Virus record (IMG/VR): IMGVR_UViG_3300006920_000203
Coordinates: 1-26,413 of that record
Source of the DNA: a virus
Direction: 5' to 3' (one strand)
DNA length: 26,413 bases
Part shown: positions 1 through 26,413 of the stretch, piece by piece
How positions within the stretch are numbered: the first letter of the stretch is position 1
Layout: the number at the start of each line of letters is the position of its first letter
The notes under the pieces: generated by a model
Seen by the model: only the letters and a program-made list of their open reading frames with translations
Databases searched by the model: none
Told to the model about the DNA's origin: nothing
Program-made: the position numbers and the translations under genes

Positions 1-616
1 ATTTACCGCCTAGTTTGTTGTGCTGGTCTGAATACCCTGCATCCACTGTAACCGGCAATCGTTCCGGCGTTACAAATCCGTTACCGCACCATATCGCTGT
101 TTTTTTAGGGTAGGCGTCCCTAGGTTTTATATATTGTGGATATTGGGGGTGTTCGTCGTCAAAAGGTAAATAACCGCCGTAATCGTAAGGGTTAAAATAA
201 AAATCTGGTTTACGCCATATCGACGACATTACGCTGACAGGGTTTTCAAGACCCCACGCGCAAGAATAGTGATCACCGACATACTTCACCAGTCTGGCCA
301 ACTCTACTGCCTCAGCTTGGCAAGCTGGGTTAACTTTCAACTTTTTAACAAAATGAGCGCTACCGCTTACAGCCATATCTGTACATTCTGGGAACCCAAA
401 CACAAATTTGACACCATCCCCAACTGTTTCAACTATTTCAATTACATGCTGTCGTGTATTGTATGCGTCAAACCACATACCAACTTTCACGTGGTTACCG
501 TCTCTTATTATTCCTGGTTCATGTTGCCCATCAAAACACCAACACTCATAACCCGCATCTAACCACGGTTTTGCCATGATACCCGTGTAGTCATACAAGA
601 ATATTACCTTAATCAT
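1..616 (-). CDS. Phage DNA cytosine methyltransferase-like protein (C-terminus cut by window edge)
   Basis: The frame is open from the ATG at 616 to base 1 (205 codons) and runs off the left edge. I read the opening as MIKVIFLYDYTGIMAKPW. Later blocks are FGFPECTDMAVSGSAHF, CAWGLENPVSVMSSIWRKP, HPQYIKPRDAYPKKTAIWCG and, near the edge, YSDQHNKLGGK. These blocks are typical of the phage Dcm-like family, which is predicted to methylate cytosine in DNA using S-adenosylmethionine. The family's nucleophile loop (a Pro-Cys in classical C5 enzymes) here reads Pro-Glu-Cys. ENPVS is the motif VI-like ENV equivalent. Probably only a few tens of residues are missing. Its ATG overlaps the helicase stop by one base (TGATG), so it is the last gene of the leftward operon. 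Likely role: protecting phage DNA from host restriction. The family call is firm; target sequence and activity are unknown. Confidence 0.8.
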   Translation of the reverse strand, partial: MIKVIFLYDYTGIMAKPWLDAGYECWCFDGQHEPGIIRDGNHVKVGMWFDAYNTRQHVIEIVETVGDGVKFVFGFPECTDMAVSGSAHFVKKLKVNPACQAEAVELARLVKYVGDHYSCAWGLENPVSVMSSIWRKPDFYFNPYDYGGYLPFDDEHPQYPQYIKPRDAYPKKTAIWCGNGFVTPERLPVTVDAGYSDQHNKLGGK

Positions 617-2340
617 CACTCTACACTCCCAATATCCATTGCAACACGTTCACCGAGCGTCAAAGCCGCTTCGGAACCTAGCGCCTGAGCGCTTAACCAA
701 TCTACGCCGTAACGTAGGTAAAACCGTCTAAATATTTCCGAGTCGTCACGACCAGCCGCGCGGTAATGCCCTGCCCATATGGCCATTATTTCACGTAACG
801 CACCTATAGCGGTTTGTTGCGCTTCGAGTTTGACGGCGAATCGTTTAGTATGCGCCATTACACCGATAGTTGGTGTGTGCTTACGCATCAACTCGGCGCG
901 ATACTCTGCAACCGCTTCGTCCATCGGGCGGTCAACCTTGGCCACTTCGCCACGCATCGCAGCGAGCGTATCGGCGTCAAGCTCGAACAAATCCCCGTCA
1001 ACGTGTTCGGGCCCTGTTCGCTCAGCGGGCGTTGGCGTTCGTATCTCAAGCCCACAGAACGGGCATTCTTTGAGGAACCGCTCAAACACCGAGTAACAAC
1101 CCTCAGCGGTCACAACCCCATCAACTTTATGGTCGACGCACGTTCGCGTCGTATTCTCAGCTTCACCGCTTCCGCGCTTTTCACGCCTATCAAGTGACCA
1201 TTCACGTTTAGCGTCCGGTAAACCGTGACGGGCTACGTTGCCGACGTGATCAATAATGATAGCGTGCGTCTTACCTGGTGATACTCGAAGCGCTCTACCG
1301 AACATTTGACAATATAAACCGTAGCTTTGCGTCGGTCTGGCAAATGTCACGACCTCGACACAAGGTATGTCTGTACCCTCAGTGAACAACATGTCGTTAA
1401 CTATCTGTAATATTTTACCGCTCGCAATATCCTTGATCGCATTGTCGCGCTCTGAATCTTCACTTTTACCAGATAGGGCTATAGCTGGTACACCTTTAGC
1501 ACGATACTGTTCGGCCACTCGTTCGGCCATTTCCACGCCGACTGTGAATGTTAAACCAGGTTTACCTTTGGCGATACGCAAATACTGATCAACAATATCG
1601 CCGACTATATGCGACTTACCAATTTCAGCTTTAAGTGAATTTTCTTGGTAATCCCCCGTGGTCTTACTTACTAAAACCTCGTTCAGATTAAGGTCACTCG
1701 GCGGTGAGAATATACGATAATCGCTAAGGTACTTCATATCCATCAATTGACGCGCAGTAGGGCCTAACACCATACAATCACCGTAACCGTCTGTTTCACG
1801 CGATAAACCTTGCCCGTCTGCCCGACAAGGTGTGGCAGTAACACCAAGACCTTTAGCCCCCGCGTCGTCGAGTGGTGTTAGTATACCGCCCCAAGTTTTT
1901 GACTTTTTAGTCGCGTGATGAAACTCGTCTTGAATGATGGTTAATTTATCTTTATATTTTGAAAAGTTAGAGATCACGTTAGGTTTTATAGACTGTACCG
2001 ACCCGACAAACACCTTACTCGTTGGCGTAACAAACGATTTACCAAACTCTAATATTTGTTGTTTGTGTGCAGCTTTAACCGTATTAGTTGCGGCTAGTAT
2101 GTTGTGCATCAACCCATTGCGCGCAAGCGTGTGACTCAACTGTGTAATTAACTCGCGACGGTGTGCGAGGATAAGTAACACCTGACCGCTATCGCGCTCA
2201 ATTCTAGCAATCTCACATAATGTAGCGGATTTACCGGACCCGGTAGGCATAACCAACACGATAAATTGTTTACCATCTTCCCAACACTGATATACATCGT
2301 CAATCGCTTTCGCCTGATATGGGCGCATTGTTATAGTCAT
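616..2340 (-). CDS. Superfamily II DEAD/DEAH-box helicase with C-terminal zinc-ribbon-like cysteines
   Basis: The protein has 574 aa. It shows a Q-like MRPYQ start (5-9), Walker A PTGSGKS (32-38), motif II DEFH (138-141), motif III-like TATP (168-171) and motif VI QMFGRALR (345-352), which is the order of an SF2 ATPase. Cys401, Cys415, Cys426 and Cys429 could form a zinc ribbon after the second RecA-like domain, as in many phage SF2 helicases related to the type III restriction ResIII/UvrB fold. Predicted role: ATP-driven DNA unwinding or remodelling in replication or recombination. No other replicative helicase is seen in the window, so this may fill that role (inference). The ATG overlaps the stop of the HNH gene upstream by 4 bases (ATGA), and the stop overlaps the methyltransferase start. 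Confidence 0.92.
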   Translation of the reverse strand: MTITMRPYQAKAIDDVYQCWEDGKQFIVLVMPTGSGKSATLCEIARIERDSGQVLLILAHRRELITQLSHTLARNGLMHNILAATNTVKAAHKQQILEFGKSFVTPTSKVFVGSVQSIKPNVISNFSKYKDKLTIIQDEFHHATKKSKTWGGILTPLDDAGAKGLGVTATPCRADGQGLSRETDGYGDCMVLGPTARQLMDMKYLSDYRIFSPPSDLNLNEVLVSKTTGDYQENSLKAEIGKSHIVGDIVDQYLRIAKGKPGLTFTVGVEMAERVAEQYRAKGVPAIALSGKSEDSERDNAIKDIASGKILQIVNDMLFTEGTDIPCVEVVTFARPTQSYGLYCQMFGRALRVSPGKTHAIIIDHVGNVARHGLPDAKREWSLDRREKRGSGEAENTTRTCVDHKVDGVVTAEGCYSVFERFLKECPFCGLEIRTPTPAERTGPEHVDGDLFELDADTLAAMRGEVAKVDRPMDEAVAEYRAELMRKHTPTIGVMAHTKRFAVKLEAQQTAIGALREIMAIWAGHYRAAGRDDSEIFRRFYLRYGVDWLSAQALGSEAALTLGERVAMDIGSVE

Positions 2341-2957
2341 TCGGACGTACCCATAGCGCGCTCAACACTCCATTTATAATTGCTGATTCTATTGCGTAAC
2401 GTGTTGTAATTAACACCTGATAGTTCAGACAATTCACGCATTGAATATGACTTACCTTTATATTCATAATAAACGTTACGTGTAGTATTCAGCGCTTGTT
2501 TCTCGTTGACCACCCAAGTACAGTTACTCGGACAATAATCACCATTAACGTTTACACGTTCAATTGTCACCTTATCTTTGTACCCTGACGACATAGCCCA
2601 CGCGTGAAAGTTAGCATAATCTGACCATTCGTCACATATTGAGATCCCCCGACCACCGTAGTTAATGTAATCTTTATTTTCGGGATTTATACAACGCTGG
2701 CGCATCGCTAACCATACCCAACGTAATTTTTTGTCACACTTAGACATACCGTGTGTTTTTAAATGATGTGAACAGCCACACGAGCTATTAACATTACCTC
2801 TGAATTTAGAAACGAACGTTATTGAACGTTCAATTGTGTTACCGCAGTCGCACTGAAATAACCATTTCCATAATCCTTTATGGTTTGGTTCAGTGGGGTG
2901 TAAAGCTGTAAGTTTACCGTATCGATTACCTGTTATATCTTTTCTTTTGTTCGCCAT
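2337..2957 (-). CDS. HNH/AP2-type phage endonuclease (homing-endonuclease-like)
   Basis: The protein has 206 aa. The N-terminus, ITGNRYGKLTAL followed by CDCG and then CGC, is a zinc-ribbon-like module common in this phage family. The middle holds RCINPENKDYINYGGRGI, CDEW, TIERVNVNGDYCP and NCTW, which are the conserved blocks of AP2/HNH-type homing endonucleases. The C-terminus (YSMRELSELSGVNYNTLRNR) looks like a NUMOD or helix-turn-helix DNA-binding segment. A good ribosome site (GATGAGG) sits 6 bases before the ATG. The stop overlaps the helicase start by 4 bases. CpG is sparser than in the helicase, which suggests later acquisition as a free-standing mobile endonuclease. The DNA target is unknown. 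Confidence 0.82.
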   Translation of the reverse strand: MANKRKDITGNRYGKLTALHPTEPNHKGLWKWLFQCDCGNTIERSITFVSKFRGNVNSSCGCSHHLKTHGMSKCDKKLRWVWLAMRQRCINPENKDYINYGGRGISICDEWSDYANFHAWAMSSGYKDKVTIERVNVNGDYCPSNCTWVVNEKQALNTTRNVYYEYKGKSYSMRELSELSGVNYNTLRNRISNYKWSVERAMGTSE

Positions 2958-2991
2958 GATTCGACCTCATCAAATAAAGAAACGTTTCGTT

Positions 2992-3019
2992 ATTATACGC
3001 ACCTTGACGTATTTATCAA
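2992..3019 (-). promoter_or_regulatory. Sigma70-like promoter for the leftward HNH-helicase-methyltransferase operon
   Basis: Read on the minus strand, TTGATA (3019-3014) lies 16 bp before a perfect TATAAT (2997-2992). A 10-bp palindrome GAAACGTTTC (2979-2988) sits where transcription would begin and could be an operator. The ribosome site and ATG of the HNH gene follow within about 25 bases. Confidence 0.65.
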
Positions 3020-3252
3020 CACCTCCGAGGTAAAATTGTTACTATAGCGCAACTGTTTACTGCGACGACGAATATACACGTTTCGGTCACATAATAGCGG
3101 CGAGTCGGGTCGATACGAATGCCGAGGCGTCTCGCTCGGTTCGGTTTCCATTTTGTCGCCCGTTGAAATTCTTCGAGTATGTCACGCATCACAAAGCGCT
3201 TACCAAATCGTTCAGCCCATCGTTGCGACGCGTGATTAGTAATGTGGGTCAT
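3016..3252 (-). CDS. Small hypothetical protein, 78 aa
   Basis: The sequence begins MTHITNHASQRWAERFGKR and ends CAIVTILPRRC. A basic middle (KWKPNRARRLGIR) precedes a hydrophobic beta-like segment (CIFVVAVNSCAIVTIL). The layout, HAxxRxxxR near the start and two beta strands at the end, recalls small DUF4258-like or RelE-like folds, but I see no decisive catalytic residues and the match is weak. Only a weak ribosome site (GGTG) precedes the ATG. The start overlaps by 4 bases the stop of a 13-codon upstream ORF. It is the first sizeable gene leftward from the divergent promoter, so it is probably expressed early (inference). Confidence 0.6.
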   Translation of the reverse strand: MTHITNHASQRWAERFGKRFVMRDILEEFQRATKWKPNRARRLGIRIDPTRRYYVTETCIFVVAVNSCAIVTILPRRC

Positions 3253-3290
3253 AGTCGCACCAGCACGACCACGTTATCAGGTGTTCTCAT
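3249..3290 (-). CDS. Possible 13-aa leader peptide coupled to the 78-aa gene
   Basis: The ORF reads MRTPDNVVVLVRL and ends in a TGA that overlaps the next ATG as ATGA. This is the same coupling used between real genes in this window. A GGA-type ribosome site lies a few bases upstream. Its position directly after the leftward promoter makes a translated leader plausible, but an ORF this short may be chance. Confidence 0.3.
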   Translation of the reverse strand: MRTPDNVVVLVRL

Positions 3291-3311
3291 AATTTATTTC
3301 CGTTAAGTTTG

Positions 3312-3339
3312 TTGACAATGTGGTCATAATACATTTAAT
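3312..3339 (+). promoter_or_regulatory. Rightward sigma70-like promoter for the replication block
   Basis: A consensus TTGACA (3312-3317) is followed after 16 bp by TTTAAT (3334-3339). The AAGGA ribosome site and ATG at 3377 lie downstream. The same TTGACA...TTTAATAT arrangement occurs at 19586, before the other rightward gene group. Confidence 0.7.
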
Positions 3340-3355
3340 ATGGCGCTGTCGTCAA
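3326..3355 (-). promoter_or_regulatory. Leftward promoter overlapping the rightward promoter
   Basis: On the minus strand TTGACG (3355-3350) is followed after 18 bp by TATTAT (3331-3326). It would start near 3320 and serve the 13-aa and 78-aa ORFs. It occupies the same DNA as the rightward promoter at 3312-3339. Confidence 0.45.
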
Positions 3356-3376
3356 CAAACAACTAAGGATTTAACG

Positions 3377-4378
3377 ATGAAATTAGAATTACCTGATAAT
3401 AACGCTAGTGTCTTATACCACATGGGTAACGCCCTACAATCTATAGCCCGTGACATTGATACCACATTGCCCGTGAATGGTCACACCGAAACGGTTGGTG
3501 ATGTTAGTCGTAGTGTAACGGTTGAGCCGTTGGTCGATGATAACGTTGATTACGTTAAATCAGTGATACAAGATTGCCTCGATGATAATGCAGCAATCAC
3601 CACTGACGCCGAACAATACGGTAAATCGTTAGTTGATTTCGACGAAATTGCTAGCGAGATACCAGAAGCGAACGACACAATCGACGCGGACGGTTTACCG
3701 TGGGATTCACGTATTCACAGTCGCGGTAAAACTCGCTTAGACGATAACACGTGGCGTATGGCTCGCAAGCCTAAAGACAAAAACGACGCAGAATGGGCCG
3801 AATACGTCGAAGGTGTTAAGACTGAGTTAAAAGCTTTGATGGTTATTCCTGTTGCTGCTGTTGATGTCGGTACTAATGTTAAGTTGGATAGCGATAAAGG
3901 TTTGGTTGGTTGTAGAGATTGCGATGGTTCGGGTTTGTATTATCAGATGGAAGATACACCATGTCATTGCGTTGATGTCGTAGTAACGCCACCTGTCGTT
4001 GATGTCGTAGTAACGCCACCTGTCGATGCTGCAGTAGTAACGCCACCTGTCGATGCTGCAGTAGTAACGCCACCTGTCGTTGATGCCGTAGTAACGCCGC
4101 CTGTCGTTGATGCCGTAGTAACGCCGCCTGTCGATGCTGCAGTAGTAACGCCACCTGTCGATGCTGCAGTAGTAACGCCACCTGTCGATGCTGCAGTAGT
4201 AACGGGCCCGACGACGTTCCCCGAGTTGATGAAATTCATCACCGTGAACAATAAGAAGTTAACGAAAGAGTCAATCGACGAAGCGTTAAAAGCGCAAGGT
4301 TTAGCGTCTATCGCGTTACTTGCTGCGCGTACCGACTTGATCCCACAGGTTCACGCAGCGTTGGTGAAATTATTATGA
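3377..4378 (+). CDS. Phage accessory protein with Cys cluster and nine-residue tandem repeats
   Basis: I start this at the ATG at 3377 (333 aa), which has AAGGA upstream. An in-frame ATG at 3320 lies inside the promoter and is unlikely. The N-terminal third is acidic. Residues 104-130 (DADGLPWDSRIHSRGK, then DDNTWRMAR) form a block that I recall from many phage proteins of unknown function next to nuclease or SSB genes. Cys179, Cys182, Cys196 and Cys198 with GCRDCDGSG resemble a DnaJ-type half zinc site. Then come about nine VDAAVVTPP-type repeats, a likely extended linker. A C-terminal helical domain follows (FPELMKFI... LLAARTDLIPQVHAAL). It overlaps the nuclease gene by 4 bases. A role in DNA replication or recombination is inferred only from its neighbours. 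Confidence 0.85.
   Translation: MKLELPDNNASVLYHMGNALQSIARDIDTTLPVNGHTETVGDVSRSVTVEPLVDDNVDYVKSVIQDCLDDNAAITTDAEQYGKSLVDFDEIASEIPEANDTIDADGLPWDSRIHSRGKTRLDDNTWRMARKPKDKNDAEWAEYVEGVKTELKALMVIPVAAVDVGTNVKLDSDKGLVGCRDCDGSGLYYQMEDTPCHCVDVVVTPPVVDVVVTPPVDAAVVTPPVDAAVVTPPVVDAVVTPPVVDAVVTPPVDAAVVTPPVDAAVVTPPVDAAVVTGPTTFPELMKFITVNNKKLTKESIDEALKAQGLASIALLAARTDLIPQVHAALVKLL
3971..4210 (+). repeat. In-frame 27-bp tandem repeat, about nine copies
   Basis: Two unit types alternate in blocks. One is GTCGTTGATGYCGTAGTAAC plus GCCRCCT (VVD[V/A]VVTPP); the other is GTCGATGCTGCAGTAGTAAC plus GCCACCT (VDAAVVTPP). Copies begin at 3995, 4022, 4049, 4076, 4103, 4130, 4157 and 4184, with a first partial copy from 3971; the last ends ACGGGCCCG. 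All units are 27 bp, so copy-number change would keep the frame. Near-identity at the DNA level suggests recent slippage or duplication. Confidence 0.95.
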
Positions 4379-5562
4379 ATAAATCCCCGTTATTAGCGTA
4401 TGGCGCTGATACGTGGGTGAACTGTACGGGCAGCGTCAAGTTGTCCCAACAATTCCCCGCGATAGATAGTGGTGAAGGTACGAGTGAGGCACGACTCGAA
4501 GGTCGAGCGTTTCACGAAGTTGCTCAATTAATACTTGAATCGTTCAGAACGCCGGGCGAAACGCTCGTGTCGTCTGGTAATGTTGTTGGAACGTTGAGTC
4601 GCGATAACATCGTCATTACCGACGAGATTTACGACGCTGCGCTCGAATACGTTAACGACGTACTGAAAGTGACGAACACCAACGGTACGATGCGTAATTT
4701 ACACATAGAAGAATACATCGACTTGTCGTGTATTTATGATGGTATGTACGGTTATATCGATTGCTGGCTACTCGATGCGAAAGCTAACACGCTTTACGTT
4801 TGGGACGCTAAGTTCGGCCACCGTGGTGTTGATGCGTTCGAGAACTGGCAATTAATTACTTACGTTGCTGGACTACTCGAACTGTTAAATGTTAACGGAT
4901 TTGTTGACCAAAATCTAAACGTGTCGCTTCGAGTCTCACAGCCTCGGTCATTCCGTAGCGGTGGTACAACTCAAGTGTGGGATTGTAAGGCGTCAGACCT
5001 TCGCGGTTATATCAATACAGTTAAGTCGGCGGCTGTCGACTCGTATAGTGACGCTGCGGTGTGTAAAGTTGGGCGCCAATGTGACTATTGCCCAGCACGT
5101 TACGCTTGTACGGCGTTGCAGCAAGTCGCTTACAGTGGCGTTGATTACCTTAGCGCAGCCGAGGGTGTTTCGTTGACCGGACATCATTTAGCGCTTGAGT
5201 TACGTATTTTAAAACGTGCAGAACGTGCAATGAAAGCGAGACTATCAGGACTCGAAGAACAGGCGCTTGCGGAAATACGCAACGGCAAAGTGTTACCTGG
5301 TTTCGTTGGTGAACAGGGTTACGGCCGCAAACGCTGGCGCAAAGATACACCGCACGATGAAGTGATCATGATGGGCGACTTACTCGGCGTTGACGTGCGT
5401 AAACCCGTCGAATTAGATACACCGTCACAAGCGTTGAAAAAAGGTATTGACGTATCCGTCATAGACGCGTATAGTGAAACTCCAACGACGGGATTAAAGC
5501 TTGTCGAGGACACAGGCGCAAAAGCGCGTAACGTATTTCGTAAACAATATGAAGGGCAATAA
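4375..5562 (+). CDS. RecB/Cas4-like PD-(D/E)XK nuclease with probable Fe-S cysteines (DUF2800 type)
   Basis: The protein has 395 aa. The opening (YGADTWVNCTGSVKLS ... EGRAFHEVAQ, His47) is the usual N-terminus of DUF2800 phage nucleases. Asp129 (GYIDC), Asp144-Ala-Lys146 and Gln159-x3-Tyr163 match the D, D/ExK and QxxxY motifs of RecB-family nucleases. Cys230, Cys236, Cys239 and Cys245 follow, as in the iron-sulfur cluster of Cas4 and AddB. Predicted role: DNA end-processing exonuclease in recombination or host DNA degradation. It begins within the last codons of the preceding gene (ATGA overlap) and sits next to an SSB gene, a common recombination pairing. Confidence 0.85.
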   Translation: MNKSPLLAYGADTWVNCTGSVKLSQQFPAIDSGEGTSEARLEGRAFHEVAQLILESFRTPGETLVSSGNVVGTLSRDNIVITDEIYDAALEYVNDVLKVTNTNGTMRNLHIEEYIDLSCIYDGMYGYIDCWLLDAKANTLYVWDAKFGHRGVDAFENWQLITYVAGLLELLNVNGFVDQNLNVSLRVSQPRSFRSGGTTQVWDCKASDLRGYINTVKSAAVDSYSDAAVCKVGRQCDYCPARYACTALQQVAYSGVDYLSAAEGVSLTGHHLALELRILKRAERAMKARLSGLEEQALAEIRNGKVLPGFVGEQGYGRKRWRKDTPHDEVIMMGDLLGVDVRKPVELDTPSQALKKGIDVSVIDAYSETPTTGLKLVEDTGAKARNVFRKQYEGQ

Positions 5563-5565
5563 ATT

Positions 5566-5703
5566 ATGTCGCAAAACAAACATGGCAAGAAAGTAAAATC
5601 TAAAGTAGCCAAACATATGGACAGACCGAGTAAGAGTGAGATTATGCAGCGCGGTCACGATAAACTATCTAAGTTTTTCGGTCGCATCGGTTTATCAATC
5701 TAA
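5566..5703 (+). CDS. Small basic protein, 45 aa
   Basis: The ORF reads MSQNKHGKKVKSKVAKHMDR and continues to GRIGLSI before TAA. A GAAGGG ribosome site lies 9 bases upstream, in the last codons of the nuclease gene. The N-terminal half is very rich in lysine and could bind nucleic acid; the C-terminal half is predicted helical. Position in the operon, ribosome site and composition support a real gene. The function is unknown. Confidence 0.6.
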   Translation: MSQNKHGKKVKSKVAKHMDRPSKSEIMQRGHDKLSKFFGRIGLSI

Positions 5704-5722
5704 TTAATTAGTATAACTTAAC

Positions 5723-5738
5723 GGGCGGTACGCCGCCC
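5723..5738 (+). other. GC-rich hairpin before the SSB gene
   Basis: GGGCGG-TACG-CCGCCC forms a 6-bp stem with a four-base loop between the 45-aa gene and the SSB ribosome site. No T-run follows, so it is not a classical terminator. It may stabilise or process the mRNA. Confidence 0.5.
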
Positions 5739-5763
5739 AACACCACCAAGCGGAGTAATAATT

Positions 5764-6642
5764 ATGTCAAATGATATCCTAACACCTGTTGGACGTTTAG
5801 TTTCTGGTCACCCGATGGAAATGCACTCAGTCACTGACGACCGTACGGGTCAGCAAAAAGCGTTCAAAGACGGTTCGCCAATGTTCAATCAGTCAGTCGG
5901 TATCGCTATCCCTAAAAATGGTACGACCGACTGGAAACAAACCGATTGGGGTCAGAAAATCTACGCTGCGGCCGTTGCTGCTTACCCACGTGGTGAACAC
6001 GGTATGCGTACGTTCTCTTGGAAGATTACCGACGGCGATTCGACCGAGCCGAACAAAAAGATGGTCACACCGTGTAGTCGTGAAGGTTATCAGGGTCACT
6101 GGGTAATATTCGCTTCGTCATGTTTCCCGACACCTTGTTATCACGTCGGTAAATATCAACCACACGAAGTGATCCAGAACAAGAACGAAATTAAGCGCGG
6201 TGATTATGTGCGTCTATCGTTCAGCGTTTCGCCAAATAATTCAACAGATAGCCCAGGTATGTACATCAACCCAGTGCTGTTAGAACTGTCTCGCGCTGGT
6301 CAGCAAATCATGTCAGCTAACGCACCTGACGCCGCCGCAGCGTTTGGAAGCAGCGCCCCAGTGATCCCACAAGGTGCTCTAGTTGACGCTGGTGTGGTTC
6401 AAGCCGCTACGACCCCGCCACCACAGCAAGCAGCCGCAACCCCGCCACCAGCGGCAACCGTAACGCCAGCGCATGACCTTGTGCAACCGCAAGCAATGCC
6501 GGGTGCCGTGGCTACACCTCCACCACCTCCACCAGTTGCCGAACCGGGTTACATCGTGAGCGGTACGAGCTACACGAAAGAACAATTACTCGCAATGCCT
6601 GGATGGACCGAGGCGCATCTAGCAGGTTTACCGCGCGGTTAA
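5764..6642 (+). CDS. Phage single-stranded-DNA-binding protein (DUF2815-like)
   Basis: The protein has 292 aa. Residues 1 to about 180 look like the OB-fold phage SSB family: PVGRLVSGHPMEMHSV, FASSCFPTPCYHVGKYQP, KRGDYVRLSFSV, and a glycine-proline turn before MYINPVLLELSRAGQ. Residues about 200-260 are rich in Ala and Pro (long TPPP and PPPPPP stretches), a flexible linker. A conserved-looking tail follows (SYTKEQLLAMPGWTEAHLAG). The tail is not the acidic tip of bacterial SSBs, so any partner contact would differ. Expected role: coating ssDNA during replication and recombination with the neighbouring polymerase and nuclease. GGAG precedes the ATG. Confidence 0.75.
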   Translation: MSNDILTPVGRLVSGHPMEMHSVTDDRTGQQKAFKDGSPMFNQSVGIAIPKNGTTDWKQTDWGQKIYAAAVAAYPRGEHGMRTFSWKITDGDSTEPNKKMVTPCSREGYQGHWVIFASSCFPTPCYHVGKYQPHEVIQNKNEIKRGDYVRLSFSVSPNNSTDSPGMYINPVLLELSRAGQQIMSANAPDAAAAFGSSAPVIPQGALVDAGVVQAATTPPPQQAAATPPPAATVTPAHDLVQPQAMPGAVATPPPPPPVAEPGYIVSGTSYTKEQLLAMPGWTEAHLAGLPRG

Positions 6643-6655
6643 TAGCGTAACAATC

Positions 6656-6687
6656 GCCCCGACGCTTAACGGCTCGGGGCTTTTTTT
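6656..6687 (+). terminator. Rho-independent terminator after the SSB gene
   Basis: GCCCCGA (6656-6662) pairs perfectly with TCGGGGC (6674-6680), followed by seven T (6681-6687). It probably reduces transcription into the mazG-like and polymerase genes, which follow without a clear new promoter. Confidence 0.9.
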
Positions 6688-6706
6688 AATATTTGGAGTA
6701 CTGAAC

Positions 6707-7117
6707 ATGGTTAATAGTCAACTAAATAACACATCGTTACCGGTTTTATTCGAGCGCTTTACAAAATGGCATTATGACCGCAATTTAATTGAAGGTACGA
6801 CCAGTGTTATTCAGTTTAAAAAACTACTCGAAGAAGTGATCGAACTTTACATGGCGTTAAAACCTGGTTTAGACCCGTTCGAAGCTGTGCTTGAAATAAA
6901 CGATATAGTTACAGAATTATTAGACGAAGGGCGTATAAAAACGTGCGATGGTTCAGGTTTACCAGACTCAATCGGTGATATTAATGTCGTGCTTGATAAT
7001 ATTGCAGAACGTGAAGGGTATTCAATGGCACAGTGTTTAACTAGCGCTTGGCACGATATCAAAGACCGTAAGGGTAAGATGGTTAACGGTACGTTCGTCA
7101 AGGAGTCAGATTTATGA
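6707..7117 (+). CDS. MazG-like nucleotide pyrophosphohydrolase
   Basis: The protein has 136 aa. FKKLLEEVIELYMAL supplies the E-x-x-E helix and DSIGDINVVLDNIAEREG the partner D-x-x-D helix of all-alpha NTP pyrophosphatases. The tail AWHDIKDRKGKMVNGTFVKE is the standard MazG-like ending. Such phage enzymes hydrolyse NTPs or dNTPs, and some have been linked to alarmone signalling or nucleotide-pool control. TTGGAG lies 10 bases before the ATG. The stop overlaps the polymerase start (ATGA), so the two are co-translated. Confidence 0.88.
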   Translation: MVNSQLNNTSLPVLFERFTKWHYDRNLIEGTTSVIQFKKLLEEVIELYMALKPGLDPFEAVLEINDIVTELLDEGRIKTCDGSGLPDSIGDINVVLDNIAEREGYSMAQCLTSAWHDIKDRKGKMVNGTFVKESDL

Positions 7118-9249
7118 AATACTTATCACATTGTGACGATTTGAACGGCTGTGGTAAAACGTTCCCTGGCGATATGTCACATTGTCCACATTGCGGTACA
7201 CCTGAACAGTTTTCAAAGCAAGCGCACGTCAACCCACGTGACTATGGGTACGATTTGGAAACTTACCCCAATTGCTTTACGGCTCGATTCATCCATATCG
7301 CTACCGATACGCGTTGGCGATTCGAGATCAGCGAATTTGTCGACGACTCAGTGGCTTTAATCGCTTTCGTTATGCAGCTTAAAGCCTGTAACGCTCGCGG
7401 CGTCGGTTACAATAACGTGGGGTTTGACTACCCAGTGTTACACCGTATCGTTATGGGGCAAATGAACGACCCCCGCGCTATTTACGATTTAGCGATGCGA
7501 TTGATCAAAGGTTCGAAAGACGAAAAGTTTGCGTTGCAAGTTTGGGACAACGAGCGACTATTCGAACAACTCGATTTAATTATGGTGTGGCATTACAACA
7601 AAGAGAACCCAGTCACAGGTACAGAGCCGACGAGCCTTAAAGCGCTTGAAATTGCGATGCGTATGGATAACGTCGACGATTTACCGTTCCCCGTTGGTAC
7701 AGTGTTAAACCGTGAACAAATCGAAGCGTTACACGCATATAACGAGCACGACGTTATCGCCACAATATTCTTTTACGTTCGGTCATTGACCCAAATTAAA
7801 CTACGTGAAGAACTATCCGTGACGTTCGGCAAGTCGTTTATGAACCACTCGAACACTAAAATGGGCGGCGATATTCTTATTCACGAATGTGAAAAGGCTG
7901 GTATCGAGTTTTACGACCGCGTGGGGCGTACTAAACACAAACGCCAAACGATACGCGCGTCAATCAATTTAGCCGAGTGTATATTCCCTTATGTTAAATT
8001 CGAGCGTCCAGAGTTTGAAGCGGTTCGAGCGTACTTAGCTAGCAAGACCATCACCGAAACTAAGGGCGTGTTTACTGGACTTAACGCCGATGTCAACGGA
8101 CTTAAATACTATTTCGGCACCGGTGGTATACATGCAAGTGTCGAGTCTCGTATATTCACATCTAACGTCACACATCAGATAATTGATGTAGATGTCGCCA
8201 GCTTTTACCCGAACCTAGCCATTCAGAACAGGTTACACGCTGACCATTTAGGAGTGGCATTCTGTGACGCTTACGAGGGAGTTTATAAAACACGTAAAAC
8301 GTATAAAAAAGGCAGCGCAGAGAACGCAGCATACAAAGAAGCCCTTAACGCTAACTACGGTAATAGTAACAACGCTTATAGTGTGTTCCTTGATCCTAAG
8401 TTCACGATGTCAATCACGCTCAACGGTCAATTATTGCTTTGTATGCTCGTCGAGCAACTAATCAAAGTGCCAGGTCTTGAAATGATTCAGGCCAACACCG
8501 ACGGCGTGACGTACTTTTGTCCACGTGGATACATTGAACACACCAGAGCGCTGTGTAAATGGTGGGAGCAGTTGACGCAACTTGAACTCGAAGAAGCGCA
8601 ATATTCTAGAATGTTTATCCGTGACGTTAACAGCTACATTGCCGAATATGAAGGCGGTAAATTGAAACGTATCGGTGCGTATGCTCACGAGCGCATGGAC
8701 GAGAATCCCGGCACGCGTGAAGTGCCTTACGGTAAGGACCCGTCACAACTAATAGTTCCTAAAGCGGCTGAGGCTGCGTTAGTACGTGGTGAGGATATTC
8801 GCACATTCATAATGAACCACGTTGACAACTACGACTTCATGTGTCGCGCCAAAGTGCCACGCTCGAATCGTCTCGTAATGCGTTGGCCAGAATATGACGC
8901 CGAAATGGAACTTAACAGTATCATTCGTTACTACGTATCGAACGACGGCGGTACGCTCGTTAAAATCGCCCCACCTACGGGCGAGATTGGCACGTGGAAA
9001 CGCGCAACAAAGGTCAGCGATACGTTGTACAATCAAGTGATCGCTGAGGTGGGCGACGCATGGGACGAACGTATCCACACGAAGAATCGCAGCAAGCACG
9101 ATAAGCGCGAAATGGGTATATGTGTGGGTTGGCGTGTTACGGACTGTTCAAACGTGAAGAACTTCGACCGTTCAACCGTTAATTACGACTATTACGTCGA
9201 ACAAGCGGAAAAACTCGTTAAACCTCTATTGACGCCATTGTCAAAGTGA
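7114..9249 (+). CDS. Family B DNA polymerase with 3'-5' exonuclease
   Basis: The protein has 711 aa. Four cysteines at 7, 13, 24 and 27 form an N-terminal zinc ribbon. Exo I DLE (47-49), Exo II YNNVGFD (99-105) and Exo III YNEHD (209-213) give the DEDD proofreading site. The polymerase region has the YFGTGGIHA block (333-341), motif A D360-VASFYP, motif B KEALNANYG (408-416) and motif C ANTDG (460-464). Motif C has Asn in place of the first Asp of the classical DTDS, which I recall from other phage enzymes of this group. The protein is shorter than typical family B polymerases and has no obvious protein-priming insertions that I could place. It is the main replicase of the phage. Upstream coupling to mazG is through a 4-base overlap. 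Confidence 0.93.
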   Translation: MKYLSHCDDLNGCGKTFPGDMSHCPHCGTPEQFSKQAHVNPRDYGYDLETYPNCFTARFIHIATDTRWRFEISEFVDDSVALIAFVMQLKACNARGVGYNNVGFDYPVLHRIVMGQMNDPRAIYDLAMRLIKGSKDEKFALQVWDNERLFEQLDLIMVWHYNKENPVTGTEPTSLKALEIAMRMDNVDDLPFPVGTVLNREQIEALHAYNEHDVIATIFFYVRSLTQIKLREELSVTFGKSFMNHSNTKMGGDILIHECEKAGIEFYDRVGRTKHKRQTIRASINLAECIFPYVKFERPEFEAVRAYLASKTITETKGVFTGLNADVNGLKYYFGTGGIHASVESRIFTSNVTHQIIDVDVASFYPNLAIQNRLHADHLGVAFCDAYEGVYKTRKTYKKGSAENAAYKEALNANYGNSNNAYSVFLDPKFTMSITLNGQLLLCMLVEQLIKVPGLEMIQANTDGVTYFCPRGYIEHTRALCKWWEQLTQLELEEAQYSRMFIRDVNSYIAEYEGGKLKRIGAYAHERMDENPGTREVPYGKDPSQLIVPKAAEAALVRGEDIRTFIMNHVDNYDFMCRAKVPRSNRLVMRWPEYDAEMELNSIIRYYVSNDGGTLVKIAPPTGEIGTWKRATKVSDTLYNQVIAEVGDAWDERIHTKNRSKHDKREMGICVGWRVTDCSNVKNFDRSTVNYDYYVEQAEKLVKPLLTPLSK

Positions 9250-9305
9250 TGTACATTTAGGTCATGGGCGCTTCACATCGGGGCGCTATTATTGGGAGTG
9301 ATAAA

Positions 9306-9407
9306 ATGATTAATTTCTTATTGTGTTGGTTAGCGCTATCAGTGATTTTAACCCCACTGATTTGTCGATTCTTTCATGTCGCTAAGGGTGGTGAGTGTGA
9401 TGAATAA
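9306..9407 (+). CDS. Tiny membrane peptide, 33 aa
   Basis: The ORF starts MINFLLCWLALSVILTPLIC and ends FFHVAKGGECDE. It has one predicted membrane span near the N-terminus and a short polar tail. GGGAG sits 8 bases before the ATG. Its last 8 bases (ATGAATAA) hold the start of the next gene. The function is unknown; coupling and ribosome site support translation. Confidence 0.55.
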   Translation: MINFLLCWLALSVILTPLICRFFHVAKGGECDE

Positions 9408-9717
9408 AGGAGAATTATGTGAAATTAAAATAGGTTCGTCGTGGCGTGTGGATAGATTTGATACAACAACGAGACTCTGTGGTGGTATCGAGTATAAAGG
9501 CGAATCTTTTATTGGTTCAGATGTGCGAAAAGTTCCAGAATTACTAGCTGACAAACAACGTATCGAAGCGCTCGAAGCGGCATTAAAAGAAGCGCATCGT
9601 GTCATTCTTCACGAGTTAGACAACGGTCGGACGCCTTACATGTTACCCGTTGATAACGGTGGTAAGGGTTTAGGATATATTGAGGATGTACTCGCGGGGA
9701 TCAATCGCCACGTCTAA
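9400..9717 (+). CDS. Hypothetical phage protein, 105 aa, helical C-terminal half
   Basis: I choose the ATG at 9400 (MNKGELCEIKIGSSWRVDRF) because GGTGGTGAG precedes it. An earlier in-frame ATG at 9376 has no ribosome site. The N-terminal half is beta-rich. The segment ADKQRIEALEAALKEAHRVI is an amphipathic or coiled-coil helix seen in many small phage proteins. The 3' end overlaps the opposing holin-like gene by 17 bp, and no terminator is seen between them. Confidence 0.7.
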   Translation: MNKGELCEIKIGSSWRVDRFDTTTRLCGGIEYKGESFIGSDVRKVPELLADKQRIEALEAALKEAHRVILHELDNGRTPYMLPVDNGGKGLGYIEDVLAGINRHV

Positions 9718-9991
9718 CCGCTGCTAATAACTCGGCGCGTAATGACTCATGTTGTTGCGCGTTTTGTATTCTTTCAGCTTCTAAGCGCTCGCGATGATGA
9801 CGTTCGTCACGTATACCCGCCAATACTTTAAACACCACACCTATTAATAATGATAAAAGCGATAAACCTAAACCGATCATCATCGCATTTTCGTTAATCC
9901 AACCCGTTACTGTTCCCGTCGTCGTTACGACTCCGCCGACCGCTGAGCCGTAAATCCCCACATTGCCCACATCTGGTGTGTGTACGCTCAT
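9701..9991 (-). CDS. Holin-like membrane protein, 96 aa
   Basis: The start at 9991 overlaps the preceding stop as TAATG. A longer frame to 10024 would only add residues from inside the neighbour. A Gly/Thr-rich N-terminus with WINENAMMIG leads into one strong membrane span (GLGLSLLSLLIGVVFKVLAG). A highly charged helical tail follows (DERHHRERLEAERIQNAQQH). This resembles the Lysis-S/class II holin type, in which a first weak helix precedes a strong span and a charged tail. Adjacent membrane genes and the nearby lysozyme support a lysis role. Confidence 0.7.
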   Translation of the reverse strand: MSVHTPDVGNVGIYGSAVGGVVTTTGTVTGWINENAMMIGLGLSLLSLLIGVVFKVLAGIRDERHHRERLEAERIQNAQQHESLRAELLAAVRRGD

Positions 9992-10431
9992 TATCTCGTA
10001 TACCTTTGTAAATTGACCAACCAAGAGCAGCCACTTGGATTAAAATCACGATAAGCAGCCCATAATGTTGGAAAAATTGCGATAATTTGACACCCCACCA
10101 ATCCATAAATGACACCTTCGTAGTTGTTGTAAATTAAAATATGCTGTCCGTGCGCAACGTCATACGCTAGTGCCGCATATGCTACGAGTGTGAATAATAA
10201 AACGATAGCGTGATAAAAACCTAGCGTAGTGCGCGGTATACATAAAATCACGGCACCTACAAATGTAATGGTCGGGACGAGTTTATATAATAATGGATCT
10301 TCGTTGCTGAGTACGCACGTCAATATAAAAGTTAAGACCGTGACGACACACAACGTTAACCACTCTCTACGATGCGGTTGATACAACGTCAACACACCGA
10401 AAAGAACCGCGCATAACGCTAGATATGTCAT
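9991..10431 (-). CDS. Multi-span membrane protein, 146 aa
   Basis: About four hydrophobic segments are visible: YLALCAVLFGVLTLY, LTLCVVTVLTFILTCVL, VPTITFVGAVILCIP with FYHAIVLLFTLVAYAALAY, and GVIYGLVGCQIIAIFP. Start and stop are both TAATG junctions with the small peptide upstream and the holin-like gene downstream. It may be a second holin or an antiholin, but I recognise no family. A second frame at 9894-10115 also encodes a hydrophobic stretch, which I treat as overlap noise. Confidence 0.65.
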   Translation of the reverse strand: MTYLALCAVLFGVLTLYQPHRREWLTLCVVTVLTFILTCVLSNEDPLLYKLVPTITFVGAVILCIPRTTLGFYHAIVLLFTLVAYAALAYDVAHGQHILIYNNYEGVIYGLVGCQIIAIFPTLWAAYRDFNPSGCSWLVNLQRYTR

Positions 10432-10505
10432 TATTTAGTATTTTTCACAGGTTTACTTGAGTCTTTTTGTTTCACAGGTAGTGTCGGTTTACTTGATACT
10501 GGCAT
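10431..10505 (-). CDS. 24-aa Lys/Pro-rich peptide
   Basis: The peptide reads MPVSSKPTLPVKQKDSSKPV followed by KNTK. GGAG lies 8 bases before the ATG. Its TAA overlaps the ATG of the four-helix membrane gene (TAATG). It holds an internal imperfect repeat (SSKPTLPVK / SSKPVKN). The ribosome site plus coupling make translation likely; it may serve as a leader for the lysis genes. Confidence 0.5.
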   Translation of the reverse strand: MPVSSKPTLPVKQKDSSKPVKNTK

Positions 10506-10528
10506 GATAATTACTCCAATTGTGGGTT

Positions 10529-10558
10529 TGTGTTAATATACACATTAATATTAACACA
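10529..10558. promoter_or_regulatory. 11-bp perfect inverted repeat between divergent lysis genes
   Basis: TGTGTTAATAT (10529-10539) and ATATTAACACA (10548-10558) are exact inverted copies with an 8-bp spacer. They lie between the leftward membrane genes and the rightward lysozyme, where promoters for both must be. The AT-rich arms contain TTAATAT words like the -10 regions elsewhere. It is a likely operator controlling lysis timing. Confidence 0.6.
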
Positions 10559-10572
10559 TTGAGGTACTTAAA

Positions 10573-11103
10573 ATGAACAATAAATTAGTCGGCGGTACAT
10601 TATTTGCGGCCGTCGCGCTCGTTGCGGGTTTTGAAGGTACTAAATACTTGGCGTATCAAGACCCCGTGGGGATATGGACTATTTGCACAGGCGCGACAAA
10701 AGGCGTCAAACAGGGCGATACAGCTACGCCCAAAGAATGCCAAGACAGATTAATCGTTGAATTACTTGAACACGCTAAACCGCTTCAACGTATACCACAC
10801 AAATTACCCGACAATGTGATCGTGGCGTGGGCTGACTTCTCATACAACCTAGGCACGGGCGCGTTGCAAAATTCCACAGGTTATAAGTTACTGCGGCAAG
10901 GCAGGTGGCGAGAGTCGTGTAAAAATATCTTAGCTTATAAGTATATTCGAGTCGGCGGGAAACTTGTCGACTGCTTCGACGATGCGAACGCGCGGACTTG
11001 TGGCGGGATAAAAAAACGGCGCACAACTGAATATCAATTATGCGCCGGTAAGATTAGCGTTGAACAAGCAACACTGTTGTTCAGCTCTACACATAGAGGT
11101 TAG
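10573..11103 (+). CDS. SAR-type endolysin, glycoside hydrolase family 24 lysozyme
   Basis: The protein has 176 aa. The N-terminus (KLVGGTLFAAVALVAG) is a weakly hydrophobic signal-anchor-release segment. The catalytic triad Glu21-x8-Asp30-x5-Thr36 matches phage P21-type lysozymes. WADFSYNLGTGAL and GRWRESCKNI are further family blocks, and CGGIKKRRTTEYQLC is the usual RRxxE..L region. It would be exported by the host Sec system and cleave peptidoglycan after release from the membrane. GAGG lies about 10 bases before the ATG. The stop overlaps the fibre stop on the other strand by 2 bases, and no terminator is visible. Confidence 0.93.
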   Translation: MNNKLVGGTLFAAVALVAGFEGTKYLAYQDPVGIWTICTGATKGVKQGDTATPKECQDRLIVELLEHAKPLQRIPHKLPDNVIVAWADFSYNLGTGALQNSTGYKLLRQGRWRESCKNILAYKYIRVGGKLVDCFDDANARTCGGIKKRRTTEYQLCAGKISVEQATLLFSSTHRG

Positions 11104-13118
11104 TAAACTACATCTTCCCAGTTAGACAAATACAATTGACCAATTAAAAACTTCCAGTGGTTTGCGTTAGCCACTGATGGTGCAAGTTTGATAAGTATAG
11201 AATGACCATTTATTGCAGCTGGTGTGTTTGCTCTAGATATCCAAAATTGGGACTCTGCATTATTAGCTACCCCAACGTTAATAATGTCTGTCACCGTAAA
11301 ACCTTTATTAGCTGAGACAGCTAGACCAACTGTTGCAGAACTACCATCTGGGATGTCTCGATATACTGATTTCATATGACACATTCCGCTGCAATCATAG
11401 CTGGCAGTGTCAAGCAGTATATAACCTCCCGCGTCCTTCGCTGCCAATCCTTGTTCATGGAAGTTGCTATTAAATTCATCCACTAGACCACCCACATTTT
11501 TAACACTAAACGGTTTAACGTTTTTAACAGTGGGTGTGGTGTTTGACATTAAGTTAGCGCTAGATGTTATCGCCCCGAACTCAGCGTAATCATTATCGCT
11601 TGTGAATATCACGGGGGTGATTTTAACCTTGGCAGCTGAAGTTGTAAACGATATGAGTTTATTTAAAACTTTTAAAAGGTCATTATTGCTTTTTGGTGAG
11701 CTAATAATACTTGGGTCAGTAGTACCACCCCATACAAACATAGCGCATGAACCATCATCAGATAGTCCCGCAACTGCTTTTGCATAGTTATCTATTTTAC
11801 TCACACTTAAAGTGTATGCCGCATGTGTAAATAGCCCGATTACGGGTATCAACTTTGTGCTGGGGTGTTTAACTAAGTAGCTCCCCTGAAGAACTACCCC
11901 CTTAACAGTGTTATTTCTATCAATTGTATCAGTGAGATATTTAGAACTTAACGCTCCCTCGGTATAATAGTGCTGTAGAAATATAATATCAAACTTATCT
12001 GACACTAATCTAGTCATTTCCATTTCCAGCACAGCAGAGCAAGCTATGGGTTTATTAGTCACAGCCTTATAACTAAGCACTCTTGCATCTTGTGCTGCTA
12101 CAGGTATGGCTTGCGCGTCCGGTTCATCATATATATAGAAGGCAATGACATTAGCATAATCAGTTATTAGCTGTGGTAGTGATGCTACAGCTTCATTACT
12201 GTAAGCCATAATCTGCATCTTAGCTGCAATAACGCTGCGAAGTAGTAGTAACTGATTGGATTCAGCAAATAACCCGAACGACATGATAGTGTTAATACCT
12301 TTCGATTTAAGATAAGAACACGTCCCCCAATCCCAATCTGTGTCTGTATAAGCCATTCTTATGGGTTCACCTGCTCCAACTTTATTCTCCATACACACTG
12401 AGATATTGAAAGTGTGGCCAGCCTTCGTCTGTATTTGAGCGCTACCTGCAAAACTCAACGCGTCAGTAGCTGGAATAAAGTTCTCAGTCTTGTAAGTCAA
12501 CGTGTTAGCTACGATAGTTCCAACACCGGCAGCCTCCATCTGAGTTAACACCACATCAATGTCACTTACTGTTGAGTCAACAGCACCAAAACTATCAACA
12601 GTTGTGTTGCCGTCAACCTTAACGAAACAACCAGAACCGACACCCACGGTGTAGAGTGTTGCTAAGTCGCCAAAAGTACCGTCCCAAGCCAGAACCCTGA
12701 TTGGGTCTAATACGGTTCCTCCGTTATGAGTAGCTTTGTCCTTTGTGTCGTCCCAAATAAACAAACCGCCACCAACACTTGAATCCACGTAAAAACCGTT
12801 AACGACTGTACCGGATTTATCAGATGGATTAGTTACTAAACCTAAATCTTTTATTGAGTCTACAGTCCTGCCGAACAAATTAAACATCGCATCGACACGT
12901 TGCGATACCCCAAGTTTATCAGGTTCACCACTCGGTACGATACCAGCTTGCGCGAATAACTCAGCGTCGGAACCCGCGTAATCGTTACCCCACGCAGCGT
13001 CGAGCGGCGTACCGTCCTTAGCACCGGGTACTGACTCGTTTTTTAACGAACCATAAGGGTAATCGCCGTCGGCGGGATTTGCGCGTGGTGCGAACTTTTC
13101 ATAAATTTTAATGGCCAT
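11100..13118 (-). CDS. Tail fibre/tailspike with putative TIM-barrel glycosidase-like domain
   Basis: The protein has 672 aa. Residues 1 to about 90 are a virion-anchor region (NPADGDYPYGSLKN, GTPLDAAWGNDYAG), typical of phage fibres next to the baseplate. Residues 104-150 (GFYVDSSVGGGLFIWD, NGGTVLDP) resemble the entry of tailspike beta-helix domains. From about 250 to 465 repeated beta-alpha units appear: GINTIMSFG, AKMQIMAYS, NVIAFYIYDEPDA (323-335), FDIIFLQHYY, GSCAMFVWGG. YxxDEPD is a hallmark of barrel glycosidase-like domains, with Glu332 a candidate acid. The C-terminal 200 residues look like a beta-sandwich. Predicted role: receptor binding and possibly cleavage of a surface polysaccharide. 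CpG is rare in about 11100-12590 but frequent in the anchor-coding part. Confidence 0.8.
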   Translation of the reverse strand: MAIKIYEKFAPRANPADGDYPYGSLKNESVPGAKDGTPLDAAWGNDYAGSDAELFAQAGIVPSGEPDKLGVSQRVDAMFNLFGRTVDSIKDLGLVTNPSDKSGTVVNGFYVDSSVGGGLFIWDDTKDKATHNGGTVLDPIRVLAWDGTFGDLATLYTVGVGSGCFVKVDGNTTVDSFGAVDSTVSDIDVVLTQMEAAGVGTIVANTLTYKTENFIPATDALSFAGSAQIQTKAGHTFNISVCMENKVGAGEPIRMAYTDTDWDWGTCSYLKSKGINTIMSFGLFAESNQLLLLRSVIAAKMQIMAYSNEAVASLPQLITDYANVIAFYIYDEPDAQAIPVAAQDARVLSYKAVTNKPIACSAVLEMEMTRLVSDKFDIIFLQHYYTEGALSSKYLTDTIDRNNTVKGVVLQGSYLVKHPSTKLIPVIGLFTHAAYTLSVSKIDNYAKAVAGLSDDGSCAMFVWGGTTDPSIISSPKSNNDLLKVLNKLISFTTSAAKVKITPVIFTSDNDYAEFGAITSSANLMSNTTPTVKNVKPFSVKNVGGLVDEFNSNFHEQGLAAKDAGGYILLDTASYDCSGMCHMKSVYRDIPDGSSATVGLAVSANKGFTVTDIINVGVANNAESQFWISRANTPAAINGHSILIKLAPSVANANHWKFLIGQLYLSNWEDVVY

Positions 13119-13123
13119 TGTGG

Positions 13124-13759
13124 CTATGCTCCAAAGTAGAAACCGAATGATGCGCGAGTATCACCAAAACTAAACGCCCCGCCAAACTGTGTAATTGCTG
13201 TTTCTTCGACGTACCCCAAAAACCTAACACCTTGCGGTCTTGGTACTACGTCAAACGTGTTAAATACAAACCTTTCAATATCTGTTAATTCCGACCCGAA
13301 TGACACGCTCATTGTCATGTTTTCGTTATCGACAACCTGTATCGGACTTGACTCAGTGATGAAACTTAACGCTGATGCGATACCGTCAAGTGTCGCGTCG
13401 TTGTTGTTCTTGGCAATTTTAGCACGAATGAGCACGCGAAATATAGCGTCACTAACCCCTTGCGATAATACAGAACCTGTAGACTCGAATTGCGAATCAG
13501 CGCCACCAAATTGACAAGCGTCACCTTCACCGCCGAAATACGTATCAGGGTCAAACACGACAAACGATTCAAACCCGCGGTCAATAACGACAATTCGACC
13601 AATAACGTCAAGTTGTGCACCGACAGCCGTGTCGATATCGTAAGACATTCTAACCGCGTCGAACGTATCGAATAGCGGTTGCGCCATTGCTGGCGTGATG
13701 TTATACCACGCAACAGCTTTGGGTTTATCCGCGTATTGTGCGTAAATACGATTAGGCAT
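13124..13759 (-). CDS. Baseplate/tail protein, DUF2612-like
   Basis: The protein has 211 aa. GAQLDVIGRIVVIDRG is the signature of DUF2612 phage proteins, which occupy the position of Mu gp48 / P2 gpI just after baseplate J. They are thought to link the wedge to the fibre. The next gene downstream is the fibre, which fits this. Its start overlaps the J gene by 8 bases. Aromatic-glycine repeats occur (TYFGGEGDACQFGGADSQFE and FGGAFSFGDTRASFGFYFGA). Confidence 0.82.
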   Translation of the reverse strand: MPNRIYAQYADKPKAVAWYNITPAMAQPLFDTFDAVRMSYDIDTAVGAQLDVIGRIVVIDRGFESFVVFDPDTYFGGEGDACQFGGADSQFESTGSVLSQGVSDAIFRVLIRAKIAKNNNDATLDGIASALSFITESSPIQVVDNENMTMSVSFGSELTDIERFVFNTFDVVPRPQGVRFLGYVEETAITQFGGAFSFGDTRASFGFYFGA

Positions 13760-14957
13760 TGATAGTCACCGCTATATTACCCGACGTCCAGCGCGACAAC
13801 TCGTTAAACGCGATAGGTACTTGACCACCTGTTAACGTGTTCACCGTTAAGCCAGTTACGTATGAATTGCCGTATTGACCTATAACCTGATTCACAGGTG
13901 TGTAAATACGCGATACTGGGACTTCTTCGCCAATGTCAAACCCGACAGCGTTAAATCCACATTCAACGGCTACAAGGTCGCCAGCCGCGTAATCTAAAAT
14001 CGCCTGACTTATTAAATCGGCGACGTTACCTGGTAATGATCCGTCGTTTTGAATCGTAACGACCACGATCATATCGATATACGTTGGACGGCTGAACGTG
14101 ATGTCTTTTTTATTTGACGGATACAAGTCGAATACGTCTAGCACCGTGACAAGTGTACCGCTAGCGTGAAACGTACAGCCCGGATTCTTTTTACGGAATA
14201 TAGCGAGCGCTACGTCCGCGTCAGTTCCACCGTCAACGATAGGTGCGATACTGTGTTCAGGTAATCCGTTTGCGTCTGTTACGTCAGTGTCGTTCTCATA
14301 AATCACAGCGCGACGAACACCGTTTACCGCGAATATCTCGCCGAGCATATTGTCAACTTGAGCGTTACCAGGTCGTGATACGGATTTGGCGCGTTCGAGT
14401 CGTAACGATGCGTCATTTTGTCGATTCGTGCCGGGTGTTGCAACCGATGCGTTCGTGACAGTTTGCCAACCACCCACAACGTTAACGATACGTGTCAACG
14501 TACCTATATTAGCTTGTGTCGCCCCGTTGACCGTACACGTAGCGTTGACCGTAACCGTACCGCCACCACCGATTGTGGCGTTAGTATCAATCGACCAACG
14601 TGAACCGTCAACACGGGACTCGACTTGACGACCAGCGATAATCACTGTGCCGGGTACGCCGCCGAGTGTTAATTCCACATTGCTCGGAGTTCCTTGACTG
14701 CGAATAGTACCGGTCAATGAGCAGATAATATTTAAGTCGACATTCTTCGCTTTGTTCGGGTCTTTTGAGTTGTAAGCGACTTGCCCCAACTCGTCAAGAT
14801 TCGTCCAAATTTCAGCGTCCGACGCTAGCTTTAAACCGTCGGGCGTCGATGGGTCTAGGTTCCATTTCGGGTCGATTGCGAGATATAACGCCCGCTCAGT
14901 ATCGAACCACTGGTTTTGTGGGTATAGTACATAACCCGTTGATGTTAGTTCGGCCAT
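13752..14957 (-). CDS. Baseplate J-like wedge protein
   Basis: The protein has 401 aa. Features shared with Mu gp47 / P2 gpJ are QGTPSNVELTLGGVPGTVII followed by the RQVES region, TNASVATPGTNRQNDASLRL followed by ERAKSVS, and GEIFAVNGVRRAVIYENDTD. It forms the baseplate wedge around the hub in contractile tails. It starts at a TAATG junction with the gp25/W-like gene and ends inside the DUF2612 gene. Confidence 0.9.
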   Translation of the reverse strand: MAELTSTGYVLYPQNQWFDTERALYLAIDPKWNLDPSTPDGLKLASDAEIWTNLDELGQVAYNSKDPNKAKNVDLNIICSLTGTIRSQGTPSNVELTLGGVPGTVIIAGRQVESRVDGSRWSIDTNATIGGGGTVTVNATCTVNGATQANIGTLTRIVNVVGGWQTVTNASVATPGTNRQNDASLRLERAKSVSRPGNAQVDNMLGEIFAVNGVRRAVIYENDTDVTDANGLPEHSIAPIVDGGTDADVALAIFRKKNPGCTFHASGTLVTVLDVFDLYPSNKKDITFSRPTYIDMIVVVTIQNDGSLPGNVADLISQAILDYAAGDLVAVECGFNAVGFDIGEEVPVSRIYTPVNQVIGQYGNSYVTGLTVNTLTGGQVPIAFNELSRWTSGNIAVTINA

Positions 14958-15304
14958 TACACGATCACCGTTGTTGTTTCACCTGTTGTCGTTAGTATAT
15001 CAGCCGTGACGCTATATTTGCGAGTGTTGATATCAAAGTCAGTGTTAAACTCAAGTATACGAACGACCCCCTCTGTCCGAATGATTCGGTTTTTAATCGC
15101 GGCCTCTTTGCTCGATAATGTACCTTCTTTACCTAAAATTGACTGATACCACGGTGTCCCGTCGGTAATATCGCGGAAATACTCACCAATGAATAAGCGT
15201 AGTCGAGTCGCTACGGTTTGCGCTATTTCTTCAACGCCGCCCGTAAATTGCACACCACTTGTCACAATGTCGCCCGTGGTTGGGTCTAATCGTCTTACTG
15301 TCAT
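14957..15304 (-). CDS. Baseplate wedge protein, gp25/W-like
   Basis: The protein has 115 aa. EEIAQTVATRLRLFIGEYFR, TPWYQSILGK, SKEAAIKNRIIRTEGV and the paired beta strands at the end fit the small wedge proteins (T4 gp25, P2 gpW, Mu gp46 group). These proteins connect sheath to baseplate. The order spike, W, J is the classical one. The ATG directly abuts the spike stop codon. Confidence 0.82.
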   Translation of the reverse strand: MTVRRLDPTTGDIVTSGVQFTGGVEEIAQTVATRLRLFIGEYFRDITDGTPWYQSILGKEGTLSSKEAAIKNRIIRTEGVVRILEFNTDFDINTRKYSVTADILTTTGETTTVIV

Positions 15305-16063
15305 TTAAAGTGCTCCACTATTGCCAGTAACCGCATCGCCACCCGCCACGTAAGTACCTGGCGCATGAACGTGTTCTTTAACTTCTTTACCCGCTACAAC
15401 TAACGACGTTGAACCCGTTACGGTTGGTGCAGTTGCGCTAACTGGTGATGATATTGCGCCGTCGGGGGTAATAATAGCGCCGTTAATGTTCACAGTCCCG
15501 TCAGGTGACATTGTGATATTACCAGCGCCATTCGTGCGTGTAATCGTTCCGTCTGGCGCGAGCGTGTCGGTTGCTGCGCCGTTCGTTGATTCAATCGTGC
15601 CGTCACCCTTCAACCACACGTAATGCGAACCGTCAGCGTTACGAATGCGAATACCGTCGTTTGCGAAATCAGTGATCACATTGTTCAGTGAACGGACGCC
15701 GGGTAAAAAAAACGCATCGTTAATGTCGTGAAAACGCATGATTGGATTTTCGGCAACACCACCCGTCGTTAACCACCCGTCAATGCAACGCTGTGAAAAT
15801 AAGATCACACCTTCGTCGTTCGGGTCGATTTGATACTCGACGACCCATTTACCACCCGCGAAATACACTGGCACTTCGATAAGCGGTGGGGGCGTGAACG
15901 ATTTACCGCGTACGTCGATGCGCACAATGCCGATTTGAACCTGTGCGAGTTGCGTTTGTGGGTCAAACGATAAGATATGGCCGGGGACAGACGTCGCGAC
16001 ATCCTTCATCATTTCTGAGAATGTGCGCTTGAATAGCTCGGTCATTGTCGCTGTAGTGGTCAT
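15305..16063 (-). CDS. Central spike / baseplate puncturing protein (Gp138/gpV-like)
   Basis: The protein has 252 aa. The N-terminal domain (PGHILSFDPQTQLAQVQI, VPVYFAGG, DEGVILFSQRCIDGWL) is an OB-like Gp138_N/gpV fold. The middle repeats short glycine-asparagine beta units (DGTIESTNGA, DGTITRTNGA, DGTVNINGA), as in a triple-stranded beta helix. Near the end, KEHVHAPG carries an HxH motif like the iron-binding apex of P2 and phi92 spikes. The trimeric spike would pierce the outer membrane. No clear ribosome site precedes either ATG (16063 or the in-frame 16045), and a terminator for the upstream strand lies just before it, so its expression is not obvious. Confidence 0.85.
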   Translation of the reverse strand: MTTTATMTELFKRTFSEMMKDVATSVPGHILSFDPQTQLAQVQIGIVRIDVRGKSFTPPPLIEVPVYFAGGKWVVEYQIDPNDEGVILFSQRCIDGWLTTGGVAENPIMRFHDINDAFFLPGVRSLNNVITDFANDGIRIRNADGSHYVWLKGDGTIESTNGAATDTLAPDGTITRTNGAGNITMSPDGTVNINGAIITPDGAISSPVSATAPTVTGSTSLVVAGKEVKEHVHAPGTYVAGGDAVTGNSGAL

Positions 16064-16101
16064 AATTACACAAGTGATGGGTATTGTTGCGAGTGTAGCA
16101 T

Positions 16102-16126
16102 AAAAAAACGCCCCAATGAAGGGGCT
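16102..16126 (-). terminator. Rho-independent terminator upstream of the spike gene
   Basis: On the minus strand GCCCC-TTCATT-GGGGC, then G and seven T. It points leftward, so it would stop transcripts coming from the hub gene or from the promoter at 16531-16560 before they reach the spike gene. The DNA just after it (TACACT at 16097-16092 with a poor -35) is at best a weak new promoter. Confidence 0.85.
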
Positions 16127-16524
16127 AAAGGAGTGCTGCGGAATTTGGTCGCCTCGGTTACGTCTAACGCGACGTTACGTGGCTGCAAGGTGTCAGTGCC
16201 TTGCCACTTACGGATCACCTCCCGTGGGGCGTGTGCCGAGTAATGTGATTAACTCTCACCCTACGCTAACAATCATACAGAATTAACGGGGTTGGTCTGT
16301 AGACCTTAATCACATTGTGAAAGTGTTTAACTCTAGCCCTTTACCCATCCGCTGATTTACGGCTCGCTTCTGCTCGGATTGTACTATGTCTAAACACCTT
16401 AACAATATAATAAACCGCGTGGGCGGTAACGGCTCTTTGCCAGTCAAGATTTTAAATAACGCGTCTTGTGAGAACTGTTATTATACGGGAGTAGTGCCTT
16501 TATCTACCTTTACGCGTTCACCGT
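16102..16524 (-). ncRNA. Candidate structured noncoding RNA, about 420 nt
   Basis: This gap in the baseplate operon has a sigma70-like promoter at one end and an intrinsic terminator at the other, both leftward. Between them lie consecutive stems. AAGGTGTTTA (16400-16391) pairs with TAAACACTTT (16329-16320) over 10 bp with one G-U. AATGTGATTAA (16316-16306, minus strand) pairs perfectly with TTAATCACATT (16252-16242), with an inner GGTC-TACA-GACC hairpin (16305-16294). GTGGCAAGG...CCTTGCAGCCAC spans 16207-16179. GTAACGTC...GACGTAAC spans 16178-16157 with one mismatch. The 5' part has a 7-bp pairing (16518-16512 with 16464-16458). No long leftward ORF is present. It does not look like tRNA, tmRNA, RNase P or a CRISPR array. 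The family is unknown. Confidence 0.5.
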
Positions 16525-16538
16525 GCAAACATTATTAA
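16386..16538 (+). CDS. Possible 50-aa Cys-containing protein antisense to the candidate RNA
   Basis: The ORF starts MSKHLNNIINRVGGNGSLPV and ends with ASCENCYYTG ... TRSPCKHY. C-x2-C with a later C-x-H looks like a small zinc site seen in short phage proteins. Against it: the ribosome site is weak (GGA), no promoter is evident, and it lies opposite the 5' part of the candidate RNA, whose promoter overlaps its 3' end. It is listed because the cysteine pattern is not typical of random sequence. Confidence 0.3.
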   Translation: MSKHLNNIINRVGGNGSLPVKILNNASCENCYYTGVVPLSTFTRSPCKHY

Positions 16539-16560
16539 TCAATCGTGACATACTTGTCAA
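16531..16560 (-). promoter_or_regulatory. Leftward promoter just after the hub gene
   Basis: On the minus strand TTGACA (16560-16555), a 17-bp spacer, then TAATAA (16537-16532, within TTGATTAATAAT). Transcription would begin near 16524. The TTGATTAATA word also occurs twice in the 24.5-24.7 kb gap on the same strand. Confidence 0.6.
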
Positions 16561-16563
16561 CTA

Positions 16564-17424
16564 TTAAATTCGATAACCTGTTATTCGTGTGCTCCACGCG
16601 TCACCCTTTGTGTCGCCCGTGTGCGATACTCGAAATATTTTATATTCACCAACACCCGCAGATTCGGGTATGTCCACAAAATACAAGTTACTGAAATTGA
16701 ACGTCGCTAAATCTGATTCGATTCGATATTTACCGCCGATACGAATTTTAGGATTTAGTCGGATCATAACGTCGACGCCGACCTCGGTTATCTCTGGGAT
16801 ACCCTCCATGCCGGTAAACTGCGATACGACATGAGTCTCACCGTCACGAGCGAACCCTTCACGAACCACAATTACACGTTCGTTTTCAATCACGTAATTA
16901 AACGCGTGGGTTTTAGCGAGATTGTCGAGATATACGCGCGGGTCGCCACTTAACGCGTAACCGTATGGATACGGGTCAATGTCACTAAAATGGTCGTCGT
17001 TCATCACGATAGGGTATTCCATCGCTTTGACGCAAGCACGAATAATATCAGTCGCTTTGGTATTCTTGCCGAGCGTTTCGTTTACTTGGGTCTGGTCGTC
17101 TGTCAACTTACCGCCGCGACAAATAAGCCTCGTTATCGTGTCGGGTCCGATACGCTCGCGTAATACGTTTTGAATAGTACCCGTAAAAACATTATCGATT
17201 GTTTCTTCGTAACCTGCTTTTAACGACAGTTTAGTGCCGCGTTTAAACGCTTTGTTCGCTGTGTCAGCACTCAAATTATATAAAGCAATATCGGCGTAAC
17301 TTGTATAACCGCCAAAATCGTGCAGAACTTCAAACGTCGCTTTAAATTGCTGTCCGTTTGTCGCAGCGATGAAAACCACATCGTCTAGCGCAATTTCCCA
17401 TTGTCGTTTAGTGTAATTACTCAT
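16564..17424 (-). CDS. Baseplate hub protein (gp27/gpD-like)
   Basis: The protein has 286 aa. The opening WEIALDDVVFIAATNGQQFK, the GTKLSLKAGYEETIDNVFTG block, GKNTKATDIIRACV and the FNYVIENERVIVV region fit hub proteins of simple contractile tails (Mu gp44 / P2 gpD / T4 gp27). These form the ring that carries the spike. Its place just upstream of the spike agrees. The start overlaps the plug gene by 8 bases (ATGAGTAA). Confidence 0.8.
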   Translation of the reverse strand: MSNYTKRQWEIALDDVVFIAATNGQQFKATFEVLHDFGGYTSYADIALYNLSADTANKAFKRGTKLSLKAGYEETIDNVFTGTIQNVLRERIGPDTITRLICRGGKLTDDQTQVNETLGKNTKATDIIRACVKAMEYPIVMNDDHFSDIDPYPYGYALSGDPRVYLDNLAKTHAFNYVIENERVIVVREGFARDGETHVVSQFTGMEGIPEITEVGVDVMIRLNPKIRIGGKYRIESDLATFNFSNLYFVDIPESAGVGEYKIFRVSHTGDTKGDAWSTRITGYRI

Positions 17425-17716
17425 TGTCTGCTACCCATAGTAACGAGTTATCAACGCCGAGATTGTCTAGCGTTACATCTTCACCGACAAATACAAGTCG
17501 CCCAATATCCGCTTCGTAATTATCCGTTATTACCGCGTTCGGTTCGAGCATTGCGCCCGATATGAGCGTCACACCTTCTCGCACTATATCCACACTCCAC
17601 GCTGGGCCATACGTCGTGACGTAGTTAAGCGTAAACTCTAACAGGTTATCGCCGAGTTGAATCGTAAAGCGTTGGTGAGCGTTAGCAGCACCGTTAAGCA
17701 ATGGTATTGTGATCAT
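17417..17716 (-). CDS. Baseplate plug-like protein, DUF6983-like
   Basis: The protein has 99 aa. IPLLNGAANAHQRFTIQLGD, LEFTLNYVTTYGPAWSVDIV and LISGAMLEPN give the beta-rich pattern of the small plug protein in Pam3-type baseplates. It sits between the Dit-like and hub genes, the expected place. The start is a TAATG junction with the Dit-like stop. Confidence 0.7.
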   Translation of the reverse strand: MITIPLLNGAANAHQRFTIQLGDNLLEFTLNYVTTYGPAWSVDIVREGVTLISGAMLEPNAVITDNYEADIGRLVFVGEDVTLDNLGVDNSLLWVADNE

Positions 17717-18363
17717 TAACCTAACACCCCTTGAGCTTGTGATAATGGTGCTGGAAGCGGTGCAAGACCTTTAATTTCGCCGCGATTGTTTAACGCGCTA
17801 GCTTGCGATGCGCTCGGGTCGTTTGGGTTCAACTGTGACGACAACGGTTGATTTTTAGCGATTACCGTCGATAGTTCGGGGAACTCTTGTAAATCCGCTT
17901 CGAATATTAAACCCCCTTCGTTCGATGCGTCTTTGGTGCGTCGAATCCTGGCGATGACCATATTTTTAAGCTGTATATCACCAGCGTCAATGTCGAACGG
18001 TTCACCAGTGGTCATAAGCGTTAAAAGTAATTCGAGCGCAGAACTTGACCGCGTTTCGTCACTACCAGCGAGAAAACCAGCCGACAAACCCGCGACGGTT
18101 GACAATACGCCAGAGTCGAAAAAATTAGACAACCCGCCGCCGACAAAATCGGTGAAGTTCGGACCCAATGGCGTATTGCTAATCGCCCCGACGAGTGACC
18201 ATCTAAAAGGGTTTATAATACGGTGATCACTTGCGCGGGCGCCCAACTCGATGGGGTAACTCGTCAAATCCACGGTCGCCTCGAACGTATCTTCGAGAAC
18301 CGCGTCAAACTCGATACCAGCTAGTGTCGGCGCTTTGGCGACAAATATATTAATCAGTGACAC
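17716..18363 (-). CDS. Dit-like distal tail/baseplate protein
   Basis: I choose a GTG start at 18363 (VSLINIFVAKAPTLAG, 215 aa), because AGGGGG lies 4 bases before it. An upstream ATG at 18417 would overlap the tape measure gene by 53 bases. FDAVLEDTFEATVDLTSYPI and ELGARASDHRI match the Dit-like N-terminal domain, which attaches the tube to the hub. ELLLTLMTTGEPFDIDAGD and the RTKDASNEGGLIFEADLQEF segment complete the family pattern. The tail (LSSQLNPNDPSASQASALNN) is low in complexity. Confidence 0.8.
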   Translation of the reverse strand: MSLINIFVAKAPTLAGIEFDAVLEDTFEATVDLTSYPIELGARASDHRIINPFRWSLVGAISNTPLGPNFTDFVGGGLSNFFDSGVLSTVAGLSAGFLAGSDETRSSSALELLLTLMTTGEPFDIDAGDIQLKNMVIARIRRTKDASNEGGLIFEADLQEFPELSTVIAKNQPLSSQLNPNDPSASQASALNNRGEIKGLAPLPAPLSQAQGVLG

Positions 18364-18364
18364 G

Positions 18365-19510
18365 TTACCCCCTCGTTGACGATGAAATATCGTCGATAGC
18401 TGTTTGTGCCATTCCATCTACCACACGCACCACGCGGCGGTCGATAACTTGCCCGTCTAGATTTAACGACACGTTGATATTCTGTGTCGAGTTTGACGGC
18501 GCTTGTGATGTCGGTACGCTTGACGGCGCTGTGTTTATCATCGACGGATTATATGGTAAGAACTGACCCGACGGTACGACGGTGTTAATCCCACCACCTG
18601 ACGGAAATAAATCGGCAACAGGTGATGTTAACCAATCGGGTAAACCTAACGCCTTGCCCGTCTCTGTGGAGTCTGTCGTAAATAACCACTCGGGTAAACC
18701 TGTTGACGCTGCGTTTTGTTCAGGTGTTCCACCACCTAACGCCGCCCTAACAGCCCCCGCAATCGCTTCAAGTTTAGATAATCTGTCCTCACTAAACCAC
18801 GAGTTTATTTTACCCGTTATGTCATTAATCACCGGTAAAATCTCAGCGCCGATAGTTTCACCTACTGATTTTATATTAGCGTTTAACTCAGTGTTATTTA
18901 TTTTAAATTCGTTAGCGTCAGCCGCCCTACCAGGCGTGATATCAGTGTTAATCTCTTTATATTTAGCGATTAAACGTGACACCTCGTTACTACCTTTTGA
19001 CAGCAACAATAAACCCGCTTCATCAAAACCCAGCGCGTCGGCCATGTTTATACGTTGATTTTGTGTTGCGTTTTTAAACTGTTCAGCTATTAACGTGAGT
19101 GCTTGAACTGAGTCAGTGGCGTTAATAATGTCGTTAGCGTCACCCTGTGCGATACCAAACGACGCAATAAACCCAGCATCACCTTTTTCTAAACCGGCTC
19201 TGAAACGTTCAAGTTTCTCAAGTGAACCCATCGCACTTTCAAGCGAACCGCCCGTTTCAGTGAACGCGAAACCCAACGCTTTCACGTCGTCAGCAACAAC
19301 CCCGTATATTTTGCCGAAATTCACAAGTTTGTTAGTTTCGTCAGCAAAACCTTGACCGAGTTTGAACGCACCAAACGCACCAGCGACGACCGCGCCGAGT
19401 TGTAGCGCTTTGGATTTTATCGAATCAATGCCAGATTCGACTTGTGTTGCCGATTTCTTGTCGTATTCAAAACCAATACCAACGAGAAACGAACTAATGA
19501 CATTAGACAT
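18365..19510 (-). CDS. Short tail tape measure protein
   Basis: I choose the ATG at 19510 (MSNVISSFLVGIGFEYDKKS, 381 aa), with GGTGG upstream; a frame open to 19600 adds a poor leader. Typical features are a hydrophobic glycine/alanine segment (LGAVVAGAFGAFKLGQGF, 38-55), long helical stretches, IMSxxx-like repeats of small residues and a Pro/Ser/Gln-rich end. At the usual 0.15 nm per residue this would set a tail of roughly 57 nm, short for a myovirus. It follows the tail chaperone genes, though three rightward genes intervene. It ends one base before the Dit-like start. Confidence 0.8.
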   Translation of the reverse strand: MSNVISSFLVGIGFEYDKKSATQVESGIDSIKSKALQLGAVVAGAFGAFKLGQGFADETNKLVNFGKIYGVVADDVKALGFAFTETGGSLESAMGSLEKLERFRAGLEKGDAGFIASFGIAQGDANDIINATDSVQALTLIAEQFKNATQNQRINMADALGFDEAGLLLLSKGSNEVSRLIAKYKEINTDITPGRAADANEFKINNTELNANIKSVGETIGAEILPVINDITGKINSWFSEDRLSKLEAIAGAVRAALGGGTPEQNAASTGLPEWLFTTDSTETGKALGLPDWLTSPVADLFPSGGGINTVVPSGQFLPYNPSMINTAPSSVPTSQAPSNSTQNINVSLNLDGQVIDRRVVRVVDGMAQTAIDDISSSTRG

Positions 19511-19585
19511 AATGACCACCGTGTATTTAATTGTTGATAGTATAACACGCGATTCGATATTAAAAAATAATTGAGTTCGTATGGT

Positions 19586-19612
19586 TGACAACGTCGTCAA
19601 TAGTGTTTAATA
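19586..19612 (+). promoter_or_regulatory. Rightward promoter for the mini-clamp gene group
   Basis: TTGACA (19586-19591) is followed by TTTAAT (19607-19612, 15 bp) or TAATAT (19609-19614, 17 bp). TTGAC-AACGTC-GTCAA (19586-19601) is a small palindrome over the -35 region. The GTCGTCAA word also occurs at the 3312 promoter (3348-3355), which suggests shared control. Confidence 0.6.
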
Positions 19613-19644
19613 TCTAGTTATCGAAACAAAACTAGGAGTAAATT

Positions 19645-19803
19645 ATGGAACAAGGTCAATTATCTAAAGCACGTAACGAAATTACGCGGTTACGTCACAC
19701 ACTTGTCGCTATGACTAGTGTCGCTATATTACTAGCGTTCGGTGCAGTGATGTTAGCGTTTGAAGTGCTTGAACTGCGCGACAAATTGGTGGGAGTATTA
19801 TGA
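19645..19803 (+). CDS. Small single-span membrane protein, 52 aa
   Basis: MEQGQLSKARNEITRLRHTL is a helical cytoplasmic segment. It is followed by one membrane span (VAMTSVAILLAFGAVMLAF) and a short tail, FEVLELRDKLVGVL. TAGGAG lies 8 bases before the ATG, and the stop overlaps the next start as ATGA. The function is unknown. Confidence 0.6.
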   Translation: MEQGQLSKARNEITRLRHTLVAMTSVAILLAFGAVMLAFEVLELRDKLVGVL

Positions 19804-20156
19804 ATAAAACCACGAGTGATGCCGTTATACATTACGGTGGTAAATGGCCGAAGTTGAGTTACGGTAAAAATTGGATCGTGTATCGTAATTCAGAAGGGTT
19901 CGAAAACTGGTCATTGTGGGACGATGGCGAATTAAACGAAACGTGGCAGCGAGTTTGCACACGTGAACAATTCGAACAACACGCGTCGTACAACGTGAAC
20001 ACCGAGGGGATGCAGGGCGACGTGCGCGAGTTTTACAAAGACGGACAACACGCGAAATACGGTGATAAAAATCCGTACAATCGACTAACACAAGTTAGAG
20101 CGTTTCACAGTTGGTCGGCTGGTTATTGTGATAAACATGGGGATTTACCTAAATGA
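19800..20156 (+). CDS. Hypothetical protein, 118 aa, aromatic-rich
   Basis: The N-terminal half (VIHYGGKWPKLSYGKNWIVY, NWSLWDDGELNETW) is rich in Trp and Tyr and probably beta-structured. The C-terminal half contains YNRLTQVRAFHSWSAGYCDK. I do not recognise the family. It is coupled on both sides by 4-base overlaps, so it is made together with the membrane peptide and the clamp. Confidence 0.65.
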   Translation: MNKTTSDAVIHYGGKWPKLSYGKNWIVYRNSEGFENWSLWDDGELNETWQRVCTREQFEQHASYNVNTEGMQGDVREFYKDGQHAKYGDKNPYNRLTQVRAFHSWSAGYCDKHGDLPK

Positions 20157-20707
20157 TTAAAACACTTAAAGGTTTGTTAACTGTAGCGGCAAAGAAAGAC
20201 ATTCGTTACTATTTGAATGGGGTTCACGTTGTTTGCGATAGTGCTGGCGTGGTTAAGCTCGAAGCGTCCGACGGTTCAACAGGTATGATACTCACGATCA
20301 CATCATGTATGTTTAACGTCGCGCCCGATACCAACGTGATATTGTGTGGCACGTCGCTCGCTAACTTATTAAAACTGTTCGGGTCGAAAGATACACCGGC
20401 GTTAACAATTAACAACGAGTCGGCACGCATCGGTGAATACAATGTGAACTTAATCGACGGACGTTATCCAGATTTAGCGCGCGCAATGCGTTTGAACGAA
20501 ACGGGTACATTTACAGGTGATGAAATTGGGATGAACTTTACGCTATTGGGTAAATTATGCAAAGCGTGTGAATTAGTTTTACATGGTCACACTTTTAAAA
20601 CTGGTTTGTTTAAATTCCGAGACGCTTCAACGTCATTGCTAATTTCTAGAAAATTTAACGATGATAAAGACTTGTTACAAGTTGCGATAATGCCGACACG
20701 TATATAA
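20153..20707 (+). CDS. Half-length DNA polymerase sliding clamp (beta-clamp/DnaN homologue)
   Basis: The protein has 184 aa, about half the 366 of E. coli beta. DIRYYLNGVHV (16-26) corresponds to DVRYYLNGMLF at the start of beta domain II. LEASDG (36-41) corresponds to VATDGHR. VILCGTSLANLLKLFG (62-77) corresponds to VIVPRKGVIELMRML, and IDGRYPDLARAM (101-112) to VDGRFPDYRRVL at the domain II-III junction. The end, VAIMPTRI, mirrors VVMPMRL. Domain I is absent and domain III is shortened to about 70 residues. A two-domain clamp would need three subunits for a six-domain ring, as in PCNA (inference). Its partner would be the family B polymerase encoded at 7114-9249. Confidence 0.8.
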   Translation: MIKTLKGLLTVAAKKDIRYYLNGVHVVCDSAGVVKLEASDGSTGMILTITSCMFNVAPDTNVILCGTSLANLLKLFGSKDTPALTINNESARIGEYNVNLIDGRYPDLARAMRLNETGTFTGDEIGMNFTLLGKLCKACELVLHGHTFKTGLFKFRDASTSLLISRKFNDDKDLLQVAIMPTRI

Positions 20708-20710
20708 CAA

Positions 20711-20738
20711 AACACCCCTACGATGGGGCGTTTTTTTT
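20711..20738 (+). terminator. Terminator after the clamp gene, partly bidirectional
   Basis: CCCC (20715-20718) and GGGG (20725-20728) around TACGAT, with outer pairs, are followed by eight T (20731-20738). On the other strand the same stem is followed by TGTTTTGTT, a weaker T-rich tail, so it may also end leftward transcripts. The stem overlaps the last codons of the opposing chaperone extension. Confidence 0.85.
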
Positions 20739-20942
20739 AGCTGCGATGATCATTTCTTCGATTACATTGTGGAATCGTAACACGTCAGCAATTGAATACG
20801 TGCCGTCGTTCAATTCGGCCCATGTGCAGAGTGGTGGACATAACCCCACAACTCCAACACATGGTGTCATCATAAACCAATCGGTTAACCCTTCACGCTC
20901 TTTGCTTGTGCTCGACGCGCGGCGTTTTCGCTGTCGAGCCAA
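20718..20942 (-). CDS. Tail assembly chaperone, -1 frameshift extension (GT-like)
   Basis: This frame has no good start of its own (only a TTG at 20942) and overlaps the end of the 131-aa chaperone by 58 bp in the -1 frame. After EREGLTDWFMMTPCVGVVGL, the residues PPLCTWAELNDGTYSIADVL and RFHNVIEEMIIAAKK resemble the second part of phage tail chaperones made by frameshifting (lambda G/GT, P2 E/E' principle). A slip at GCA-AAG (20905-20900, AAG to AAA) would give ...AQAK-EREGLTDW and a fused product of about 187 aa over 20718-21280. C-GAA-AAC (20930-20924) is another possible site. Its stop falls inside the bidirectional terminator. Confidence 0.75.
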   Translation of the reverse strand: MARQRKRRASSTSKEREGLTDWFMMTPCVGVVGLCPPLCTWAELNDGTYSIADVLRFHNVIEEMIIAAKKNAPS

Positions 20943-21280
20943 GTAAAATAATCGCCAAGGTTAAACATAATCGCTTCGGCTACTAATTTAAAATAGCTCG
21001 TCATCGAACCTTGGAAATTAGCGAGCGTAACGGGTGTATCAGTACCAGCGATAAACGCTTTACGTAATACCACATTAGATATTTCGTCGAACGTCGACTC
21101 AGGTAACGACATCAACAAACCGAATAACATCGTCGAGTCGATTTCTAACGTGTCGGTCGTGGCGCTATTGAACGCAATTTTAGCGCCGATGTGTAACATG
21201 ATTTTCTTCTGTTCAACTGCCGAGGCTTGCGCCACGTTGTATTGAACATCGTTAATCGTAATGGCCCGTATTTGTGACAT
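20885..21280 (-). CDS. Tail assembly chaperone (G-like)
   Basis: The protein has 131 aa. Helical segments (VEQKKIMLHIGAKIAFNSAT, SMTSYFKLVAEAIMFNLGDY) and the position between tube and tape measure genes fit the G-type chaperone that keeps the tape measure protein soluble during tail assembly. The start is a TAATG junction with the tube gene. A minority of ribosomes probably shift -1 near the end into the 20718-20942 frame. Confidence 0.78.
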   Translation of the reverse strand: MSQIRAITINDVQYNVAQASAVEQKKIMLHIGAKIAFNSATTDTLEIDSTMLFGLLMSLPESTFDEISNVVLRKAFIAGTDTPVTLANFQGSMTSYFKLVAEAIMFNLGDYFTWLDSENAARRAQAKSVKG

Positions 21281-21693
21281 TATAGTTGACCCTTAGTAGC
21301 CGTCCAGCTATTAAACTCCATAGTGAACTGGTCATCGCTGACAGTTGTACCAGCTCGGTTCATCGCTGCGTCGTTTGTGATCACACCTTCCGTGCCAATA
21401 GCCGCTTCGAGCGTACCAATTTGAGTCCACGACAAAGTGATATCCGCGTTAGAGTTAAACAACCCTTGCATATACGCCGAATCTTGCGAACCTGGGTTAA
21501 AGTAAACGTTAACAGTACGTCCGGGGTTTTTGCGATTCAAACGTATAGCTCGACCACCTTGACCACGGCGAAGCGTGACTTTAGGGTCGATAGGTGCGTC
21601 ACTATACGGACTAGTATTCTCACCCCATTCTTCCATTAAACGACCGTTGATAGTCAGTACGGAACTATCGGGACCAAAATTATTTAAAGCCAT
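21280..21693 (-). CDS. Tail tube protein (DUF3277-like)
   Basis: The protein has 137 aa. VLTINGRLMEEWGENTSPYS, a charged turn (DPKVTLRRGQGGRAIRLNRK) and the NADITLSWTQI / FTMEFNSWTATKGQL strands match the tube family that accompanies DUF3383 sheaths. It polymerises as hexamer rings inside the sheath. GAGGG lies 8 bases before the ATG. Confidence 0.82.
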   Translation of the reverse strand: MALNNFGPDSSVLTINGRLMEEWGENTSPYSDAPIDPKVTLRRGQGGRAIRLNRKNPGRTVNVYFNPGSQDSAYMQGLFNSNADITLSWTQIGTLEAAIGTEGVITNDAAMNRAGTTVSDDQFTMEFNSWTATKGQL

Positions 21694-21705
21694 TTTAAAG
21701 CCCTC

Positions 21706-22848
21706 TTAGTAAACGTTGATATCAACAGGCACTGAATGAATTGCGCCCTTACGGAAAATACGGATACGTAACGGTGCAGATTTACGTGCCGCGCGGTCGG
21801 GGTCGGTTAGGTTCAAAATATCTTCGGGTTTCGTTAAAATCTCGTAACCTTCGGTAAATTTCAACACGCCGTCGTCAGGGTCGATATAATTACGAGGACC
21901 TAAGAACCCGTTATTAATGTACTGTTGACAGAACGCTTTAGCCGCACCGATTAACACCGATTGACCGATAGGGTCTTGACCAAGTTTAGTCGGTTGGTTC
22001 GCAACGGCGTTGTATAGGTTAACACTCGCAGCGTTCGAGAATGCCGCTAAGTTAATCACGTCGTCCATGTATTCACCGTATGATGAATGTGACCACGAGT
22101 TAATAACACGACCAGCATCAACGGCACCTTGTAACTCGACCTTAGTGTAGAACATACACTTTTTAGTCGGTTGGGTCATCGCTGCGTATGCTGTACCCGT
22201 CAAATCTTCACCAGCGACACCAGACAACACTTTAAATTCGCCGGTAATCGTGGAGTTAATAGCACTGTAGTTAACTTTGGCGAATGGTACGCAAAGTTTG
22301 ATACCAGCATACGGGTCGGTCGCGTGCGCCAGTGTACCAGCGAAGCGATAACCGCTAGTTGTTAACAGCGTGGCGATGTCGGTCGCTAGGTTCGGGTCAC
22401 GAATAGCCGTGGCATTAGCGCCAGTTTGACAATTCATAAACCACGATAAGTTATCGTTTGACCATGCTGCAATAGCTTGAACGTCAGCGGTTGACGCGTA
22501 AACGGGCGCAGTAAAGAACGAATAAAACCACCAAAAAGCGTTGCGGGCTTTATTAAGCGTAGCTGTCCAAGTCGCGTCGGCGTCAGCAGTACCCCAAATA
22601 GTTAGCGAGTTCATGCGTGGTGTACCGGATAACCAGTATCGCGCCATTTTATACGTTTCGGTTGTGTCGGCAAAGTCGACAGCCAAATCGGTTAAGTTTG
22701 AGTATACACGGCGCGTATCGACGGCAAAACCGACGGGTAGTTCCGACTCTGGGGCAAATCCACACGCTGAACCGAAGTTGGCTGTGCCAAGTCCTTGCGG
22801 CGCTATAAGCGTGTTGATCTGAATAATATTATCAACATTAAAAGACAT
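21706..22848 (-). CDS. Contractile tail sheath protein (DUF3383-like)
   Basis: The protein has 380 aa. The opening VDNIIQINTLIAPQGLGTAN and FGSACGFAPESE, the ARYWLSGTPRMNSLTIWGTA strand, RNAFWWFYSFF, GSVLIG-like AIGQSV region (QDPIGQSVLIGAAKAFCQQY) and the closing GAIHSVPVDINVY fit the DUF3383 sheath family. This is the direct evidence for a contractile tail. A 38-bp gap separates it from the tail terminator gene upstream. Confidence 0.88.
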   Translation of the reverse strand: MSFNVDNIIQINTLIAPQGLGTANFGSACGFAPESELPVGFAVDTRRVYSNLTDLAVDFADTTETYKMARYWLSGTPRMNSLTIWGTADADATWTATLNKARNAFWWFYSFFTAPVYASTADVQAIAAWSNDNLSWFMNCQTGANATAIRDPNLATDIATLLTTSGYRFAGTLAHATDPYAGIKLCVPFAKVNYSAINSTITGEFKVLSGVAGEDLTGTAYAAMTQPTKKCMFYTKVELQGAVDAGRVINSWSHSSYGEYMDDVINLAAFSNAASVNLYNAVANQPTKLGQDPIGQSVLIGAAKAFCQQYINNGFLGPRNYIDPDDGVLKFTEGYEILTKPEDILNLTDPDRAARKSAPLRIRIFRKGAIHSVPVDINVY

Positions 22849-22886
22849 TTAGGTTAATCCTCTTGATTGCAATCTTGAACAGTATA

Positions 22887-23435
22887 CTACACACCTACGC
22901 TATCTTCTAGCACGACTGTACCGTCCTCTAACTCAACCTGCCAGCTAGCCGACTCGATGTTATTCATCGCTACGGTTTGACGCGTCTCATACATCAAATA
23001 AATGTAAATTTGTGCGCGTTGTTCAGGGTTTCCCGATTGTAACCGTGTGAGGTTATTTGGCGCACTGGTACGTTGCCAACCGATACCCGCAGCACGTAAC
23101 GCGGCGCTAACGTCGGGGCGCTTGTTGCACTGTAACAGATGTTCGACACGACTCAACGCATCAACACCACGGAACACGTTTACGGACGCTTCGACAATTA
23201 CCTGGGCGCGTGGTTCGACGTCTATTGAGCGAGGCGTTAAACTCGTTGAGCGATACATGTTTGCTTGGCCGCGTTCAGATATGGACTGTTTCGGCTCAAT
23301 CGTGGCGTACTCGCCAGCGGGTGACGGTAATCCCACGCCTGAGCTATCGACTTGGTCTGTTAATATAACCGTCGTCAAACCAGTAACGAGTTTAACAATC
23401 GGTTGCAATATTGCGAATAATTCTAAGCGTGTCAT
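22887..23435 (-). CDS. Tail terminator-like protein (LIC_12616 family)
   Basis: The protein has 182 aa. FAILQPIVKLVTGLTTVILT, a proline/glycine loop ending EYATIEPKQS, RAQVIVEASVNVFRGVDALS, LRAAGIGWQRTSAPNNLT and the QVELEDGTVV ending agree with the LIC_12616 neck/tail-terminator type, which caps the tail tube and joins it to the head. It overlaps the upstream gene by 4 bases. Confidence 0.72.
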   Translation of the reverse strand: MTRLELFAILQPIVKLVTGLTTVILTDQVDSSGVGLPSPAGEYATIEPKQSISERGQANMYRSTSLTPRSIDVEPRAQVIVEASVNVFRGVDALSRVEHLLQCNKRPDVSAALRAAGIGWQRTSAPNNLTRLQSGNPEQRAQIYIYLMYETRQTVAMNNIESASWQVELEDGTVVLEDSVGV

Positions 23436-23791
23436 TGGTTATCAATCCTCGATACAATGGCCTTACAGTAATTACGCCACGGGCGATTGTCTAGTTTGTG
23501 ACATTTCCACGTTTGCCCCGCAAATGTCCACAAATCAGATTGTTGAATACTCGCGTCAATCCCGTCGTTAACGTAAATGCGTCGAGCGTCGATAATACGT
23601 TCCCCACCCTTTTCGAGCGCTTCGATTTCGCGGTCGCTGGCAGGTTGAACGGTGACAGTGTGTGACGTCGTTACGCTCGCACCGTCTTGCCAAATACCGT
23701 CGGTGTCGTACCCGCCGTTAGTGCGTGCAGTCCGTGTAGCTGGTCCCGATTGAAACGTCGAGTCGACGTGGCCTAACATTGATAAAGTCAT
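23432..23791 (-). CDS. Head-tail joining (head closure/stopper-like) protein
   Basis: The protein has 119 aa. The sequence is beta-rich: SHTVTVQPASDREIEALEKG, GERIIDARRIYVNDG and SDLWTFAGQTWKCHKLDNRP. VTVQPAS...E...EGGER is the pattern of small neck proteins in this position. The order (head completion, this gene, tail terminator, sheath) supports the assignment; sequence alone is only moderate evidence. Confidence 0.65.
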   Translation of the reverse strand: MTLSMLGHVDSTFQSGPATRTARTNGGYDTDGIWQDGASVTTSHTVTVQPASDREIEALEKGGERIIDARRIYVNDGIDASIQQSDLWTFAGQTWKCHKLDNRPWRNYCKAIVSRIDNQ

Positions 23792-23794
23792 TTG

Positions 23795-24271
23795 TTACAA
23801 TCCCTCGGTAGGTTTACCGCTATCGATTTTATACGTGACGCTTTGGCGCATCGCTCCCGAATCTATCAGCGGATTTGACGAACCTTTCTTTTTGATCGTG
23901 CTTGCCGCGTTCGGCGGTGTGCGTAAATCCGTCATGTATTTTTGAACTTTACCGACCGCCACGACGCCGACCTTGTTTAACGCTTGTTCGGGTGTGCCGC
24001 CGTCGGCCATTGTCTTAGTGATAATATCATAATATTCAGCGTTACCACTCGCAACACCAGGGTTAAGCCACGGTCTCGCGGGTATGTGCTGCGTTCCGAA
24101 CTCGTTAACAGCGCCGACTTGCGCCATACTTAACGTTGAGTCGTCGTGTTGTCCAGCATCCTCGTGAATGCCGACCATTACGAATTTGTCAGTCATCAAC
24201 TCGCGCAACGCTTTTTGAATAGCGTCACGGGCTTGTTGTACGTTGGTCACAGTCACTTTGGGTTTTATCAT
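23795..24271 (-). CDS. HK97 gp10-like / virion morphogenesis neck protein
   Basis: I use the ATG at 24271 (MIKPKVTVTNVQQARDAIQK, 158 aa), which matches the usual family start. The frame is open further to a TTG at 24358. FVMVGIHEDAG, AQVGAVNEFGTQHIPARPWL and the PLIDSGAMRQSVTY ending are clear hallmarks of the gp10/Mu gpG-type neck family. No convincing ribosome site precedes the ATG, and TATAAT lies only 8 bases upstream of it, so the start and expression signal are uncertain. Confidence 0.78.
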   Translation of the reverse strand: MIKPKVTVTNVQQARDAIQKALRELMTDKFVMVGIHEDAGQHDDSTLSMAQVGAVNEFGTQHIPARPWLNPGVASGNAEYYDIITKTMADGGTPEQALNKVGVVAVGKVQKYMTDLRTPPNAASTIKKKGSSNPLIDSGAMRQSVTYKIDSGKPTEGL

Positions 24272-24390
24272 GTCGTCGATTATAACACGCGTAAAGACAC
24301 CCCGCACCAACCCCGCAATAAAATAAGGTCGGGGTATTGTTAAGAATTTAAAAATCAATCACTTATCACTCTTACCTCTATACCTTACTT

Positions 24391-24470
24391 TTTAATAACT
24401 GTAAGAATTATAAGTATGTATATAGTATATATAATATAAATATAATAACTATATACAAGAATACTATAAG
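24391..24470. other. AT-rich island with inverted repeat (possible origin or control region)
   Basis: Only 11 of these 80 bases are G or C. GTATATAGT (24418-24426) and ACTATATAC (24448-24456) are exact inverted copies around 21 A/T bases. It is part of the 481-bp gap 24272-24752, in which I find no convincing gene; the rest of the gap holds the repeats listed below. Easily melted DNA next to direct repeats is what phage origins often look like, but there is no proof here. Confidence 0.5.
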
Positions 24471-24515
24471 GGATTGCAAAAACGTCGGGGTACGTATCGT
24501 TTTGAGGTATGACCA

Positions 24516-24540
24516 TATTAATCAATACTTTACGTCACCT
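24516..24540 (-). repeat. 25-bp imperfect direct repeat, copy 1
   Basis: Plus-strand TATTAATCAATACTTTACGT then CACCT. It matches copy 2 (24658-24682) at 21 of 25 positions. GTTTTGAGGTA lies upstream of both (24499-24509 and 24632-24642). TTTGAGGT and ACCTCGAA flank this copy as an imperfect inverted pair. Confidence 0.7.
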
Positions 24541-24631
24541 CGAACCAATGTGGAGTTAATACATGTTCGGGTAACTTGAAATATAATTAAAATATCATCA
24601 ACACTGGTCGCGAGTTTCATTTTTAAGGGGT

Positions 24632-24700
24632 GTTTTGAGGTAAATCGGGTTAACCGTTATTAATCAACACGTTACGCTACCTTTAAATTTACCCCAAAAC
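24632..24700. repeat. 14-bp near-perfect inverted repeat enclosing copy 2
   Basis: GTTTTGAGGTAAAT (24632-24645) and ATTTACCCCAAAAC (24687-24700) pair at 13 of 14 positions. They enclose the second direct repeat. It could be an operator, an RNA hairpin or an origin element. Confidence 0.65.
24658..24682 (-). repeat. 25-bp imperfect direct repeat, copy 2
   Basis: Plus-strand TATTAATCAACACGTTACGC then TACCT. On the minus strand both copies contain TTGATTAATA, also found in the promoter at 16531-16560, so they may be leftward promoter or activator sites for the neck and tail genes. Confidence 0.65.
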
Positions 24701-24714
24701 TAAGGTAACAAAAC

Positions 24715-24746
24715 ACACGACACGCTGCGTTACAAGCGTGTCGTGT
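24715..24746 (-). terminator. Hairpin terminator after the DUF4054-like gene
   Basis: ACACGACACGC (24715-24725) pairs perfectly with GCGTGTCGTGT (24736-24746) over 11 bp. On the minus strand the stem is followed by GTTTTGTT. It lies 6 bases past the stop of the leftward gene at 24753, so transcription is probably interrupted here and restarts in the AT-rich gap. Confidence 0.7.
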
Positions 24747-24752
24747 TATCCA

Positions 24753-25184
24753 CTAAACCGCGCGCGCTCCCATTCCAGCACGCTTACGTAACCTAACGTA
24801 TTGAACGCCGTATAGCGTCAACGATAAGAAGTCGTTAGCGGTCGATTCAATACCTGTAATACGATACGTTATTGATTCGTCACCGACTGATTTTGACGAT
24901 AGATTTAATCTAGCCGCCGAATCGATGTCGTTCGGATCGGTGGCACCCGCGCCAGTGTTGTACGTAATGCTCAACCAGTGAGCAGCGTAGAAGAACACGC
25001 CGCGACGTTTAAAGTTCTGACAATCATCGACAACGAACGCGCCCCATCCACGACTACCACATTCGGGGAACGCTTCACATAACGCACCTGTGATCACACT
25101 ATCGGGCCATTTTGTATCGTCGCTGAACGCTGGCATAGCATCACGAAACGCGGCGATAATTTCCGGTGTTATTGGTTCGCTCAT
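24753..25184 (-). CDS. Head completion / head-tail adaptor protein (DUF4054-like)
   Basis: The protein has 143 aa. ITPEIIAAFRDAMPAFSD, WPDSVITGALCEAF, GWGAFVVDDCQNFKRRGVFF and AAHWLSITY are the standard blocks of DUF4054, which is related to HK97 gp6-type adaptors that bind the portal. AAGGATC lies 4-8 bases before the ATG. Upstream is a palindromic hairpin and the fibre-like gene. Confidence 0.82.
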   Translation of the reverse strand: MSEPITPEIIAAFRDAMPAFSDDTKWPDSVITGALCEAFPECGSRGWGAFVVDDCQNFKRRGVFFYAAHWLSITYNTGAGATDPNDIDSAARLNLSSKSVGDESITYRITGIESTANDFLSLTLYGVQYVRLRKRAGMGARAV

Positions 25185-25196
25185 GTTAGATCCTTG

Positions 25197-25212
25197 AAGC
25201 CCCTAGGGGCTT
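25197..25212 (+). terminator. 16-bp palindrome with T-rich tail (rightward or antisense terminator)
   Basis: AAGCCCCTAGGGGCTT is perfectly self-complementary. On the plus strand it is followed by TGTTTTATTTATT, like an intrinsic terminator. On the minus strand, the sense of the neighbouring genes, it is followed directly by the ribosome site of the DUF4054-like gene. It may block antisense transcription or tune translation. Confidence 0.5.
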
Positions 25213-25230
25213 TGTTTTATTTATTCAGTT

Positions 25231-26376
25231 TTAATCGTACCATATCACACATTTATACGGCATACCTCTCAAGCTACTGCTGCTGATTTGCCTCACTGTT
25301 AAGTCGCCGTCTGCAATATATACTTGATAATGAAAGTTGGCTGAATCAGTAAAATTTGGAGGCATCGCTAGTCGACTGGTTACATCTGCCGCACCAGAAT
25401 ACTGAACTCCCATACAAAAACCCAATACAGTCGATCCGTCTGGTATCCCATGTGCTTTTGTAAAGTTGTCTGCCGTACCCGGGAACACCCCTTTTAATAT
25501 TTTACACTTTATTGTTGGCTTTGCGTTTAACTGATTTTGAATGTTAGATGTACCACCATCCAACATGTTTAGCTCAGTAGTCGTAACTCCGCTAACTGCT
25601 AACTTACCACTTGCGTTTGATACAATGACTCTATTTACTGTGGCGTTACTTGTTAAGTACGAGCTAACAGCGCCAGACAACTTACTTGAAATATAATCCC
25701 AAATCTTAGAGATTTTGGTTTTTCTCATTTTGTTACCAGTTGCGATTGATGTGTCATGGTGAATAAAACCATCATCATCAGCTAGATCTTCTGTACCAAC
25801 AGTTGTCCCGCTTGCGATTATTTGACCCTCTGTAACGGTTACACCTAGAGGCACTAACTTACCGTTGCTATCAGATGCTGCAAGCTGTAACGGATTGCTA
25901 ATTACAGCGGTGAACGGTGTCCACATATTAACGCCAACCCCAACCACAAATGGAACGGGTGTCGAGCTGCCGTCTATGGCGTTATTGGATTTATAGATTA
26001 TATCGTCTCTCTGCACAACTTCACCATCCTCATAAACCCCATTTGGAGAGTGAGTGCGAAATTTAGTTGTTGAAGTGCCGCCTTGCTCTAAGTCTTCAAG
26101 ACGTGCTACAACACCCGTACCTGCTTCATTGAGTTGATTATCAATGCTAGTGACAGCCCCAACCAAACCAGTAGTAACATTGTTGAGTTGGTCGTCAACA
26201 GAATCAACATCTACACGTAACTGTAGCAACTCTGTATTATTACCTTCGAGTGTATTAACCCTAGATTCAATGCCAGTGGTTGCCGTATTAATTTGGGTGT
26301 TTAAGGTAGCTACAGATTGTTCCACAGCTTGTAACTCGGATTTAAAAGCTAGTTCTATCTTATCTCCGATCGCCAT
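25231..26376 (-). CDS. Fibre-like virion protein with N-terminal coiled coil
   Basis: The protein has 381 aa. Residues about 5-100 show repeated coiled-coil units (VATLNTQINTATTGIESRVN, VDDQLNNVTTGLVGAVTSID), typical of a trimeric stalk. Residues about 200-280 have HDTSIATGNKMRKTKISKIW and VIVSNASGKLAVSGVTTTEL, known from tail and head fibres. The C-terminal 100 residues are a beta-rich domain (GIPDGSTVLGFCMGVQYSG). It sits among head genes, so it may be a head fibre or decoration rather than a tail fibre. GAGGAG lies 8 bases before the ATG. CpG is scarcer than in neighbours, which suggests exchange. Confidence 0.72.
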   Translation of the reverse strand: MAIGDKIELAFKSELQAVEQSVATLNTQINTATTGIESRVNTLEGNNTELLQLRVDVDSVDDQLNNVTTGLVGAVTSIDNQLNEAGTGVVARLEDLEQGGTSTTKFRTHSPNGVYEDGEVVQRDDIIYKSNNAIDGSSTPVPFVVGVGVNMWTPFTAVISNPLQLAASDSNGKLVPLGVTVTEGQIIASGTTVGTEDLADDDGFIHHDTSIATGNKMRKTKISKIWDYISSKLSGAVSSYLTSNATVNRVIVSNASGKLAVSGVTTTELNMLDGGTSNIQNQLNAKPTIKCKILKGVFPGTADNFTKAHGIPDGSTVLGFCMGVQYSGAADVTSRLAMPPNFTDSANFHYQVYIADGDLTVRQISSSSLRGMPYKCVIWYD

Positions 26377-26413
26377 TATGCAATCTCCTCTATATAAGGT
26401 ACGCCATTGTTTA
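26376..26413 (-). CDS. C-terminal end of an upstream gene (cut by window edge)
   Basis: The frame NNGVPYIEEIA then TAA runs in from the right edge and ends in a TAATG overlap with the fibre-like gene, the junction style used elsewhere here. Position among head genes makes a capsid-related protein possible, but 11 residues cannot identify it. Confidence 0.5.
   Translation of the reverse strand, partial: NNGVPYIEEIA

What the first reader, a model, noticed from the sequence alone, without database searches (positions are those of the whole stretch)
11100..13118. Tail fibre with a built-in TIM-barrel glycosidase-like domain
The YxxDEPD block (328-334) within regular beta-alpha units is unusual in a phage fibre, where beta-helix lyases are the common depolymerases. 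It may be a new type of capsule- or O-antigen-degrading enzyme, or an inactivated barrel used for binding.
Basis: partly seen in the sequence, partly recalled or inferred. Interest (0 to 1): 0.6.

Follow-up and report, generated by a model that had tools for sequence, protein, structure and literature searches.

The report
Phage tail spike with sugar-cleaving barrel
This gene encodes a phage tail protein whose middle part folds like a sugar-cutting enzyme barrel, a rare design already described in a few Acinetobacter phages; here it is a very divergent member whose only fully conserved acidic catalytic pair suggests it cuts amino-sugar links in the host's surface polysaccharide.

Summary
In detail: a 672-aa tail protein (11100-13118, minus strand) has YIYDEPD exactly at residues 328-334. 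AlphaFold2 predicts a (beta/alpha)8 barrel over about residues 254-494 (barrel alone: pLDDT 79, pTM 0.82), with Asp331-Glu332 ending beta4; its best structural matches are clan GH-A glycosidases (Z 17-19.6). It is not a new type of enzyme: the same barrel occurs in tailspikes of Acinetobacter phages Aci07, Bestia, APK26 and AB3P2 (published 2024-2025; APK26 is a shown K26-capsule hydrolase) and of PE3-1, Monomax, TH27 and PWH3a-P1. The window's copy is about 20-27% identical to these, has the longest branch of 21, and sits in a PhiPLPE/CP-T1-like myophage where PhiPLPE has its tail fibre. New here: across 21 members Asp331-Glu332 and Tyr384 are invariant, Trp463 nearly so, and no acid is conserved on beta7. 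That argues against the standard GH-A two-glutamate mechanism and fits GH20/GH123-like substrate-assisted attack on a 2-acetamido sugar. The window copy lacks the family's usual beta2 His-Tyr and the beta5, beta6 and beta8 acids, so a non-catalytic, binding barrel is not excluded. No activity was tested.

The parts
11100..13118 (-). Whole tail fibre/spike gene, 672 aa
   Evidence: open frame; PHROG tail-fibre hits; homologues
12870..13118 (-). Residues 1-83: virion (baseplate) attachment part
   Evidence: 43% identical over residues 3-128 to phiPLPE_63, a tail fibre confirmed by MS; phrog_26525 and phrog_17640; role inferred
12591..12869 (-). Residues 84-176: adaptor module shared by unrelated tailspikes
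   Evidence: 37-53% identity to tailspikes of Shewanella, Aeromonas, Salmonella and Vibrio phages over residues 81-201
12387..12590 (-). Residues 177-244: start of a pectate-lyase-type beta-helix (N-cap), on which the barrel sits
   Evidence: family profile A2 hits the cap of GH55 beta-helix 3eqn/5m5z at positions 6-56; PF12708 in one member; low pLDDT in the model
11628..12386 (-). Residues 245-497: (beta/alpha)8 barrel, glycoside-hydrolase-like
   Evidence: AF2; VIA-align Z up to 19.6 to clan GH-A; homologues
12117..12137 (-). YIYDEPD, residues 328-334, end of beta4
12123..12128 (-). Asp331-Glu332, invariant putative catalytic dyad
   Evidence: 21 of 21 sequences
11967..11969 (-). Tyr384, end of beta6, invariant
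   Evidence: 21 of 21
11730..11732 (-). Trp463, end of beta8, 20 of 21 (Tyr in APK26)
12276..12281 (-). Ser280-Phe281 where the other 20 members have His-Tyr (beta2)
11727..11729 (-). Gly464 where 19 of 20 others have Asp/Glu (beta8); compare Gln382 (Asp in 17 of 20) and Ala362 (acid in 19 of 20)
11103..11627 (-). Residues 498-672: C-terminal beta domain (trimerisation/binding inferred)
   Evidence: AF2 pLDDT mostly 65-90 over residues 558-665; conserved with PE3-1 to the C-terminus
13124..13759 (-). DUF2612 baseplate-region structural protein upstream
   Evidence: PF11041 8e-34; phrog_587
13752..15304 (-). Baseplate J-like and second baseplate wedge genes
   Evidence: PF04865; phrog_6, phrog_120

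Best explanation
It is the receptor-binding tail fibre/spike of a PhiPLPE/CP-T1-like myophage, carrying a TIM-barrel polysaccharide hydrolase (depolymerase) of the Aci07/APK26/PE3-1 kind. Residues 1-83 attach it to the baseplate, 84-176 is an exchangeable adaptor, 177-244 is the cap of a beta-helix whose body is absent and onto which the barrel (245-497) is grafted, and 498-672 is a C-terminal beta domain. The barrel binds the host's capsule or O-polysaccharide and cleaves a glycosidic bond so that the tail can reach the outer membrane. Most likely chemistry: substrate-assisted hydrolysis as in GH20/GH123. [quoted passage not shown] a beta-linked N-acetylated amino sugar (GlcNAc, GalNAc, FucNAc or similar) is the predicted target. 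Shown here (computed): architecture, predicted fold, homology, conservation. Inferred: catalysis, its mechanism and the substrate. The confidence below is for active depolymerase plus this mechanism; active depolymerase by any mechanism is about 0.75.
For: Fold: AF2 barrel; GH-A matches Z 17-19.6. Family: best matches among predicted viral structures are the Aci07 depolymerase (TMq 0.80) and PE3-1 (0.76); tblastn homologues include APK26, Bestia, AB3P2, Aci07, IME284. APK26's tailspike is listed among hydrolytic glycosidases with established mechanism (K26 capsule; PMC11126041), and PMC11823257 reports a TIM barrel in Aci07, Bestia, AB3P2 and APK26 and states depolymerase activity for all four phages. 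Dyad: D331, E332, Y384 in 21/21 and W463 in 20/21, no acid conserved on beta7. The same set (DE motif D327-E328, Tyr392, Trp431 in NgaLy) surrounds the substrate in GH123-type enzymes that use substrate-assisted catalysis (PMC11087588). K26 has initiating transferase ItrA3, so GlcNAc is its first sugar (PMC10320297), and many A. baumannii depolymerases cut the bond formed by that first sugar (PMC10715181). Synteny with phiPLPE_63.
Against: The window copy lacks 9 of 26 positions that are near-invariant in its 20 relatives, more than any other member (APK26 lacks 6 of 24), including beta2 His-Tyr and the beta5 and beta8 acids; beta6 Asp is Gln. No profile similarity to GH20 or GH123 was found (hhalign probability below 1%; no Pfam hit). 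No solved structure of a family member turned up in the PDB sequence searches, and the exact bond cut by APK26 was not available in the texts held. Model coordinates could not be read, so side-chain distances were not measured.
Confidence: 0.45

Rival explanations
1. Active depolymerase, but by another mechanism: Glu332 as general acid with a second acid not identified here (inverting, or a GH-A-like retaining variant). In most of the family the beta5, beta6 or beta8 acid could serve; in the window Glu367 or another loop acid would have to.
For: Acids are conserved on beta5 (19 of 21), beta6 (17 of 21) and beta8 (19 of 21); the fold is nearest to clan GH-A, whose beta4 Glu is the acid/base; a GH2-type structure aligns its NEP to the family's DEP.
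Against: Those acids are absent in the window copy (A362, Q382, G464), and the GH-A beta7 Glu is absent in the whole family.
Confidence: 0.28
2. Catalytically dead barrel that only binds the host polysaccharide.
For: Longest branch of 21 sequences and loss of most of the family's mouth residues except DE, Tyr384 and Trp463.
Against: The DE dyad is intact, and APK26, a shown hydrolase, has itself lost 6 of 24 such positions including the beta8 Trp. If each of the 26 positions were kept at the observed rate of 65%, keeping D, E and Tyr together by chance would still happen in about a quarter of cases, so the retention is only weak evidence.
Confidence: 0.2
3. Another carbohydrate-active function in the barrel, such as polysaccharide lyase or esterase (PE3-1's homologue is annotated 'lyase').
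For: Annotation of PE3-1 gp18, no basis given.
Against: Fold and motif resemble hydrolases; the characterised family member APK26 is a hydrolase (PMC11126041); the esterase tailspike of Aristophanes uses an SGNH fold (PMC8471582).
Confidence: 0.05

Closest known systems
TIM-barrel ('transglycosidase domain', SSF51445) tailspike depolymerases of Acinetobacter phages Aci07 gp45, Bestia, APK26 gp48, AB3P2
   Same: Homologous barrel with DEP on beta4, tail-protein context, C-terminal beta domain; TMq 0.80 to the Aci07 model
   Different: About 20-28% identity; window lacks beta2 HY and the beta5, beta6 and beta8 acids; different phage group and N-terminus; activity unknown
Escherichia phage PE3-1 gp18 / JSS1, and Vibrio phage PWH3a-P1 VPIG_00173
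   Same: Nearest clade in the tree (90/85 support, not starred); PE3-1 aligns from the barrel to the C-terminus
   Different: 21-25% identity; podophage or large Vibrio phage; keep HY and the beta6 Asp
Iodobacter phage PhiPLPE gp63 tail fibre
   Same: Same gene order and N-terminus (43% over residues 3-128); tail sheaths 69.5% identical
   Different: Similarity stops at residue 128; PhiPLPE gp63 is shorter (445 aa) and showed no match to the barrel
GH123/DUF4091 and GH20 N-acetylhexosaminidases
   Same: Adjacent Asp-Glu at the beta4 end plus Tyr and Trp at the active site
   Different: No detectable sequence kinship; neither appeared among the structural matches shown; GH123 has an N-terminal beta-sandwich and DUF4091
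Clan GH-A (GH164, GH2, GH42, GH5, GH35, GH113)
   Same: Best fold matches, Z 17-19.6
   Different: Asp instead of Asn before the beta4 Glu; no conserved beta7 Glu in 21 members
Secreted 'DEP' barrel proteins of uncultured Bacteroidia (L033-L036) and a related protein in another genome of the phylum (L070)
   Same: hhalign probability 97% with DEP on DEP
   Different: Bacterial proteins, in the Bacteroidia genomes a paralogue cluster; function unknown; only weakly GH42-like in Pfam

Membership tests
TIM-barrel tailspike depolymerase (Aci07/Bestia/APK26/AB3P2 kind) | Tail fibre/spike gene in the virion structural block | tested here: met
TIM-barrel tailspike depolymerase (Aci07/Bestia/APK26/AB3P2 kind) | (beta/alpha)8 barrel, homologous in sequence | tested here: met
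TIM-barrel tailspike depolymerase (Aci07/Bestia/APK26/AB3P2 kind) | Invariant Asp-Glu on beta4, Tyr on beta6 | tested here: met
   (21 of 21)
TIM-barrel tailspike depolymerase (Aci07/Bestia/APK26/AB3P2 kind) | beta2 His-Tyr and acids on beta5, beta6, beta8 (common in the family by my alignment; not a published defining feature) | tested here: not met
TIM-barrel tailspike depolymerase (Aci07/Bestia/APK26/AB3P2 kind) | Polysaccharide-degrading activity / halo | not testable with these tools
   needs protein and host
Clan GH-A glycoside hydrolase | (beta/alpha)8 fold | tested here: met
Clan GH-A glycoside hydrolase | Asn-Glu at the end of beta4 | tested here: not met
   Asp331-Glu332
Clan GH-A glycoside hydrolase | Glu nucleophile on beta7 | tested here: not met
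   no acid conserved on beta7 in 21 sequences
GH123 / DUF4091 superfamily | DE motif at beta4 with Tyr (NgaLy Y392) and Trp (W431) around the substrate | tested here: inconclusive
   D331, E332, Y384, W463 match by order along the chain against PMC11087588; no superposition could be done
GH123 / DUF4091 superfamily | Sequence profile PF13320 (GH123_cat) | tested here: not met
   no Pfam hit at E<=1; hhalign against a small GH123 set, probability 0.1%
GH20 | Sequence profile PF00728 | tested here: not met
   no Pfam hit; hhalign against 8 GH20 proteins, probability 0.2%
Beta-helix (pectate-lyase-like) tailspike | Beta-helix N-cap | tested here: inconclusive
   family profile hits GH55 caps and one member PF12708, but the model is poor there
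Beta-helix (pectate-lyase-like) tailspike | Beta-helix body as catalytic domain | tested here: not met
   barrel predicted instead

The most novel reading that the evidence does not exclude
The phage barrels together with the secreted Bacteroidia DEP proteins form an undescribed glycoside hydrolase family: a GH-A-like barrel that lost the beta7 nucleophile and works by a beta4 Asp-Glu dyad with substrate assistance, with the window protein as its most reduced active form (dyad, Tyr and Trp only).
Probability: 0.25. Interest if true: 0.6.

Novelty: new member of a known kind. Interest (0 to 1): 0.38.

Why it matters
TIM-barrel tailspikes are rare (about ten isolate phages found among 50,697 records), and no Pfam or NCBIfam model hits this protein. 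This copy carries the family into PhiPLPE/CP-T1-like myophages and, being so divergent, sharpens which residues are indispensable. The family-wide dyad gives a directly testable mechanism and a prediction of the target bond (an N-acetylated amino sugar), useful for matching depolymerases to capsule types.

Tried and rejected
Pfam and NCBIfam scans of the window protein: no hit. Single-protein PDB search: only a chance hit. The search for related loci with the window protein alone returned only a 100% identical contig; a 9-row alignment was too diverse, so three sub-alignments were used. hhalign against GH20 and GH123: no relation; against GH42: 39%, not convincingly aligned at DEP. GH123 and GH20 did not appear in the 50 VIA-align rows shown; this does not exclude them. 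An alignment including Bacteroidia proteins was misaligned at beta6 and not used for AF2. The bond cut by APK26 could not be read: the 2021 K26 paper did not turn up in the library.

Full report
Observation. The ORF at 11100-13118 (-) encodes 672 residues, and YIYDEPD lies exactly at 328-334. PHROG matches place its N-terminal third among tail fibres. It is the last gene of a baseplate block (baseplate wedge, baseplate J, DUF2612 protein, tail fibre). This order matches Iodobacter phage PhiPLPE, whose gp63 tail fibre was found in virions by mass spectrometry. Similarity to gp63 covers only residues 3-128 (43%), while the sheaths are 69.5% identical. The receptor-facing part therefore seems to have been exchanged.

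Fold. With 14 viral-contig relatives AF2 models residues 178-672 as a (beta/alpha)8 barrel followed by a beta domain (pTM 0.74). The barrel alone gives pLDDT 78.7 and pTM 0.82. D331-E332 end strand 4. Foldseek and VIA-align rank clan GH-A enzymes first (GH164 Z 19.6, then GH2, GH42, GH5, GH35). Among predicted viral structures the Aci07 depolymerase (TMq 0.80) and PE3-1 gp18 (0.76) stand far above the rest.

Family. tblastn finds the barrel at 21-28% identity in Acinetobacter phages Aci07, Bestia, APK26, AB3P2 and IME284, in PE3-1/JSS1, Monomax and TH27, and in Vibrio phage PWH3a-P1. Two papers describe it: SSF51445 '(trans)glycosidases' in Aci07 gp45 (PMC11058221), and a TIM barrel in Aci07, Bestia, AB3P2 and APK26, with depolymerase activity stated for all four phages (PMC11823257). 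APK26 is among tailspikes shown to be hydrolytic glycosidases (PMC11126041). The finding is thus a new, distant member of a known kind. A tree of 21 barrels puts it beside the PE3-1/PWH3a-P1 clade without strong support and with the longest end branch, 2.77.

Active site. In 21 sequences D331, E332 and Y384 never vary, and W463 varies once (Tyr in APK26). No acid is conserved on beta7, where clan GH-A keeps its nucleophile. This is the layout of GH123-type enzymes, in which Asp stabilises the substrate's 2-acetamido group and Glu is the acid/base (PMC11087588), and, from general knowledge, of GH20. K26, the APK26 substrate, starts from GlcNAc (ItrA3; PMC10320297), and many A. baumannii depolymerases cut the linkage of that first sugar (PMC10715181). 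This is consistent, not proof. Against it, sequence profiles show no kinship with GH20 or GH123.

What is odd in this copy. Of 26 barrel positions near-invariant in the other 20 members it lacks 9, among them beta2 His-Tyr (Ser-Phe here) and the beta5 and beta8 acids (Ala362, Gly464). The less conserved beta6 Asp is Gln382. The active enzyme APK26 also lacks 6 of 24, so this does not show inactivity, but a binding-only barrel remains possible.

Design. Residues 177-244 look like the first turn of a pectate-lyase-type beta-helix: the family profile hits GH55 caps there, and one member hits PF12708. The barrel seems to be plugged into the socket that other tailspikes use for their beta-helix. 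Modelling is poor at this spot, so this is an inference.

Wider kin. The phage profile also detects DEP-barrel proteins in Bacteroidia and other genomes of that phylum, supported by hhalign at 97% with the DEP motifs aligned. This suggests a bacterial glycosidase-like source.

Noticed in passing
window 12387-12590 (-): A pectate-lyase-type beta-helix cap (FGAVDS...) directly precedes the TIM barrel, here and in relatives; a possible general exchange socket of tailspikes.
   Followed up: partly
window 12591-12869 (-): Residues 84-176 form an adaptor shared at 37-53% with tailspikes of Shewanella, Aeromonas, Salmonella and Vibrio phages whose catalytic parts differ.
   Followed up: partly
L033-L036 (around 2732-5191 in L036): Uncultured Bacteroidia carry a cluster of secreted-looking, about 410-aa DEP-barrel paralogues related to the phage barrel; only fringe Pfam GH42 hits, possibly an unnamed glycosidase family.
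   Followed up: partly
L019 and L020: Two family members have DEA instead of DEP, so Asp-Glu, not the Pro, is the invariant part.
   Followed up: yes
window 10573-11103 (+): Phage lysozyme (endolysin) gene convergent with the tail gene, the two ends overlapping by 4 bases.
   Followed up: no
window 1-26413: Probably a fragment of a PhiPLPE/CP-T1-like myophage genome (sheath 65-70% identical to those phages), with its own DNA polymerase (7114-9249), RusA, MazG, exonuclease and helicase genes.
   Followed up: partly
window 15305-16063 (-): A 252-aa protein in the baseplate block matches Pfam PF18352 and weakly PF21930, a beta-helical trimerisation domain: probably the baseplate spike.
   Followed up: no
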